Shown here piece by piece: positions 1-64,000 of a DNA stretch of 64,000 nt. Position 1 is the first letter of the stretch, and every line of letters begins with the position of its first letter. Source of the stretch: Marinitoga aeolica (GTDB lineage Bacteria; Thermotogota; Thermotogae; Petrotogales; Petrotogaceae); assembly GCF_029910535.1 (NCBI RefSeq), contig NZ_CP069362.1:1736001-1800000 (forward strand), written 5' to 3'. The notes beneath the pieces were generated by a model. It saw only the letters and a list, made by a program, of their open reading frames with translations, searched no databases and was not told where the DNA came from. Position numbers and translations under genes: made by a program.

Positions 1-1
1 G

Positions 2-889
2 TTTCCTCATCCCACAATGATATGTTCTGGATTGAATAATGCAGCATGGTGGATAAGAAATATTGATAAAAATAAATCTTTATATACTGCGATTTTATTG
101 GAGTATAATATTGGTTATTATTTTGAAGACTTATTTAAAATTTATAATTGGTTTGATACTATTTTTGATGTTTATTCAATTAATAATTATATTGGTTTAT
201 ATGAAATTTCAAGAATTGTGAATGAATTAAAAAATAATATAAATGTTGATAATAAATTTAATAAAGATTTTTATAATAGTTCAAATAAAAAACATATTAG
301 TTTTTTATTTAAGAATAATATTAACCAAATTATGACTATATTTGATTTCAATTTTCCAATAGTATTTTTATCAACATATTCAGCATTAATAGAAAAACCA
401 TATTTTACAAAGAGTCGGATTTTGAAAGTGATTTTTGAAGGAGATAAAGATAAAATCATTAAATACTTCTCAAATAATTATGAGAAGATGTATTTTTTTA
501 ACTTAATGCTATCTGAATTTAAGGTTAAAGAAATCGAGAAAAGGATAATGAATCCTAATGATTTCGAAAAGATAAAACCTGATGTATCTCCATTTTTCAT
601 ATCAAGAAAAAAACTCATCTTTAATCTTTTAAAAAATGCGAAAAAATTCAAGGAGTTTATTCTTAACTATTTCGAACTCAATGAAGAAGAAATGAGAACT
701 TTTGATATGTTTTTAAGAAATTGTGTTCGTTATGATATAAAATGGCCAATTACACCTTATCCTAAAGGGAAAGTTCGTGATTTTGCAATTAAATATGGTC
801 TTGGTCAAAAACGTGTTGCTTTAGGACATTATTCTTTTGAAGACAATGAAAGACTTTTTCTTGATTCTATTATTGAGAAGTTTTTATAA
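2..889 (+). CDS. Helical-repeat protein, paralogue of 5622-7052 (5' end outside window)
   Basis: I do not recognise a named family. The reading frame is open from base 2, so the gene starts before the window; the first ATG at 17 lies in the middle of the homologous protein at 5622-7052 and is not the start. What is present corresponds to roughly residues 181-476 of that paralogue. The two are almost base-for-base identical over about the first 480 bases and then diverge strongly, converging again at the C-terminal motifs RNCVRYDIKWPI and YSFEDNERLFLDSII. The composition (Asn, Lys, Phe, Tyr, many short amphipathic helices) suggests a TPR-like alpha-helical repeat protein. It sits convergent to a peptide-modification/export operon, so a peptide-sensing regulator of RNPP-like architecture is one possible role, but no helix-turn-helix is evident in the visible part. 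Function is inference. Confidence 0.75.
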   Translation, partial: FPHPTMICSGLNNAAWWIRNIDKNKSLYTAILLEYNIGYYFEDLFKIYNWFDTIFDVYSINNYIGLYEISRIVNELKNNINVDNKFNKDFYNSSNKKHISFLFKNNINQIMTIFDFNFPIVFLSTYSALIEKPYFTKSRILKVIFEGDKDKIIKYFSNNYEKMYFFNLMLSEFKVKEIEKRIMNPNDFEKIKPDVSPFFISRKKLIFNLLKNAKKFKEFILNYFELNEEEMRTFDMFLRNCVRYDIKWPITPYPKGKVRDFAIKYGLGQKRVALGHYSFEDNERLFLDSIIEKFL

Positions 890-983
890 TGGAATTAGTG
901 GATACTATATAAATAAATATTTAAGAACTGAAGAAGTTGGAATAGAATAGGCCATAAAAAATTTTGTGTAAATAGAAAAAATA

Positions 984-1027
984 AAAACCCTCTTCTTTGT
1001 ATAGTAGAATGCCAAGAAGGGGGTTTT
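984..1027. terminator. Probable bidirectional terminator
   Basis: A stem pairs AAAACCCTCTTCTT (about 984-997) with AAGAAGGGGGTTTT (about 1014-1027) around a 16-base loop. It lies between the convergent genes ending at 889 (plus) and 1109 (minus), so it can end both transcripts. Confidence 0.7.
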
Positions 1028-1108
1028 CGATCTATTATTGGTATGTTATTTCTGAAATTATCAGGTTTTATATATTTTGTTTTATTTACTATACATAATT
1101 ATCATTTT

Positions 1109-1915
1109 TTAAAACCCATGAATTCCTTGTTTTCTGGATTTTGTTTCTAATAATTTAAATGAAATTATTCCTGTTATCAAATAAAATAAAGATAAAATTA
1201 ATAATATTATATATTCTGTTTTTATATCTATAATAGTATTTGTATTCATTAATAAGTAACGCATTATATCTAATCCCCAGCTAAATGGAAATAAATATGA
1301 TATCCACCTCAAAAATGCTGGTAAAACCGTTATTGGAAAAAACATACCTCCTATTAAAGGAGCGGCATTTCCCATTAAACTAACCAATTCATCCCCATCC
1401 TTAAATAATAAAGTTATTCCAAAAAAGAAAAAAACATATCCAAATGATGCTAACATAGAAATTATAAATACAGCTATTGCACCTAAAAAATTAATAATAT
1501 TAATTGTTGTTATATTTGATATTATTGCTAATATTATTATTGGTATTGATTCTATGGTTACTTTTAATATTCCCAATACAGACCATCCAAATATATAACC
1601 CAAAGGATTTATTGGCATCAAAAAAATTTCCTCCAATTGCCCTATTTTCATATGATGCCTTAATGTAAATATCACTCCCCACAATACTTCTATATAATTC
1701 CAATATGCTGCACCAATTAAAACATATCCGAATATATTTTTGGTATTGGTATTTCCATAAAAGAATTGCGTTAATCCGCTTTTTTCTCCGAAAAAATATA
1801 ATAAAAAAACAGGTATTATTGTTAATAATGGTGTAAAAAATGCCCCATACCAATCTATTCTATATTTTTTTGCTGTTAAAAAATTTGCTTTTGCAAGATA
1901 CAAACTATTTACCAT
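1109..1915 (-). CDS. ABC-2 type export permease (last gene of peptide operon)
   Basis: About 268 residues with six predicted membrane helices and a charged cytoplasmic N-terminus, the usual size and layout of an ABC-2 family permease. Cytoplasmic membrane protein, presumed to pair with the permease at 1909-2673 and the ATPase at 2670-3398 as a heteromeric exporter. The start is taken as the ATG at 1915 because an AGGTGAG ribosome site precedes it; an in-frame GTG at 1924 lies inside that site. The ATG overlaps the TAA of the upstream permease (ATGGTAA), showing tight translational coupling. Context (radical SAM enzyme and two small peptides in the same operon) suggests export of, or self-protection against, a modified peptide; substrate is inference. 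Confidence 0.82.
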   Translation of the reverse strand: MVNSLYLAKANFLTAKKYRIDWYGAFFTPLLTIIPVFLLYFFGEKSGLTQFFYGNTNTKNIFGYVLIGAAYWNYIEVLWGVIFTLRHHMKIGQLEEIFLMPINPLGYIFGWSVLGILKVTIESIPIIILAIISNITTINIINFLGAIAVFIISMLASFGYVFFFFGITLLFKDGDELVSLMGNAAPLIGGMFFPITVLPAFLRWISYLFPFSWGLDIMRYLLMNTNTIIDIKTEYIILLILSLFYLITGIISFKLLETKSRKQGIHGF

Positions 1916-2673
1916 GATTCCCACTCACCTTTTTCACGTGTATATCTTTCTACTTTGTTTAACATTAATATTCCTATAATTAAATATATTAAACTTATTA
2001 TAGTTAGAACTATTAGAAGAAATATATCCTCTTTACCTATAATACCTTTCTTTATTATATTTCTTCCTAAAGATATTAAATAAGTTAATGGAATTATATA
2101 GGATATCATTTTAATATATATGGGGTAATACTCTATAGAACTTGTCATGCCTGATAGTAAACCCACAAAATATTGTACTGCATAGTTCATACTTCCTATC
2201 TTTTTTTTCCATAATGCCAGTGCGGCAAAGAATATTGAAAAAAAGGTTATGTATATACCGCTCATCAATAATAGAATAAATATCCATATACTCATTTTTA
2301 TGGTTATTCCAGATATTGCAAAGAATATTAATGTAAATATGGTTAAATAAATATTTGTGAGAAAAGTATCAATACTTTTTGAAAATAAAAATTTCAACAA
2401 GGAGATAGGAGATATTATTATAGAAGTTAATGTACCTTCAGCTCTTTCTTCGCCAAACCCATCTCCTACTCCCCAAAAATATTGATTTAACCAATACCAT
2501 AATAATGTTCCTATTAATATACTTTCAGAAAAGTCAATTTTTCCAAATAATTTAGATGTAAATATATATGGCCCTATCATAAAAAACGGTGTTAATGCCA
2601 TATTTATCCATATGAACTTATATTTTTTTCTTATGAGCCAATCTTTTTTTACTAAAGTTAATAATTCTTTCAT
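1909..2673 (-). CDS. ABC-2 type export permease
   Basis: 254 residues with about six membrane helices, and a soluble loop after the first two helices carrying the charged stretch GDGFGEERAEGTL, which resembles the coupling-helix region of ABC-2 permeases (E-R/E-G-T-L). Its ATG overlaps the stop of the ATPase gene upstream and its own stop overlaps the next permease start, so ATPase and both permeases should be made in stoichiometric amounts. Two different permease chains with one ATPase is the arrangement of many bacteriocin or lantibiotic exporters and immunity pumps. I cannot name the substrate from sequence. Confidence 0.82.
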   Translation of the reverse strand: MKELLTLVKKDWLIRKKYKFIWINMALTPFFMIGPYIFTSKLFGKIDFSESILIGTLLWYWLNQYFWGVGDGFGEERAEGTLTSIIISPISLLKFLFSKSIDTFLTNIYLTIFTLIFFAISGITIKMSIWIFILLLMSGIYITFFSIFFAALALWKKKIGSMNYAVQYFVGLLSGMTSSIEYYPIYIKMISYIIPLTYLISLGRNIIKKGIIGKEDIFLLIVLTIISLIYLIIGILMLNKVERYTREKGEWESW

Positions 2674-3398
2674 GCCAATTCCTCACTTTTCACTATATCT
2701 TTAAAATATTCATAGATATTGTCATTTTCTTCTTTTATATTACCGAACTTTGTTTTTAATCTAAACACTCCTTCTTTTAGTAAATATATATTCGTATTTT
2801 TAGAAAAGCCATGAAGAATATGACTAATCATAAATATAGTTAAACCATCACTATTTAATTCGTTTAAATATTCTATCATTTCATATGTTGCTTCTGGATC
2901 AAGACCATTTAATATTTCGTCTAAGAATAATATTTTAGGTTCATGAATTAGTGCTTTACATAGCATTAGTTTTTTTCTCATTCCCGTTGAGAAATTTTCA
3001 ACTGGAGTATCTTTAAATTGATAAAGATTAAATTTATTAAGTAAAAATTCAATTCGTTCTTTTTTTATCTTCTTTTTCACTCCATAAATGCCACCAAAAA
3101 TATCTAAATTTTCGTAAGCTGTTAATTTCCAATATAAGCTCCTTTCATTGGTAAGAACCACACCTATTTCTTTTGCTAATTTTTTCCATTCTTTTTTTAC
3201 ATCTCGATTAAGTACTTTTATACTTCCTTCATCTGGTAATAATAAACCTATTGCAATTTTTAATAATGTGCTTTTTCCACTTCCGTTTTTACCTATAATT
3301 ACTGTAAAATCACCCTTATTAATGGAAAAGTTTATATCCTTCAAAACTTCTAAATTTTTAAAATTTTTCTTTAAATTTTTTCCTTCTATTATCTTCAT
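2670..3398 (-). CDS. ABC transporter ATPase, peptide export
   Basis: 242 residues, a complete ABC nucleotide-binding domain. Walker A is IIGKNGSGKSTLLK (about residue 36), the signature is FSTGMRKKLML (about 138), Walker B is ILFLDEILNGLD (about 158) and the switch His lies in MISHI (about 193). The signature has S-T-G-M where LSGGQ is usual, common in ABC-2 exporters. The ATG overlaps the TGA of the radical SAM gene (ATGA), so the maturase and the exporter are translationally coupled. Cytoplasmic, docking on the two permeases downstream. Confidence 0.9.
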   Translation of the reverse strand: MKIIEGKNLKKNFKNLEVLKDINFSINKGDFTVIIGKNGSGKSTLLKIAIGLLLPDEGSIKVLNRDVKKEWKKLAKEIGVVLTNERSLYWKLTAYENLDIFGGIYGVKKKIKKERIEFLLNKFNLYQFKDTPVENFSTGMRKKLMLCKALIHEPKILFLDEILNGLDPEATYEMIEYLNELNSDGLTIFMISHILHGFSKNTNIYLLKEGVFRLKTKFGNIKEENDNIYEYFKDIVKSEELA

Positions 3399-4687
3399 AA
3401 TATCACCTGATTTTTATATTTATAATATAGTTCTAAAATTTCTTCATATACTGTATCATGAAAGGCTTTCCAACAATCTTTTTTTGTTTTGTTTACATAA
3501 ACATTATATCTGCATCCACCGTTGCAAATTGGTAAATATTTACAATCTTCACATATTTTATCTGCGATATGGTTTTCTAACATTTGTGAATATTTTTGTA
3601 AAAATCTTTCTGGATTATTAATAAATTCATTATATGAGCAAATTTTAAATTCTTCTATACCTATACCAGATATACAATTATATAGATCACCATTAGGAGC
3701 TATTATAATATCACTTTCTTTATTATATGTACATGGCCAAACATTTAAGAAGTCTACTACATTTAATCCATTTGTTAAAATATTTTTTAGTGTTTCAATA
3801 TATATTTTACCATATACTTTTAAAGGAGGAATATTTTTTAATGTATAAAATGAAAATCCATCTGGATGACTTAATAATCCTATATTAAAAATAAATCTTT
3901 CTTTTAAAGTTTCAATACCAAATATTTCTATTAATTTTTTTATCATTTCCATATGTGTTTTAGAAAAATTAGCATTGTCTATCACACTATGCAAAACAAT
4001 AATTGTTGATGTTTCTCTTAATATATTTTTTATAGTATTAATAATATAATTCCATGTGTTGTTATATTTTTCCGACTTTCTTCTTGAATTATGAATTTCT
4101 TCAGGACCATCTAAAGTTATTTGAACAAATTTAATTTTATTCAATACTTCAAACATATCTTTTGAATAAGAAACTCCGTTTGATATTAAGTTAAAATTTT
4201 TTATAGGTAAATTTAAATATTCTGATTTTTCAACCATAGATTTAATATATTGTGGATATAGGGAAGGTTCTCCACCAAAAAAAGTTACTACTATATTTTT
4301 ACTCTTAAATAATTCATAAAGTAAATTCCATAACTCAATTCTTTTTTCTAAGTTTTGTGGTTTTTGATATCCTCTCTTATATGTATTTTGCTGCATGCAA
4401 TAACTACATTGTAGATTACAATTTAACGTAACAACATCGGTAATTGATAAAGTATTATTAGTATATTTTATTTTATTCATAATATATTTATATAAAAATT
4501 TTTCATTGAAATCTTTTTTTACCAGTATTCCTTCATCAATTAAAAAATCTATATTAGAATGATTTTTTTCAATATTTTTAATTACATCTGAATTAATTTC
4601 TACATAATTTCTGATCAACAAATTATAGTAAATTTCAATATTTTTCTTACGCTTATGAATTAAATATTTTGAAAATTTATATTCCAT
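3395..4687 (-). CDS. Radical SAM/SPASM peptide maturase
   Basis: 430 residues. The radical SAM cluster motif is CNLQCSYC (Cys90, Cys94, Cys97), followed by the GGEPSLYP S-adenosylmethionine-binding motif (about residue 148). A C-terminal SPASM domain with an auxiliary-cluster Cys set (CEDC, then PICNGGC, then a further Cys near 404) lies at about 378-405. The first 80 residues are a small non-catalytic domain of the kind that often binds the leader peptide. SPASM enzymes of this size modify ribosomal peptides (thioether, C-C or ether crosslinks). The gene lies 285 bases after a 29-codon ORF with two cysteines and couples to an ABC exporter, so that ORF is the natural substrate candidate. The crosslink chemistry cannot be predicted. 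The start has a TAGGAGGAAG-type ribosome site. Confidence 0.9.
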   Translation of the reverse strand: MEYKFSKYLIHKRKKNIEIYYNLLIRNYVEINSDVIKNIEKNHSNIDFLIDEGILVKKDFNEKFLYKYIMNKIKYTNNTLSITDVVTLNCNLQCSYCMQQNTYKRGYQKPQNLEKRIELWNLLYELFKSKNIVVTFFGGEPSLYPQYIKSMVEKSEYLNLPIKNFNLISNGVSYSKDMFEVLNKIKFVQITLDGPEEIHNSRRKSEKYNNTWNYIINTIKNILRETSTIIVLHSVIDNANFSKTHMEMIKKLIEIFGIETLKERFIFNIGLLSHPDGFSFYTLKNIPPLKVYGKIYIETLKNILTNGLNVVDFLNVWPCTYNKESDIIIAPNGDLYNCISGIGIEEFKICSYNEFINNPERFLQKYSQMLENHIADKICEDCKYLPICNGGCRYNVYVNKTKKDCWKAFHDTVYEEILELYYKYKNQVIL

Positions 4688-4950
4688 TTCTTCCTCCTAG
4701 TTTTTAAGTTTATTTTTTTAATAAAATAAAAATATTATAATCTAGTATTCTACAATTTTAAAAAGTCCAGAGATTACTATCCTAATGCATATGATATAAT
4801 TATAAATAAATCTAAAGATGAAAATAAATATTATTTAATTTAATTCTGATTTTATATTGTTTATATGAAAAACCTTTTTTTATTAAAAATTTTTTAATAA
4901 TAAATATTTAGAATATTTTTTAAGAAAACTCTTTATTGTATATATATAAG

Positions 4951-4966
4951 AAAGTCGGCCGACTTT
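4951..4966 (-). terminator. Palindromic hairpin between peptide gene and maturase
   Basis: A perfect 16-base palindrome, AAAGTCGGCCGACTTT, starts seven bases beyond the stop of the 29-aa peptide gene on the minus strand. There is only a weak T-tract after it. It could be a leaky terminator or RNA-stabilising hairpin giving more peptide message than maturase message, a common design in RiPP operons. That role is inference. Confidence 0.5.
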
Positions 4967-4972
4967 TTATCA

Positions 4973-5062
4973 TTATTGAGTTAAATCAGCACATCTTTGA
5001 CTTCTATTAGTACATCCACCTAACGGCATTTTTCCGGATATAATTCTTTTTAGAATATTCAT
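4973..5062 (-). CDS. Candidate RiPP precursor peptide, 29 aa, two cysteines
   Basis: A 29-codon ORF with a very strong ribosome site (GAAAGGAGGGC, correctly spaced) that would be missed by length cut-offs. The N-terminal part is basic and hydrophobic (MNILKRIISGKMPL, residues 1-14) and would serve as leader; the C-terminal part, residues 15-29, is small and polar, starting GGC with Cys17 and Cys24 six residues apart (CTNRSQRC), ending ADLTQ. It is the cistron before a radical SAM/SPASM enzyme and ABC exporter, after a good promoter. Seen: ORF, ribosome site, cysteine pair, context. Known: SPASM maturases act on short Cys-containing peptides. Inferred: this is the modified product, a bacteriocin or signalling peptide. 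I know of no exact family match. Confidence 0.72.
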   Translation of the reverse strand: MNILKRIISGKMPLGGCTNRSQRCADLTQ

Positions 5063-5108
5063 TTTTGCCCTCCTTTCGGTTATATTATCTTCTAGTACTA
5101 GATAATAA

Positions 5109-5118
5109 CAGCCGGCTG
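5109..5118 (-). other. GC-rich palindrome in the leader of the 29-aa peptide gene
   Basis: CAGCCGGCTG is a perfect 10-base palindrome in an otherwise AT-only spacer between the two small-peptide genes; a second pairing, TTATCT with AGATAA around CTAGTACTAG, follows at about 5084-5104. These may fold in the mRNA between the two peptide cistrons. No function can be assigned. Confidence 0.35.
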
Positions 5119-5209
5119 AAAAATTTTAATTTTAGTTTATAAACCACATTGTATTACAAAAGTGTCATATGTTATAATATTAATAAACAATCGAGTATAG
5201 AGCTATTTT

Positions 5210-5341
5210 TCATTCAAGAATTTCAATTTGAACTTGAGGATTAGTTGAATGAGTAGTTGAATTACTTTTATCATCACCACCATATACCATTGTTGAAGAT
5301 AATATTATGATTGCCATTATTAATATAATTATTTTTTTCAT
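5210..5341 (-). CDS. Small secreted peptide, 43 aa, first gene of RiPP operon
   Basis: A 43-codon ORF directly downstream of a consensus promoter, with a GGGGGGTG ribosome site. Residues 1-20 form a Sec-type signal peptide: Lys2-Lys3, an Ile-rich core, then SSTMVYG before a likely cleavage. The predicted mature part is about 22 residues, Asp/Ser/Thr/Asn-rich, with no cysteine, starting GDDKSNSTTHS and ending QIEILE. Its own signal sequence means it would leave through Sec rather than the ABC exporter. It could be an extracytoplasmic immunity peptide, a companion of the modified peptide, or a quorum-type signal read by the flanking helical-repeat proteins. Only the ORF, signal peptide and operon position are seen; the roles are inference. 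Confidence 0.7.
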   Translation of the reverse strand: MKKIIILIMAIIILSSTMVYGGDDKSNSTTHSTNPQVQIEILE

Positions 5342-5360
5342 TTTTTCACCCCCCTCATTT

Positions 5361-5388
5361 ATCTTAGCATTTCTCATATGACTGTCAA
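5361..5388 (-). promoter_or_regulatory. Sigma-A promoter of the peptide operon
   Basis: On the minus strand TTGACA (5388-5383), a 16-base spacer and TAAGAT (5366-5361) lie about 20 bases before the start codon of the 43-aa peptide. This is a near-consensus housekeeping promoter, so the peptides should be strongly expressed unless repressed. Confidence 0.75.
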
Positions 5389-5621
5389 GTGTTTCTTTTG
5401 TAGCCTGAAATTAGCTTTTTATAAACATTTTAAACCGCAATATCATTTTTAATAAATGGTAATATTTTAGACATATAACTTCAACTTCTGAAATTCTTTA
5501 TTTTGGATATTTATATATTTTTAAGTAATTGTTCTGTAACAAAATGTAACTTAACCTTAATTAAATATCATTCTTTAAGTTTTTGTTTTGATATTTATAA
5601 TTTTTATTTAAGAGGTGTTTT

Positions 5622-7052
5622 ATGAAACATTATTCCTTAAATAAATTAATTGATATTATAGAATATGGAGCTTTTTCTAAACCTATTGTGAATTATATTT
5701 TAACTAATACTGAGGATGAAGATTTGGTTTATTATCTTTTATGCTTAAAATCCATTTGGAAAAACAAACACAGAGAAGCTTTTAAATATGCCGATCTCGT
5801 TACTACTACTACTACTACTACAATTTTAAATGAACTTGCTACTCTTGAAAAAATTAGTATTTTATTTAATAATAATAAAATTAAAAAAGCTAATATTGAA
5901 TTAAGAAAGATTAAAAATAATATTCAATCTCTTAATAAAAAAGCAAGAAAAATTATTATTCCTGCTTTGAGATTTATGGAAATAAGATTTTCAAATTTAA
6001 TTGATGAAAATCTTGTTAGATATTGGAGTGCAGAGTATGAAAGTAGTTATGCACAGAAATCATTATTAAAGTATTCTGAAGCCAGAAAATATTTAAATAA
6101 TAAAGATTTTCATAAAGCTTTTGATTTATTTATTGAAGGGTTTAATTTTGCAAAAAGGTTTCCTCATCCCACAATGATATGTTCTGGATTGAATAATGCA
6201 GCATGGTGGATAAGAAATATTGATAAAAATAAATCTTTATATACTGCGATTTTATTGGAGTATAATATTGGTTATTATTTTGAAGACTTATTTAAAATTT
6301 ATAATTGGTTTGATACTATTTTTGATGTTTATTCAATTAATAATTATATTGGTTTATATGAAATTTCAAGAATTGTGAATGAATTAAAAAATAATATAAA
6401 TGTTGATAATAAATTTAATAAAGATTTTTATAATAGTTCAAATAAAAAACATATTAGTTTTTTATTTAAGAATAATATTAACCAAATTATGACTATATTT
6501 GATTTCAATTTTCCAATAGTATTTTTATCAACATATTCATCATTAATAGAAAAACCATATTTTACAAAGAGTCGGATTTTGAAAGTGATTTTTGAAGGAG
6601 ATAAATATAAAATCATTAAATATTTCTCAAGTAATTATGAGAAGATGTACTTTTTTAATTTAATGCTCTCAAATTTTCAAGAAGAAAATTTGATAAATAA
6701 TATTAATAATAAGAACTATGACTTTCTAAATTCTACCGGAAGTAGTCTATTTTATATCGCGAGAAAAAATTTAATTTTAAAGTTATTAAAGAATATAAGA
6801 AATAAAAAAGAATTTATTGTTCATTATTTTAATTTATCTGATAGCGAAAAAAATATTTTTGATATATTTTTAAGAAATTGTGTTCGTTACGATATTAAAT
6901 GGCCTATTATTCCAAAAGTTGATGGTGATTTGAAATCTTTCGCTTTAAAATATAATATTACTCAAAAACGTGTTGTTTTAGGATATTATTCTTTTGAAGA
7001 TAATGAAAGACTTTTTCTTGATTCTATTATTGGGAAGTTTTTGAAAATATAA
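5622..7052 (+). CDS. Helical-repeat (TPR-like) protein, putative peptide-operon regulator
   Basis: 476 residues, family not recognised. It is predicted all-helical, soluble, Asn/Lys/Phe/Tyr-rich, with repeat-like helical pairs (for example AFKYADL, KANIELRKI, AFDLFIEGFNFAKR), consistent with a TPR-like scaffold. An (ACT)6-ACA tract at 5802-5822 encodes seven threonines after residue 60. The C-terminus (LKSFALKYNITQKRVVLGYY, about 436-455) looks like a small helical module that could bind nucleic acid or a partner. The ATG is preceded by AAGAGGTG. It is divergent from the peptide operon (281 bases between starts), and a paralogue lies at its far end. Large TPR proteins beside small secreted peptides are typical peptide receptors, so a sensor or regulator is likely but unproven. 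Confidence 0.7.
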   Translation: MKHYSLNKLIDIIEYGAFSKPIVNYILTNTEDEDLVYYLLCLKSIWKNKHREAFKYADLVTTTTTTTILNELATLEKISILFNNNKIKKANIELRKIKNNIQSLNKKARKIIIPALRFMEIRFSNLIDENLVRYWSAEYESSYAQKSLLKYSEARKYLNNKDFHKAFDLFIEGFNFAKRFPHPTMICSGLNNAAWWIRNIDKNKSLYTAILLEYNIGYYFEDLFKIYNWFDTIFDVYSINNYIGLYEISRIVNELKNNINVDNKFNKDFYNSSNKKHISFLFKNNINQIMTIFDFNFPIVFLSTYSSLIEKPYFTKSRILKVIFEGDKYKIIKYFSSNYEKMYFFNLMLSNFQEENLINNINNKNYDFLNSTGSSLFYIARKNLILKLLKNIRNKKEFIVHYFNLSDSEKNIFDIFLRNCVRYDIKWPIIPKVDGDLKSFALKYNITQKRVVLGYYSFEDNERLFLDSIIGKFLKI

Positions 7053-7081
7053 ATTTTATTAAGTTTCCTAAAATTTTTTGT

Positions 7082-7141
7082 GTAAATATTAATGGTCAAA
7101 CTATTTTAGTAGATGGAGGATTGTCAAAATTCACATTATAA
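7082..7141 (+). pseudogene. 3' remnant of a short-chain dehydrogenase (FabG-like)
   Basis: The frame reads VNINGQTILVDGGLSKFTL then stop. NGQTI-VDGG is the conserved C-terminal motif of FabG-type short-chain dehydrogenases. Everything upstream is missing: the helical-repeat gene ends 29 bases before. It shows that an SDR gene once ended here, convergent with the ferric-transport ATPase gene. Confidence 0.55.
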
Positions 7142-7143
7142 TC

Positions 7144-7172
7144 AAAAAGAGAAGCATTTTGCTTCTCTTTTT
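7144..7172. terminator. Bidirectional terminator (duplicated with fbpC 3' end)
   Basis: AAAAAGAGAAGC-ATTTT-GCTTCTCTTTTT is a perfect stem with T-tracts on both strands. The same hairpin closes the intact ferric-transport operon at 18448-18470, where the outer left arm has been lost to an IS insertion. Confidence 0.85.
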
Positions 7173-7315
7173 ATGTATATATTTCTTCGGGAAGGCCAGT
7201 GAATTTTATTTTTCCATTTTCTATAATGATAATTCTATCTGCCAAAGCAAGAGCATCGTTTCTATCATGTGTAACTAAAATAGTAGTTATATTAGCTCTT
7301 CTTAATATTTCTTTT
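7171..7315 (-). pseudogene. fbpC: Duplicated 3' fragment of the ferric ABC ATPase gene
   Basis: This stretch is identical to the 3' end of the intact gene at 18470-19120 as far as I can read by eye, through LRRANITTILVTHDRNDALA to the C-terminal EEIYT and stop, about 140 bases plus the terminator. It is cut at 7316 by the end of an IS1634-type element. It has no start and no ATPase motifs other than the H-loop, so it is non-functional. Its presence 11 kb from the intact gene, next to an inverted copy of the same IS, records an IS-mediated rearrangement. Confidence 0.9.
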
Positions 7316-9254
7316 CCTGACTTTGACACAGCTTTTATGATTTAACCTCTCAAAAAGAGAAATAATAAGAAAAATAGCAATTGTTAACTTTTTGTAAAAA
7401 GAGAAATTAGCCACACACCTCCCTCTTTTTGGCTATTCATGCGTGTTTTAGAAGTATTTTTCTTTAAACTCATCTAAATCCATCATTTTTTTAGGTTTTT
7501 CTATTTCTAGTATTTTTAATATTGATTTTTGAAAGTCATTTAAATTGGCTCTTAATGCAAATAATTTATCTTTTAATCTCACTTCTGAGTATTCCATATT
7601 TTTAATAGCGTTTCTAATTTTTTCATGTGAGTATTCAATGTTATTTTTTTCTAGTTCTAATTCTAACGTTCTTTGCATTATATAGGATATGAAACTCATT
7701 ACTATATGACCTTTTATTCTTTTAGGAGTCCAATGAAATATAGGTCTTGTTTCTAGATAATTTTTTAATGTTCTAAATGTTTCTTCTACTTTCCATAATG
7801 TATGATATTGTTCTAATATTTGTTTTGGATTTAATTTTGTATTTGTCATTATTCCATAATATCCATCATATTTTTCATCATTTTGTATTTTTTCATTATC
7901 TAATATATAATTCTGTTTATTTTCTTCTTTTAAATATTTTTTAGCTCCTCTTTTATTCATCGAATCTATATTATTATTTTCAAGCATTTTCTTTGCTTTT
8001 TCAATTAATCTAAGTCTATCTGCTCTATCTTTTTTAGCTTTTTCTTCTGAGTATATTATGAGTAATCTATTATTATCGTATTGAACTTCTCTATATTTTA
8101 TTCCTTTTGCTATTTCTATGAATTCTCCATCAAATATATTTACTTTTTTTAATTGTTTAATTGATTTACCAACTATAAATTCATAATTAGAATTTTCTAC
8201 TACTTCTATATTTTTTTTACTCATCATTCCTCTATCTGATACTACTATTACTTTCCCTAATTGATATTCTTTTTTCATTGTTTCAACTGCATCTTTAAAT
8301 GTATGTCCTTCAAATGTATTACCTGGATATATATCAAAACTCACAGGCATTTTATCTTGATCTATTGACATACCTAATACTATTTGTGATTCATTAAATT
8401 TCTTATCTTTTGAATATCCCATTTGTAATAACTCATTTGTTTGTTGTGTTTCAAATGCTAATGTTGTTACATCGTAAAATACTAAATCTACTGTTGTATT
8501 AAACAAATTTATTCTTTGATTATACATATGTTTTTCTATACCTTCTTTATTTTCTGCTAATACATCTAATGTTCTATACAACCAATGCAACATAACTTCA
8601 TCTTTTTCCAATTCTTTTCCTTCACTAACTTCTACAGAACTATATCCTAAATATTCTAAATTATTAAATATTCCTAATTTACTCTTCGGTTCTAGTATCC
8701 TGTTCATCACCATTATTTTTAATATTTCTTCTACATCATATTTTATATTTCTTTCTAACCTTTCAAAATATCTTTTCATCTCATATCTTTCAAATATCTT
8801 ATTTACTATTAATCGTATTCCGTAATTCTTTTTATCTGGAGCATCTTTAATTTCATTAGTATTAATATAATTTTTTAAACCAAATATTTGAATTAATTTA
8901 TTTACAATATTCTCTGCTTCCTCTTCACTAAATGCATCAACTCTACCTAAATTAGCAATAGTTCTTTGTTTAATCTTTCCGTTTTTACGATAACTTTCAA
9001 CAATTCTTAAATATTCAACCCCTTTATTATTTTTAACAGTTCTCAAAAACATTAAAAAACCTCCTTGATTTCATAATGCTATTACCATTATACCACAAAA
9101 ATCATTATAAAATCAAGTATATAACAACAATATTAAAATTATTTGTGTCACTACAAAAATTTTTCAACCCCCATTTTTTACCATTTTTATCGTCGAAAAA
9201 CCGCATTCTACCGTTTCATTTCCTCTAAAATCACAAAATTACTGTCAAACTCGG
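7316..9254 (-). mobile_element. IS1634-family element, copy A
   Basis: About 1.94 kb bounded by imperfect inverted repeats: CCTGACTTTGACA at the left and the reverse complement of CCGAGTTTGACAGTA at the right. It contains one transposase gene on the minus strand. The left end lies inside the duplicated fbpC fragment, the right end inside the remnant of a fatty-acid gene. Ends were placed by comparison with copy B (16510-18448), which is in opposite orientation; they may be off by a few bases, and no target-site duplication is evident. Confidence 0.8.
7448..9052 (-). CDS. IS1634-family DDE transposase (copy A)
   Basis: 534 residues. The DDE triad can be placed at YDVTTLAFET (about residue 194), VVSDRGMMSKKN (about 273) and WKVEETFRTLKNYLETRP (about 425); the YDVTTL motif is characteristic of the IS1634 family. 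It is close to full length for the family and has no internal stops, so it may be active. It is very similar to, but clearly not identical with, copy B at 16713-18335 (many silent and conservative changes), meaning the two copies were not made in the very last event. ATG start with AAGGAGGTTTTTTA upstream. Confidence 0.92.
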   Translation of the reverse strand: MFLRTVKNNKGVEYLRIVESYRKNGKIKQRTIANLGRVDAFSEEEAENIVNKLIQIFGLKNYINTNEIKDAPDKKNYGIRLIVNKIFERYEMKRYFERLERNIKYDVEEILKIMVMNRILEPKSKLGIFNNLEYLGYSSVEVSEGKELEKDEVMLHWLYRTLDVLAENKEGIEKHMYNQRINLFNTTVDLVFYDVTTLAFETQQTNELLQMGYSKDKKFNESQIVLGMSIDQDKMPVSFDIYPGNTFEGHTFKDAVETMKKEYQLGKVIVVSDRGMMSKKNIEVVENSNYEFIVGKSIKQLKKVNIFDGEFIEIAKGIKYREVQYDNNRLLIIYSEEKAKKDRADRLRLIEKAKKMLENNNIDSMNKRGAKKYLKEENKQNYILDNEKIQNDEKYDGYYGIMTNTKLNPKQILEQYHTLWKVEETFRTLKNYLETRPIFHWTPKRIKGHIVMSFISYIMQRTLELELEKNNIEYSHEKIRNAIKNMEYSEVRLKDKLFALRANLNDFQKSILKILEIEKPKKMMDLDEFKEKYF

Positions 9255-9346
9255 GAGAAGGATTTGTTTTTACTGGTGGAGCTGTTTCAAAAATTAATAA
9301 AATTCAAAAAGTTGAGGATATCATAAAAGAATTATTCGAAAGTTAA
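9255..9346 (+). pseudogene. C-terminal remnant of a gene upstream of acpP (possibly FabK-like)
   Basis: The frame reads FVFTGGAVSKINKIQKV then EDIIKELFES and stop, ending 12 bases before the acyl carrier protein start. The pattern of a small Gly-rich turn followed by K-I-x-x-V-x-x-I-I-x-E-L resembles the C-terminus of enoyl-ACP reductase II/nitronate monooxygenase proteins (FabK), but 28 residues are too few to be sure. The body of the gene was removed by IS copy A; the longer ORF that begins at 9143 is a fusion with IS end sequence and is not a real protein. Confidence 0.5.
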
Positions 9347-9358
9347 GGAGGAGATAAA

Positions 9359-9595
9359 ATGGGTAAAAAAGAGTTATTTGAAAAAGTAAAAGAAATTATG
9401 GCTGAAAGTTTAAGTATTGAAGAAGAGAAAATTACAGAAAATGCAAGTTTAACAGACGATTTAGAATTAGACTCATTAGAATTAGTTGATTTAACAATGG
9501 ATTTTGAAAATGAATTAGGAATTTCTATTGATGATTCAGAATTAGAAAAAATAAAAACAGTTAGAGATATTGTAGAAATATTAGCAAGTAAATAA
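9359..9595 (+). CDS. acpP: Acyl carrier protein
   Basis: 78 residues, four-helix acyl carrier protein. The 4'-phosphopantetheine attachment site is Ser39 in LELDSLELVDLTMDFE. It carries growing acyl chains in type II fatty-acid synthesis, cytoplasmic. AAGGAGGAG precedes the ATG. The gene is intact and has its own terminator, but its upstream neighbour is decapitated by the IS, so it may have lost its native promoter and now depend on read-through from the element. The DSLE motif and the length are normal. Whether it is the only ACP of the cell or a specialised one cannot be told here. Confidence 0.95.
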   Translation: MGKKELFEKVKEIMAESLSIEEEKITENASLTDDLELDSLELVDLTMDFENELGISIDDSELEKIKTVRDIVEILASK

Positions 9596-9620
9596 CCTAC
9601 ACCGACCCTCTTTTTGGAAT

Positions 9621-9650
9621 AAAGAAGAGCGCAAATGCGTTCTTCTTTTA
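9621..9650 (+). terminator. Rho-independent terminator after acpP
   Basis: AAGAAGAGCGCA-AA-TGCGTTCTTCTT forms a 12-pair stem (with a G-U pair) followed by TTTT, 25 bases after the acpP stop. Confidence 0.85.
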
Positions 9651-9715
9651 TTTACAAATAATTTGTTTCAAAAAATTTTCTAAATATTCAATAAATGCAT
9701 TTAAATAGTAGCTAA

Positions 9716-10465
9716 TTAATAAATCCCAATAGTTCCATTTTTTCTAGAGAAATTAATGCAAATATCAAAAAATATTAGACCGATTATAAAATATATTATG
9801 GAGTTAATTATAAAATAAGATAAATTAATATTGTTTAATGCATTTGCCGTTATATCTTTTAATAATTTTACTCCAGGATTTATAGGTAAAAACCATATAT
9901 ATGGTTCATTTATTTTGGCAAAAGCTAAAGGATAAAGTATAAATTGAAAAATTCCTACAAAGGATGTGATCTTTTTAAAAACAATCGCAAGACCTCCCAT
10001 TACTAATCCTATACCATAAGCCTGTAATAATGCCAAAAATAATACAATTAAATGCATAATAGAAAGATTAATGGAGATACTAAAAGTAATCATGGACAAA
10101 AACATAATAATGAAAATAAGTATTACTTGAAATAAAATATTTATTAGGTTACTTATCATTAATGATATTGAAAATGGTAAATAGCTTAAAAATAACTGTT
10201 CAAGGACACCTATTTTTGCATATGTTGTAATATCTCCAGATACACCACCAATACCTGATAATATTATCATAACAAAAATATACCCAAATAAAAATGAAGC
10301 ATTATTTTCTCTAAAATATTCACCCACATTTCCTCCAATATTTGAAAGGCCTCCATATAATCCTGCAAAAATAAGATATAAAAAAAGAATTGAAAAAATA
10401 CTATTAAATTTATATCTTTTCATATTTGATATTCTAAGTTCTAATTCTGCTAAAAAAATACCCAT
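9716..10465 (-). CDS. ABC-2 type export permease (second exporter)
   Basis: 249 residues with six membrane helices, typical of single-chain ABC-2 permeases that dimerise. It begins two bases after the stop of the ATPase gene upstream, so the two form a coupled pair. No second permease gene follows. The pair belongs with a drug, peptide or polysaccharide-type exporter; the nearest minus-strand gene upstream, once the two insertion sequences are removed, is the 28-aa Cys/Trp peptide at 14482-14568, which makes peptide export the best guess. It is unlike the permeases at 1109-2673 in sequence. Confidence 0.82.
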   Translation of the reverse strand: MGIFLAELELRISNMKRYKFNSIFSILFLYLIFAGLYGGLSNIGGNVGEYFRENNASFLFGYIFVMIILSGIGGVSGDITTYAKIGVLEQLFLSYLPFSISLMISNLINILFQVILIFIIMFLSMITFSISINLSIMHLIVLFLALLQAYGIGLVMGGLAIVFKKITSFVGIFQFILYPLAFAKINEPYIWFLPINPGVKLLKDITANALNNINLSYFIINSIIYFIIGLIFFDICINFSRKNGTIGIY

Positions 10466-10467
10466 TG

Positions 10468-11400
10468 CTATCGCCCCCTAATTGATATAAATATTTCTTC
10501 AAGATTTGGCGTATGAGTATGTATTTTACTGATTTTTAATGGTTTTAAAATTTCTATTATTTCGTATATTTCTATTGAATCATTAAAATATATTTCTATT
10601 TCTTTTTTATCTGCATTTAAAACATATTTATTCTTATACATACTAAGTTTGTTTTTTACTAAATCTAAATCATTATGTTCAAAAGATATCATTAATTTTT
10701 TCTTTTGAAATTCCTTTTTTAATATATCCAAATTTTTATCAATAATTATTTTTCCTTTATCAATAATTAAAATTCTATCAGCAACTTTTTCTGCAATATC
10801 TAATTGATGCGTTGTTATCAAAATTCCCTTATTTTCATATTTTAATTTTTTTATGTATTCAACTATAAATTGAGAAGCTTCATAGTCAAGGCCTAATGTA
10901 GGCTCGTCTAGAAGCAAAAGTTGAGGTTTGTGTGCAAGGGATGCTCCTAAAGCTACTTTTTGTTGCATCCCTCTACTAAGTCTTTCGGTTGGAATACCTA
11001 TTTTGTCTTTTAAATTCAATTTTTCTGTTAATTCATATGCAATTTTTTTTGCTTCTTTTTTCCCTATTCCACGTCTCATTGCAAAATATTCAATATTTTC
11101 TACTACATCTAATTTCCATAATATATTTCTATTTCCTTCCAAAATAACACCTAATTTTTTTGCCACTTTATGTGGTTCCTTTTTTGGGGAATAACCACAT
11201 ACATTTATTTCGCCTGATGTTGGAAGAACAAGGCCACATATAGATTTAATTGTTGTTGTTTTACCTGCTCCATTAGGACCTAGAAAAGCTATTATTTCAC
11301 CTTGATTTACTTCAAAAGAAATCCCTCTTACTGCTTCAATTGTTTTATTCTTATATTTATAAACTTTCTTTAAATTCTTAACACTAAGTAAATTCCTCAC
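10468..11400 (-). CDS. ABC transporter ATPase with C-terminal extension (second exporter)
   Basis: 310 residues. Walker A FLGPNGAGKTTTIK (about residue 39), signature LSRGMQQKVALG (about 142), Walker B LLLLDEPTLGLD (about 160), H-loop TTHQ (about 196). Residues 225-310 are a C-terminal domain ending THTPNLEEIFISI, the signature of the DrrA/NatA-type ABC-2 exporters. The start is GTG at 11400 with GAGGGGG seven bases before. Upstream lies a frameshifted transposase and an IS3-family element, so any native promoter and the first gene of the operon have been displaced. Cytoplasmic, works with 9716-10465. Confidence 0.9.
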   Translation of the reverse strand: MRNLLSVKNLKKVYKYKNKTIEAVRGISFEVNQGEIIAFLGPNGAGKTTTIKSICGLVLPTSGEINVCGYSPKKEPHKVAKKLGVILEGNRNILWKLDVVENIEYFAMRRGIGKKEAKKIAYELTEKLNLKDKIGIPTERLSRGMQQKVALGASLAHKPQLLLLDEPTLGLDYEASQFIVEYIKKLKYENKGILITTHQLDIAEKVADRILIIDKGKIIIDKNLDILKKEFQKKKLMISFEHNDLDLVKNKLSMYKNKYVLNADKKEIEIYFNDSIEIYEIIEILKPLKISKIHTHTPNLEEIFISIRGR

Positions 11401-11504
11401 TATCTTTCCCCCTCGTATAATAAGTTTGTATAGTGTGTAAATTCAATTTACAGAATACTGAATTTAACTAAGTTTTCGAAAAAGGTATCACCCCCACAAC
11501 AAAA

Positions 11505-12900
11505 ATGTGGTATTATAGACTTTTGATTCATAATTTTAGTGGAGGTGATACTATCTTTAGAAGTTCTAGAAATATCTTCACTGAATTTCTCCCTGATGAT
11601 ATTACTTTCAACCTTATTTCTGATGCCTTTAATTTCCTTGATCTTGATAATATTTTTAATACACTTTTCTCTTTTTATTCTCATAAACCTAATAAGAATA
11701 AACCATATGATCCTACTTCTCTCTTACGTTTGTTCCTTTTACTTCATTCTGTTTTTTCTGAAGATAAATTCACTTTACACAGGGATATTTCTAAAGTTAT
11801 TCCACCACATTATTTGAAACTTTGTGGATTTAAGGATTCTGTCCCTTCTTATACTACTTATTACTATTTTAAGAAACGTATTGGTCTTTCTCTTTTGCAT
11901 TTTTATTTTAATTCTTTTAAATTAGCTTTAGCTAAGGCTTATATTTCTAGGTTTTCTCATGTTATTAAGAAGGTTGGGTTTATTGTTCTTTCTGTTGATT
12001 CTCAACCTTTACTTGTTGATGGCAATATCCCTAAAGGTATTATTCATTCTCATAATAAATTTTTCAATGGAAAACTCGGTCTTAGATTACACCATGCTTA
12101 TATTGTCTATCCTTTTTATTTTAATCTTTTTTCTGTTTTTCGTCCTGCTAATCTTCATGATAATTCTGTTTTTAACGAGCTTATCTTCGATAATATTAAA
12201 TCTTTTATTTCTTTTTGTAGGTCTAAAGGTATTTATGTTTTTTTTTACTTTAGATAAGGGGTACGATTCTATTTCTAATTTTCATAATATTTTACATGCT
12301 GTTGCTTTTCCTTTTATTCCTATTAGAAATTTTTCTTCTTTGTTTAAATTTAAACATTTTAAGTTTAAAGAGGGGAGACTATATTGTTCTATTTCTAATA
12401 TTTTTTTACATTCTGATGGTAATGATTATTCTAGAAATCGTCATCGTTTTATTTGTCCATTAAGAAATAGTTGTATTTATCGTAATAACAATAATAACAA
12501 TAGTAACAATATTAAGTGTTCTGGTAGAGTTTGGGTACCTATTTTTCCTGAGATTAATTTTTCAAAATCTTTTTCTTTTAATATTTTACGTTTTAAAATT
12601 CCTTCTTCTCTTATTTTTGGTTTTGTTTATTCTTTTAGAAGTCGTATTGAAAATATTAACGCTATTATTTCTAGAAAATTCTCTTTTAGAAATACTCACT
12701 ATTTTAGAAATTTTCAACAATTACTCAAATTTGAACTTTCCATTGATTCTATTATTTTCAATCATTTTAGAATTCATTCTAATGTTTCCATTCACAATTT
12801 CCTTTTTCTTAAACGGTTTCCAAAAAAGTTTATTTATTATTTCGATTATCCTAATTTTGTCAAAATTAAAACCTCTAAATTTTTTAGTTTATGTGCTTAA
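11505..12900 (+). pseudogene. DDE transposase with a frameshift
   Basis: Two overlapping reading frames, 11505-12257 and then about 12245-12900, together make one transposase of about 460 residues. The frames meet at a T8 run (12239-12246): the first frame ends SKGIYVFFYFR and stops, while the other continues LDKGYDS, the conserved second-Asp motif of IS4/IS1182-type transposases. A one-base slip in the T run therefore inactivates the gene, unless it is a programmed shift. The N-terminal part (RNIFTEF, PYDPTSLLRLFLLL) is typical of the same superfamily. I could not define the element ends; it lies between the ABC ATPase start (11400) and the IS3 element (13007). Confidence 0.75.
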
Positions 12901-13073
12901 TTCCAATTTAATATTTTCCTTACTATCAATACTTGTTGAAAGTATTCTTTTTTCATTCTTTTTTTTCGTTGCTTTTTATTTTTAATTTCTCCTCGTAATC
13001 ACCCCATGGAATATTTGGAGAAAAAATAAGAAAATGATATCATTAAACTAAAGGAATGAAAGGGGTGTTTGGT

Positions 13074-13478
13074 ATGAAAAATAGAAATAAGTATTCTCCT
13101 GATTTCAAACTTCAAGTTGTTAAAGAATATCTTAATTCTGATAAGTCTTTATCCGATATTGCTAGTAAGAATGGTATTCCTTCCCCTCATACTTTACATA
13201 AATGGGTTAAAAAATATGAAGATTCTGGTTATGATGACAATATCTTCAATTCTAAGAAAGGAAGGCCTAAGTCCATTATTTCTGATATTTCTAAGGTTCC
13301 TCCTTTTATTTATGAGTCTGCTGGTATTGTTAAACCTGATAATAATTCCAATGATACTAATTCTTTAAAGAAAAAAATTGAATATTATGAACGTCTTCTT
13401 ATTGAAAAAGAGTTGCTTATTAAAATGCAAGAAGATGAGATTAACTTTTTGAAAAAAAAACACAACTGGAAAAAGTGA
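13074..13478 (+). CDS. IS3-family OrfA (helix-turn-helix protein)
   Basis: 134 residues from the ATG at 13074, which has GAAAGGGGTG before it. Residues 1-55 form the usual transposase_8 helix-turn-helix (YSPDFKLQVVKEYLN, SLSDIASKNGI, LHKWVKKYE), and the C-terminus is a coiled coil ending in a Lys-rich stretch. It binds the IS ends. It overlaps OrfB by four bases in the -1 frame, and the A9 run at about 13452-13460 is a plausible slippage site for an OrfAB fusion, the standard IS3 strategy. Confidence 0.88.
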   Translation: MKNRNKYSPDFKLQVVKEYLNSDKSLSDIASKNGIPSPHTLHKWVKKYEDSGYDDNIFNSKKGRPKSIISDISKVPPFIYESAGIVKPDNNSNDTNSLKKKIEYYERLLIEKELLIKMQEDEINFLKKKHNWKK

Positions 13479-14470
13479 CTTTTATTGGTAATCTTTTGAT
13501 TGTTTTTAAATATAGAGATTTTGGTGTTTCTACTTCTTTTTTACTCAATCGTTATAACATTAGTTCCAGTTCTTTTTATTATAATACCAGGTTGTTTTTT
13601 GTTGTTAAAAGAACCAGAAAGTCTTATTTTAAAGGTCATTCCTATACTGCTGACGGTAAAAAAGTTTCTGATGATTATATTAAACAATTGCTTGTTGATT
13701 TGTTATCTATTGATGACCCTTTGAATCCTGAGTTCTTTTACAAAACTCTTGGTTCTAAGAAGTTAGCTGCTATTTTTAGACACAAGTATAATATTATTAT
13801 TAATCACAAAAAGATTCATAGATTAAGAAAAGAATTAAATCTTATTAGAAATTATCGTCATCATCCAAAACATCCTAAAAGAAGACCTAAAAATCACGAT
13901 ATTACCAGACCTAATCAATACTGGGAATCAGATATTAAATTTATCCCCACTAAATATGATGGTTATATCGCAATACTTACTATAATCGATAGTTTTGATA
14001 GGGCTGTTGTTGGTGTTTATATTGGTAATTCTATTAAAGCTAAAGATTTTATTTCAACTTTAAGAAAAGCTATTAATTTTAGAGGTGCTACTCCTGATAA
14101 TCTCATTATTAGGACAGATAATGGACCACAATTTAAAGCTAAAATTACTGCTGCTTTTATGGATGAATTAAATATTATTCATGAATTTGGTTACAAAAAT
14201 AATCCTAATTCTCAAGCTTATATTGAATCTTTTCATTCTAGTGTTCAACGTGAATTTGTTGAATCTATTGAATTTGAACATATTGATGATGTTTATAATT
14301 ACTATATTTCATACATTTATTTTTACAATAATTTAAGGCCTCACGGTTCTTTAAATTATTTTACTCCTGATTTTGTTTTTAATCTTTTTTCTAATCAAGA
14401 TATTGATTCTAACTTAGACGAAATTAAATCTATTAAATTTAATGATTTTATTGTTTGTGTGAAAAAATGA
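13475..14470 (+). CDS. IS3-family OrfB, rve-type integrase core
   Basis: 331 residues. Typical order: HTH_21-like segment (KKIHRLRKELNLIRN), then the DDE integrase core with Asp in WESDIKFIPT (about residue 151), Asp in IIRTDNGPQFKA (about 211) and Glu in AYIESFHSSVQREF (about 247). The start is a GTG overlapping the OrfA stop region. Intact, so the element could still move. Confidence 0.92.
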   Translation: MTFIGNLLIVFKYRDFGVSTSFLLNRYNISSSSFYYNTRLFFVVKRTRKSYFKGHSYTADGKKVSDDYIKQLLVDLLSIDDPLNPEFFYKTLGSKKLAAIFRHKYNIIINHKKIHRLRKELNLIRNYRHHPKHPKRRPKNHDITRPNQYWESDIKFIPTKYDGYIAILTIIDSFDRAVVGVYIGNSIKAKDFISTLRKAINFRGATPDNLIIRTDNGPQFKAKITAAFMDELNIIHEFGYKNNPNSQAYIESFHSSVQREFVESIEFEHIDDVYNYYISYIYFYNNLRPHGSLNYFTPDFVFNLFSNQDIDSNLDEIKSIKFNDFIVCVKK

Positions 14471-14481
14471 GTTTTCCTTAT

Positions 14482-14568
14482 TTATTCTCCAATATCCAGG
14501 GGGCAAGCCGCACAAAAACACCATACAGCACTTGGTGAATACAACGATCCACTTTTTAAAATGGTCAT
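14482..14568 (-). CDS. Candidate peptide precursor, 28 aa, Trp and three Cys; 3' end supplied by IS3
   Basis: A 28-codon ORF with a perfect GGAGGTG ribosome site seven bases before ATG. It begins MTILKSG, compare MNILKR in the peptide at 4973-5062, and has a core SAVWCFCAACPLD with Trp16, Cys17, Cys19 and Cys22. The last codons (from about Leu24) and the stop come from the inverted repeat of the IS3-family element, so the native C-terminus may be altered. Removing the IS and joining the flanks would give CAACPLG and a TGA, a nearly unchanged end, if the junction is exact. The minus-strand order would then be peptide, ABC ATPase, permease. Seen: ORF, ribosome site, promoter, cysteines. Inferred: an exported, possibly modified peptide. 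No maturase is visible for it here. Confidence 0.65.
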   Translation of the reverse strand: MTILKSGSLYSPSAVWCFCAACPLDIGE

Positions 14569-14617
14569 ATTTTCACCTCCTTTCTTTCATTTTTAATGTA
14601 ACAAATTCATATAAAAA

Positions 14618-14646
14618 ATATTTCTTATTAATAAATATCTTGTCAA
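14618..14646 (-). promoter_or_regulatory. Promoter of the 28-aa peptide gene
   Basis: TTGACA (14646-14641) and AAATAT (14623-14618) with a 17-base spacer lie 50 bases before the start codon on the minus strand. The -35 box is consensus and the -10 box is weaker. Confidence 0.55.
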
Positions 14647-14805
14647 TTTTGTGAATTATTTCTCAAAAAATTAAAGAGACACATATTTATTACAAATTAT
14701 TAAATAATTTTATTCTAATAAGAATTAAAACAAAAAGATGTTAATTATATGTTATAATAATATTATTTTTTTGTAATAATAGATAATATTCAGGATTTCA
14801 AAAGT

Positions 14806-14970
14806 TTAATCATCGAAAAAATTAGAAATCTTTTTTAATTCATGACTATGAAAGAGATTAAAAAGGACAATAAAACTAAATAATATAATTGCAACACCAG
14901 CAAAAGTTAAATAATTTCTATTTATAACATACCAAATATCTCTGTTCCAAAATATTATCCATAATGCCAT
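14806..14970 (-). CDS. Small single-span membrane protein, 54 aa
   Basis: A 54-codon ORF, not recognised. It starts MALWIIFWNRDIWYV, has one convincing membrane helix (FAGVAIILFSFIVLFNLF, about residues 23-40) and ends in a short charged tail (HELKKISNFFDD). It precedes the 28-aa peptide on the same strand, so it could be an immunity protein or a component of the peptide operon; it could also be a fragment of a larger membrane protein cut by the decayed transposon upstream. The ribosome site (AGGA, seven bases before ATG) is weak. A second short frame overlaps it in another phase, which lowers confidence. Confidence 0.4.
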   Translation of the reverse strand: MALWIIFWNRDIWYVINRNYLTFAGVAIILFSFIVLFNLFHSHELKKISNFFDD

Positions 14971-15079
14971 TTACACGTCCTATTTTCCAACATAGTTTAT
15001 AATCATTTTTAAAGGTTGATCTAAAAAATTTCATAATCTATCTATTATACGATTCATAACACTTTGTATTCCTATTATT

Positions 15080-15755
15080 TAGGTCATGACAAGAATAGAA
15101 CCAGAAGATTTTATTTTAGAAAGAATATCGTATGTATCATATGCAACATCCAATAATATTTTAGAAAAAGATTTAATTGAATTAAATAATTATCAAAGAA
15201 ATTTGATTCATGTATATTTCAACAGTAAAATCATAATTCACATCTAAAGATAAATAAAGTTTTTTTACCAAATTCTTTACCTTTAATAGTATATATAAAA
15301 CCAAATTCATTTTTATTAAAAGATGATTTAGCTTTACCTCATCTACTAGGTTTACAAGGACTAATAATATTAGCATCAATTGCCGCGTGTGTTTTATATA
15401 ATTTTATATTGTTATATATCCAATTAATCAAATCATTGTTTATTTTTCTAAAATCTAATTTATTAGCTCTATATGAGATTGTTTGAAAAGAAGGTATTTC
15501 ATTGATTCCAATTAAAGATAAAAATTCAGGATGATTATGAAATAAATTTTCAACTTTTCGATATGATTTCTTTGCTATCTTTAATAATATCAATATCTTT
15601 AAAATTGATTTATCAGAGAACTTTTTCTTTCTACCAAAAGTATAGCTTTGTTCTTTAAAAAAGATATCAATAATATTGAAAACAAAGATGATTTCTCTTT
15701 TAACAAAAGAAGCCTTGAAATCATTCTTATTTTGTGATAACATTGAATCGGGCAC
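15080..15755 (-). pseudogene. Decayed IS5-like transposase
   Basis: The N-terminal 138 residues are readable (from GTG 15755 or ATG 15743): FGRKKKFSDKSILKILILLKIAKKSYRKVENL and SYRANKLDF..., ending THAAIDANIISPCKPSR, where AIDA marks the first catalytic Asp of an IS4/IS5 DDE domain. The rest continues in other frames to about 15080 (for example ILLDVAYDTYDILSKI) with several stops and shifts. It is a dead element; its left end is not definable. The stem at 15751-15812 marks its right side. Confidence 0.7.
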
Positions 15756-15820
15756 TCCTTTCTGTTATTTATTTGTCCAATTCAATGTTTCGACATTGAA
15801 TTAAGGAGTGCCTATTTTTT
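15751..15820. terminator. Nested inverted repeat at the end of the decayed IS
   Basis: An outer repeat GGCACTCCTT (15751-15760) pairs with AAGGAGTGCC (15803-15812); inside it TTCAATGT-TTCG-ACATTGAA (15781-15800) forms a perfect hairpin with a stable loop. An A/T-rich TATTTTTTTT tract follows. It may be a terminator that shields the element from outside transcription or part of the IS terminus. Confidence 0.5.
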
Positions 15821-15941
15821 TTATTTCTTACTTTTTGTACAGTCTAATAATAAAAAATATACTAATCCTGCAAGTTAATTATTTACAATGTTTTAATACA
15901 GGCAATATTTTAGATTTAAAAATATAATCAAAAAACTTTAA

Positions 15942-16061
15942 TTGATTAAAGATGAAAATATAGATTTAATTGATATATTACTTGGGGTAAGTAATAATGC
16001 TCAAAGTAGAATAATTGCAGAAAAAGGTTTAACCTATGATTATGGAGAATTAATAAAATAA
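15942..16061 (+). CDS. Short ORF (39 aa) ahead of a truncated ABC exporter; possibly a gene remnant
   Basis: Open from TTG 15942 to TAA 16061, reading about 39 residues with ENIDLIDILLGVSNNAQSRI in the middle and GLTYDYGELIK at the end. It is not recognised. There is no convincing ribosome site, so it may be the surviving C-terminus of a larger protein whose 5' end was lost with the decayed IS, or a small peptide gene. It lies 27 bases before the ABC exporter start in the same direction, suggesting a former operon. Confidence 0.35.
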   Translation: MIKDENIDLIDILLGVSNNAQSRIIAEKGLTYDYGELIK

Positions 16062-16088
16062 AGTATTCTTCATTGAAAGAGGGATAAT

Positions 16089-16509
16089 ATGAAAAAATAT
16101 TTGAAGATAATAAAAAATAGAAGATTGGAGTTTATTATCCTTTTAATTTTTACATCAGCATTAAGTTTTTTTGAGGGATTAATACAACCATTAATGGTTA
16201 AATGGTTGTTTGATGAAGCAATATTGAAAATGAATTTCAAAAAATTTGTATTACTCAGTATTATTTATCTTGGTTTGGGAATAACCTTTGTAATATTGTT
16301 TTATATACACAGTCTCTGGAAGAAAAAGTTTGAAAATAAAATAGTGCTTAATCTGGAATCTGAATTATTAGAAAAAACTTTAAACCATGATTTAAAAGAA
16401 TATAAAGAAAAGGGTTTTGGATATTTTGTAAATTCAATACATAAAGATGTTCAAGAAGGAATAGTTCCGTATATTGAAATGATTTTAACTATAGTATCAA
16501 TGATAATAT
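16089..16509 (+). pseudogene. ABC exporter, N-terminal half only (cut by IS)
   Basis: A good AGAGGGA ribosome site and ATG open a frame of about 140 residues that matches the first half of the membrane domain of a fused TMD-NBD ABC exporter: a cytoplasmic N-helix, TM1 (FIILLIFTSALSFFEGLIQPLM), TM2 (FVLLSIIYLGLGITFVILFYI) and a long cytoplasmic extension with the coupling-like motif ELLEKTLNHDLKEYKEKGFGYFVN. It breaks at 16510 where IS copy B begins, and no nucleotide-binding domain remains on the far side. It is a dead gene, the third exporter in this region associated with small ORFs. Confidence 0.82.
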
Positions 16510-18448
16510 CCTGACTTTGACAGCAATTTCATGATTTTTGGAAAATTGAAACGGTAAAATGCGGGTTTGCGATGATGAAAAGGGTAAAAATTGGGGGTTG
16601 AAAAATTTTTGTAGTGACACAAATATTTTTGACAATAGCATTATATTCTTGATTTCATAATATTTTTGTGGTATAATATGTAATGGTATTATGAAATCGA
16701 GAGGTGATTTTTGTGTTTTTAAGAGTTGTTAAAAATAACAAAGGTGTTGAATATTTAAGGATCGTTGAAAGTTATAGGGAAAATGGAAAGATAAAGCAAA
16801 GAACTATTGCGAATGTGGGAAGAATTGATTCTTTTAGTGAAAGTGAAGCAAAAAATATAGTAAATAAACTCATACAAATATTTGATTTAAAAAATTATAT
16901 TGATACGGAAGATATAAAAAAAGCACCAGATAAAAGAAATTACGGAGCAAAAGTAATAGTAAATAAAATATTTGAAAGATATGAGATGAAAAGATATTTT
17001 GAAAGACTGGATAAAGATATAAAATACAATGCAGAAGAGATGCTAAAAATAATGGTGATGAATAGAATAGTAGAACCGAGAAGTAAGTTAGGAATATTTA
17101 ATAATTTAGAGTATTTTGGATATAACAAAGTAGAAGCTGAAAAAGGAAAAGACCTGGAAGAAAAAGATGTAATGTTGCACTGGTTGTACAGAACATTGGA
17201 TATATTAGCAGATAATAAAGAATCGATAGAAAAACATATGTATAATCAAAGGATAAGTTTATTTAATACAACGGTAGATTTAGTATTTTACGATGTAACG
17301 ACATTGGCGTTTGAAACACAACAAACAAATGAAATATTACAAATGGGATATTCAAAAGATAAGAAATTCAATGAGTCACAAATAGTATTAGGGATGTCAA
17401 TAGATCAAGATAGAATGCCAGTTAGTTTTGATATATATGCAGGAAATACATTTGAAGGGCATACATTTAAAGATTCAATAGAAAAAATGAAAAAAGAATA
17501 TCAATTAGGAAAAGTAATAGTAGTAGCAGATAGAGGGATGATGAGTAAAAAAAATATAGAAGTAGTAGAAAATTCTAATTATGAATTCATAGTAGGAAAA
17601 TCAATAAAACAAATAAAAAAAGTAAATATATTTGAAGGAGAATTCATAGAAATAGCAAAAGGAATAGAATACAGAGAAGTAGAATATGAAAATAAAAGAT
17701 TACTCATAATACATTCAGAAGAAAGAGCCAAAAAAGACAGAGCAGATAGACTACGATTAATAGAAAAAGCGAAAAAAATGTTAGAAGAAGGAAATATAGA
17801 TTCCAAAAGTAAAAGAGGAGCTAAAAAATATTTAAAAGAACAAAATAAACAAAATTATACATTAGATATTAATAAAATACAAAATGATGAAAAATACGAT
17901 GGATATTATGGAATAATGACAAATACAAAATTAAATCCAAAACAAATATTAGAACAATATCATACATTATGGAAAGTAGAAGAAACATTTAGAACATTAA
18001 AAAATTACCTTGAAACAAGACCGGTATTTCATTGGACACCAAAAAGAATAAAAGGACATATTGTAATGAGTTTCATATCATATATAATGCAACGAACATT
18101 AGAATTAGAACTGGAAAAAAATAACATTGAATACTCTCATGAAAAAATAAGAGAAGCTATTAAAAAAATGGAATACTCTGAAATAAGATTAAAAGATAAA
18201 CTATTTGCGTTAAGAGCCAATTTAAGCGATTTTCAAAAAGCCATATTAAAAACATTAAAAATAGAAAAACCGAAAAAAATGATGGAATTAGATGAATTCA
18301 AAAAACAATCTCCTAAAACACGCATAAAAAGCTAAAAAGAAGGAGGTGTGTGGCTAATATCTCTTTTTACAAAAAGTTAACAATGACTGTTTTTTCGAAT
18401 AATTCTGTTTTTTAGAATTTTGTTGAAAAAAATACTGTCAAACCCAGG
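16510..18448 (+). mobile_element. IS1634-family element, copy B
   Basis: About 1.94 kb, opposite in orientation to copy A. Left end CCTGACTTTGACAGC, right end the reverse complement of CCTGGGTTTGACAGTA. It interrupts the ABC exporter at its left end and touches the fbpC terminator hairpin at its right end. Copy A and copy B are inverted repeats 7.3 kb apart, so the segment between them can be flipped by homologous recombination. Confidence 0.8.
16713..18335 (+). CDS. IS1634-family DDE transposase (copy B)
   Basis: 540 residues from the GTG at 16713, which has GAGGTGA before it and matches the N-terminus of copy A (FLR-VKNNKGVEYLRIVESY). Catalytic motifs are the same: YDVTTLAFET, VVADRGMMSKKN, WKVEETFRTLK. 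The last residues differ from copy A (KKQSPKTRIKS in place of KEKYF) because of a small insertion that shifts the frame just before the stop, which is unlikely to affect the catalytic core. Probably functional. Confidence 0.92.
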   Translation: MFLRVVKNNKGVEYLRIVESYRENGKIKQRTIANVGRIDSFSESEAKNIVNKLIQIFDLKNYIDTEDIKKAPDKRNYGAKVIVNKIFERYEMKRYFERLDKDIKYNAEEMLKIMVMNRIVEPRSKLGIFNNLEYFGYNKVEAEKGKDLEEKDVMLHWLYRTLDILADNKESIEKHMYNQRISLFNTTVDLVFYDVTTLAFETQQTNEILQMGYSKDKKFNESQIVLGMSIDQDRMPVSFDIYAGNTFEGHTFKDSIEKMKKEYQLGKVIVVADRGMMSKKNIEVVENSNYEFIVGKSIKQIKKVNIFEGEFIEIAKGIEYREVEYENKRLLIIHSEERAKKDRADRLRLIEKAKKMLEEGNIDSKSKRGAKKYLKEQNKQNYTLDINKIQNDEKYDGYYGIMTNTKLNPKQILEQYHTLWKVEETFRTLKNYLETRPVFHWTPKRIKGHIVMSFISYIMQRTLELELEKNNIEYSHEKIREAIKKMEYSEIRLKDKLFALRANLSDFQKAILKTLKIEKPKKMMELDEFKKQSPKTRIKS

Positions 18449-18470
18449 AGAAGCATTTTGCTTCTCTTTT
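18448..18470. terminator. Terminator of the ferric-transport operon
   Basis: GAGAAGC-ATTTT-GCTTCTC with a following poly-pyrimidine arm, immediately after the fbpC stop on the minus strand. The outermost A-tract present in the duplicate at 7144-7172 is replaced here by the IS end. Confidence 0.8.
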
Positions 18471-19120
18471 TATGTATATATTTCTTCGGGAAGGCCAGTG
18501 AATTTTATTTTTCCATTTTCTATAATGATAATTCTATCTGCCAAAGCAAGAGCATCGTTTCTATCATGTGTAACTAAAATAGTAGTTATATTAGCTCTTC
18601 TTAATATTTCTTTTAAATCATTTCTTATTTTATCTTTTAGCATTTCATCCAAATTACTAAATGGTTCGTCCAACAATAGTAGTCTCGGATTAGTAGCAAG
18701 AGTTCTAGCAAGAGCTAATCTTTGCTGTTGCCCACCACTTAATTCATATGGATATCTATTTTCATATCCTTCCAAATTAACTAATTTTAACATTTCTTGT
18801 GTTTTACCTTTTTTTGCAAATTCTATATTTTGTTTAACTGTCATATGAGGGAATAAAGCATAATCTTGAAAAACAAAACCTATGTTTCTTTTTTCTGGTA
18901 ATACAAAATGTTTATTAGATGTTAATATTTTATCTTCTAATCTAACAATTCCTTTTTGTGGCTTTTCGAATCCTGCAATTATTCTTAAAATAGTACTTTT
19001 GCCGCTTCCGCTTTCACCTACTATAGCTACAGTTTCTCCTTTTTTGATTTGGAAATCTATTCCCTTTAATATATATTCTTTGTCATATTTAAACCAAATA
19101 TCTTCTAAATATAAAAACAT
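18470..19120 (-). CDS. fbpC: Ferric iron ABC transporter ATPase
   Basis: 216 residues: Walker A GESGSGKSTIL (about residue 35), signature LSGGQQQRLALARTL (about 124), Walker B LLLLDEPFSNLDE (about 145), H-loop VTHDRNDALA (about 178). This is a spermidine/ferric-type (CUT-like) ATPase reduced to the catalytic core: the C-terminal TOBE/regulatory domain of about 120 residues found in many FbpC proteins is absent. Its ATG overlaps the stop of the permease gene (TAATG). It energises Fe(III) uptake with the genes upstream. A 3' fragment of the same gene is duplicated at 7171-7315. Confidence 0.9.
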   Translation of the reverse strand: MFLYLEDIWFKYDKEYILKGIDFQIKKGETVAIVGESGSGKSTILRIIAGFEKPQKGIVRLEDKILTSNKHFVLPEKRNIGFVFQDYALFPHMTVKQNIEFAKKGKTQEMLKLVNLEGYENRYPYELSGGQQQRLALARTLATNPRLLLLDEPFSNLDEMLKDKIRNDLKEILRRANITTILVTHDRNDALALADRIIIIENGKIKFTGLPEEIYT

Positions 19121-20709
19121 TATTTACCATCTCCTGTTGTTATCTTTCGTAAAATCATAATAAATATAAATATGATAATTATTATTGTTAATGAGGCAAC
19201 TGAAGCTTCATGAATCATTTCATCATTTGCATATTCAAATACTTTTGTAGCTAATGTATCGAAATTAAATGGTCTAAGTATCAGGGTTAAAGGTAATTCT
19301 TTTATTATTTCGATAAAAGAAAAAATAAAAGCACTAATTATAGCGGGTTTTATCATTGGGATATCTATTTTTAGAAATGTTATAAGAAATGATTTGCCAA
19401 GACTCCTTGATGCTTCATGAAAGGATTTTCCTAGTTTTTCGAGATTACTATCAACGGGGCTGTATGCAATATTTAAAAATCTAACAATATATGCATATAT
19501 AAGCATTAAAATTGAAGAAGTTAATATTAATTTTGAATTTAAACCTAAAATATTATAAATAGAGGATAGATTTTTATCTAATCCAATAAAAATAACCATG
19601 ACTCCAACTGCAATTACAGCTCCGGGGATCGAATATCCCATTGTAGCTAATTTAGGCAATATAATGGATTTTTTATCTTTAAATCTAAGTGTATTTGAAA
19701 CGACTAAAGATATAATAATTATTAAAACTGCTGAAATTAAAGAAATAAATAGAGAATTGAAAGTTAAATTAATAAATCTTATATTGGTGTTTTTAAATGA
19801 GAAAATTGCCCATTGTATTAATTGTAATATAGGTAATAAGAATGATAATAGGAATAAAAAAATCATATAGGTTAATACAATATATAATTTAAAACCCTTT
19901 AATGTTCTTCTTTTTATAGGTTTCTTGTTTTTAATGGCATATGATTTATTTTGTCTTAATATTTTTTCAAAAGATAAAATAGCAAAAACAAATAAAAGTA
20001 ATATAGCAGATAGCCGTATAGCCGTATTAATATCTCCTAATGAAAACCATGCTTTAAAAATTCCTGTACTAAATGTTGGTATCCCAAAATACTTCACAAC
20101 TCCATAATCATTTAAAACTTCCATTAATACAAGGCTAGTCCCGCCAACGATTGCGGGTCTAGCCAAGGGAAGAATTACATAAAAAAATGTTGTTAGAGAG
20201 TTTTTTCCCAGTGAATATGAGGCTTCAATAATACCTGTGATTTGTTTTGAAAAAAATGATTTTACAGTTAAATAAATATAAGGGAATAAAAACATTGAAA
20301 ATACAAATATTGCTCCAGGAACAGACATTATATTTAATAAATAAGACTTTCCATTAAATGATGTGTATTTCATTAATAAGGTTTGTATTGTTCCAGTATA
20401 ACTAAGCATACCTGCATAAACGTATGCGCCTATAAATGGAGGTATTGTTAAGGGTAAAATTAATAACCATTCAAAATGTTTTCTTAATGGGAATTCATAA
20501 TAACTGATAAACCATGCACTTGAAATTCCTACTATAGCAGATAAGATTCCTGTCCCCAACACAAGTTTTATAGAATTAATAACATAATCACGTAATAAGT
20601 AATTATAGATATGATTCCAATTTTCATTTGAGGGGGTTATTAAGTTATATATGATTATAAATATTGGTAAAGATATTAAAAGTACTATTATATAGGTAGT
20701 TTTTTTCAT
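19120..20709 (-). CDS. fbpB: Ferric iron ABC transporter permease (fused)
   Basis: About 529 residues, a fused permease with two homologous halves of about six helices each, typical of FbpB/HitB. Each half carries an EAA-type loop (EASYSLGKNSLTTFFYVILP about 170-190; EASRSLGKSFLITFLKIDIP about 435-455) that contacts the ATPase. The start is the ATG at 20709, preceded by TAGGAGGATAT; an in-frame ATG seven codons earlier overlaps the binding-protein gene. Cytoplasmic membrane. Confidence 0.9.
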   Translation of the reverse strand: MKKTTYIIVLLISLPIFIIIYNLITPSNENWNHIYNYLLRDYVINSIKLVLGTGILSAIVGISSAWFISYYEFPLRKHFEWLLILPLTIPPFIGAYVYAGMLSYTGTIQTLLMKYTSFNGKSYLLNIMSVPGAIFVFSMFLFPYIYLTVKSFFSKQITGIIEASYSLGKNSLTTFFYVILPLARPAIVGGTSLVLMEVLNDYGVVKYFGIPTFSTGIFKAWFSLGDINTAIRLSAILLLFVFAILSFEKILRQNKSYAIKNKKPIKRRTLKGFKLYIVLTYMIFLFLLSFLLPILQLIQWAIFSFKNTNIRFINLTFNSLFISLISAVLIIIISLVVSNTLRFKDKKSIILPKLATMGYSIPGAVIAVGVMVIFIGLDKNLSSIYNILGLNSKLILTSSILMLIYAYIVRFLNIAYSPVDSNLEKLGKSFHEASRSLGKSFLITFLKIDIPMIKPAIISAFIFSFIEIIKELPLTLILRPFNFDTLATKVFEYANDEMIHEASVASLTIIIIIFIFIMILRKITTGDGK

Positions 20710-20720
20710 ATATCCTCCTA

Positions 20721-21737
20721 TTATTTCCAACCAGCCTTATCCATTAATTCAACAGCTTTTGAATTATATTCGCCTAATAATGTTAAATCTATACCCTGAG
20801 GAGTAAAATCACCCCATGATCTTAACAATTCAGAAGGTTCTACTTTGGGATTTGCAGGATATTCATAATTGGCTTCTGCAAATTCACCTTGAGCATCTTT
20901 ACTGGTTAAAAATTCCAATAATTTAATGGCATTTTCCTTATTTTTAGCATATTTAGCAATACCAGCTCCACTTACATTAATATGGGTTTTTTCAGGGAAA
21001 AAGATTTTAACTTTTTTTGCAGCTTCTATTTGTTGTGGATCAGAAGAATTTAACATTTTTCCAATATAATATGTATTTACTATAGCAATATCTCCTTCAC
21101 CAGCAGCTACAGCGATTACTTGAGCTCTATCATTTCCTTGAGGTTTTCTTGCCATATTATTTACGATACCTTTTGCCCAATTGAATGCCCAATCTTCACC
21201 ATATATTGCTATAAAAGAAGCCACTAGTGATTGATTATAAATATTTGAAGAAGATCTAACAACTATTTTTCCTTTCCATTCTGGATTTATTAAGTCTCCG
21301 TATGTTTTGATTTTTGATATATCAACTCTATCAGGAGCATAAGCTAAAATCCTTGCTCTTACTGTTAAAGCATACCAGTAATTTTCTCTATCCCTTAAAT
21401 TCTCAGGAATGTTATTTGCTAAAATATTGGTGGTTACAGATTGTAATAATCCCAGTGTTTTTGCCCTGTGTAATCTTCCAACATCAGCTGTTATAAATAA
21501 GTCAGCATTTGTATCTTTTCCTTCATTTTTCATCCTTTCGATTAATTCATCTTCACCAGCTTTAATGACATTTACCTTAATGCCAGTTAGCTTTGTAAAC
21601 TCATCATATAATTTTTGATCAGTATCATAATGTCTACTTGTATAAACATTAACTTCTCCACCTTGACCATAACCAAACATACCTGCAAAAAGATTTAATG
21701 ATACTACTAATACTGTAATAATGGCGAACTTTTTCAT
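20721..21737 (-). CDS. fbpA: Ferric iron ABC transporter substrate-binding protein
   Basis: 338 residues with a Sec signal peptide (residues 1-18, ending NLFAG). The mature part is a class-D binding protein of the FbpA/FutA type: VNVYTSRHYDTDQKLYDEF near the N-terminus and the paired tyrosines NTYYIGK (about residue 224) that coordinate iron in this family. It is secreted to the periplasm-like space beneath the outer sheath, captures Fe(III) and delivers it to the permease. First gene of the operon; AGGAGG lies before the ATG, and a TATAAT is present on the minus strand near 21795. Confidence 0.92.
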   Translation of the reverse strand: MKKFAIITVLVVSLNLFAGMFGYGQGGEVNVYTSRHYDTDQKLYDEFTKLTGIKVNVIKAGEDELIERMKNEGKDTNADLFITADVGRLHRAKTLGLLQSVTTNILANNIPENLRDRENYWYALTVRARILAYAPDRVDISKIKTYGDLINPEWKGKIVVRSSSNIYNQSLVASFIAIYGEDWAFNWAKGIVNNMARKPQGNDRAQVIAVAAGEGDIAIVNTYYIGKMLNSSDPQQIEAAKKVKIFFPEKTHINVSGAGIAKYAKNKENAIKLLEFLTSKDAQGEFAEANYEYPANPKVEPSELLRSWGDFTPQGIDLTLLGEYNSKAVELMDKAGWK

Positions 21738-21909
21738 TTCGCAACAACCTCCTTTGTATTTTTAAATTATATTTTTCACTAATACGTTTTAATTATAACA
21801 ATTTTTATCCGTTTTATGGCTAAGAAAAAATTACACCTTCTATATAATTTCTTGCAACATAGTTAGTTTGTTTATATAATATAAAACTAAATATAACTTA
21901 AAAGAAAAA

Positions 21910-21938
21910 TAACACCCCTATCATATAGGGGTGTTATG
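21910..21938 (-). terminator. Terminator of pepF
   Basis: ATAACACCCCTA-TCATA-TAGGGGTGTTAT is a 12-pair stem followed on the minus strand by a T-rich run, about 90 bases after the pepF stop and before the fbpA promoter. Confidence 0.88.
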
Positions 21939-22029
21939 GTGCGATGCAGTATTAATCATAATTAGAGTTTTTTTAATTTTTTGTAAAAAAGAAAACTTAT
22001 CTTAAAGAATAATTATAAATTTATAATAA

Positions 22030-23778
22030 TTATAATTTGCTAATTAATTCTCTTTCTATATATTTAAAACCTTTTTCCCAGAATTCTCTTTTTGTTATAT
22101 CAATACCTAATTTAGACAATAATACTTCTGGAGCATCATTACCTCCACTTAATAATAATTCTTTATATTTTGGTACAAAAGATTTTCCCTCTTCTAAATA
22201 CTTTTCATATAATGCAATTACTAACAAATTAGCGAAATTATATGCATATACATAGAAAGGAACACCTATCATATGAGGAATAGAACTCCATTCATATTTA
22301 TATTCTTCAGTGATTTTCACAGAATCTCCAAACATGATCTTTAATTCTTTTTCATATAATTCTGATAATTCCTCCCATGTAGCCATACCATTTTCATCAA
22401 TCATTTGATGAGATTGTATTTCAAATCTTGCAAACATATTTTGTCTAAACATAGTTGCAAACATATCTTCTATTTTTGAAGCTATAAAAATCTTTTTCTC
22501 TTCCTCATCTAATTCTTTTAATAATTTATCCATTACTAACATTTCACCAAAAACAGAAGCAACTTCTGCCATTGTTAAAGGGGTATGGTAGTTCAATAAA
22601 TTTTGTTTTGAAGATAATGTTCCATGAACGCCATGTCCCAACTCATGAGCTAAAGTCATTACATCCCTCATGTTTCCAGTATAATTCAATAAAACAAAAG
22701 GTTTATAATTTGGAATATTATATGAACAAAAAGCTCCTCCTCTTTTCCCAGGAACAATTTCTGAATGTATTCTATTTTCATCAAAGAATGATTTTACAAT
22801 ATCTCCGATTTCTTCGTCAAATTCATAATATGAGTCTAAAACAATTTCTTTAGCTTTTTCAAAAGGGACTTCTTTTTTTACAGGATCTAATGGTGCATAA
22901 ATATCAGCTAAAGTTAATTCATGTCCTAAATATTTTTCTTTCCATTTATAATATTTATGAACCATAGGTGTTTGTTTAGTTGTCACCTCTATAACCATAT
23001 CTACAATATCATCACTAACTTCGTTTGCCATATTTCTCATTGAAATGGGTTTTGGGTAATTTCTTAATTTTGCTTCAGTATCATAATACTTAGCTACTGA
23101 ATTAAAGGTGCTTTCTAAAATAATTTTATCCTCACTATATCTTTCAAAGAACATTTTCATAGCTTTTCTTCTTAATTTCTTATTTGGACTTTGTCTTAAA
23201 GCTCTAATTTGAGGTCCTGTCATTTTTTTAACTTCACCATCAATTTCTATTTCAAAATTATATGAAGAAGTCAATTTTTCATATAATAAATCAAATGCTT
23301 CTCTTCCAGCTGGTTGTAATGCAGATAATACCATTTCAGCATCTTCACTTAAAACATGGGGTTTTTCTTTAATTAGTTTTTCCATGACATGTTTGTATTC
23401 TTTTAAATCTTCAGAATTTTTCCATTCTTCTAATTTTTCTATAGGATGGTTTAATAATAAAGGTTTCCAGAAAGATAGTTCTATTTCCCCTTTAGTTAAA
23501 TAATCTTGTCCCATAGCTACAAGTTTTTGAGCTTGTTTGTTTTGAGTATTTTCTGCATATAACAAATGCGCATATTGTATAGCATAATAAGGTTTTTCAA
23601 TAACTTGCTCTAAATCTTTAAAGAAATTCCTTATATCTTCTGCTGTTAAATCCTCCGATGAAAGTTTACTATAATATTTTTCTTTTAAAGTTTTCGCATT
23701 AGAAACTGCGCTTTCAAAATCTTTTTTTATTTGTTCACTTTCTGGAGAGTCATAAAAAAATGTTAAATCCCACTTCAT
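22030..23778 (-). CDS. pepF: Oligoendopeptidase F (M3 metallopeptidase)
   Basis: 582 residues, full length for the M3B family. The zinc site is HELGHGVHG (about residue 376) with the downstream Glu in MAEVASVFGEMLV (about 402). The typical PepF segments ADIYAPL and GKRGGAFCSYN are present. Cytoplasmic enzyme that cleaves oligopeptides of about 7-17 residues during peptide use or turnover. No signal peptide. ATG is preceded by AAGGAGGTAG. It is monocistronic: its own promoter (TTATAATATT on the minus strand near 23818) and a terminator downstream. Confidence 0.95.
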   Translation of the reverse strand: MKWDLTFFYDSPESEQIKKDFESAVSNAKTLKEKYYSKLSSEDLTAEDIRNFFKDLEQVIEKPYYAIQYAHLLYAENTQNKQAQKLVAMGQDYLTKGEIELSFWKPLLLNHPIEKLEEWKNSEDLKEYKHVMEKLIKEKPHVLSEDAEMVLSALQPAGREAFDLLYEKLTSSYNFEIEIDGEVKKMTGPQIRALRQSPNKKLRRKAMKMFFERYSEDKIILESTFNSVAKYYDTEAKLRNYPKPISMRNMANEVSDDIVDMVIEVTTKQTPMVHKYYKWKEKYLGHELTLADIYAPLDPVKKEVPFEKAKEIVLDSYYEFDEEIGDIVKSFFDENRIHSEIVPGKRGGAFCSYNIPNYKPFVLLNYTGNMRDVMTLAHELGHGVHGTLSSKQNLLNYHTPLTMAEVASVFGEMLVMDKLLKELDEEEKKIFIASKIEDMFATMFRQNMFARFEIQSHQMIDENGMATWEELSELYEKELKIMFGDSVKITEEYKYEWSSIPHMIGVPFYVYAYNFANLLVIALYEKYLEEGKSFVPKYKELLLSGGNDAPEVLLSKLGIDITKREFWEKGFKYIERELISKL

Positions 23779-23839
23779 AATTCTACCTCCTTTTATTTTT
23801 ATATTAACATAATATTATAACACATTAGCGTATTTTTAA

Positions 23840-24000
23840 TGCTACGCATTAAACTTTCGCTTCGCGAAAATAAAAAATATAATTAAATAATGTTTAAAAT
23901 AAGTGTTTTTGCAATATTTAAATTTTTGCGAAGCAAATGCTTAGGAATTTTCAAGTATTCGCTCATATTATTTTTTTAAAATACTTTGTTATCAATCTGA
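23840..24000. repeat. MITE-like intergenic repeat, copy 1
   Basis: Shares with copies at 37290-37431 and 50792-51027 the core TTTTGCGAAGC followed by GGAATTTTCAAGTATTCG, then ATATTATTTTTTTAAAATACTTTGT and a CAATCTG end. It also contains the internal palindrome TTAATGCTACGCATTAA. The left boundary is uncertain. It lies between divergent genes and ends just upstream of the promoter of the gene at 24052, so it may influence expression. Confidence 0.7.
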
Positions 24001-24051
24001 GTAAAAATTTTTTTATATGTTATAATATAAAAAAATAGAAAGAAGGATATT

Positions 24052-24783
24052 ATGATTGAAATAGTTGCTGTTTCTGATGAAGAGAGGAATTATTTACCGA
24101 AAAAAATAAAAAAATGTGATATTTTATTGGGGTGTGGAGATTTATCTCCAGGATATCTTGATTATTTGTTGAATACATTAAGCCCAAAAATAGGTTATAT
24201 GATTTACGGTAATCATGATAAAAAATATTTTAAAAACCTTTTTGAAGTGGAGTTATCTGGATATTCTAACATATATAAAGGAATGATTATACTTCATGAG
24301 GAAATAGAAAATTTGAAAAAAAGACTTAATATTAAATCTAATGTTTATATTGGAGGTTTTTCTGGGGCTTTTTCATATGGTAAGAAGCCATTTCATTTTT
24401 CAGAGAAAGATGTAAAACCTTTTAAAAGAAAGCTTCAACGAAATAGAAATTTTAAATTCATAAAAAATATAGATATATTAATTACACATTCTCCACCCGG
24501 CTTGGAGAATATGTTTGAAAAGGAAGTGAGTTCATACCATAAGGGTTCAAAACTAATGGAATTAATTTATAAAAAATTTTTTCCTAAAATATGGTTTTAT
24601 GGCCATATTCATCCAAGATATACGGACCAATTATTGAATTTTATTGTTCATTATAAAGGTAAAAAGTCTTATTTGCTTAATGTGGTTCCATATAAATATG
24701 TAAAATATGATGAAATCAAAAAAGAAATAGTGGAAATTAGAGGTGAGGAAGGAGTTATTCGATTTAAAGATATTTTTCTTTAA
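24052..24783 (+). CDS. Metallophosphoesterase
   Basis: 243 residues with the calcineurin-like metal-binding series: GCGDLSPGY (about residue 26), YGNHDKKYF (about 53), ITHSPPG (about 143) and GHIHPRY (about 184). The usual first D-x-H motif near the N-terminus is reduced to SDEE (residues 8-11), so one metal ligand differs from the classical pattern. Compact, soluble, cytoplasmic, close to phosphodiesterases of the MJ0912/YfcE type; substrate unknown. A TATAAT lies at 24021-24026. It forms a two-gene unit with the next gene (19 bases apart). Confidence 0.85.
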   Translation: MIEIVAVSDEERNYLPKKIKKCDILLGCGDLSPGYLDYLLNTLSPKIGYMIYGNHDKKYFKNLFEVELSGYSNIYKGMIILHEEIENLKKRLNIKSNVYIGGFSGAFSYGKKPFHFSEKDVKPFKRKLQRNRNFKFIKNIDILITHSPPGLENMFEKEVSSYHKGSKLMELIYKKFFPKIWFYGHIHPRYTDQLLNFIVHYKGKKSYLLNVVPYKYVKYDEIKKEIVEIRGEEGVIRFKDIFL

Positions 24784-24802
24784 CTAATGGGGAGAGGATA
24801 AT

Positions 24803-26716
24803 ATGAATAATATCAGATATGATAGTTCTAAAGAATATAGAACAGCTAAAAAGATGGGAGAAAGAGAATTAATATATTGGGAAAGCAGAGGGAAAGATGG
24901 GCATTTGCCATCACTTGAAAATTTGTTAAAAGATAAAAATATTATTAATGAGGTTACTTTAGGAACTATTGAAGTACCAATTAAAAAAGTGAAGGGAACG
25001 TTTTATGATTCAAGGAGAAGTGCTTTTGCTAAAAACTTTATGCCTCTTTTAGAGGAAGATACGGAATTTGCTATAAAATGGATGAATCTTTTTGAAGCTC
25101 AACAAGAAGAAGGCATTAGGGATGCTGTAATAGCTTATGAATATTTAAATAAATTTTACATAGTAGAAGGGAATAAAAGAACAAGTGTATTGAAATATCT
25201 TGATTCTCCGTCTATAATGGCTAATGTTAAAAGGCTTATACCAAAATATGATGAGATGGATTTGAATATACGAATATATTATGAATTTTTGGAATTTTAT
25301 GAAAAAACAAAGATAAATATGATATGGTTTAAAAGAGAAGGTGGTTTTAAAGAGCTAGAAAATATATTATTTAATTATATAGAAAAAAATAATGAGGAAC
25401 GAGATGAATTTATTAGATTTTTTGAAAAATCAATATATTGGGAGTTTAGAAAGATTTATCATGAATTGAATGGTGAAAAATTACCGATTACGACAGGAGA
25501 AGCGTTTTTGTATTATTTGAAAAAATATGGAATAGAAAAAAATACTTTAGAAAAAGAATTAAGATTAAGGTTAAAAACAGTTATTAAAGAATTAGAAGAA
25601 ATATATTTTGAAGAGAAAAGAAACTTGATTCAAGAAGTTTTTTCACCATTTATAAAATCAACAGTTGAAAAAAAGTTAAATATAGCATTCTTATATAGAA
25701 ATTATATTGAAGAAAGCACATGGGTTCAGGCTCATGAATCAGGAAGAAAATATTTAGAAGAGGTATTTGAAGATAAAATAACAACATTTTATGTTGAAAA
25801 TGTGAAAAAAGATAAATCTTATGATGTAATAAAAGAATTAATTAATCAAAATTATAATTTAATAATAACAACCAGTTATGATTTTATGGATTCTACTTAT
25901 AAAGCGGCAATAGAATTTCCAAATATAAAATTTTTAAATTGCGCAGGGTATAAGAGTTATAGAAATTTATCTGTGTACTTTGGAAGAATTTATCAACCAA
26001 GATTTCTAACAGGAATAATAGCTGGGACCATGACACGAAAAAATAAAATAGGTTATATTGCCCCATATCCACTACCTTTATTTGTAAGAGGACTGAATGC
26101 TTTTGCATTAGGAGTTAAGACAGTAAACCCATATGCAAAAGTATTGGTGAAGTGGACAAATAAATGGATAGATCATGATATAGAAAACGAAAAAACGCTG
26201 GAGCTAATAAAAGAAGGAATTGATATTCTCGCAACAAATATGGATTCTATTATTCCACAAATTATTGCTGATAAATACAAAGTTTATACAATTGGTTATA
26301 ATGTAATAAACAAAGAGATTACACCAGATACATACATAGCTTCTGCATATTGGAAATGGGGTAGATTTTATAAAAAGATTGTTAGTAGGTTATTGAATAA
26401 TGAATGGATTATAACAACGTCTAAACATCTTGAGGATTTAAGAAAATATTGGTATGGAATGGACAAAAAAATAGTCAAATTGTATAAAAATAAAGACATA
26501 ATTCCAGGTCAAACAGAAAAATTAGTAGGTGTTATGAAATCATTAATAAAAAATAATGAATTTGATATTTTTAGTGGGCCAATTTATGATAATAATAAAA
26601 ATTTAATAGTTGATAGAGATGAAAGTTTGATTGATGAAGAACTCTTAAAGATGGATTGGTATCTTGATAATATAGAAGGTGATTTACAAAAGGTTATTTT
26701 TAATACCGATAAATAG
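24803..26716 (+). CDS. Fusion of ParB-like domain and BMP/PnrA-type ligand-binding domain
   Basis: 637 residues without signal peptide or membrane helix, so cytoplasmic. The N-terminal part (about 1-200) contains YIVEGNKRTSVLKYL, the core of a ParB-like/sulfiredoxin-type fold (in ParB, V-x-G-x-x-R). The C-terminal part (about 295-620) is a basic membrane protein (BMP/PnrA) type periplasmic-binding fold: IAFLYRNYIEESTWVQAH, NLIITTSYDF, FLNCAGYKS, GIIAGTMTRKNKIGYIAPYP. BMP proteins normally are exported nucleoside-binding lipoproteins; here the domain would sense a ligand inside the cell and signal to the N-terminal domain. Start has GGGGAGAGGAT upstream. Similar fusions exist in Firmicutes as far as I recall; function is unknown. 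Confidence 0.75.
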   Translation: MNNIRYDSSKEYRTAKKMGERELIYWESRGKDGHLPSLENLLKDKNIINEVTLGTIEVPIKKVKGTFYDSRRSAFAKNFMPLLEEDTEFAIKWMNLFEAQQEEGIRDAVIAYEYLNKFYIVEGNKRTSVLKYLDSPSIMANVKRLIPKYDEMDLNIRIYYEFLEFYEKTKINMIWFKREGGFKELENILFNYIEKNNEERDEFIRFFEKSIYWEFRKIYHELNGEKLPITTGEAFLYYLKKYGIEKNTLEKELRLRLKTVIKELEEIYFEEKRNLIQEVFSPFIKSTVEKKLNIAFLYRNYIEESTWVQAHESGRKYLEEVFEDKITTFYVENVKKDKSYDVIKELINQNYNLIITTSYDFMDSTYKAAIEFPNIKFLNCAGYKSYRNLSVYFGRIYQPRFLTGIIAGTMTRKNKIGYIAPYPLPLFVRGLNAFALGVKTVNPYAKVLVKWTNKWIDHDIENEKTLELIKEGIDILATNMDSIIPQIIADKYKVYTIGYNVINKEITPDTYIASAYWKWGRFYKKIVSRLLNNEWIITTSKHLEDLRKYWYGMDKKIVKLYKNKDIIPGQTEKLVGVMKSLIKNNEFDIFSGPIYDNNKNLIVDRDESLIDEELLKMDWYLDNIEGDLQKVIFNTDK

Positions 26717-26767
26717 GTATAAATAAATTGGGTGATAAAATATATGAGGAATATATAGAATAAAAAA

Positions 26768-26787
26768 CCGGGAGAATATTCTCCCGG
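26768..26787. terminator. Bidirectional terminator
   Basis: CCGGGAGAATATTCTCCCGG is a perfect palindrome between the convergent genes ending at 26716 (plus) and 26802 (minus). On the minus strand it is followed by TTTTTTA. Confidence 0.9.
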
Positions 26788-26801
26788 AGTTAATTTTATT
26801 A

Positions 26802-29465
26802 TTAGTCAGCGTAATTTACAAATTTTCCTCTTTTGAATTTAACAGCTGCTTGTGCTGCTGCTAATCTTGCAATTGGAACTCTGTATGGTGAACAACTTAC
26901 ATAATCTAATTGTGTTTTGTGGAAGAATTCGATTGATTCTGGATCTCCACCGTGTTCACCACAAACACCTAATTTTAATTCTGGATTTACTGATCTACCA
27001 TAATCTTTTGCAATTTTTACCATTCTGCCAACGCCTGTTTGATCAACGTGTTTGAATGGATCTTTTTCATAAATTCCTTTTTCAATGTAATCGTTGATGA
27101 ATTTACCGTAGTCGTCTCTTGAGAATCCTAATGTCATTTGTGTTAAGTCATTTGTACCGAAGCTAAAGAATTGTGCAACTTCTGCAATTTCATCAGCTGT
27201 AATAGCTCCTCTTGGAACTTCAATCATTGTACCAACTTTGTAATCTAAATCAACGCCTGCTTCTTCAATTAATTTATCTGCTGTTTCTCTAACGATTTTA
27301 TCTAAGTATTTTAATTCTTTTACTGTTCCTACTAATGGAATCATAATTTCTGGTTTAACTTTTTTACCTTCTTTAACCATTTCAATTGCAGCCATAATAA
27401 TAGCTTTTGTTTGCATTACTGCAACTTCTGGATATGTAATAGCTAATCTTACACCTCTATGTCCCATCATTGGGTTGAATTCATGTAAGTTTTCAACGAT
27501 TTCTTTTAATTCTTCAACTGTAATACCTAATTGTGGAGCTAATTCTTTCATTTGTTCTTCGTCTTGTGGTAAGAATTCGTGTAATGGTGGATCTAATAAT
27601 CTGATTGTTACAGGGAACCCTTCCATAGCTTCAAATAATCCTTTGAAGTCTTCTTTTTGTAATGGTAATAATTCTTCTAAAGCAGCTTCTCTTTGTTCTA
27701 CTGTTTTAGATACAATCATTCTTCTCATTTTTTGGATTCTGTCGCCTTCAAAGAACATGTGTTCAGTTCTACATAATCCGATACCTTCTGCACCAAAGTT
27801 TCTAGCAACATTAGCATCTCTTGGAATATCAGCATTAGCTCTTACACCTAATACTCTAATTTCATCTGCAAAGTTTAATAATTCAGCAACTTCACCTTCT
27901 AAACCTTGTGGTTTTATTGTTTTAACTTTTCCTAAGTAAACTTTACCTGTTGTACCATCTATAGAAATCCAGTCGCCATCTTTTACTTTAACTCCTCTTG
28001 CTTCGAATTCTTTTGCTTCTTCATCAATAACGATTTCTTCAGCGCCAACGATAGCTGGTTTACCCATACCTCTTGCAACAACAGCAGCATGTGATGTCAT
28101 ACCACCTGTAGCTGTTAAGATACCTTCAGCAGCATTCATACCTCCAACATCTTCTGGGCTTGTTTCAGGTCTAACTAAGATAACTGGAGTTCCTTCTTTT
28201 GCTAATTCTTCTGCTTCATCTGCACTGAATACCACTTTACCTGTTGCAGCACCTGGTGATGCAGGTAAACCTTCTCCAATTTCTTGAGCCTTTTTGATTT
28301 CTGCTTCGTCAAATGCAGGGTGTAATAGTTTATCAATTTGATCTGGGGTTACTCTCATAACAGCTGTAGCTTTATCAATTAAACCTTCTTTAACCATGTC
28401 TACAGCGATTTTAATAGCAGCTTTTGCTGTTCTTTTTCCTGTTCTTGTTTGTAAGAAATATAATTTACCTTTTTCAACTGTGAATTCAATATCTTGCATA
28501 TCTTTATAGTGATGTTCTAACATATCCATTATATCGATCAATTGTTTATATACATCTGGTAAAATTTCATTTAATTTTTCTAATGGATATGGTGTTCTGA
28601 TACCAGCAACAACGTCTTCACCTTGTGCGTTAGGTAAGTATTCACCATATTTTACTTTTTCACCTGTATTAGGATCTCTTGTGAAACATACACCAGTTCC
28701 ACTGTCATCACCCATGTTACCGAATACCATCATAACAACATTAACAGCTGTACCTAATAATTCTCCTTCTTTAATTCCGTTTATAGCTCTGTATTTAATA
28801 GCTCTTTCATTCATCCAGCTGCCAAATACAGCTTCTATAGCAATCCATAATTGTTTTTTAGGATCTTGCGGGAATTCTTTTCCGGCTTTTTTGTAGATTT
28901 CTTTGTATAATTCAACAACTTTTTTGAAATCTTCTGCTTCTAATTCGATGTCTAATTTAACACCTTTTTCTTCTTTTACTTTGTTTAATGCTTCTTCAAA
29001 GTCATGATGAGGAATACCTAATGCAACATCACCAAACATTTGCATAAATCTTCTGTAAGCGTCATATGCAAATCTTGGGTTTCCTGTGTTTTTTGCTAAA
29101 GCTTCGACTGTTTCATCGTTTAAACCCAAGTTTAAGATTGTGTCCATCATACCAGGCATTGATACAGCAGCACCTGATCTAACAGATACTAATAAAGGAT
29201 TATCTTTATCTCCAAATTTTTTACCTGAAACTTCTTCTAATCTTTTTAATGCAGCTTCAACTTCTGCTTCTAATGTTTCTGGGAATGATCTATCGTGTTT
29301 CCAATAATAGTCACAAACTTCTGTTGTGATTGTGAAACCTGCAGGAACTGGTAACCCCATTCTTGCCATTTCTGCGAGGTTTGCACCTTTACCACCAAGT
29401 AAATTTTTCATTTTTGCGCTACCTTCAGCGATACCACCGCCGTAAAAATATACCATCTTTTCCAT
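26802..29465 (-). CDS. ppdK: Pyruvate, phosphate dikinase
   Basis: 887 residues. Interconverts pyruvate + ATP + Pi and phosphoenolpyruvate + AMP + PPi; in anaerobic fermenters it often runs as a PPi-linked glycolytic enzyme. N-terminal ATP-grasp domain (KNLLGGKGANLAEMARMGLP, residues ~13-32), swivelling His domain with the catalytic His in GGMTSHAAVVARGMGKPA (about 450), C-terminal PEP/pyruvate barrel with GLCRTEHMFFEGDR and the catalytic Cys in LGVCGEHGGDP near 825. The start at 29465 is chosen because AAGGAGGGAG lies just before it; an in-frame ATG seven codons upstream would place the ribosome site inside the gene. Codon use is visibly more biased and GC richer than neighbours, a sign of high expression. 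Confidence 0.96.
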   Translation of the reverse strand: MEKMVYFYGGGIAEGSAKMKNLLGGKGANLAEMARMGLPVPAGFTITTEVCDYYWKHDRSFPETLEAEVEAALKRLEEVSGKKFGDKDNPLLVSVRSGAAVSMPGMMDTILNLGLNDETVEALAKNTGNPRFAYDAYRRFMQMFGDVALGIPHHDFEEALNKVKEEKGVKLDIELEAEDFKKVVELYKEIYKKAGKEFPQDPKKQLWIAIEAVFGSWMNERAIKYRAINGIKEGELLGTAVNVVMMVFGNMGDDSGTGVCFTRDPNTGEKVKYGEYLPNAQGEDVVAGIRTPYPLEKLNEILPDVYKQLIDIMDMLEHHYKDMQDIEFTVEKGKLYFLQTRTGKRTAKAAIKIAVDMVKEGLIDKATAVMRVTPDQIDKLLHPAFDEAEIKKAQEIGEGLPASPGAATGKVVFSADEAEELAKEGTPVILVRPETSPEDVGGMNAAEGILTATGGMTSHAAVVARGMGKPAIVGAEEIVIDEEAKEFEARGVKVKDGDWISIDGTTGKVYLGKVKTIKPQGLEGEVAELLNFADEIRVLGVRANADIPRDANVARNFGAEGIGLCRTEHMFFEGDRIQKMRRMIVSKTVEQREAALEELLPLQKEDFKGLFEAMEGFPVTIRLLDPPLHEFLPQDEEQMKELAPQLGITVEELKEIVENLHEFNPMMGHRGVRLAITYPEVAVMQTKAIIMAAIEMVKEGKKVKPEIMIPLVGTVKELKYLDKIVRETADKLIEEAGVDLDYKVGTMIEVPRGAITADEIAEVAQFFSFGTNDLTQMTLGFSRDDYGKFINDYIEKGIYEKDPFKHVDQTGVGRMVKIAKDYGRSVNPELKLGVCGEHGGDPESIEFFHKTQLDYVSCSPYRVPIARLAAAQAAVKFKRGKFVNYAD

Positions 29466-29495
29466 GTGTTTCTCCCTCCTTATCAAATGTAAAGG

Positions 29496-30479
29496 TCAAT
29501 TTTCATCTTTTAGTTCTCTCATCATTAATTCATGAATAGCTTTTCTTGGATCTTTGTTTAAATAAAGAACTTCATAAGTCTTTTCAGTTATAGGCATTTC
29601 TATGTTTAAATCTTTAATTTCTTCATATAAGGCCTTAACAGTATAAACACCTTCAGCTACCATGTTCATATTTTCTATTATTTCATCTAATTTCTTTCCT
29701 CTTCCTATCATTTCACCAACATATCTATTTCTACTATGTTGGCTAGTACATGTTACGATTAAATCTCCAAGTCCAGCCAAACCAGAAAATGTATCTTTTT
29801 TTGCACCTTTTTTTATGCCATATCTTGTTATTTCTGCAAGTCCTCGCGTTATTAATGCAGCTTTTGAATTATCCCAGCCACCAATACCATCTATAATACC
29901 TGCAGAAATTGCTATTACATTTTTTATAGCTCCACCAAGCTCTACACCTACTATGTCATTATTAGTATATACTCTAAAAGAAACGTTGCTAAAATTTTCT
30001 TGGACAATTTTTGCTAATTCCATATTATTTGAAGCAGCAACAATACTTGTTGGTATATCTCGTGCAACTTCTTCAGCGTGGCTGGGGCCACTTAAAACAA
30101 CATATTTATTTATTTTCAAAACCTCATCTAAAATTTCACTAACTCTTTTTTGAGTGGAAATTTCAAGACCTTTTGCTAAATTTACAATAATTTGATTGCT
30201 ATATAATGGTTTTATTTGCTCGGCAATACTTCTTATAGCTTGAGCTGGAATAGCTAAAACAATTAATTCGCTATCAGAAATAACTTCTTCTAATTTTAAT
30301 GTTGGGATTATAGATTTTGGTATAGATATGCCTGGTAAATAATATGGGTTTTCTCCATTTTTTAGTGAATTGAAAACGTGTTCATCTCTGGTCCATATTT
30401 TTATATTATGTCCATTATTTAAAAGCACTTTGGAAATCGAGGTTCCCCAGCTTCCTGATCCAATAATTCCAATATTCAT
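29496..30479 (-). CDS. gpsA: Glycerol-3-phosphate dehydrogenase [NAD(P)+]
   Basis: 327 residues, normal length. N-terminal Rossmann motif GIIGSGSWGTSISK (residues 4-17), the conserved LSGPSHAEEVA (about 135), and the catalytic Lys in GVELGGAIKNVIAISAGI (about 187). Makes sn-glycerol-3-phosphate from dihydroxyacetone phosphate for lipid synthesis; cytoplasmic. AAGGAGGAAC precedes the ATG. 30 bases separate its stop from the ppdK start, so the two may be cotranscribed. Confidence 0.96.
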   Translation of the reverse strand: MNIGIIGSGSWGTSISKVLLNNGHNIKIWTRDEHVFNSLKNGENPYYLPGISIPKSIIPTLKLEEVISDSELIVLAIPAQAIRSIAEQIKPLYSNQIIVNLAKGLEISTQKRVSEILDEVLKINKYVVLSGPSHAEEVARDIPTSIVAASNNMELAKIVQENFSNVSFRVYTNNDIVGVELGGAIKNVIAISAGIIDGIGGWDNSKAALITRGLAEITRYGIKKGAKKDTFSGLAGLGDLIVTCTSQHSRNRYVGEMIGRGKKLDEIIENMNMVAEGVYTVKALYEEIKDLNIEMPITEKTYEVLYLNKDPRKAIHELMMRELKDEN

Positions 30480-30494
30480 AATGTTCCTCCTTAA

Positions 30495-31676
30495 TTATAT
30501 CATATCTTTTATGATAAATTGAGTGTTCAAGCTTTTGTTACTTTCTTTTACTATAAAATAACTTATTTGAGTTCTTTTTAAAAATTTTGTTTTGTTTTTA
30601 ACAGTTGTTTTTTTTACGGTATGCTTCCAACTTCCAAGATTGCAGTAGAAAACTTCTTCCTCGTTATTATTTGGAAAAATTTCGTATGCTGGAACATGTA
30701 TATGTCCCATAATTATTCCCTGTAATTTTGAAGGTATAACAATATCCTCTTCGGAATAACCTATACAATATTTTTTAGGTATAGTTCTGTTTTTGTATAA
30801 TATTTTTTTTACATTTTCCATTAAATAATTTGTTTTTTTTGCTCCACGTAAAGAGCTTATTAGTCTAACAAGACTTTCTCCAAACTTTATACCACCTATT
30901 TTATTGATAAATAAATAAGAAAAAAAATGCATTAAAGGATAATTTGTTTTTAACCATTCTTTTGATTCTTTGCTTCTTACAAATTTTACAAACATGTCAA
31001 TCCATTTATATTCCAGGTCCAAGCCTATGGAATATTTTTTTCTTATTTCTTCAAGCCACAAGAATATATCCATTTTGGGTTCTATATTGTCATAATCCAT
31101 CAATATCTCATCGGGTAAAACCTTTAAAACTTCACTATCAAAATATTTTGAAATAAATTTTTCCATTATTTCCCCATATGGAGGAAGTATTTTCCCTTTT
31201 TCAGTAATAGATAACCTATTAAGTGCATCAAATTGATTTCCATGAATAATAAAGAGTTCCCATTTTTCATCATAATAATAAGGGTGTATTTCTATATTGT
31301 CTCCTAAAAAGTCTTGAAAGCTATTTTTAATTTTTTCATCAAATAATAAATAATAATCATGATTTCCGACAATATAATGTATCTTATTTTTTCGTGAATA
31401 ATTTCTAAATGCTTTTATTAAATCACTGTGACTATTTTCAATTTCAGAAAGTATAGAATTAAAATCAAGATTTTTTATAATTTCATTTACATCGTTTACT
31501 TTTCCATTGTTTTCATATGATTGAAGTATTTCAAATCCATCACCTACAATATACAATTCATTGTTTGATTCTTCATTTAAATCTTCTAAAATTTTAATTA
31601 ATTCACTATCATATCTGAAATCATCTTTTTTGCTCCCATTTCCAATATGAAGATCGCTTAAATAGAGTTTAGTCAA
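30495..31676 (-). CDS. Metallophosphoesterase
   Basis: 393 residues from a TTG at 31676 that has GGGTGAG before it; this start gives an N-terminus LTKLYLSDLHIGNGSKKDD that begins directly with the first metal motif. Other motifs: VGDGFEI (about 50), GNHDYYLL (about 110), HGNQFD (about 155) and GHIHVPAYE (about 330). Large calcineurin-like hydrolase with an inserted helical segment between the third and fourth motif. Substrate unknown. It overlaps the MazG-like gene by eight bases, so the two are coupled. An in-frame start at 31796 would overlap that gene by 120 bases and is not used here. Confidence 0.85.
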   Translation of the reverse strand: MTKLYLSDLHIGNGSKKDDFRYDSELIKILEDLNEESNNELYIVGDGFEILQSYENNGKVNDVNEIIKNLDFNSILSEIENSHSDLIKAFRNYSRKNKIHYIVGNHDYYLLFDEKIKNSFQDFLGDNIEIHPYYYDEKWELFIIHGNQFDALNRLSITEKGKILPPYGEIMEKFISKYFDSEVLKVLPDEILMDYDNIEPKMDIFLWLEEIRKKYSIGLDLEYKWIDMFVKFVRSKESKEWLKTNYPLMHFFSYLFINKIGGIKFGESLVRLISSLRGAKKTNYLMENVKKILYKNRTIPKKYCIGYSEEDIVIPSKLQGIIMGHIHVPAYEIFPNNNEEEVFYCNLGSWKHTVKKTTVKNKTKFLKRTQISYFIVKESNKSLNTQFIIKDMI

Positions 31677-32064
31677 TATTCTCACCCGACTTCTTCTCTG
31701 CTTTTTTTCTTTCATGCCATATTTTAGATGCTTCTTCATAGGATATATTTTTATTCCAAAATAGCCAGGGTTTTCTATTTGAAATTTTTGAAACAACCCG
31801 CTTTATTGCTTTATGAGATGAAATGTTGTAATCTCTTTCAGCAATTTTTAATATTAAAAGAGCATCGTATATTAAATCTCCGATCTCTTCTTCAATGTTA
31901 TTAATGTCATTCTTATTTAAAGCCTCTTCTATCTCAGTAATTTCAGAAGAGGCTTCGTTTATCATAATATTAAGATTTATAGATTTTACCCAGGGGCACT
32001 TATCTATATTCCTTTGAACAATATCATATAGTTTTTCAAATTCATTGAGAAAAATTTTATCCAT
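31669..32064 (-). CDS. MazG-like nucleotide pyrophosphohydrolase
   Basis: 131 residues, a single MazG-type all-alpha domain. The metal-binding acidic motifs are EASSEITEIEEAL (about residue 37) and EEEIGDLIYDALL (about 58), with the RKPWLF stretch (about 97) seen after the last helix in MazG proteins. Half-size compared with the two-domain E. coli enzyme, but normal for many thermophile versions. Presumed to hydrolyse non-canonical NTPs to NMP and PPi. Cytoplasmic. Confidence 0.82.
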   Translation of the reverse strand: MDKIFLNEFEKLYDIVQRNIDKCPWVKSINLNIMINEASSEITEIEEALNKNDINNIEEEIGDLIYDALLILKIAERDYNISSHKAIKRVVSKISNRKPWLFWNKNISYEEASKIWHERKKAEKKSGENID

Positions 32065-32074
32065 AAATATCTCC

Positions 32075-32977
32075 TTAATAATTTAGATATAAATCTTTTG
32101 GAATATTAGAAATAGCACCGTATTCTAATAAATTTTTTAAATATAAATCTGTTATTTCTTTAATGTCTTTAGTATAAAAAATTTCAGATCTTGAAGCAGC
32201 TTTTTCTAAAACGGGTTTTGGCATAGTTTGCATGATTTTAAACACATAATTTACAGCATCTTCGAAATTGTTTTTATAAAAATTGTTTGCAGAATATTCG
32301 TAAGCGTTTAATACCCGTTTGACAAAATTAGGATTTTCTTCAAATTTTTTGTTTGATACGAATATTCCAGCTATAGGAATCCTTTCATTTTTTAAATTGA
32401 ATAAATTTGCATATAATTTTTGAAAATCAATTTGAACTTTAATTTTGCCTTTTGTTTTGATTTCTGCGAGGGATACAAAAGGTTCTGGTAGAACGGCAAT
32501 TGTTTCTTTTCCGGAAGCCAATAATTGAATTATTTCAGGGCCGCTGGTAACATATACTATCTCAAAATCTATATTTTTCATTTTCTTAAGAATTTTTAAT
32601 ATCACATCAGCAGTTTGGCCTGGGCCATGAAGAGTGACAATTCTTTTGCCTTTTAAATCCTCAACATTATTTATATTTTGTGAAGATACAAGATAGAAAG
32701 TTTTCCATAATGAAACGCCAGCTAATTTATAATTAGCTCCTTTGTTAATTAATTCTACACCTAAAGCTACCGGCAAAACTATAAAATCTGCTTGTTCTTT
32801 TAATACCAATGTTTGTGCCTGATCGAGATTTCTCCAATAATATGTTTGTAAGGTGGGGACTTTATTAATATATAACCCTGCTGCAGGTAATAATGTTGGG
32901 CCCAAAGGATTATAAAATGTTCCAGCAAATATTACTGCACTTAAAATTAGTATTAAAACTAAACTAAACTTTTTCAT
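32075..32977 (-). CDS. ABC-type substrate-binding protein (SsuA/ThiY/NMT1-like)
   Basis: 300 residues with a signal peptide (KKFSLVLILILSAVIFAG). The mature protein has the layout of the NMT1/SsuA group: NLDQAQTLVLKEQADFIVLP near the N-terminus, LKGKRIVTLHGPGQTADVILK in the middle, and AVLPEPFVSLA. The start is ATG 32977 with GGGGGTG upstream; a GTG at 32986 lies inside that site. No permease or ATPase gene is adjacent; its partner must be elsewhere, so the ligand (sulfonate, pyrimidine, nitrate-like or metal) cannot be deduced. Confidence 0.82.
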   Translation of the reverse strand: MKKFSLVLILILSAVIFAGTFYNPLGPTLLPAAGLYINKVPTLQTYYWRNLDQAQTLVLKEQADFIVLPVALGVELINKGANYKLAGVSLWKTFYLVSSQNINNVEDLKGKRIVTLHGPGQTADVILKILKKMKNIDFEIVYVTSGPEIIQLLASGKETIAVLPEPFVSLAEIKTKGKIKVQIDFQKLYANLFNLKNERIPIAGIFVSNKKFEENPNFVKRVLNAYEYSANNFYKNNFEDAVNYVFKIMQTMPKPVLEKAASRSEIFYTKDIKEITDLYLKNLLEYGAISNIPKDLYLNY

Positions 32978-32989
32978 ATAAAACACCCC

Positions 32990-34264
32990 CTAATATAATT
33001 TTTCTGTAATTTTTTTTGTATAATTAAAAATTTTTGATGATATATAAAATGTTATTTCTATATTAGATGAATAATCATTTAATGGAAAATGATCTAAAAT
33101 AAATATATTATCTTTTCTTTTTAGATATTTATTAAGTTTATCATTTATTAAAATTTGAGTTTTATTTGTTCTTATGATGATTTTATTAATAATAATATTA
33201 TTAGCAAAGTTTGTATTTCCATCTTGAATTGCGAAAGATAAGTATATTGAATTATTTATATCTTTATCTATAAAAATAATTTTCCGTGGGATACTTATGA
33301 TATTTATTTCGAGAGTTCCATTTAATTTTTTGTCATTGTAATAAAATTCTATTTTGTATTTTCCTGGGTAAACATTTGAAATAATTTCTATATTATTGTT
33401 TTTTATATTTATTTTTGGATTTAATATATTTTCAGAAATAATCTTATATTTAAGATTATATAATTTTGTTATGTTGCCAAATTTATCTAAAAGAGTATAT
33501 TTAACTACAGCATTTTTTGGTGGAAAATGTGAGGTGTCATCATAATAAGTAGCAAGATATATAGTATTTTTCTCGAAATTAATTGAATTCGGGCTACCTG
33601 AAATAATCTTAAATGAGATATTTTTTTTGAATAAATTATTTATTTGTAATGTGAAGATATATTTTCCAGGTTTTGTTATGTTATATAGTTCTAATTCATA
33701 GTTTTCATTATCTATTTTTTTTATTGTATTTTTCACATATGGAAATATAGAAATATTATCAAAAGAGTTTAATATTTTATTTCCATACTGATCTGTATAG
33801 TATAGTTTAAAAGGTATTTTTACTTTTTCAGATGCAAAAAATATATTTTCTGGTGTTTCTATATTTAATTTTTCAGGTTTGTCAGGAAATAAGGTTAAAG
33901 TTAATGAAGTGGATATTTTAGAATGATAAAATAACACTGTATATGTTCCCGCTGTTGTAAAATTGCTGAAATCTAAATAATTTTTATAAATTTTTATTGT
34001 TGCGTTTTTTGTTTCTGGGAGTATTTTGATTTTATCTATAACTTCTGAAGGTGTTGATGAATACGTATTTAAAGCATAAACTTTAAAAGGAATTCTGAAT
34101 CTTTTAGAAACGATAAACTTATTATTTTTTATAGATACGTTAAATTTTTTATTGTTTTTAACTATTTTATCAAAACTATTTTTTTTGAAATCAGTATTAA
34201 ATATTGAGCAACTCTGGAAAATAAAAAGTATTAAAAGGAATATAAATAAAAGAAATTTTTTCAT
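32990..34264 (-). CDS. Lipoprotein with tandem Ig-like domains
   Basis: 424 residues, not recognised as a named protein. A lipoprotein signal peptide ends IFQSC (Cys about residue 19). The rest is beta-rich with at least three Ig-like modules of about 100 residues; each has a GTYTV/GKYIF/GKYKIEF strand and phrases such as YTDQYGNKILNS and LDKFGNITKLYN that recall invasin/Big-type repeats. Surface or periplasmic, probably structural or adhesive. The start is the ATG at 34264 with GGGGGTG before it. It is the first gene of the unit running to the MazG-like and phosphoesterase genes, and its promoter overlaps that of the divergent MFS gene. Confidence 0.75.
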   Translation of the reverse strand: MKKFLLFIFLLILFIFQSCSIFNTDFKKNSFDKIVKNNKKFNVSIKNNKFIVSKRFRIPFKVYALNTYSSTPSEVIDKIKILPETKNATIKIYKNYLDFSNFTTAGTYTVLFYHSKISTSLTLTLFPDKPEKLNIETPENIFFASEKVKIPFKLYYTDQYGNKILNSFDNISIFPYVKNTIKKIDNENYELELYNITKPGKYIFTLQINNLFKKNISFKIISGSPNSINFEKNTIYLATYYDDTSHFPPKNAVVKYTLLDKFGNITKLYNLKYKIISENILNPKINIKNNNIEIISNVYPGKYKIEFYYNDKKLNGTLEINIISIPRKIIFIDKDINNSIYLSFAIQDGNTNFANNIIINKIIIRTNKTQILINDKLNKYLKRKDNIFILDHFPLNDYSSNIEITFYISSKIFNYTKKITEKLY

Positions 34265-34265
34265 A

Positions 34266-34294
34266 TTGCACCCCCATAGTTTATCTGCTATAAT
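34266..34294 (+). promoter_or_regulatory. Promoter of the MFS gene
   Basis: TTGCAC (34266-34271), 17 bases, TATAAT (34289-34294), about 40 bases before the start codon. A divergent TATAAT on the minus strand (34299-34294) overlaps it, so the MFS gene and the lipoprotein gene may compete for polymerase. Confidence 0.7.
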
Positions 34295-34333
34295 ATTATA
34301 CAATAAAAATTTCTATTTTTAAAGGAGGAAGAT

Positions 34334-35464
34334 ATGACTCATAAAAATGAGCAGAGATTAATATTTATTACAATATTTTTTCTTGCTATAATTGTAAATT
34401 CTATTCCGCCACTAATGACTACTTTACAATCTAATTATTCTATATCAATAGGTATATCATCTTTTATACCTCTTTCAAGAACTGTGGGAAATATTATTGT
34501 TTCTATTATAGGAGCATTTATTATTGCTATACTTGGGTTGAGAAACAGTATATTAATCGGGTTAGGTTTTGAAATAATAGGTATAATTTTGTTTATTTTT
34601 TCTTATAATGTTTATATTTTAATAATTTCAATGTTTTTTATAGGTGCATCAATGGGTCAAACTATTTTGTCTTTAATTTCAATGTTTGATCATTTGCCAG
34701 AAAAATACCAGAAATATGGACTGCTTCATGCTTTTTTTGGTTTTGGTGGTATAGTTGGGCCTTTAGTAATTTCCTATATTTTGAAAAATAAATTAAATTA
34801 TAAATTGCCATTTTATTTTTATTTAGTAACCTTTTTATTTATATTTCTATTTATGGTAATAAAAAAATCTCCTGAAAATGTTAAATATCGAGCATTTAAT
34901 TTTTTAGAAGCTTTTGGAGTATTAAGAAAAAAATTTGTTTTGTATATGATAACAATATTTATTTTATATTCTGGTTCTGAAATTGGGATAGTTACATGGT
35001 CATCAAATCTTTTTTATAATCACTTTCATTATTCTAAAGAATATGCATCTATTTTTATAAGTATGTTTTGGGTATTTTTTACTATTGGAAGGGTATTAAC
35101 CGATTTTCTTTATAATAAATTAAAAGTAAAAATTACGTTGATTTCAGCACTTTTTTCCGCTGGAGCGCTATCTTCGATTTTTTTTCTTGGTAATTATTCG
35201 CCATATATATTTTCATTCTTAGGTATTTTATTAGGTCCTATTTTTCCTGCAACACAGAAATATTTAAATTCAAATTTATCCCATAGAGAAGTTGGATTGG
35301 TTTCAGGTATGGTTTCTGTTGGTATTGGATTTGGTGCAGCTTCAATAACGACCACTATGGGATTTATAGGTGATTATTCAATAATATACAGTTATTTGAT
35401 TCCTATAATTTCATTTGTTTTGGTCTCAATAATTTCAATAAAAGTAATTAAGTTAAAAAAATAA
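34334..35464 (+). CDS. MFS transporter
   Basis: 376 residues with 11-12 membrane helices and the major-facilitator layout: a cytoplasmic loop between TM2 and TM3 (GLRNSILIG), a proline/glycine-rich TM4-TM5 (GASMGQTILSLISMFDHLPEKYQKYGLLHAFFGFGGIVGP) and a GRVLTDFLYNKLKVK loop between TM8 and TM9. Resembles the FucP/sugar-type group of small MFS carriers. Substrate not deducible. AAAGGAGGAAG precedes the ATG; single gene with its own promoter. Confidence 0.85.
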   Translation: MTHKNEQRLIFITIFFLAIIVNSIPPLMTTLQSNYSISIGISSFIPLSRTVGNIIVSIIGAFIIAILGLRNSILIGLGFEIIGIILFIFSYNVYILIISMFFIGASMGQTILSLISMFDHLPEKYQKYGLLHAFFGFGGIVGPLVISYILKNKLNYKLPFYFYLVTFLFIFLFMVIKKSPENVKYRAFNFLEAFGVLRKKFVLYMITIFILYSGSEIGIVTWSSNLFYNHFHYSKEYASIFISMFWVFFTIGRVLTDFLYNKLKVKITLISALFSAGALSSIFFLGNYSPYIFSFLGILLGPIFPATQKYLNSNLSHREVGLVSGMVSVGIGFGAASITTTMGFIGDYSIIYSYLIPIISFVLVSIISIKVIKLKK

Positions 35465-35606
35465 ACGAAATTCTCCAAAAAATGATTTTTGATAATTATA
35501 AATAGAAATATTCGTTTTCAATAACTCGATAGATTAAATAATAGAACTATGAAAAAAATTTCAAAGATGATATAGTATAATGGAAATAATTTTTGGAGGT
35601 GAAAAA

Positions 35607-36959
35607 ATGTTTAGTTTTTTTAAGATTGATAAAATCCCAGAAGATTATGATTTTTTAGATATTATGGTTGTAGATATATATGGGAAATTGAAACATGTAA
35701 CTTTACCTAAAAGCTATATAAGTGAAAAAATTTTCAAAGAAGGGATAGGTTTTGATGCATCTAATTATGGATTTGCAAAGGTTACAGATTCTGATATGGT
35801 TTCAATTCCTGATCTTGATAAGATATATCTGGAAGAAAATGATGGGATGAAAATAGTTCATTTGTTTTCAGATGTTATTAGTCCATCTATGGGAAAATTT
35901 TTTGATCAATATCCAAGAAGTATAGCAAAAGAAACATTAAAAAATATTAAAGAATCTAAAATTGCAGATGATATTAAGATGCTTGTTGAGCTTGAATTTC
36001 ATATTTTTGATGAAGTAAACTATAAAACATCAGAAACAGAATCATATTATAGTGTAGAAAATCCAGAAGGATTAGGAGAAGGGCATGATTATCCAAGGGC
36101 ACATGGTTCGGCATATCATTTAAACGATCCATATGATATTCATTTTCATTTAAGAAATGAAATAGTTAAAGTATTGGAAAATGCTGGGATTCCGGTGAAA
36201 TATCATCATCATGAAGTTGGAATTGCTCAGCATGAGATAGAATTAAATTTTATGAGTTTAGTGGATGCAGCGGATAATGTCACCTTGGCGAAATACCTAA
36301 TTAGAAGGATAGCAAATGAATATGGGTTATATGTAACATTTATGCCAAAACCGTTATACAATATGCCTGGAAATGGAATGCACGTACATCAATATCTTGA
36401 AAAAGAAGAAAAAAGTTTGTTTGTAGGGGATTCTTTATATAATTTAAGTGATTTAGCTTTAAGCTATACAGCTGGCATCTTATATCATAGTTTAAGTGGA
36501 TCATTACTTGCATGGTCTAATCCTTCAACAAATTCATATAAAAGATTAGTTCCTGGTTTTGAAGCTCCTATCTCTGCATCATTTTCAAAAGGAAGTAGAA
36601 GTGCCGCTATAAGAATTCCGGGATATTTAAGCAAGGCGGATACAAGAATTGAATTTAGAACAGGAGATGCTACAGCAAATGTATATTTCTTTTTATCAGC
36701 AATGGTATTAGCGGGGATTAATGGAATAAAAAATAATTATGATCCAGTAGAAATGGGATTTCATTCTAAAGGGGAAAATGAAAAAGAATTTCCATTGGAT
36801 TTAAAGAATGTCATGAAAGGCCTTAAAAAAGATAATGAATATTTAAAAACTTTTCCAGAGTCTTTGATAAATAAGTGGATTGAGATAAAACAGAAAGAAG
36901 CTAATATGATTTATTCAATACCTTTACCAAAAGAGTTTGAGTTATATTTTGAATTGTAA
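35607..36959 (+). CDS. glnA: Glutamine synthetase, type I
   Basis: 450 residues. ATP-dependent synthesis of glutamine from glutamate and ammonia; forms dodecamers in the cytoplasm. Beta-grasp N-domain (residues 1-100), then the catalytic domain with the metal ligands in VELEFHIFD, HHHEVGIAQHEIELNF, PGNGMHVHQYL and RIEFRTGDATAN. The adenylylation-site region of the E. coli type is absent, pointing to the GSI-alpha or a related feedback-regulated group. The start is ATG 35607, following TGGAGGTG; a longer start at 35580 would include the ribosome site. TATAAT at 35576-35581 suggests a very short leader. Confidence 0.93.
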   Translation: MFSFFKIDKIPEDYDFLDIMVVDIYGKLKHVTLPKSYISEKIFKEGIGFDASNYGFAKVTDSDMVSIPDLDKIYLEENDGMKIVHLFSDVISPSMGKFFDQYPRSIAKETLKNIKESKIADDIKMLVELEFHIFDEVNYKTSETESYYSVENPEGLGEGHDYPRAHGSAYHLNDPYDIHFHLRNEIVKVLENAGIPVKYHHHEVGIAQHEIELNFMSLVDAADNVTLAKYLIRRIANEYGLYVTFMPKPLYNMPGNGMHVHQYLEKEEKSLFVGDSLYNLSDLALSYTAGILYHSLSGSLLAWSNPSTNSYKRLVPGFEAPISASFSKGSRSAAIRIPGYLSKADTRIEFRTGDATANVYFFLSAMVLAGINGIKNNYDPVEMGFHSKGENEKEFPLDLKNVMKGLKKDNEYLKTFPESLINKWIEIKQKEANMIYSIPLPKEFELYFEL

Positions 36960-36961
36960 AC

Positions 36962-36992
36962 AAATAACCTGCGCTTTTGCGCAGGTTATTTT
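36962..36992 (+). terminator. Terminator of glnA
   Basis: AAATAACCTGCGC-TTTT-GCGCAGGTTATTT followed by TT: a 13-pair perfect stem three bases after the stop codon. It can also stop the convergent glutaredoxin transcript. Confidence 0.93.
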
Positions 36993-37011
36993 TAAAAAGG
37001 TAAAATAATTA

Positions 37012-37251
37012 TTATATTCCCAACAATCTTTCGATTTTTGCCTTATCGAACCCAACAATTGTTTGATTGCCAATTTCAATTACAGGAACTCCCATTTGTC
37101 CTGTTTTTCTTACCATTCTTTCAGCAGCTTTTTGATCTTTTTCTACATTGTATTCTTTAAAAGGGATACCCAGTTCTTTAAAGAATCTTTTTGCTTTTTT
37201 ACACCATGGACATCTTGATGTTGTATATATAGCAATTTTTATATGAGCCAC
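37012..37251 (-). CDS. Glutaredoxin-like protein
   Basis: 79 residues, single thioredoxin fold. Active-site TTSRCPWCKKAKRFF (Cys14-Cys17, CPWC rather than CPYC) and the cis-Pro/GSH-binding end GVPVIEIGNQTIVGFD. NrdH/YruB-like small redoxin that passes electrons in the cytoplasm. GTG start with AAGGAGGGG before it. Its promoter region is next to MITE-like copy 2 and a long palindrome. Confidence 0.9.
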   Translation of the reverse strand: MAHIKIAIYTTSRCPWCKKAKRFFKELGIPFKEYNVEKDQKAAERMVRKTGQMGVPVIEIGNQTIVGFDKAKIERLLGI

Positions 37252-37289
37252 ACGAACCCCTCCTTAATATTATATACAAATTGTATATA

Positions 37290-37431
37290 CCTAAAATATT
37301 TTAAATTATTCGAACCAAAATATTTATATTAAAAATTTTTCATTTTTGCGAAGCTAAGGTTTGGGAATTTTTAAGTATTAGCTTATATTATTTTTTTAGA
37401 AAATGCTTTGTCGGCAGTCTATGACATTAGA
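37290..37431. repeat. MITE-like intergenic repeat, copy 2
   Basis: Shorter copy of the element at 50792-51027: shared CGAACCAAAATATTTAT, TTTTGCGAAGC, GGTTTGGGAATTTTTAAGTATT, ATATTATTTTTTTAGAAAATGCTTTGT and CAGTCT. It is flanked by two identical 19-bp palindromic sequences, TATATACAAATTGTATATA (37271-37289 and 37432-37450). The left terminal repeat of copy 3 is not present here, and about ten extra bases separate the CAGTCT end from the right 19-mer, so this copy is truncated or rearranged. Confidence 0.65.
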
Positions 37432-37458
37432 TATATACAAATTGTATATATCTAATGT
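37424..37458. other. 35-base perfect palindrome
   Basis: ACATTAGATATATACAA and its reverse complement flank a single central A. It sits between the glutaredoxin and STAS genes and may be a terminator, operator or the target of the repeat element. A related half-size palindrome lies at 37271-37289. Function unknown. Confidence 0.5.
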
Positions 37459-37510
37459 TATTTATGCCATATAATATTTAAAATTAAAAGCACTTTTTGT
37501 TAAAAATAAA

Positions 37511-37534
37511 AAAATCTTCCCGAAGGAAGATTTT
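37511..37534 (-). terminator. Terminator overlapping the STAS gene stop
   Basis: AAAATCTTCC-CGAA-GGAAGATTTT: the stem includes the stop codon of the STAS gene and is followed on the minus strand by T-rich sequence. Confidence 0.85.
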
Positions 37535-37847
37535 AATCTACATTATATTCCTTTACAGGAATTATCTTATCTAATCTAACAATTTCAATTACTTTTTTTA
37601 CATTTTCATTTCTTACATTGTGAAGTTCCATTGAACCACCTTTTTTCTTATAATTCATGAAAAAATATAAAATTCTTCCTAACCCACTACTATCAATATA
37701 ATCTAAATCTGACATATCTATAAATATTCTTTTTATTCCGTTTTCTGCTAATTCATTTAATTCATCTCTTAACTCTTCAGAGTTATTTATGTCGATTCTT
37801 CCCTGTAAAAAAATTGTTGCACTATTTCCATAAATTTCTTTTTTCAT
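37533..37847 (-). CDS. STAS-domain anti-sigma factor antagonist
   Basis: 104 residues, a single SpoIIAA-like STAS domain: ATIFLQGRIDINNSEELRD at the N-terminus and the phosphorylatable Ser in MSDLDYIDSSGLGRIL (about residue 58). Such proteins bind an anti-sigma kinase and are switched by Ser phosphorylation. No kinase or sigma gene lies nearby. The ATG at 37847 is used because AAGGAGGAAT lies before it; the longer frame starts inside the terminal region of the amylase gene. Confidence 0.9.
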   Translation of the reverse strand: MKKEIYGNSATIFLQGRIDINNSEELRDELNELAENGIKRIFIDMSDLDYIDSSGLGRILYFFMNYKKKGGSMELHNVRNENVKKVIEIVRLDKIIPVKEYNVD

Positions 37848-37891
37848 GATATTCCTCCTTCCACTCTTACATTTTATTATATCACAAAAAA

Positions 37892-39880
37892 TCATAATTT
37901 TTTAAATGCAATGGCAGTTTTTTCTGGTATATTTCCCTTTATTATGCCATTATATGCTTCAATTTCTTTAAATTCAACACTTTTTGTATTAAAAACAACT
38001 TTTAATTTACCATTTTTAATTTCTGAAAGCCATACGGGAATTTCAAATTTATAAGGTGTATCATTAATATTGATAATAACAACAATATGTTCATTATTAT
38101 TCCATATTCCATAGGATATAAAGCCTTTATCCCATTTTAAGAATTCTAAAGATCCGTTTCTTAAGGAAAAATGTTCTTTATAGAATTGTATCATATTTTT
38201 CATAAAAGTCAAACGATTTTGATATTCAGTTTCATTTAATTTTTCCCATGGAAATGTTCGTCTGTTATCAGGATCTGTCCATCCGGCCAATCCAATTTCA
38301 TCACCATAATATAATCCAGGAGCCCCGGGGAGTGTAAATGACATCAAATAACCAATTTTAAATATTTCCCAATCAATGTTATTTTCAGCTTCTTTATGAC
38401 CTGCAGAATATACTCGGCCAATTTTTTTTGTGGTTCGAGTGGCCCATCTTGAATGATCATGGTTGCTCAATTGATTTAAAGAAACATATTTTGAGTTTAA
38501 AGGCAATTGACTCCATGCCCATCTTAAATGATTAATAAACCATTCAGAATTTCCTATCAAGTCAGGTTTAAAATCATCATTGTGTTTTTCTGTGCCTGTT
38601 AAGAAGTAACTTATTGGATCCATAGAACCAATATAATTCATAACTCCATCCCAGGAAAGATTTTCTATCCACTCTTTTGGTGATTCATAATCTTCTGCAA
38701 AAATAATAGCATCTTTATTTGCTCTTTTAACAATTTTTCTAAAATATCTCCAGAATGTTTTGTTAACAGATTTTCTTTTTCCAAGATCTCTGGCAACATC
38801 AAGTCTCCAACCATCAGCATTATATGGGTGACTAACCCATTTTTTGCCAATTTCAGAAATGTATTTCCATACAAGCATTGTTTTATCATAATTTAATTTT
38901 GGTAATGATTTGTATCCCCACCATCCTTCATATCCATCTTTATTCCAATAGAAATATTCAGATTCTGGAACATTTGGATTATTTGCAACACCAATATCTT
39001 CTCCATATATTTTATATTCATTAACCCATCTATGGTAAGAACCACAATGATTAAATACACCATCTAACACAATTTTAATATTCCTTTTATGTGCTTCATC
39101 CACTAATTTCTTAAATAATTTATCACTTTCAATTAAATTTTTTTTAGAGGTGGTTCTAATTTTATATTTTTCTTCCATATTATTTGTATCTTCAATAATT
39201 ATTCCTAAATGTGGATCTATATGGTCATAGTCCTGAGTATCATATTTGTGAGGGCTTGGAGAAACAAATATTGGGTTTAAATATATTACCTCAATACCAA
39301 GGTCTTTAAGATAATCTAATTTATCTATTATACCCTGTAAATCACCACCATAAAATTCTTTATGCCCTTTGGTAGGATGGGGTAGCTCATTCCATTGTTT
39401 TTTCTTTATGGGTTCTCCATCATAAATATATTCACCATCAACAGGATCATTTGAAGGATCTCCGTTATAGAATCTATCAGGGAATATTTGATAGTAAATA
39501 GCACCAATAGCCCATTTTGGGACTTCGAATTCAGGGATAATAACAAAATCTTCAATATGCCTATTCTCAACAATTCCTCTGGCATCGTATTTTATTTTTT
39601 TGTTATGATTTATAAAATTTAATTCGAAATGATATCTTATAAATCGTTCTGTTAATAAAAAATTACTGGAGAAATACCAAAATAGTTCATTTTCATTTTC
39701 TAAATGCATAGGAGTATGTTTGTATTTATTTGAATTTTTTTGTGTTAAAAGATATAAATTACCAGAAACTTTACCATATTTTTTTGGAACTCTTATTTTA
39801 ATAGTAACTTCATCTCCGATTTTTGGATTAGTTGGATTTAAAAAATTTTCACTTTGATCGGAGTATATACCAAGAATCAT
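37892..39880 (-). CDS. Cytoplasmic alpha-amylase family enzyme (GH13; neopullulanase/cyclomaltodextrinase-like)
   Basis: 662 residues, no signal peptide. An N-terminal beta domain (about 1-120, CBM34-like) precedes the (beta/alpha)8 barrel. GH13 signatures: region I DGVFNHCG (about 270), region II GWRLDVARD (nucleophile Asp, about 357), region III IIFAEDYE (acid Glu, about 390), region IV LSNHDHSR (about 470), plus YLNPIFVSPSPHKYDTQDY. Domain order and intracellular location fit hydrolysis of short maltodextrins or cyclodextrins. The start is ATG 39880 with GGAGG before it; the longer start overlaps the ABC-F gene. Confidence 0.92.
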   Translation of the reverse strand: MILGIYSDQSENFLNPTNPKIGDEVTIKIRVPKKYGKVSGNLYLLTQKNSNKYKHTPMHLENENELFWYFSSNFLLTERFIRYHFELNFINHNKKIKYDARGIVENRHIEDFVIIPEFEVPKWAIGAIYYQIFPDRFYNGDPSNDPVDGEYIYDGEPIKKKQWNELPHPTKGHKEFYGGDLQGIIDKLDYLKDLGIEVIYLNPIFVSPSPHKYDTQDYDHIDPHLGIIIEDTNNMEEKYKIRTTSKKNLIESDKLFKKLVDEAHKRNIKIVLDGVFNHCGSYHRWVNEYKIYGEDIGVANNPNVPESEYFYWNKDGYEGWWGYKSLPKLNYDKTMLVWKYISEIGKKWVSHPYNADGWRLDVARDLGKRKSVNKTFWRYFRKIVKRANKDAIIFAEDYESPKEWIENLSWDGVMNYIGSMDPISYFLTGTEKHNDDFKPDLIGNSEWFINHLRWAWSQLPLNSKYVSLNQLSNHDHSRWATRTTKKIGRVYSAGHKEAENNIDWEIFKIGYLMSFTLPGAPGLYYGDEIGLAGWTDPDNRRTFPWEKLNETEYQNRLTFMKNMIQFYKEHFSLRNGSLEFLKWDKGFISYGIWNNNEHIVVIININDTPYKFEIPVWLSEIKNGKLKVVFNTKSVEFKEIEAYNGIIKGNIPEKTAIAFKKL

Positions 39881-39884
39881 ATAA

Positions 39885-41684
39885 TCATCCTCCAATGTTC
39901 TCTAATTCCTGTAATTCAAGAATTATATTATTTTCTCTTTCAGAAATGTTTTCAAGTTGTTTTTCTAACATAGCTTTTTCTTTCTCTAATCCTATCAGTT
40001 TTTGATAATTTTGAGAATAAGAAAGCATTAATGTTTCAATATTTTCAATTTGAAGTATAATCTCTTCAAATTGTTTTTCTAAAAAAATTTTTTCTCTTTG
40101 AAGAGATTTTATCTTATTTTTAATTTTTTTGTTCATTTTATAATTGATATTTTCTTTGTTTTCTTTTTTTATTTTAAAAGAATCATTCAATAATTCTGGT
40201 AAAACAGCATCAAAAGACTTATGTTCTAATATCTTGCCATTTTTTATTAAAAATAATCTATCGGAGATATTTTTTATTAAATTTTCGTCATGAGAAACCA
40301 TAATTATTGAACCTTTAAATTCTTTTAGCGTCTCCTCTAAAGTTTGAATTGTAAAAATGTCCAGATGATTTGTAGGTTCATCCAGTATTAATACATTGGG
40401 TTTTTGTAATATGACTTTAGCAAGAGCTAATCGCGTTAATTCCCCTCCACTGAGAGTTTCAACACTTTTAAAGACATCATCACCAGTAAAACCAAAGCGG
40501 CCTATATATTTTCGAACTTCGAAATCCTGCCATTCTGGAACATCTTTCCATATAATATCCATTATATTTAATGATTTATTTAGTGAAGAGATAACCTGGT
40601 CTAAATAACCAATTTTAATATTATATCCCCAATTAATCTCTCCTTTATTTGGTTTTATTCTATTCATAAGCAATTTTAATAATGTGGATTTTCCGCTTCC
40701 GTTTTTTCCAAGGATAGTGATTTTTTCACTTTCATTAATTTCAAAATTAATATTCTTTAATATAATTTTTTCAGAAGTATATCCGAAAACTAAATTTTTA
40801 ACTTCCAGTACTTTATATCCAGTTCTATTTGGTTCTGGGATTTTAATCTTTATTGCTTGTTCTTCTTTTAAAGAACTAATCTCTTCATATTCTTTTAGGA
40901 GCTTATCTCGTATTTTTTCTCTGAGTTTTGCCTGTCTCATCATTTTTTCTGTTCCCCATTTTCTAAAACGCTCTATCATTGCATTTAATCTTTCAATTTC
41001 TTTTTCCATATTCTTTTTTCTGGTAGTAATATTTATGAGCATATTTTTTCTATTATTCAAATACTGATCGTAATTGCCTTTGAAATCCCACACTTTAAAA
41101 TTATTTATCTCCCAGAATCGATTAGACAATTCTTTTATAAATTTTCTATCATGTGAAACAAAAATTAAAGCTCCTTTATAATTTTTTAAATAATTAATTA
41201 GCCAATTAATGGAATATAAATCCAAATGATTGGTTGGTTCGTCTAATATCAATAAGTTATAATCTCCTGCAAGGACTCTTCCTAAGCTAAGTCTTGTTAA
41301 TTCCCCGCCGCTTAACGAGTTTATTTTTCTTTCCCATTCAAATTCTTCAAAGCCCATGCCTTTTAATACAGAACGTACTATTTTATTTTTCATTTCCTCA
41401 TTAATATTTTTTTCAATTTCTTTTAATACATATTCAAAGAGAGTAAGGTTTAATTCATCGGCTCTGAATTGTTTTAAATAACCTATTTTTAAATTTTTTG
41501 TTCTTAATACAGAACCCTCCAATGGTTCTATTTCGCCGTTTATAATTTTTAATAATGTTGTTTTTCCAGAACCATTAGGGCCAATAAGGGCTATTCTATC
41601 ATGTTCATAAACAGACAAATTGACATCATAAAAGATGTCTTGAGTGCCAAAATTATGAGAGACATTTTCTATTTTAAAAAGCAT
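39885..41684 (-). CDS. ABC-F family ATPase
   Basis: 599 residues, two ABC domains without membrane segments: Walker A GPNGSGKTTLLK and signature LSGGELTRLSLGRVL in the first half, GKNGSGKSTLLK and LSGGELTRLALAKVIL in the second; Walker B LLILDEPTNHLDLYS and VLILDEPTNHLDIFT. The interdomain linker (about 230-300) is helical and charged, and a coiled coil follows the second domain (about 520-599). ABC-F proteins act on ribosomes (translation factors or antibiotic protection), here nearest the Uup/YdiF type. Overlapping or abutting spacing links it to the GH13 gene downstream. Confidence 0.9.
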   Translation of the reverse strand: MLFKIENVSHNFGTQDIFYDVNLSVYEHDRIALIGPNGSGKTTLLKIINGEIEPLEGSVLRTKNLKIGYLKQFRADELNLTLFEYVLKEIEKNINEEMKNKIVRSVLKGMGFEEFEWERKINSLSGGELTRLSLGRVLAGDYNLLILDEPTNHLDLYSINWLINYLKNYKGALIFVSHDRKFIKELSNRFWEINNFKVWDFKGNYDQYLNNRKNMLINITTRKKNMEKEIERLNAMIERFRKWGTEKMMRQAKLREKIRDKLLKEYEEISSLKEEQAIKIKIPEPNRTGYKVLEVKNLVFGYTSEKIILKNINFEINESEKITILGKNGSGKSTLLKLLMNRIKPNKGEINWGYNIKIGYLDQVISSLNKSLNIMDIIWKDVPEWQDFEVRKYIGRFGFTGDDVFKSVETLSGGELTRLALAKVILQKPNVLILDEPTNHLDIFTIQTLEETLKEFKGSIIMVSHDENLIKNISDRLFLIKNGKILEHKSFDAVLPELLNDSFKIKKENKENINYKMNKKIKNKIKSLQREKIFLEKQFEEIILQIENIETLMLSYSQNYQKLIGLEKEKAMLEKQLENISERENNIILELQELENIGG

Positions 41685-41705
41685 TTATTTCACCTCGTTG
41701 CATAA

Positions 41706-42422
41706 TTATAGCATTAAAATTTTAAATTTATAAACACCCAAAAAATATTTATTATTTTCAACTGGAAGCCATGAAGGATCAAATTTAAAAAAATCTTTCA
41801 ATTTAACGATTTTTATATATCCGCCACCTTCTATTGGTCCTGTATGATATATAAGATAATTTTCATTATTATATTTTACAAACACCATTAAATGATAAGG
41901 ATATTCAGGATCCTCTGGATGGAAAAACGCAAGAATATCTCCAGATTTTGCTTTGTTTATATCTTTTGTAATAAAATCCAAATTATATTCTATTAAATAT
42001 CTTGCAGTAACATATGAAGAAAAATCTTCATTTATTTTATTTAAATCAAATATTCCATCTCTTTTTCTAAAAATTTTAACTCCTAAATATGGAACATTTG
42101 AGTAATTATATCTCAAATCCTCGAAAATAGGACCATCATATTGATTCTCTGAAATCCACTTTACATCATGCTTTTTTAATGTTTCTTTATATGCATATTT
42201 TACAAGTCCTGAACAATCTCTATAATTTTCTGGCAAATTATTCTTCAAAGCAGTATTTATAACTATATTGGTAAACCAACTTCTAAATATTTTGCTTTCT
42301 TCCTCATTAAATTCAAGAGAATCTTCAAAACCATTTAGATTTTTATCTATAGGAATATACTCTTTTTTACAACTAATAAATAAAAAAAGTATAAAAATAA
42401 TTATAATATATATTCTTTTCAT
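41706..42422 (-). CDS. DUF1175 (YfaT-like) lipoprotein, NlpC/P60-like fold
   Basis: 238 residues. Lipoprotein signal ends LFISC (Cys about 18). The domain has RDCSGLVKYAYKE (candidate nucleophile Cys, about residue 70) and, far downstream, YPYHLMVFV (candidate His, about 181), with AKSGDILAFF between them, the pattern of NlpC/P60-type papain-fold hydrolases. In proteobacteria the YfaT family is encoded with the alpha-2-macroglobulin homologue YfaS, and here too the A2M gene is two genes upstream in the same operon. Periplasmic, membrane-anchored; probably trims peptide or peptidoglycan near the A2M protein. Confidence 0.82.
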   Translation of the reverse strand: MKRIYIIIIFILFLFISCKKEYIPIDKNLNGFEDSLEFNEEESKIFRSWFTNIVINTALKNNLPENYRDCSGLVKYAYKETLKKHDVKWISENQYDGPIFEDLRYNYSNVPYLGVKIFRKRDGIFDLNKINEDFSSYVTARYLIEYNLDFITKDINKAKSGDILAFFHPEDPEYPYHLMVFVKYNNENYLIYHTGPIEGGGYIKIVKLKDFFKFDPSWLPVENNKYFLGVYKFKILML

Positions 42423-42423
42423 T

Positions 42424-42789
42424 TTAAAATCCCAATTCCTTTATATATATCTCTTGATATTGATAATTCATCTCATAGAAATTGGTTAAATAATAATGAT
42501 ATAGTTCATGAATAAGCGTTTTTCTAAAAATGTTTAGTCGCTTTAATACGTAAAATGGTTCAGCAATTATAATATTTTTTTCTGGATCATAAATAGCTGC
42601 TTTTGAATATGGCTGATTTGTTAATAAGTTATATTCATATAATGTATCCGCCTCTATAATTATCACTTCAAATTTCTTATCAAAAGTATAATCTAAATCT
42701 ATATTATTTGGATAAATATGGATTTTATATCCAAATCCAAATAAATTAATTATCATAAATATGAATATTAAAAATTTTCGAGCTTCCAT
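42424..42789 (-). CDS. Small secreted HExxH metallopeptidase-like protein
   Basis: 121 residues, not recognised by family. An N-terminal signal segment (ARKFLIFIFMIINLFGFG) is followed by a short domain containing RKTLIHELYHYYL (about residue 95), an HExxH zinc motif, and a conserved-looking aromatic C-terminus. The second Glu/His ligand is unclear; the Glu in EMNYQYQE is a candidate. The gene overlaps the 3' end of the A2M gene by 44 bases and ends one base before the DUF1175 gene, so it belongs to that operon. A small protease coupled to an A2M-type protease trap is suggestive but its activity is unproven. Confidence 0.65.
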   Translation of the reverse strand: MEARKFLIFIFMIINLFGFGYKIHIYPNNIDLDYTFDKKFEVIIIEADTLYEYNLLTNQPYSKAAIYDPEKNIIIAEPFYVLKRLNIFRKTLIHELYHYYLTNFYEMNYQYQEIYIKELGF

Positions 42790-45700
42790 ATACACCACTC
42801 CAATACATTGAATAACCTACAGTATGTAGAAGCATGTAATCACCTACAGCCGTTGGTTTCCAATAATAATCAAAAACTCCTTTATTAAATCCATTAGAAA
42901 AAAATGAAATTTTATTTTTATTTATTTGATAAGCACTATACCAGTAATTCCATTTATTATACCAATTATAATAAAATTTATATGAGGGCTTGATTGTATT
43001 CTCGTTATAGTTAATCAAAATCTGTGAAGCACCTATAATTGGATCTTCAAATGTCAAATAAGCTGGTATTTGAGAAATAAATTTTATTCTTGTTTTTAAA
43101 ATATCTGAAATAAATATTTTATGGGCTCCAGTTTTAAATGAAATTTTAAATTTTCCAAAATTCATTAAAGGTAATGAATTCCCTTCAAATTTAACTACAC
43201 CATAATATGTATTTTCACCTAATAATCTTGAAGCACTTATAGGTAATATATACTCTAAAGATTTATTATTTAATCTATACATAGCATTACCGAATAAATA
43301 AATTTCCCCATTTAGTGCATCTATATAATAAATATTTTCATTTACTTCAATAATTTTATTATTCATAATAAGTTGATTGTTTTTTAATATTATTATATTG
43401 CCGTTATATATGGCAAAATCTGTTATGTTTTCATCAATTTTAGAATTGGATATAATTTCAAATAATCCTTTTGACGTGTGAATATATATTTTATTTTTAA
43501 AAGCTCTCAAAGAATATGGATGACCATAATTTGTATTATCAACCTTTAATTCTCCTTTAGATATTTCAAAATATTTATTATATATTTGAAATTTCTCATC
43601 TTTACCTTTATACAACCATATATATTCGTCTTCTCTCTTTTCTACTATATTTGTAGGCAATATGTTTATATTTTCAGGAATATAATTTTTATTTATTGGC
43701 ATAAAAGCATCCACCAAGTATTTATTTTTATCTTGAGTTATAAATATTGGATAGTTTTTATATAGAGTTTTTTCTATTTTTATACCTTCATCAACATTTT
43801 CTTTATTTATAATATCTTTCTTTATAACCTTTAAATTATCAAATTTAAGATCTGAAAAGTCTAACAACGCGATAGTGGCTCTCGCTTTATCTTTTGTAGA
43901 ATACCATTTATTTAATAATAAATATTTTAATACTTTAAGGGATAATTCTTTTTCGCTTTTTTCAGATAATAATTTTAATAACCATGAATTGATTTCAATT
44001 GGACTTATGAAATAATTATTATCATTATATTCTAAATATGCGATGTTATTAATAGTCTTTATTTTTTTCTTTAAATCTTTAAAAGCATTATTATCATAAA
44101 ATGAAAGAAATAATAGATCAAAAGCATTTTCTGGTTTTATATTAATTTCAACACCATATAATTTTAAAACATACCACACGTACCCTTTATATCTTGAATT
44201 TAATATATTTTCTTTTAGATAATTCAACCCATTTTCAATAATATTTTTATCTACATTATCAATATAGTGAAATAATTCTAAAACATATGCTGTTAAATAT
44301 GGATTTGATTTATCATTTGGCCACCATCCCCAACCACCATCATCATTTTGATATTTGTATAATCTAAATATATTATTTTGAATATTTTTGTATCCGTTTA
44401 AAACAGCAGGGAAAATGGAAGATACACTTTGTTCTGTACAATTATATGGATATTTTAGCAATTCATAAATATTATCTTTTATCAATGTATTAACTTCAAA
44501 AACACTACCTTCATTACTCTGAACAATTTCTTTTTCATTTCTTTTTAAAATGTTATTATATACATTAAAGTTGAGCTTTACTATATCTTTTTTAAAGTCA
44601 AATAAAATAGAGTATTTTCCTTTTTCACTTGTTTTGAGTTTTAATTTAATATATTTACTTGAATTATGTGGGATTTCAACAACTCCAGCTTTTGGTGAAA
44701 TATTCAATTCACTATTTACATTATAATTGATTTTTATATTATTTTTAGTATTATTATATAAAATTACTGGAAATTCAAATGAATCTCCTTTAATAGCAAA
44801 TTTTGGTAAAATTGGTCTTATATAAAAATCTTTTGTAGATATATAACTTTTTGTTTTAGTCCCTACACTATTTTTTGAAACACCATTGACTGTTAATCTA
44901 AATTTGGTTATAGAATCAGGATTTTCAAATGTAATCTTTGCATAACCATTTTTTGTTTTTACAGAAGGTAACCACAATGCGGTATCTGGAAAAAACTCTC
45001 TTGTATTGCTTTTTTGAGAATTAACAGCTTTAGTAGATGCTAAAGCATTTTTTGATATAGGTAATGTTGCTCTAATATTATAAAAAAAGTATTTATCTGA
45101 CGTATCTATACTAATTTCAGGATTATATAATTTGGGATATAATATTTTTTCAAAATCAAAATTATCATTTGATAAAGCAAAAATAGCTTCATCTACAGTA
45201 GCAATAGAAAATTCAGCATCTTCATTAGAATGAATTTCTAATTCAACAAAATCTTTAGGTTTATAAGTATCCTTAGATAATTTAATTGAAAATACAAGAT
45301 TTCTGTTTTGATTTAAATCTATTCTCTTTATTTTTTTAATAATTTTATGATTATCTATATAAAAAGCTACAACAAATAAATTATTTTCTAATGTTTGTTT
45401 TGGAATTTTCAATATATTTCCTTCATCATATAAAAGTCTTCCACATAAATAAGCATAACCATTAAAATTTATAAGTTGTATAATATTATTCTTTATTGCA
45501 TATTTAATATCTTTTTCTTCTTGATAATATTTAGAAGTATATGTATATACATAAGTATAAGAATCTTTATATGAGAGCTTTATTTTATAAGAGCCTTCTT
45601 TAGCAAGTACAATTGGAAGAGAAAAGTTCTTTTCAAAAGAATTTATAGAAGACTTAATAATATTGTTCGATTCATCGAAGATTTCTACTTTTATATCACC

Positions 45701-47008
45701 AGAAACTGGATTATTATTAATATCTGTAACGGTACCATAAATAGTAAATTTATTATTTAATTTACTCTGATAATAATAATCATTTGTTTTTATTAAATAC
45801 TTTCCATTATAAACCTTTACTGATAATTCATCTTCCATTTGTCTTTGACTCTCATCAGTAGATACTATCTGTAAAACATAATATCCATTATCCTGCGATT
45901 TAACTTTAATTGGAAGATGGATTTCTCCATTATTATTAGTAAAAGAAACTCCATGATATATCATATTTTGATTATTAGAATTTAAAGGATAAAATCTTAT
46001 ATAATACGCAACCTGTGCGTTTTTTACAGGCTCTTCATTATAGTATTTTAATTTTATTTTAAAATGTATAATATCATTGGAAAAATAATAATCTTTATCC
46101 GCACTTAAAAAAGTTTTGTATTCTGGTTTAATATAGTTCTGAAGATAAAAACCATGGTATTCTTCTTCATTTCCATATGATACGATTAAAGAATAATACC
46201 CTACAGGTAATTCAACATTTAATTTGTAATCTAATGATGCACCACCGAATTCATCAGTGCTTATTTCTCTATCAAATAATTTTAAATCATCAGGTCCTTT
46301 TAATTTTATAGTAACCTTTTCATTTTTGGCTGGTGAATATATATTTTCTTTTTCATTGAAAAGATGGATTTTTACATGTAGATTATCTCCGGGTTTATAA
46401 ATAGGTTTGTCAGTAATAACAACAATTCTATTATCTGTATATATTTTATATTGATTATAAAATTCTTTTACAGCATATGAATCATTTTTCCTCACTATAA
46501 TTTTTTTAAGATTGTATATTCTTACATTAATTTCTGATATATCTTTATATTGTAATGTTTTATTATTTTTATCTATTAAAAATACATCAGCTTTAGATAA
46601 ATTTCCATATTTCAAGTCAACAACTTTCAACTTTAGATTTTTACCATCATAAATAGATATGAAGTCTATCTTTCTTATTATAATAATATTATAATATGTA
46701 GTTTCCTTACCCTTTAATTCAAATAAATATACTCCTTCTTTTTTTATCTTTTCATAATATTTATTATTTTTTATTCTGATATTTTTAGAATACAAAAAGT
46801 ATTTGTTCAGATCTTTAATTCTTGTTTTCTGAACAAATATTTCCATAGGATCTATTATTTTATATACTTTCATTTCTATAATATTTTCGTTATATCCATG
46901 AATCACAGCATTTTCCCCAGGATATAATTGTTTGTTTCCCATATATACATAAGAAAATACATTAGTTAATGAAAAAATAAAAATAGTAAAAACTAGAAGT
47001 TTTTTCAT
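42746..47008 (-). CDS. Bacterial alpha-2-macroglobulin family protein
   Basis: 1420 residues with signal peptide (MKKLLVFTIFIFSLTNVFS). MG domains: TDKPIYKPGDNLHVKIHL (about 195) is the classic MG2-type motif. A Gly-rich bait-like region lies near NALASTKAVNSQKSN (about 655), followed by the A2M core DTALWLPSVKTKNGYAKITFENPDS. The thioester motif is YNCTEQSVSS (about 855; C-x-E-Q), and the helical thioester domain with YQNDDGGWGWW follows. The last ~300 residues are beta-rich. Such proteins trap attacking proteases by covalent thioester coupling. Unlike YfaS there is no lipobox, so it is secreted or periplasmic. It heads the trio with the HExxH and DUF1175 genes; a PAS-GGDEF gene lies 13 bases upstream. 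Confidence 0.9.
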   Translation of the reverse strand: MKKLLVFTIFIFSLTNVFSYVYMGNKQLYPGENAVIHGYNENIIEMKVYKIIDPMEIFVQKTRIKDLNKYFLYSKNIRIKNNKYYEKIKKEGVYLFELKGKETTYYNIIIIRKIDFISIYDGKNLKLKVVDLKYGNLSKADVFLIDKNNKTLQYKDISEINVRIYNLKKIIVRKNDSYAVKEFYNQYKIYTDNRIVVITDKPIYKPGDNLHVKIHLFNEKENIYSPAKNEKVTIKLKGPDDLKLFDREISTDEFGGASLDYKLNVELPVGYYSLIVSYGNEEEYHGFYLQNYIKPEYKTFLSADKDYYFSNDIIHFKIKLKYYNEEPVKNAQVAYYIRFYPLNSNNQNMIYHGVSFTNNNGEIHLPIKVKSQDNGYYVLQIVSTDESQRQMEDELSVKVYNGKYLIKTNDYYYQSKLNNKFTIYGTVTDINNNPVSGDIKVEIFDESNNIIKSSINSFEKNFSLPIVLAKEGSYKIKLSYKDSYTYVYTYTSKYYQEEKDIKYAIKNNIIQLINFNGYAYLCGRLLYDEGNILKIPKQTLENNLFVVAFYIDNHKIIKKIKRIDLNQNRNLVFSIKLSKDTYKPKDFVELEIHSNEDAEFSIATVDEAIFALSNDNFDFEKILYPKLYNPEISIDTSDKYFFYNIRATLPISKNALASTKAVNSQKSNTREFFPDTALWLPSVKTKNGYAKITFENPDSITKFRLTVNGVSKNSVGTKTKSYISTKDFYIRPILPKFAIKGDSFEFPVILYNNTKNNIKINYNVNSELNISPKAGVVEIPHNSSKYIKLKLKTSEKGKYSILFDFKKDIVKLNFNVYNNILKRNEKEIVQSNEGSVFEVNTLIKDNIYELLKYPYNCTEQSVSSIFPAVLNGYKNIQNNIFRLYKYQNDDGGWGWWPNDKSNPYLTAYVLELFHYIDNVDKNIIENGLNYLKENILNSRYKGYVWYVLKLYGVEINIKPENAFDLLFLSFYDNNAFKDLKKKIKTINNIAYLEYNDNNYFISPIEINSWLLKLLSEKSEKELSLKVLKYLLLNKWYSTKDKARATIALLDFSDLKFDNLKVIKKDIINKENVDEGIKIEKTLYKNYPIFITQDKNKYLVDAFMPINKNYIPENINILPTNIVEKREDEYIWLYKGKDEKFQIYNKYFEISKGELKVDNTNYGHPYSLRAFKNKIYIHTSKGLFEIISNSKIDENITDFAIYNGNIIILKNNQLIMNNKIIEVNENIYYIDALNGEIYLFGNAMYRLNNKSLEYILPISASRLLGENTYYGVVKFEGNSLPLMNFGKFKISFKTGAHKIFISDILKTRIKFISQIPAYLTFEDPIIGASQILINYNENTIKPSYKFYYNWYNKWNYWYSAYQINKNKISFFSNGFNKGVFDYYWKPTAVGDYMLLHTVGYSMYWSGVYGSSKIFNIHIYDN

Positions 47009-47020
47009 TATAACTTCTCC

Positions 47021-48772
47021 TCAAAGATTTTTTTTGAAATTACTTTTATATTTATACATTCTTTTATCTGCAATTTCAATTAATTTATCAATATTATCCG
47101 AATCATCAGGATAAATAGCGCAACCATAACTAAATCCTACTTTTATAGTTATTCCATCATATTCAAAAGGTTTTTTAAACTTTTTCTGTATTTTATCAAT
47201 AATAATTTTGATACTGTTTTGGTCTGTATTTGGAAGTGCTAAAACAAATTCATCTCCACCAATCCTACCGAGTAAATCACTTTCTCTTATTGATAATTTA
47301 ATATTATTTGTAAAAAATTTCAAAACTTCATCTCCAACTAAATGTCCATGTGTATCATTAACTTGTTTAAAGTTATTAATATCAAAATATAATATTGATG
47401 TTTTCTGTTTATATCTTTTTGATAGTTTTAAAATTTCTTTTATTTTATACATAAAGGATTTTCTATTATATACTTTTGTTAAATAATCAAATTCAGCTGC
47501 TTGACGCAATTTTTCATCTGCTTCTATTTTCCATAATAAAAAATCTAAATTTGTTTTAATAATCTTCGAAAAATTTAGTTCATAATCTTCAAATTTATAA
47601 TTAAATGTATCTAATGTTATAGCTCCATATAACTTTCATTTAACAGTTAAAGGAATATATAATGTTTCTTTAATTTCATGTATTCTTCCATATTTTTCAA
47701 ATATATTTTTTTCATTTTTCGGATATTTATATTCTTTACTCCAATTCTCAACTAAAAAAGGTTCTAAAACATTTAAATCATTTATTTCATTCTTCAACCT
47801 AACGTCAATAAAATATTTAATTTCATATCCGTTCATAGCCTTATATACATATTTCCCTTGATCATTCAAAAGAACAAATGCTCCTGCTTGAGCATGTGGA
47901 ATTATTTCTATAAGATTATCTATGATAATTTGAAATATATTTACATTATTTTCAATGTTTAATAGTTTATTTGATAATTTAAAAAACTCATTAATAAAAA
48001 TATTTTCGTATTCAATTCTTTCTAAATATTTTTTTTCTCTTGTTATATCAATTCCAGAAGAAATTACATAAATAACTTCATCATTTTCTTTAATATAACT
48101 GTTTTTCCATGATATAATTCTTTTTTCACCATCTTTTGTAATAATTTCGTTTTCATAACTTTCTGCACGTTTAATTCTACCGTCTACCATATCAATAAAT
48201 ACTTTTTTTATGTTTTCTTTAATATCTTCAGGAATAAAATTATCAAACCAATTCATCCCTATAGCTTTTTCTTTAGCAATTTTTAAAGTTTCACAAGCTT
48301 TTTTATTAATATCATAAATATTCCCTTCACTATCTAAAACCACATTTATTGTTTGAGATAGTTCGAAATATTGCTTAAACTTTTCTTTTTCTAATTCAAT
48401 ATTCTCTTCAAGTTTCTTTCTTTCAGTTAAATCATAGTCTATTTCTTGAATTATAAAGTCTCCATTTTTAAGTTGCAGTGGAGACAGATGGGCTTCTACC
48501 CATAATATTTCATTATTTTTAGAAATATATTTTTTTTCGAATATTTCAAATATCTTTCCACTTTCAAGAGCATTTTTTATTTTTTTTATAATTTCCTCAT
48601 CTGTTTCATCAATATGTTTTTCGTACGGAATACCTATCATTTCATCCACAGAATCATAACCTAGTATTTCTGCTGCTTTTTTATTAGCTTTTATTAATTT
48701 TAAATTTTTATCCCAATAAAATATTGCATTTTCTGATTTTTTAAAAATGTTTTTTAAAATTATGTTTTCCAT
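47021..48772 (-). pseudogene. PAS-PAS-GAF-GGDEF diguanylate cyclase interrupted by one in-frame TGA
   Basis: Reading from ATG 48772 (GGGTGAT before it): PAS1 (ENAIFYWDKNLKLIKANKKAAEILGYDS), PAS2 (KFKQYFELSQTINVVLDSEG), a GAF-like segment, then TGA at 47638-47636. The same frame continues without another stop for 43 codons into the GGDEF domain (FDYLTKVYNRKSF, then RESDLLGRIGGDEFVLALP) and ends at 47021. The codons around the stop read YIPLTVK-stop-KLYGAITLD; a GGA glycine changed to TGA would explain it. GGDEF and the RxxD inhibitory site are intact. Either a recent nonsense mutation, an assembly error, or two separate polypeptides (a sensor and, from TTG 47509, a free GGDEF domain). Confidence 0.85.
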
Positions 48773-48844
48773 ATTTATCACCCAAATTTTTTATTTTATA
48801 TTTAAAACATACTATATATATAGATTATATCATAAAAAATAAAA

Positions 48845-48861
48845 ACGAGCACAAAGTGCTC
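48845..48861 (-). terminator. Terminator of deoD
   Basis: CGAGCAC-AAA-GTGCTCG, followed on the minus strand by TTTTTA, 20 bases after the deoD stop codon. Confidence 0.9.
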
Positions 48862-48881
48862 GCCTTTTATTTTGATTTCTA

Positions 48882-49592
48882 TTATGCCATTTCTAAAGCT
48901 ATTTTCATCATATTTGTAAATGATTTCATTCTTTCTTCACTTGTTGTAGCTTTCATAGTTACCAATGAATCAGAGACAGTTAACAAACATGCTGCATTCT
49001 TTCCTGTAACTTGTGCATTAGCAAATAATGCAAATGATTCCATTTCAACTGCTATACAACCATAATTATCTCTTATCTTTTTGTAATCATCAAAATTTTG
49101 CCTATAAAATACATCAGAACTGTGTATTCTACCTTTATGAACAGGAATATTTAATCCTTTTGCAGCTTCTTCTAATTTTTTATTTAATTCTTCAGATGGT
49201 TTTAATATATTATCTTCAATACCTGCCATTACTTTAGCATATGTAGACTCGCTATATGATTCTTCAACCAATATAACATCATATAAATCAATTTCTTCTG
49301 AATAAGCACCACATGAGCCCACTCTTATAATATTTTGAACATCATAAAATTTAAAAAGTTCATATGAGTATATTCCGATACTTGGCATACCCATTCCGCT
49401 ACCCATTACACTAATCTTTTTACCTTTATATGTTCCTGTATAACCAAACATATTTCTTACTTTATTAAATAAAACCGGATTTTCTAAAAAGTTTTCTGCT
49501 ATGAATTTTGCTCTTAATGGATCCCCTGGCATAATAACCGTCTCTGCAATAATTCCTTTTTTATCTACTTCAATATGTGGTGTTGGTATCAT
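48882..49592 (-). CDS. deoD: Purine-nucleoside phosphorylase (DeoD type)
   Basis: 236 residues, the hexameric low-molecular-mass form. Phosphorolysis of purine (deoxy)nucleosides to base and (deoxy)ribose-1-phosphate in the cytoplasm. Motifs: MPGDPLRAKFIAENFLE (phosphate), GSGMGMPSIGIYSYEL, IRVGSCGAY, VEMESFALFANA (ribose, Met-Glu) and LLTVSDSLVT with the catalytic Asp. AAGGGAGGAATTG ribosome site. Monocistronic with its own terminator. Functionally it links with the guanine-regulated purine permease at 62681. Confidence 0.96.
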   Translation of the reverse strand: MIPTPHIEVDKKGIIAETVIMPGDPLRAKFIAENFLENPVLFNKVRNMFGYTGTYKGKKISVMGSGMGMPSIGIYSYELFKFYDVQNIIRVGSCGAYSEEIDLYDVILVEESYSESTYAKVMAGIEDNILKPSEELNKKLEEAAKGLNIPVHKGRIHSSDVFYRQNFDDYKKIRDNYGCIAVEMESFALFANAQVTGKNAACLLTVSDSLVTMKATTSEERMKSFTNMMKIALEMA

Positions 49593-49726
49593 ATCAATTC
49601 CTCCCTTAATAAAATTTATTTTTATTTGAGATTATATTATACACTTTTTTAATTAAGAAGAAAATTCAAAAATAAAAAAATATGATAAAATAGAGGAAAT
49701 AAGATTATATGAAAGAGGTGTTTTGC

Positions 49727-50257
49727 TTGATAAGATTATTTTTTATGTTTTTTAAAATATCAGCATTGGCTCTTGGTGGCGGATATGCGATGATTCCCGT
49801 AATGCTAAAAAATTTAACTGCAGCTAAACTATTGACAGAGGAAGAGTTTAAGGAGATATTATCTATTGCTCAGGCAATGCCGGGTCCAATTGCTTTTAAA
49901 GTATCATGGTTAATAGGAAAAAAAATAAATGGAATAAAGGGTTCGATAATAACTTCTTTAGGTGTATTAATTCCTCCCTTTTTTAGTATAGTTTTAGTAG
50001 CATCAATATTAAAAAAATATGCCGATAATAATTTTGTATTAACCTTTACAAAAGGAGCTTATGCTTCATTGATAGGAATGGTTGCCGGAATTTTATATGA
50101 TTTTCTAAAAACCACCAAAACCAAAATATATGACATATTAATTATCATATTATCGACTACAATAATGTTTATTTATCCAAAATATACAGTATTAATATTT
50201 TTTTCTTCTATAATACTTTTTTACTTCTTAGAAAAAGGATTTGATAAAGATGCTTAA
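49727..50257 (+). CDS. Chromate transporter family protein (short ChrA, subunit 1)
   Basis: 176 residues, about six membrane helices, the half-size CHR domain. Family motifs: FKISALALGGGYAMIPVM near the N-terminus and AQAMPGPIAFKVSWLIG (about residues 50-66). The start is taken as TTG 49727, with GAGGTG seven bases before; an ATG at 49709 would put that site inside the gene. Short CHR proteins come in pairs, and a second follows with overlap. Exports chromate in some species; in most fermenters the real anion is unknown. Confidence 0.87.
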   Translation: MIRLFFMFFKISALALGGGYAMIPVMLKNLTAAKLLTEEEFKEILSIAQAMPGPIAFKVSWLIGKKINGIKGSIITSLGVLIPPFFSIVLVASILKKYADNNFVLTFTKGAYASLIGMVAGILYDFLKTTKTKIYDILIIILSTTIMFIYPKYTVLIFFSSIILFYFLEKGFDKDA

Positions 50258-50768
50258 AATGATATTATTATTTTTTCAAATAGGTTTTATTTCTTTTGGT
50301 GGTGGATGGGCATCATTAGGAATTATAAAACAATTGATATTGGAAAATAATTTATTAACAGAAACAGCTTTACAACAGGCTATTTCTATATCCCAAATGA
50401 CTCCTGGACCTGTTGCAGTAAATCTTGCAACATACATTGGATATTTAAAATATGGTTTGTTGGGAGCAACATTAAACACGATTTTTTTGGTTATTCCTGC
50501 AATAATATATTATTATATAGCAAAATGGCTTTTATCAAAACTCAAATTAAATAGGAAAAATATTATGCAGTCTTTAAAATTAGGAACGATAATTCTTATC
50601 TCAATGACATTTTTATCAGTATTAAAACCTGTTTTACTTGTAAAAGATTTTGGAAGTATTATTATAGCTATATACGCATTAATACTATTTACAAAAACAA
50701 AATTAGATCCTATTTATATAATATTGAGTTCTGCGATAATAGGAATGATACTTTTTTCTATTATATAA
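50250..50768 (+). CDS. Chromate transporter family protein (short ChrA, subunit 2)
   Basis: 172 residues, about six membrane helices. Motifs FQIGFISFGGGWASLG and SQMTPGPVAVNLATYIG mirror those of the partner upstream, in the opposite expected topology. The ATG at 50250 overlaps the last codons and stop of the first subunit (8 bases), showing coupled synthesis. Presumed heterodimer. A terminator hairpin follows, which has been duplicated by the insertion of the MITE-like element. Confidence 0.87.
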   Translation: MLKMILLFFQIGFISFGGGWASLGIIKQLILENNLLTETALQQAISISQMTPGPVAVNLATYIGYLKYGLLGATLNTIFLVIPAIIYYYIAKWLLSKLKLNRKNIMQSLKLGTIILISMTFLSVLKPVLLVKDFGSIIIAIYALILFTKTKLDPIYIILSSAIIGMILFSII

Positions 50769-50772
50769 ATAA

Positions 50773-50791
50773 AAGGGAGTAAAACTCCCTG
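50773..50791 (+). terminator. Terminator hairpin, left copy of a 19-bp target duplication
   Basis: AAGGGAGT-AAA-ACTCCCTG. The same 19 bases occur at 51028-51046 on the other side of the repeat element. The left flank TATATAAATAA and the right flank TTATTTATATA are near-perfect complements, so the two halves once formed one longer bidirectional terminator. Confidence 0.85.
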
Positions 50792-51027
50792 CAGTTTGTA
50801 GACAAACTATATAATTAAATACAAAGTATTTTCAAAAATAATATTCACGCACATATTTTTAATACATAGTATTAAAAATAAATACAAGGCTTTACAAAGA
50901 ATATTTAAAATTTTTTCGAACCAAAATATTTATGTTAAAAGTTTTTTATTTTCGCGAAGCGAAAGTTTGGGAATTTTCAAGTATTCGTTTATATTATTTT
51001 TTTAGAAAATACTTTGTCAACAGTCTG
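50792..51027. repeat. MITE-like element, copy 3 (236 bp, terminal inverted repeats, 19-bp flanking duplication)
   Basis: The ends are CAGTTTGTAGACAAACTA (50792-50809) and the reverse complement of CAGACTGTTGACAAAGTA (51010-51027), matching at 14 of 18 positions. Further inward both ends share ACAAAGTATTTT and A-rich ATAATAT. It has no coding capacity. The element separates the two copies of the terminator hairpin shared by chrA and folD. Related copies are at about 23840-24000 and 37290-37431. Confidence 0.8.
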
Positions 51028-51046
51028 AAGGGAGTAAAACTCCCTG
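51028..51046 (-). terminator. Terminator hairpin, right copy (ends folD transcript)
   Basis: Second copy of AAGGGAGTAAAACTCCCTG, abutting the folD stop codon; it serves the minus-strand transcript. Confidence 0.85.
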
Positions 51047-51847
51047 TTATTTATATAAAATGGTTTTTGTGAGATTTTCGAATAGAATTAGTGAGGTTAT
51101 TTCACCAACTCCACCTGGAACTTCAGTTACATGAGCAATATCTCTCACGGATTTTTCAACATCACCAACAATTTTTCCATTAACAACATTTATACCAACA
51201 TCAATTATTATAGAATTTTCTCTAACCATATCTTTTGTAATAAATTCAGGATGTCCTACAGCAGCAACTATGATGTCTGAATTTAATGTAATTTCTTTTA
51301 TATTTTTAGTATGACTATGACATATAGTCACAGTCGCATTATTTTCCTTACTTGCTAACATCACAGAAACTGGCATTCCAACTATCACACTTCTACCAAT
51401 TACAGCAACTCTCTTTCCATCAATCTCAGTAAAATTATTCAATATTCTCACAACAGAATCTGCTGTACATGGTTTAAATATAGATTTTCCATATATAAGA
51501 TTTCCTAAATTATGGGGAGTTATCCCTTCTACATCTTTTTTAGGATCAATATATATAGATACTTCATGAGAATCAAAAGGCAACGGTTGAGATAAAAAAA
51601 TCCCGTTTACGTTCCTATTATCATTTAACTTTTTTATAGTTTCTATCAACTCTTCTTTTGAATTCGTTTTTATTATTTCATAATTAATATTCAATTTCTT
51701 AGATAAGTTCCTTTGTGAGTTTAAATAAGCAAGTGTGGCTTTGTCTGGTTCTAAAGCCACACTAACTAATTTTAATTTATGTTTTGTTGAAATATTAATA
51801 ATATTATTTCTTATTTTTTCTGCTAGCGAATCTATTGAAATAATCAT
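51047..51847 (-). CDS. folD: Methylenetetrahydrofolate dehydrogenase/methenyl-THF cyclohydrolase
   Basis: 266 residues, slightly shorter than the usual 280-300. Two steps of one-carbon metabolism between methylene- and formyl-tetrahydrofolate, NAD(P)-dependent, cytoplasmic. Motifs: VALEPDKATLAYLNSQ (the usual Y-x-x-x-K catalytic stretch is degenerate here, with Tyr but no clear Lys), GIFLSQPLPF, KDVEGITPHNLG, PCTADSVVRIL, GRSVIVGMPVSVML, and the C-terminal VPGGVGEITSL (for VPGGVGPMT). The altered Lys motif is worth noting because that Lys is needed for cyclohydrolase activity. It starts nine bases after fhs. Confidence 0.9.
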   Translation of the reverse strand: MIISIDSLAEKIRNNIINISTKHKLKLVSVALEPDKATLAYLNSQRNLSKKLNINYEIIKTNSKEELIETIKKLNDNRNVNGIFLSQPLPFDSHEVSIYIDPKKDVEGITPHNLGNLIYGKSIFKPCTADSVVRILNNFTEIDGKRVAVIGRSVIVGMPVSVMLASKENNATVTICHSHTKNIKEITLNSDIIVAAVGHPEFITKDMVRENSIIIDVGINVVNGKIVGDVEKSVRDIAHVTEVPGGVGEITSLILFENLTKTILYK

Positions 51848-51856
51848 AATATCACC

Positions 51857-53518
51857 TCAGAATAATCCAGTGATATTACCTTTAGCATCCACATCTATTT
51901 TTTCTGCATTTGAATGTTTTGGTAATCCGGGCATTCTCATAATTTCTCCAGCTAGCGCAACTATGAATCCTGCACCAGCGGATAATTCAAAATCTCTGAT
52001 TGTGAAATTATAATTTGATGGAGCACCTAATTTTTTAGGATTATCAGAGATTGAATATTGTGTTTTAGCTACAATTACTGGTAAATGATCATATCCATAT
52101 TTTTTTAGGAATTTCATTTTGCTTCTAGCAGCCATTTCATAATCAACATGTTTTGCTCTATATATTTCTTTAGCTAATTTCATAATTTTGACTTCTAAAG
52201 GATCATGCCAATTATATATAGTATTTAATTCGCTTTTAATTTCAGTAGCTTTTATAACTTTTTCTGCTAAATCCAATGCACCTTCTGAACCCTTGTAATA
52301 TGCTTCGTTTATAGAAATAGGCACATTCATATTTTCTACAAAATCTACTACGTAATTTATCTCCGCATCTGTGTCTGTATCAAATTTATTAAGAGCAACA
52401 ACTATTGGAATACCAAATTTTTGTAAGTTTTCAATATGTACTCTTAAATTTGCTATACCATTTCTTAATGCATCGATATTTTCTTCATTAAAATCTTTAG
52501 TTCCACCATTATATTTTAAGGCTCTAATAGTGGCAACTAAAACAATTGCATCTGGTTTGAAGCCTGCAGTAGGAGATACAAAATCCAGGAATTTCTCTGC
52601 ACCCAAATCTGCACCAAAACCACTTTCAGTAACAACATAATCTGATAACTTCAAAGCCATTTTAGTAGCAATTAATGAATTTGTACCATGTGCAATATTA
52701 GCAAATGGACCCCCATGTATAAGTGCAGGAGTATTTTCTATTGTTTGAACCAAATTAGGATCGAGCGCATTTTTTAATACAGCTGCTAAAGCACCTTCAA
52801 TTTTTAAATCTCCTATTGTTACTGGTTTTCCTTTTCTTGTTCTAGCTACAACAATATTTTGTAATCTTCTTTTTAAATCAGGAATATCTTCTGCTAAACA
52901 TAGCACTGCCATTATTTCAGAAGCAGCTGTAATTATAAATCCATCTTCTCTTGGAGCACCATTAGAGTGCCCACCAAGAGCAATTACTATTTCTCGTAAA
53001 GCTCTATCATTCATATCCATAGCTCTTTTCCAGTAAATCCTTGTTGGATCAATATCAAGTTCATTACCATATTTTATATGAGCGTCAATAACAGCAGATA
53101 CGAGGTTATGAGCTGTGGTAACAGCATGAATATCACCAGTAAAGTGTAAATTTATATCTTCCATAGGCAATACCTGTGCATAACCGCCTCCAGCAGCACC
53201 ACCTTTTACTCCCATAACAGGACCCAATGAGGGTTCTCTTAATGTAACTATAGATTTTTTCCCTAATTTATTAATTGCCATCGATAATCCGATACTTGTT
53301 GTTGTTTTACCCTCACCAGCTGGTGTAGGATTAATAGCTGTAACAAGAATTAATTTCCCATTTTTTTTATGGTGCAATTCTTTTAAATAATGATGAGATA
53401 TTTTTGCAATATGATTTCCACACTGATGTATATATTCTCCTTTAATATTTATATTCTCTGCTATTTTAATGATTTTTTCCATTTTCGCGTTTTTTGCAAT
53501 TTCAATATCGTTAAGCAT
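51857..53518 (-). CDS. fhs: Formate-tetrahydrofolate ligase
   Basis: 553 residues, full length. ATP-dependent formation of 10-formyl-THF from formate. Motifs: [20 protein letters not shown]-loop (about residue 60), [24 protein letters not shown], and the folate-binding region near the C-terminus. Cytoplasmic tetramer. GGGGGAGGAAC ribosome site. It precedes folD, so formate can be channelled into the folate pool for purine synthesis. It follows the chemosensory operon at a distance of 20 bases and might be read through from it. Confidence 0.96.
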
Positions 53519-53538
53519 GTTCCTCCCCCTTTTTTATA

Positions 53539-54834
53539 TTAATCTTCAGCTATTTTGGCTAAATTTAACAATTTATCTAAATTTACTTTTATTTCGCTTA
53601 ATGCTTCTGAAGTTTGTTTAATACCTTCTAAAACTTCATTCATTGATAATCTTGTTGTATGAGAAAATCCTGTTAAAGAATCAACATTTTCAGCGAAATT
53701 TTCTACAACTTGAGAAATAGAATCTAATGAATTTTCTACATTTACTAATTCTTTTGAAATTTTTTCTGAAAGCAATACATTTGAAGTAATACTATTTTCT
53801 ATTTCTTTTAAAACATTTTCTGAATTTCTAGATGTATTTCTTGCATCAGTTGCTAATTCATTAATAAGATCTGCTATTTTCGATATTCCTTCCTTATCAA
53901 TATTTTCTTTACTTGTTTCAATTGATGAGTTAATTGATAAAATGGAAACTGTATCGGAAATATCTTTTATCTTATCATTTAATGAAGATAAATTGTTGAT
54001 AAATTCAGCTATTTTTAAAGTCATTTGATTCATAGATTGAATATTTGAAAAAAATTCTTTCATATTCATCAATGTAGCGTTTAATTCACTTCTTCCTTCT
54101 TCAACTGAAGAAGAAAAGTTTTGTATTAATTCATCTAATTTTTCAACATTAGTCTGCGTATTATTTGCAACTGATTCTATTTCACTAGCTGCTGAGCTGT
54201 TTTCTGCAATATATGATGAAACATTTGTTGTAAATTCCTCAATAGTTTTTATTTGTTTTTTAAATTCTTTTCCTATCGCTTTACTAATAACAAAAGATAA
54301 AATATAAACAATTACAATAAATATAATTAATATAAAAATTAAAGTGTTCCTGGATTTTCTTAATCCACTAAATAGTTCAGATTCTTTTACAGCGTGAGCA
54401 AAATAATATGTAAAAGCGTTAAAATTAAATTTAGAAAAAGCAACATACCTTTTTTCGTTTTCATATACATATTCATAAACACCTTTTTCATTTTTTTTCA
54501 TATATTCCCAAAGATCAGATAATTTAGCATCTTCAAGAATATTGATACCCACTTTTGTTTTATCAGAATGAAAAACCACATTGCCATTTTCATCTAAAAT
54601 ATAGTAATAACCCTTTCCTCCATTACCAAATCTTTCATTAAAATTTGTTTCATTAATACTATTAAAGTTATTTTTTAATCCTATAACTATTCCACTTATT
54701 GATGATAAATATTCATTTTTCATATCCTCTCTTATAATATTAGAAAATATAACATATGATAAATAAAACATAGTGCTTATTGCTACTGTAAAAATTATTG
54801 AAATCAAAAAAGAGTACTTTAATTCAATTTTCAT
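53539..54834 (-). CDS. Methyl-accepting chemotaxis-type transducer with Cache sensor (degenerate tip)
   Basis: 431 residues. TM1 (about 9-31), an extracytoplasmic sensor (about 32-160) with the single-Cache signature GGKGYYYILDENGNVVFHSDK, TM2 (about 166-186), and a cytoplasmic helical hairpin. The signalling tip is recognisable but degenerate: VSILSINSSIETSKE replaces the usual NLLALNAAIEAAR, and GISKIADLINELATDARNTS replaces GFAVVADEVRKLAERS. No HAMP is obvious. Its ATG overlaps the stop of the REC-GGDEF gene. In this Wsp-like operon it is the WspA-equivalent receptor; the divergent tip implies a dedicated CheA/CheW pair. Confidence 0.85.
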   Translation of the reverse strand: MKIELKYSFLISIIFTVAISTMFYLSYVIFSNIIREDMKNEYLSSISGIVIGLKNNFNSINETNFNERFGNGGKGYYYILDENGNVVFHSDKTKVGINILEDAKLSDLWEYMKKNEKGVYEYVYENEKRYVAFSKFNFNAFTYYFAHAVKESELFSGLRKSRNTLIFILIIFIVIVYILSFVISKAIGKEFKKQIKTIEEFTTNVSSYIAENSSAASEIESVANNTQTNVEKLDELIQNFSSSVEEGRSELNATLMNMKEFFSNIQSMNQMTLKIAEFINNLSSLNDKIKDISDTVSILSINSSIETSKENIDKEGISKIADLINELATDARNTSRNSENVLKEIENSITSNVLLSEKISKELVNVENSLDSISQVVENFAENVDSLTGFSHTTRLSMNEVLEGIKQTSEALSEIKVNLDKLLNLAKIAED

Positions 54835-56237
54835 TTTAATTCCTCCCCTGTAATTATTCTATTTTTCCCCAATTTTTTTGCTAAATATAATGCTTTATCC
54901 GCATCATTTATAAATTCAGTTAAACTTTTTCCTATGTAATTACAACATATACCTCCACTAAATGTAATTGGTTTTATTATCCCTAATTTCTTCCAATTAT
55001 AATTTCTAATACTTTCTAATGCTCTTTCTAAGGCTAATTTTGCTTCATGGCAATTTGTTCCGGGCATTATAACTAAAAACTCTTCACCGCCATATCTACC
55101 AATAAAATCATTTTCCCTCATTTCAGAAACTAAAATGTCCGAGAATATCTTTAATACTTTATCCCCCGCTAAATGTCCATAATTATCATTTACTTGTTTA
55201 AAATCATCAATATCTATCATTGCTATTGATAAATCAAAATTTTTTCTTTTAAATGAGGTTATTAAATCACTTAATTTTTCTGTTATAACTTTTTTATTAT
55301 ATAAATTAGTTAATCCATCTCTTTCAGAAGCTGTTCTATAATCAAGAAAGACACTTAATGTTTTAAATAAAATACCAACCGAATCATTTAGAAAATTCAT
55401 ATAATATAATAAATTATTTTTATTTTCAACGCCATCAAAAACTATTATTCCCAAATCATTATTTTCATGCATAATATTAAATGATAAGAAATCAACAGGA
55501 GTGTTTGTATTTTTTTCATTAAATTCACCTTTAAAAAACCATTCAGTAGGTGTTATTGGCCTAATTAAATTAGAAAATAAAAAATTCCTTATACTATTTT
55601 GTGAATATTTTTCCTCTTTTGAAAAAGAATACACTCTACCTGCACTTGTTGAAAGTAATAATATATGTAGTCCTTTAAATGAAAAAAATTCTTTAAATAA
55701 AAGGTATAAATTATTCATTACAAATTCTTCATCATTCACTTTATCTACAAGATCTAAAATAGTAGATTTTAACACTTCCATCTTTAATGTTTCCTCTAAT
55801 ATATCTACTAATTCACTAAAAGGATTAATTCTGAATTTATAAAATTCTCTTGTCCATTCAATTGAAAAATTACTACTTTCTATAAATTCATTTATCTTTC
55901 TTACTAATTCATCTGGTTTTATATCTTTTCTTAAAAACATGTTGGCTCCACTTTTTTTGGCCCAAAATTCATTTATTGACTCATTAGCACCTGTTAATAT
56001 CAAAATACCAACATTCGAAAAAGAACTATAACTTCTTAGAAATCTGCATAAATGCACACCATTCATTTTAGGCATAACATAATCTGAAATAATTATATCA
56101 GGTAAAAAATCAAAAAATTTATTTAAACCATCTAAACCATCTTCTGCTACTTGAACTTCATAACCTAATTCTGATATAGACTTTTTTAAAAACTCTCTCC
56201 ACGATACGCTATCATCAATTATCAAAACTTTTTTCAT
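54831..56237 (-). CDS. REC-GGDEF response regulator (WspR-like diguanylate cyclase)
   Basis: 468 residues. REC domain 1-120 (KVLIIDDSVSWREFLK; phospho-acceptor Asp in DIIISDYVMPKMNG, about residue 53; Lys in FLRKDIKPDE). A middle segment (about 130-290) of GAF-like length is not recognised. GGDEF domain about 300-468: RDGLTNLYNKKVI, IDIDDFKQVNDNYGHLAGD, RYGGEEFLVIMPG and LAKKLGKNRI. Active-site GGEEF is intact and the RxxD inhibitory site (REND) sits five residues before it. It makes c-di-GMP when phosphorylated by the CheA of the operon. ATGA overlaps on both sides. Confidence 0.92.
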   Translation of the reverse strand: MKKVLIIDDSVSWREFLKKSISELGYEVQVAEDGLDGLNKFFDFLPDIIISDYVMPKMNGVHLCRFLRSYSSFSNVGILILTGANESINEFWAKKSGANMFLRKDIKPDELVRKINEFIESSNFSIEWTREFYKFRINPFSELVDILEETLKMEVLKSTILDLVDKVNDEEFVMNNLYLLFKEFFSFKGLHILLLSTSAGRVYSFSKEEKYSQNSIRNFLFSNLIRPITPTEWFFKGEFNEKNTNTPVDFLSFNIMHENNDLGIIVFDGVENKNNLLYYMNFLNDSVGILFKTLSVFLDYRTASERDGLTNLYNKKVITEKLSDLITSFKRKNFDLSIAMIDIDDFKQVNDNYGHLAGDKVLKIFSDILVSEMRENDFIGRYGGEEFLVIMPGTNCHEAKLALERALESIRNYNWKKLGIIKPITFSGGICCNYIGKSLTEFINDADKALYLAKKLGKNRIITGEELK

Positions 56238-56788
56238 CTTACCACCTTCTTATTTAATGATAATAATAATCCATTAAGTTCTTTTAATGTTTTTAAATTA
56301 TATCGTTCTAGTTCACTCATTGCACTTTTTGTCATATATGGAAATTGTGCATCTTTTTGAATATAAATATTTGCATTTGTATTTTCTAATTTTATTAAAC
56401 CATCTGTTCCATCATTTCCTAATCCACCAAGTAAAAATACATATGTATTAATATCTGCATATGGAGTTAAACTAGTAAAAAGATGGTTAATAGATGGTGA
56501 AACTACATCACTTTTTTTGTCTACTGCAATTGTAGATTCACTAAAAAATATCAAATCTTTCCCACCTTGAGGAATATATATTCCTTTATCTAAAACAGTT
56601 AATTTATCTACAATATGTACATTTTGTTTAGAAATACTATATATATATCTTTTAAAATTATCAGTTTGATTTTCCAAATTGTGCATTGCTAGAATAATAG
56701 GATATTTTAATTGTGTATTAAAATTAAATAATACTTTTAAAGCTTGTGGTCCCCCAGCAGATGCACCCACTACTACTTTTAAAATAAT
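56234..56788 (-). CDS. CheB methylesterase domain without receiver (possible ATT start)
   Basis: About 184 residues, only the catalytic domain of CheB. Motifs: VVVGASAGGPQALKVL with the nucleophile Ser, ILAMHNLENQT with the His, and FLLGGLGNDGTDGL with the Asp. It removes methyl groups from (or deamidates) the receptor. No regulatory REC domain, so activity is not set by phosphorylation of itself. The frame has no ATG or TTG near the expected N-terminus: candidates are GTG 56770 or, for a complete first beta-strand (ILKVVVGAS), ATT 56788 one base after the cheA stop. The 3' end overlaps the REC-GGDEF start. Confidence 0.85.
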   Translation of the reverse strand: MILKVVVGASAGGPQALKVLFNFNTQLKYPIILAMHNLENQTDNFKRYIYSISKQNVHIVDKLTVLDKGIYIPQGGKDLIFFSESTIAVDKKSDVVSPSINHLFTSLTPYADINTYVFLLGGLGNDGTDGLIKLENTNANIYIQKDAQFPYMTKSAMSELERYNLKTLKELNGLLLSLNKKVVR

Positions 56789-56789
56789 A

Positions 56790-58544
56790 TCATCCCCTTA
56801 AAAATTTATTCAAAAGATTTAATATTTTTTCTGTATTTTCTCCTTTAACTACATATGCATTAGCTCCAGAATCAAGACCTTTTTTAATATCTTCTGTAGA
56901 TGATTTAGTAGAAAGCATTATAACAGGTATATCCTTATTTTCTTTTTTTATATGCTTTACAACTTCATAACCATTTATTCCTGGAAGCTCAACATCTACA
57001 ATAGCTACATCATACCCCTTTTTCTTAATAGCTTCTTCCCCTGTTTCAGCTTCGATAACATTATATCCATTGTTTTTTATCATCCTAGATATAACGAATC
57101 TTGTGAGTACAGAATCATCTAATACTAAAACAGTTTTCTTGTTAATATCAATATTTTCTTCTTTAGACAATGCTTTTTCTGGAGAAATAATAGGAATTGG
57201 AAATGAAAAAATATTTTTAGCAAATCCCACGATTTCATTAAAATTATATGGAGAAATAAACGCTTCAAAATGGCCTATAATTTCATCTGCAATAATAGCT
57301 CTATTATTTTTCGTTATAACAGCAAACTTAATTGTTCCATTTCCATAATCTATTATATCCAACAGTTTATTTCCATAATTTATTTTCCCATCAATTACTT
57401 CTATTTTATTAATAACTTCTTTTATATCATTTGAATCTACAGAGAATATATTATCACTTCTTTTTATAACCAATACCTTTTTAGAGGTTATTTTTGTTTT
57501 AAAGGAAATTATAAACTTTGAACCTTTATCTTTTGTAGTTTCTAATTTCACAAAACCACCTTTTGCTTCCGCAAATGCTTTTACAGAATCAAGCCCAACT
57601 CCTCTACCTGATGATTGATCTGCACTATCTTTAGTAGAAAAACCTGAGTAAAAAATAACCTCTAATGGATCAACATTAGAATAACCTAATTTTTCCGCTT
57701 TTTCTTTAACTTTTTCTAAATCTATACCTTTACCATCATCAATTACTTCTAAATATATAAAATCATTTTTAATATAACTTTTTACTGATATATTACCAAC
57801 TTCATTTTTCCCTTTTTCTTTTCTTTCTTTGGGTGATTCTATGCCATGTGCAATAGAATTTTTTATTAAATGAACCAAAACATCTTTAAGACTTTCTGCA
57901 TCATCTTTTTCTATCTTAGTATTTTCAACTTCTATATTTAAATTTACTTTTTTCTTATTAAAAACTGCCTCTTGAAAAACTAAATTCTCAAAACTTTTTA
58001 TTATATTATATATAGATATAAATTTATTTTCTTCAATTAAATTTTGAGTATAAAATCTCAAATTTTTTGCTTCTTTTAAAGCAATTGTATAATTCTTATT
58101 TATTAAATTATTTTCTAACTTTAATATTCTTTCATAAAATTTTTCTAATAATTCGACAGATATCTTTTCTGATTCTATATTACCTACAGTGCCTTCTTTT
58201 AAACTGATTTCTCCATTTAAAATAGATTCAAAATAATTTACTTCTTCATCAGTTAAATCATTCTTCTTATTTATTATTTCTGTAGAAATTTTTATAACTC
58301 TAGCAATAAATTCTTCGTCTAAATCTTCATTCAGCTTTTCTTTAAAAGCTGATTCTAATTTATGCATAAACTCTCCAATTTTAGGTAATCCAACTAACCC
58401 TGCAGAACCTTTTAAAGTATGATAAATTCTATATAAATCCTTAACAATTACAGGATCATGTAACTGAAGATATTTTTTCATCAAATCTATGGCCTCATTT
58501 AGCTTTTCTTCCATTTCAGCAAAATAAATATCCATAAATTCCAT
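56790..58544 (-). CDS. CheA-REC hybrid histidine kinase (WspE-like)
   Basis: 584 residues. HPt domain 1-110 with the phosphorylated His in YRIYHTLKGSAGLVGL (about residue 43); a helical linker with little resemblance to the CheY-binding P2; catalytic HATPase domain about 195-345 (HLIKNSIAHGIESPKERKEKG N-box, IDDGKGIDLEKV, GRGVGLDSVKAFAE); a CheW-like P5 domain about 347-445; and a C-terminal receiver 467-584 (KTVLVLDDSVLTRFV, Asp in DVAIVDVELPGINGYEV, STKSS, AYVVKGE). A fused receiver is characteristic of kinases in alternative cellular-function chemosensory systems. Drives the REC-GGDEF protein downstream. Confidence 0.92.
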   Translation of the reverse strand: MEFMDIYFAEMEEKLNEAIDLMKKYLQLHDPVIVKDLYRIYHTLKGSAGLVGLPKIGEFMHKLESAFKEKLNEDLDEEFIARVIKISTEIINKKNDLTDEEVNYFESILNGEISLKEGTVGNIESEKISVELLEKFYERILKLENNLINKNYTIALKEAKNLRFYTQNLIEENKFISIYNIIKSFENLVFQEAVFNKKKVNLNIEVENTKIEKDDAESLKDVLVHLIKNSIAHGIESPKERKEKGKNEVGNISVKSYIKNDFIYLEVIDDGKGIDLEKVKEKAEKLGYSNVDPLEVIFYSGFSTKDSADQSSGRGVGLDSVKAFAEAKGGFVKLETTKDKGSKFIISFKTKITSKKVLVIKRSDNIFSVDSNDIKEVINKIEVIDGKINYGNKLLDIIDYGNGTIKFAVITKNNRAIIADEIIGHFEAFISPYNFNEIVGFAKNIFSFPIPIISPEKALSKEENIDINKKTVLVLDDSVLTRFVISRMIKNNGYNVIEAETGEEAIKKKGYDVAIVDVELPGINGYEVVKHIKKENKDIPVIMLSTKSSTEDIKKGLDSGANAYVVKGENTEKILNLLNKFLRG

Positions 58545-58548
58545 AATA

Positions 58549-59295
58549 TCACTCCAAAATAGGTAAAGTTTTATCTTTAAATTTTAATACTTTTTTATCT
58601 TCTGAATCAAAAATTTCACCATATTCGAATTCAATCTTTTCACTTAATAATGCCATTTTTTTACTTATTACAATCCATTTTGGATTATCAGATGTTTTCT
58701 TTACATTATAAATTTTATTTTTATATTCAACAAATCCATCATATTCATCTGATTTAAACGGACAAAATCCACTAGTATCAATAATACTTATAATATCATT
58801 TTTTAATATTGATATCTTGTTATCAATTACATATGCATTAGGTTTAATAACATGTTCTTTTTCCTCTTTCTTTTTACTTGGAGTTTTAACAACAATATTC
58901 TCAGGAATTTCATCATAAACTTTATCAATATTAAAAATAAAAATCTCCTCATTATTATATTCAAAATATCCTGAGAATATTTTTAAATGAGGAAATAATT
59001 CTAATGTTTCCTTATTAAATTTTTCAATTTTATCTATTTTTTCATTCTTTATTATATTAGTAACTCCAAACGCAAAAGATTTATATATTAAAAATATTTT
59101 TAATATAAATTCTTTTTTTTCAGGCAAAGTGAGAGCTGGATATAAATGATCTTTAAATTTAACATATCCCAAAAAATTTCCTTCTATATTCTTTTTTATA
59201 AACTCTGAAGATACTCCTATTATTTCATCTTCCAAAGCTATTTTTATAGATTCATTATTATTATTATCGACAATTTCACAAATATAGTATTTCAT
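58549..59295 (-). CDS. CheW-like scaffold with two divergent CheW domains
   Basis: 248 residues. Two CheW-type segments, about 1-130 and 150-248, are inferred from size, beta-rich pattern and position rather than strong motifs (GNFLGYVKFKDHLYPALTLP and DGFVEYKNKIYNV both fit the strand-turn G-x-x-x-x-x-x-x-P/Y of CheW). It would link the receptor and the CheA. A Lys/Glu-rich linker separates the halves. The ATG at 59295 follows GGGAGATGAG and overlaps the cheR region by nothing; an in-frame ATG at 59310 overlaps the cheR stop. A tandem CheW may replace the two CheW proteins (WspB, WspD) of Wsp systems. Confidence 0.6.
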   Translation of the reverse strand: MKYYICEIVDNNNNESIKIALEDEIIGVSSEFIKKNIEGNFLGYVKFKDHLYPALTLPEKKEFILKIFLIYKSFAFGVTNIIKNEKIDKIEKFNKETLELFPHLKIFSGYFEYNNEEIFIFNIDKVYDEIPENIVVKTPSKKKEEKEHVIKPNAYVIDNKISILKNDIISIIDTSGFCPFKSDEYDGFVEYKNKIYNVKKTSDNPKWIVISKKMALLSEKIEFEYGEIFDSEDKKVLKFKDKTLPILE

Positions 59296-59299
59296 CCTC

Positions 59300-60391
59300 T
59301 CATCTCCCATAATTTTTCATATTCCATAGTTCTTCATCATCTGGATTTAGAAAAATTGCTTTATTCAGCGAATCTTTATAATCTAAATTTAATTGAATTT
59401 CTAAAAAAGCTTTATATTTCCATATTAGATAATTTAAAGATTTATCGGCTATTTTTTTGATTAAATTATATGCAAATATATAGTTTTTTTCTGATATTAG
59501 GTTCTCTATTATCTCTAAATATTCTTCTTCGGAAATATTAGCCATCGATTCTATTAATTTTTTCTTTTTATTAGATTCTATAGGCTTCTTTAAATTAGTA
59601 TTCTCTTTTAATACACTTTTTCTAAATGTTTTAAAATTTTGCAGTTTATGACTAATATTTTTATTTATACTACTTGTTTTTTTCCATAATACAACATTAT
59701 TTATTGTCTCAAATTCAAACAATTCTGTAATGTAAGGATAAAATTCTCCATGTCCTAAAATCAATAAACCTTCATTATTAAGTATATTTTTTATATTTTT
59801 TAAAATAGAATTTATCTGTATTTCTGTAAAATATATTAAAACTCTCCTTAAAAATATTATATCATATTTAATATCTCTTTTTATGTATTTTCCAATATCA
59901 CTTACTTCAAAATTAATATTCTTTTTATATTTTTCTTTAACAAAATAATAATCATCCTTTTTTTCAAAATATTTATTAATTTCTATTTGAGATAATTTTC
60001 TAATACTCCAATACTTATATTTACCCTCTTTAGCCTGTTTAATTCTTTCAAAAGAAGCATCTACACCTGTAATTTTATATTCAATATTTTTAATGTCGTT
60101 AAGAACAAAAGATAGAGTGTATACTTCTTCACCTCTGGAACATCCTAAACTTAATATGTTATATTTATCCTTTTTATTTAAAGACAAATATTTTTTTAAA
60201 CTATCCCATAATTCTTTATCTCTAAAAAAATATGATTCACCTATTGTATAATTTTCCAGGATTATATTTTCTAATTCGTCATATGACATATTTTTAAAAT
60301 AACCAATTATATTTTCGATATTTTTAATTCTTTTTTTATCATATTTAAGACTATATTTATCTAAAATTTCTTTAATCTTTTTTTTAAGCAT
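59300..60391 (-). CDS. CheR methyltransferase with C-terminal repeats (WspC-like)
   Basis: 363 residues. CheR N-terminal helical domain then the SAM-dependent domain: ESYFFRDKELWD (about 53), ILSLGCSRGEEVYTLSF (about 80), ITGVDASFERIKQAK, and FLRRVLIYFT in place of CRNVLIYF (about 180). Residues 290-363 are helical with a TPR-like close (KAIFLNPDDEELWNM). A CheR with C-terminal TPR is the feature that separates WspC-type enzymes from chemotaxis CheR. First gene of the operon; GGGGGAT before the ATG and TATAAT on the minus strand near 60424. Confidence 0.88.
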   Translation of the reverse strand: MLKKKIKEILDKYSLKYDKKRIKNIENIIGYFKNMSYDELENIILENYTIGESYFFRDKELWDSLKKYLSLNKKDKYNILSLGCSRGEEVYTLSFVLNDIKNIEYKITGVDASFERIKQAKEGKYKYWSIRKLSQIEINKYFEKKDDYYFVKEKYKKNINFEVSDIGKYIKRDIKYDIIFLRRVLIYFTEIQINSILKNIKNILNNEGLLILGHGEFYPYITELFEFETINNVVLWKKTSSINKNISHKLQNFKTFRKSVLKENTNLKKPIESNKKKKLIESMANISEEEYLEIIENLISEKNYIFAYNLIKKIADKSLNYLIWKYKAFLEIQLNLDYKDSLNKAIFLNPDDEELWNMKNYGR

Positions 60392-60535
60392 AAAATCCCC
60401 CTTTAAATTTGTTATAATTATTATATCAAATAATTAAGGTTTTTTGACAAAAACATCGAAAAATATAATGAGAGTGAATATTAATTATCTTAAAAATATT
60501 TAAACATAAAATTGAGTTTTAAGGGGAAAAATTTC

Positions 60536-60564
60536 TTGAGAAATAAAATTAATTGTGATATAAT
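60536..60564 (+). promoter_or_regulatory. Promoter of the HD-GYP gene
   Basis: TTGAGA (60536-60541), a 17-base spacer and TATAAT (60559-60564) preceded by TG (extended -10). It lies 85 bases before the start codon. Confidence 0.75.
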
Positions 60565-60648
60565 CTTTCGGGAAAGTTGAAATTAATTAATCAACTGATA
60601 TATTAATTTTAAGTTAATAAATAAAATTTTATATTGAGAGGTCATAAA

Positions 60649-62346
60649 ATGAGATATGGCGAGTTGATAAAAAAACATATAAAAAATTCCACAATACAAA
60701 ATATGATTTTTATTTTAATTATATTAGTATTGTGGTCTTTAACTTTCTTAAATATTAACTCTACATTAAAATCTGTTTCTAAAATTAATTTAAATAATTT
60801 TAATGATATTATGAATCACTATTACTATCATTTAAAATATATTAGTATTATAAATGATGAAAAATTATTGGAGGATATTGACATATCAAAATTTTTTGTA
60901 ATAAATAAAAATGGAAATATAAGAAAAACATTGCCATCTAATTTTAGTATAAATTCAGATATTTCAAATACAGTTTTTTATAATCAATTATTGAAAAATC
61001 ATACAGGTATTTTTATTTTTAAAAGTAAATTTCCAGACAATATTTCTCATTTGTATATAGGTGGTAAATTTAATGAAAGTTATTTGGTTGGGCAGTTAAA
61101 AAAACCAGAATTTGAGACAGATTCCAATTATTTTTTAACCATAGAGGATGAAAAAGGAAATGTTATTTACTCAAGATATAAATTAAATCAAATAAACAAA
61201 ATAATATTATTTAAAAATAGAATTTATATAAATACATCCTCAAAATGGAATAATTTAATATTAACGACTTTTTTAGATATAACAAATCAGCTATTGTATA
61301 ATTTTATTATTTCTATGTTTATGTTTTTAATAATAATATGGAATTTTATTTCAAGAAAAAATAGTTTGAAATTTATGAATAGGTTTGATATCGAGTTTTC
61401 TGAAATAATAAAGAGCATGGAAAATTTTTTGAAAGAATTAAGAATATTAGACAGACAAAGTTTTTTAAATGTATCAGAAAATGATTTTCAGGAAGTTTTA
61501 AATCCTATAAAAAATGAAAATTTTTATTTTGAAGAGTTAAAAGAATTAAAGGAAGTGGAGTTTCTTTCAATAAAAGAGATGTTAGAGCTGTTTGATGAAA
61601 TTAGTGCTTCTACAGAAGAGTTGGAAGCAACAAATAAGGAGCTTGAAGATTTATATTTACAGGTTGAAAAAGCATATAATGATTTGGAAGATTCGTATAG
61701 GAAATTTTCAGCGCATTTATCAGCTATTGCTGAAAAATATGATGAGATAACTGGTAATCATATTGAAAGGGTAGCAAAATATTCCAGATTAATAGCGGAG
61801 AAAATGGGATATGACTCTAAATTTGTTAATGATATAGAAGCATATGCCCCTTTGCATGATATAGGAAAATTGATGATTAAGCATGAAATTTTAAATAAAC
61901 CTGGTGGTTTAACCAGGGATGAATATGAAGAAATGAAAAAGCATACAATATATGCAGACAAAATATTTGGAAATGATGAGCGCTTTATAATGGCTAAAAA
62001 TATTGCTATGTATCATCATGAAAATTATGATGGAAGTGGATATCCGTTTGGATTATCTGGTGAAGAAATTCCTATTGAAGCCAGAATAGTAGCTCTTGCG
62101 GATATTTATGATGCTCTGAGAAGTGAAAGGCCATATAAAGATGAATATGATCATAAGGAAGCATATAATATCATAGTATATGGAGATTTTAAAACAAAAC
62201 CGTCAATTTTTGATCCTGAAGTATTAGAAATATTTAAAAAGTATCATATTGAATTTGATAAAATATATACTGAATATAAAAAAATGGAGATTAAAAATAG
62301 AAATATTGAAAGCAAAAAAATAAAAGAATTAAAAAAAGTGAATTAA
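60649..62346 (+). CDS. Membrane-anchored HD-GYP c-di-GMP phosphodiesterase
   Basis: 565 residues from ATG 60649 (GAGAGGT before it; a TTG at 60634 is less likely). TM1 about 18-36, an extracytoplasmic sensor about 37-210, TM2 about 213-232, then a coiled coil (about 290-355, rich in EELEATNKELEDL) and an HD-GYP domain. Conserved signs: HIERVAKYSRLIAEKMG, the HD pair in APLHDIGKL, HHENYDGSGYPFGLSGEEIP (GYP motif) and ADIYDALRSERPYK. It hydrolyses c-di-GMP. Divergent from the Wsp-like operon that makes c-di-GMP, so it probably forms the off-switch of the same circuit. Confidence 0.93.
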   Translation: MRYGELIKKHIKNSTIQNMIFILIILVLWSLTFLNINSTLKSVSKINLNNFNDIMNHYYYHLKYISIINDEKLLEDIDISKFFVINKNGNIRKTLPSNFSINSDISNTVFYNQLLKNHTGIFIFKSKFPDNISHLYIGGKFNESYLVGQLKKPEFETDSNYFLTIEDEKGNVIYSRYKLNQINKIILFKNRIYINTSSKWNNLILTTFLDITNQLLYNFIISMFMFLIIIWNFISRKNSLKFMNRFDIEFSEIIKSMENFLKELRILDRQSFLNVSENDFQEVLNPIKNENFYFEELKELKEVEFLSIKEMLELFDEISASTEELEATNKELEDLYLQVEKAYNDLEDSYRKFSAHLSAIAEKYDEITGNHIERVAKYSRLIAEKMGYDSKFVNDIEAYAPLHDIGKLMIKHEILNKPGGLTRDEYEEMKKHTIYADKIFGNDERFIMAKNIAMYHHENYDGSGYPFGLSGEEIPIEARIVALADIYDALRSERPYKDEYDHKEAYNIIVYGDFKTKPSIFDPEVLEIFKKYHIEFDKIYTEYKKMEIKNRNIESKKIKELKKVN

Positions 62347-62420
62347 CATTATTTTTTCAATTACTTAATTCTGTTTTATTAATTATTTAGTATTTTAGAT
62401 TTGAAAAGTAAATAAGTGAA

Positions 62421-62547
62421 CTCTTCCTATATAATCCTGGGAATATGGCTCGGGAGTTTCTACCAAACAGCCGTAAACTGTTTGACTATAGGAAGAGAGT
62501 TGTGGATTTTAACAATAATCGCACCTCTCTTCCTGAGAGGTTTTTTT
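62421..62547 (+). promoter_or_regulatory. Guanine riboswitch with terminator (purine aptamer)
   Basis: Aptamer 62421-62497: P1 CTCTTCCTAT pairs with ATAGGAAGAG, and the core contains the diagnostic TATAATCC, ATATGG, GGGAGTTTCTACC and CCGTAAA segments. The specificity position is C (GACTAT, not GATTAT), predicting guanine or hypoxanthine rather than adenine. The expression platform is a terminator ACCTCTC-TTCCT-GAGAGGT followed by TTTTTTT (62522-62547). AGGAAGAGAG at the 3' side of P1 is complementary to CTCTCTTCCT of the terminator, so ligand binding frees the terminator: a transcriptional OFF switch for the permease. Confidence 0.95.
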
Positions 62548-62680
62548 ATTTTATATGTAATATGAATATACGATTAAAGTTTACTTTATTTTAAAACTAT
62601 AGAAAAAATTTAGCAAACAAATAACTATACAATATTGTTAAGGTTTTTTTATAATTATATAACTCAGGAGGTGTTAAGGG

Positions 62681-64000
62681 GTGGAAAAGTTTTTCAAGTT
62701 AAAGGAGAATGGAACAACAGTAACCACTGAGATTTTAGCTGGGTTAACTATTTTTTTGAGTATGGCATATATATTATTTGTTAACCCAAGCATTTTGGTA
62801 ACGGCGATGGCACCTGGTGCAGGCCCAGAAACATCAGTGTATGCACAATATTTTGGTGCTTTGATGGTGGCAACTATTTTTGGTGCTGCAACAGCTACTT
62901 TAGTAATGGGGCTTTATGCTAATTATCCATTTGCATTAGCACCAGGTATGGGTTTGAATGCATATTTCACATACACAGTAGTCCTTAAAATGGGTATTCC
63001 ATGGCAGATAGCTTTAGGAGCAATTTTTGTTGAAGGTATTATTTTTATTATATTAACCGCATCTGGAGCAAGAACATTTGTGGTAAGAGTAATACCTCAA
63101 AACATAAAATTTGCAACAAGTGCTGGTATTGGTTTGTTTATTGCATTTATTGGCTTAAAGAGTGCTAACATTATAGTATCTAATCCCGCAACATTTGTTG
63201 GATTAGGCGATTTAACAAAGCCGGATTCTCTATTAGCAATTATAGGATTAATTTTAACAGCTGTATTATTTGCTTTAAGAGTTCCTGGGTCAATTTTGTT
63301 AGGTATTATTTTAACAACAATTATAGGGGCCTTTCCGGTATTTGGGGTTACTCATTATCAGGGTATTATAGGTAAGATACCAAGTATTGCTCCTACTTTT
63401 CTTAAAATGCAACTTACCTGGGGAGATTTAATAACCGGATCATTCTGGGTTGTAGTTTTAACATTTTTCTTTGTTGACTTCTTTGATACATTAGGAACAT
63501 TAACAGGTTTGGCTCAAAGTGCTGGTTTTATTAAAAAAGGGGAAAGTGATTTTCCAAGATCAAACAGAGCATATATGGCAGATGCTATTGGAACTACTGT
63601 TGGTGCTTTATTTGGAACATCTACAGTTACTACATACATTGAAAGTGAAACTGGTATTGCCCAGGGTGGAAGAACTGGTTTGACTTCTGTAACAGTAGCT
63701 GTTTTAATGTTGTTAATGCTTTTCTTCTCACCATTAGGGTTGACGATTCCTGCAGCAGCAACGGCTCCGGCATTGATTTTTGTTGGGTCTTTAATGCTTA
63801 AAAATTTAGTTAATATAAAGTGGGAAGATACAACAGAAGCAGTTCCAGCATTTATTACAATTATAATGATGCCTCTTACATATTCTATTGCTAATGGTAT
63901 TGCTCTTGGTTTGGTAGTATATCCATTAGTTAAGGTTTTTTCTGGAAAAGGAAAGGAAATACATTGGTTCAACTGGTTCCTTGCTTTAGCCTTTGTATAT
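62681..64000 (+). CDS. NCS2-family purine permease (AzgA/PbuG type), 3' end outside window
   Basis: 440 codons are present, and the frame is still open at 64000; the complete protein should be about 450-460 residues. GTG start with AACTCAGGAGGTG upstream, 134 bases after the riboswitch terminator. Features of the AzgA subgroup: EILAGLTIFLSMAYILFVNP near the N-terminus, PFALAPGMGLNAYFTYTVV, the DFFDTLGTLTGLA signature (about residue 265), and STVTTYIESETGIAQGGRTGLT (about 315). Polytopic membrane protein (about 12-14 segments), proton symport of guanine/hypoxanthine or adenine. Regulation by a guanine riboswitch supports guanine/hypoxanthine. Works with DeoD in purine salvage. Confidence 0.95.
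   Translation, partial: MEKFFKLKENGTTVTTEILAGLTIFLSMAYILFVNPSILVTAMAPGAGPETSVYAQYFGALMVATIFGAATATLVMGLYANYPFALAPGMGLNAYFTYTVVLKMGIPWQIALGAIFVEGIIFIILTASGARTFVVRVIPQNIKFATSAGIGLFIAFIGLKSANIIVSNPATFVGLGDLTKPDSLLAIIGLILTAVLFALRVPGSILLGIILTTIIGAFPVFGVTHYQGIIGKIPSIAPTFLKMQLTWGDLITGSFWVVVLTFFFVDFFDTLGTLTGLAQSAGFIKKGESDFPRSNRAYMADAIGTTVGALFGTSTVTTYIESETGIAQGGRTGLTSVTVAVLMLLMLFFSPLGLTIPAAATAPALIFVGSLMLKNLVNIKWEDTTEAVPAFITIIMMPLTYSIANGIALGLVVYPLVKVFSGKGKEIHWFNWFLALAFVY

Follow-up and report, generated by a model that had tools for sequence, protein, structure and literature searches.

A conserved GCx3SQRC precursor and its radical SAM/SPASM maturase in Thermotogota and Bacillota, with a putative TPR/signal-peptide front end

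Which peptide does the operon at 1109-5388 of this Marinitoga aeolica locus make, how might it be modified, and what could switch the operon on? The window analysed here is the whole stretch of 64,000 nucleotides, taken from a genome that consists of one 2.44-Mb contig. An earlier note had described positions 1109-5388 as a complete RiPP-like operon containing a promoter, a 43-aa signal-peptide ORF, a 29-aa two-cysteine precursor, a radical SAM/SPASM enzyme, an ATPase and two permeases. Inspection of the sequence confirmed all of these features, each on the minus strand (Table 1), including the strong ribosome site that precedes the 29-aa ORF (AAAGGAGGG) and the coupling of the last four genes, which overlap by 4, 4 and 16 nt. 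Taken by itself, the promoter match carries no significance: the consensus was found at 70 sites, against 74 expected. That we are dealing with a real RiPP operon is, for practical purposes, certain.

Table 1. Features of the operon and its surroundings (window coordinates), and precursor orthologs by genome
Feature	Position or genome	Strand	Basis or remark
Sigma-70-like promoter TTGACA-16-TAAGAT, extended -10 TG	5361..5388	-	identical in second TPR-SIG module of the same genome
SIG1, 43-aa ORF, signal peptide and short tail THSTNPQVQIEILE, putative secreted signal peptide	5210..5341	-	divergent pairing with TPR genes
Leader element in SIG1/precursor gap, dyads CAGCCGGCTG (5109-5118) and TCTAGTACTAGA (5091-5102)	5091..5118	-	
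RiPP precursor, 29 aa, MNILKRIISGKMPLGGCTNRSQRCADLTQ, GCx3SQRC at residues 16-24	4973..5062	-	conservation, selection, Bacillota homologues
Perfect palindrome AAAGTCGGCCGACTTT, directly 3' of precursor	4951..4966	-	500 shuffles gave none of equal strength
Radical SAM/SPASM maturase, 430 aa	3395..4687	-	Pfam Radical_SAM 54.5 bits; TIGR04085 48 bits; AF2 and Foldseek
ABC transporter ATPase	2670..3398	-	PF00005 115 bits
ABC-2 type permease 1	1909..2673	-	ABC2_membrane 27.4 bits
ABC-2 type permease 2, alternative start ATG at 1915 possible	1109..1924	-	ABC2_membrane_3 31.9 bits
TPR1, 476-aa tetratricopeptide-type protein, divergent from SIG1, putative peptide receptor/regulator, no internal HTH	5622..7052	+	AF2; family Pfam matches
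TPR2, 3' part of second TPR copy (whole gene G000:C1:1735465-1736886)	1..889	+	fronts different RiPP operon left of window
Precursor ortholog MNILKRIVSGKIPLGGCTNRSQRCADLTQ	G004		
Precursor ortholog MNVLKRIVSRSIPLGGCTNRSQRCAVITP	G043		
Precursor ortholog MNVLKRIANHSIPLGGCTNRSQRCAVVTP	G093-95		
Precursor ortholog MNILKRLINGNVPLGGCINRSQRCASIEISKK	G050, 073, 075, 076		

In a search of 60 relatives, the 29-mer gave four strong matches besides the window itself, and complete or near-complete orthologs of the maturase were found in nine further genomes, together with one copy carrying a stop codon and two short fragments. A small ORF lies upstream of each non-fragment maturase copy. The earlier note had proposed that the 29-mer is the precursor, that co-occurrence with the maturase would support this, and that a lack of conservation would speak against it. 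The ORF is present upstream of every complete orthologous maturase in Thermotogota and is conserved beside all of them, its identity remaining at 69-100% while that of the maturase, which ranges from 44 to 97%, drops to 44%. Furthermore, the core PLGGC[TI]NRSQRCA is nearly invariant in Thermotogota, and codons 13-25 show 0 nonsynonymous vs 3-6 synonymous changes in differing pairs, a comparison that excludes pairs with G050, the most distant genus. Judged by these codons, the precursor core is under strong purifying selection. No NCBIfam or Pfam model claims the precursor, in agreement with the view that it does not resemble known precursor families. It might be objected that short ORFs are common in AT-rich DNA, and that the 29-aa ORF arose by chance while the true substrate is encoded elsewhere. 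However, this idea is already contradicted by the conservation of the ORF in four Thermotogota families and of its motif in Bacillota, always beside the maturase, and by the purifying selection on the core; we consider it extremely improbable. On comparative evidence, this small ORF does encode a RiPP precursor. In one locus (L026, in G076) the maturase gene is broken by a TGA and the precursor is intact.

The enzyme possesses a CX3CX2C motif (CNLQCSYC) and the C-terminal cysteine set reported before, which comprises the seven SPASM cysteines, and its TIGR04085 score exceeds the cut-off of 27 bits. These features make it a radical SAM/SPASM protein, and the short precursor gene conserved next to it is what is expected of a RiPP maturase. 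Residues C90, C94, C97, C319, C338, C379, C382, C388, C392 and C405 are invariant in nine sequences. The AF2 model (pLDDT 88, pTM 0.89) aligns over its full length to SuiB, CteB and TigE in Foldseek, TigE being the best by TM-score; the best PDB match by sequence is CteB (1.5e-20). The N-terminus of the model has strands and helices in the order of an RRE, within the whole-chain alignment to SuiB and CteB. The maturase is not assigned to a family by any NCBIfam or Pfam model. Against the NCBIfam equivalogs CefB, Clo7bot, PapB, SCIFF and TIGR04463 it scored 71-147 bits, reaching none of the cut-offs of 340-600 (the best score was 146.7 bits vs a cut-off of 600), and its relatives likewise remained below them.

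Does this family occur outside Thermotogota? A scan of genome contigs with the window maturase as a single sequence gave no match. When 84,980 species genomes were scanned with an alignment instead, maturases came up in Ezakiella, Fenollaria timonensis, a Clostridiales and an Erysipelotrichaceae, which are 30-34% identical over the alignment. Each of these four Bacillota loci contains a small ORF (..YSGCTCRSQRCTS, ..YGGCTCRSQRCAN, ..CSGCVSGGQRCLN.. and ..DYACTIRTQRA), and the precursors end in [GA]Cx3[STG]QR[CA]. In a maximum-likelihood tree the Bacillota and Thermotogota maturases form one clade (100/99), apart from other SPASM enzymes. The maturase is rare in Bacillota, with 2/391 and 3/316 genomes in two samples, counts that include two broken or cut copies. 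Matches on plasmids were distant generic SPASM proteins and were set aside. By homology, then, the GCx3SQRC maturase-precursor family extends beyond Thermotogota to Bacillota.

The Bacillota sequences also bear on the chemistry. Cys17 is present in 9/9 distinct precursors and, together with Gln22 and Arg23, is constant across all precursors of both phyla, whereas Asn19 and Cys24 vary. This makes Cys17 and the S-Q-R stretch the most likely sites of the modification. The reach into Bacillota, which the earlier note missed, qualifies the two-cysteine core proposed there: Cys17 is kept in Bacillota too, Cys24 not in every case. In the mechanism we propose, the maturase would bind the basic leader of the precursor (..LKRI..) via a putative N-terminal RRE-like domain, and a 5'-deoxyadenosyl radical would join Cys17, and usually Cys24, to a carbon of the S-Q-R stretch through a thioether. 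Such a link, from Cys to an alpha or other carbon, defines sactipeptides and ranthipeptides. We consider thioether cross-linking of the precursor fairly probable. The S-Q-R stretch might instead undergo another radical modification (epimerisation, a carbon-carbon cross-link or a cyclopropane), with the two cysteines forming a disulfide or binding metal. TigE being the best fold match, the Bacillota precursor that has no second cysteine, and the conservation of Gln-Arg as strong as that of Cys17 would suit such a modification, but the retention of Cys17 in every distinct precursor and the fact that the top PDB sequence match, CteB, is a thioether enzyme speak against it, and we regard it as unlikely. 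Among thioethers, the beta-thioether of the streptococcal NxxC RiPPs (PMC13361665) comes to mind, as these also have a short core with Asn and Cys. However, N19, invariant in Thermotogota, is not kept in the Bacillota relatives, which have C, I or S at this position, and for this reason an Asn-Cys beta-thioether was dropped. After formation of the thioether to the S-Q-R stretch, the leader would be cut near Gly-Gly/Cys by an unlinked protease, and the ABC-2 exporter would pump the product out. No leader protease was seen in the operon, and double-glycine (C39) processing was rejected, there being no C39 peptidase domain in seven genomes with operons of the window type (class A).

What could control the operon? 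The earlier note was right about the RiPP genes but did not see that the 43-aa ORF is one half of a divergent TPR/signal-peptide pair found ahead of many different RiPP operons. As its distribution indicates, this ORF pairs with the divergent TPR protein of a multi-copy Thermotogota family, rather than with the RiPP genes. A divergent signal-peptide ORF, 100-420 bp away, was found for 22/29 TPR genes vs 0/188 control genes in a matched scan, and for 52/72 TPR genes in an enlarged set; these SIG calls are based on our own hydrophobicity and ribosome-site thresholds, not on SignalP, with cleavage judged by eye, and the counts are not independent events because we set the thresholds and the genomes are related. 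TPR1 has no Pfam or NCBIfam match of its own, and its AF2 model (pLDDT 89.4, pTM 0.91) is an all-helical TPR solenoid. The family is present in 54/103 Thermotogota genomes, often in multiple copies (as many as 16 matches per genome, fragments among them). TPR_12 was detected in 9/37 members and Cro/C1 HTH_26 in 5/37, one of these above the Pfam cut-off. In some members the HTH is inserted between the two halves of the TPR region; it is absent from the 474-484-aa members, the window copy included. No TPR match was found in phages, and a TPR search of 291 Bacillota genomes, run without a positive control, was empty. Beside TPR1, a 534-aa ORF (window 7448-9052, minus) reads like an IS1634/IS4-type transposase.

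The TPR genes are also linked to RiPP operons of other types. Among the matches listed for 13 near-complete genomes, three of which are Thermotoga genomes that are near copies, 27/51 TPR copies lie within 10 kb of a SPASM gene; 20,000 circular shifts gave a mean of 1.5 and a maximum of 11. In the gene maps the arrangement is TPR <-> SIG - precursor(s) - SPASM - ABC exporter, and the payload precursors behind the pair differ widely (MxWIE.. Cys-rich, MEFLN.., CGVGGVSNCC, GCGG.. and others). Further classes of Cys-rich SPASM precursors with the same front end were seen at L092, L056, L093, L098, L089, L091, L090, L096, L094, L100 and L102. Immediately to the left of the window is another RiPP operon of a different type, missed by the earlier note (L045:1355-7184; G000:C1:1729355-1735184). 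It has the precursor MQGVKVIKKPKSKLSSIFTNNDGCTNTNCNCNGK, its own SPASM enzyme, two ABC exporters and a TPR/SIG front end almost identical to that of the window. In G043 both operon types occur in tandem, and the g24 operons have RiPP genes without TPR or SIG. A class A operon of Thermotoga (L053:8415-8865) has a broken TPR remnant and a lengthened SIG ORF, with an intact TPR gene ~8 kb off. Window positions 1-889 and 6158-7052, the 3' parts of two TPR genes, form a near-identical direct repeat that flanks the operon, which thus sits between duplicated front ends.

The two TPR-SIG modules of this genome show 3 differences in ~1.37 kb outside two islands. The first island, with 16 differences in 72 nt, spans the last eight SIG codons and the 48 nt that follow them; beyond it, 82 nt of the leader ahead of the precursor are again identical. 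The second island takes in roughly the last 150 residues of the TPR protein. This pattern would fit ligand-receptor specificity, and it would equally fit gene-conversion edges. Covariation between SIG tail and receptor was found in 1/6 blocks (p=0.03) in one group, and in the other the tail did no better than the signal part; being weak or no better than common ancestry would give, it is not counted as evidence.

The 2.44-Mb genome has three copies of the dyad CAGCCGGCTG (window 5109-5118; G000:C1:1734952 and 2382990), all of them within TPR-SIG modules, in the gap from SIG to the first precursor. Three congeners have 13 sites (7 in G002, 4 in G003, 2 in G001), in or near TPR-SIG modules as assigned by coordinates or leader sequence. 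The sequence upstream is conserved up to the dyad and diverges beyond it, and often a second dyad follows that changes in sequence and keeps its symmetry (TCTAGTACTAGA, CCAGTACTGG, TTCTGGCGCCAGAA). The leader element formed by these dyads is a possible RNA hairpin or operator. Rfam gave no match in 4600-5700. In several genomes the class A precursor is directly followed by a perfect palindrome, which differs in sequence from genome to genome (AAAGTCGGCCGACTTT, AGAAGGCGGCCGCCTTCT, TAGACCCGGGTCTA), and other perfect dyads of unlike sequence flank class A precursors. Strong RNA hairpins were rejected for the palindromes, whose folding z-scores are unexceptional except at precursor B. Likewise, TTGTAATACAA was rejected as a specific operator, as it was enriched little, if at all, relative to the reversed control.

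Control of the operon by the TPR/SIG pair appears probable from the gene arrangement. SIG1 would be secreted by Sec and trimmed, and its tail would be re-imported and read by the TPR protein, which would turn on the operon when cells are dense or stationary, as Rgg/SHP does with radical SAM RiPPs in streptococci. The window TPR protein has no HTH and would therefore act via a partner protein. By analogy, such peptide sensing is quite possible, and we propose it tentatively. Alternatively, with the RiPP operon as described, SIG1 may be a small peptide that is secreted or sits in the membrane, such as an immunity peptide or a co-exported companion, and the TPR protein a scaffold or a repressor sensing something else. 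The HTH missing from the window TPR, the lack of an RRNPP fold match, the inconclusive covariation and the class A operons that have neither TPR nor SIG all favour this alternative. On the other hand, SIG pairs with the TPR gene and not with any one RiPP type, its tail stands out as divergent between two modules that are otherwise identical, and TPR relatives do contain an HTH; the alternative is thus, in our opinion, rather doubtful. The joint explanation, a SPASM RiPP operon whose thioether peptide is exported and whose TPR/SIG front end is regulatory, seems reasonably likely.

On a broader scale, it is quite possible that Thermotogota use a phylum-wide intracellular peptide-receptor signalling that evolved apart from RRNPP, in which TPR proteins, many with an internal HTH, are each paired with a secreted peptide and serve as a reusable front end for interchangeable radical SAM RiPP payloads, including the new cross-phylum GCx3SQRC family. 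This small RiPP family is common to deep-branching thermophiles and human-associated Bacillota, and its core motif is so tight that the cross-link can be tested in E. coli. A pairing like that of TPR and SIG, resembling cell-to-cell signalling, would be new for Thermotogota. If it is a pheromone system, peptide quorum sensing by cytoplasmic TPR receptors would extend beyond Bacillota, and each TPR/SIG copy, many per genome, would point to a possible unexplored RiPP cluster.

As to known systems, the earlier note had suggested a T. maritima locus as a relative, and an orthologous operon with the precursor MNVLKRIANHSIPLGGCTNRSQRCAVVTP was indeed found in a Thermotoga genome, with a HicAB-like pair ~3 kb downstream. 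Frock et al., in AEM in 2013, are said to have described the TM1316 locus of T. maritima, whose peptide region is reportedly known from transcriptomics. By its position and neighbours, including the HicAB-like pair expected there, we tentatively take the ortholog locus to be the TM1316 region; the TM1316 peptide is reported to be 31 aa long, and the first ATG of the ortholog gives 29 aa. The T. maritima ortholog of the window operon is thus probably the TM1316 peptide region. We know of no structure, family definition or TPR/SIG link from the work on TM1316, and this stationary-phase peptide locus would now gain a probable chemistry and a probable switch. The maturase resembles those of SCIFF (CteB), PapB, Clo7bot and CefB in its radical SAM core and seven-Cys SPASM domain, and possibly in an RRE-like N-terminus, and differs from them in its NCBIfam scores below the cut-offs and in the motif of its precursor.

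With regard to the front end, RRNPP(A) systems (Rap/Phr, PlcR/PapR, AimR) consist of a TPR receptor and an adjacent Sec-secreted propeptide of 10-100 aa (PMC10075063, PMC9765709). At 476 aa, TPR1 falls within the receptor range of 250-500 aa, which its relatives of 520-585 aa exceed, and 52/72 TPR genes have an adjacent ORF with the size and Sec-type signal of such a propeptide. The HTH, absent only in Rap among RRNPP receptors, is internal in TPR1 relatives and missing in the window copy. By homology and fold TPR1 does not group with them: its PDB sequence matches include no RRNPP entry (Rap, Rgg, NprR, PlcR, PrgX, AimR), and its best 50 Foldseek matches are generic TPR proteins, with no RRNPP protein among them. 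Both surveys treat Bacillota and neither mentions Thermotoga, and our literature search found no paper covering both RNPP and Thermotogae. In streptococcal RaS-RiPPs, Rgg/SHP, an HTH-TPR receptor with a small peptide gene, fronts many radical SAM RiPP operons (PMC13361665), just as a receptor-like TPR gene and a small peptide gene precede varied radical SAM RiPP operons here. Unlike Rgg, the Thermotogota TPR proteins are longer (475-585 aa), have an internal rather than N-terminal HTH, are accompanied by Sec-type signal ORFs and show no detectable homology to it. As an analogy of arrangement, the system described here comes closest in function to the streptococcal radical SAM RiPPs that Rgg/SHP controls.
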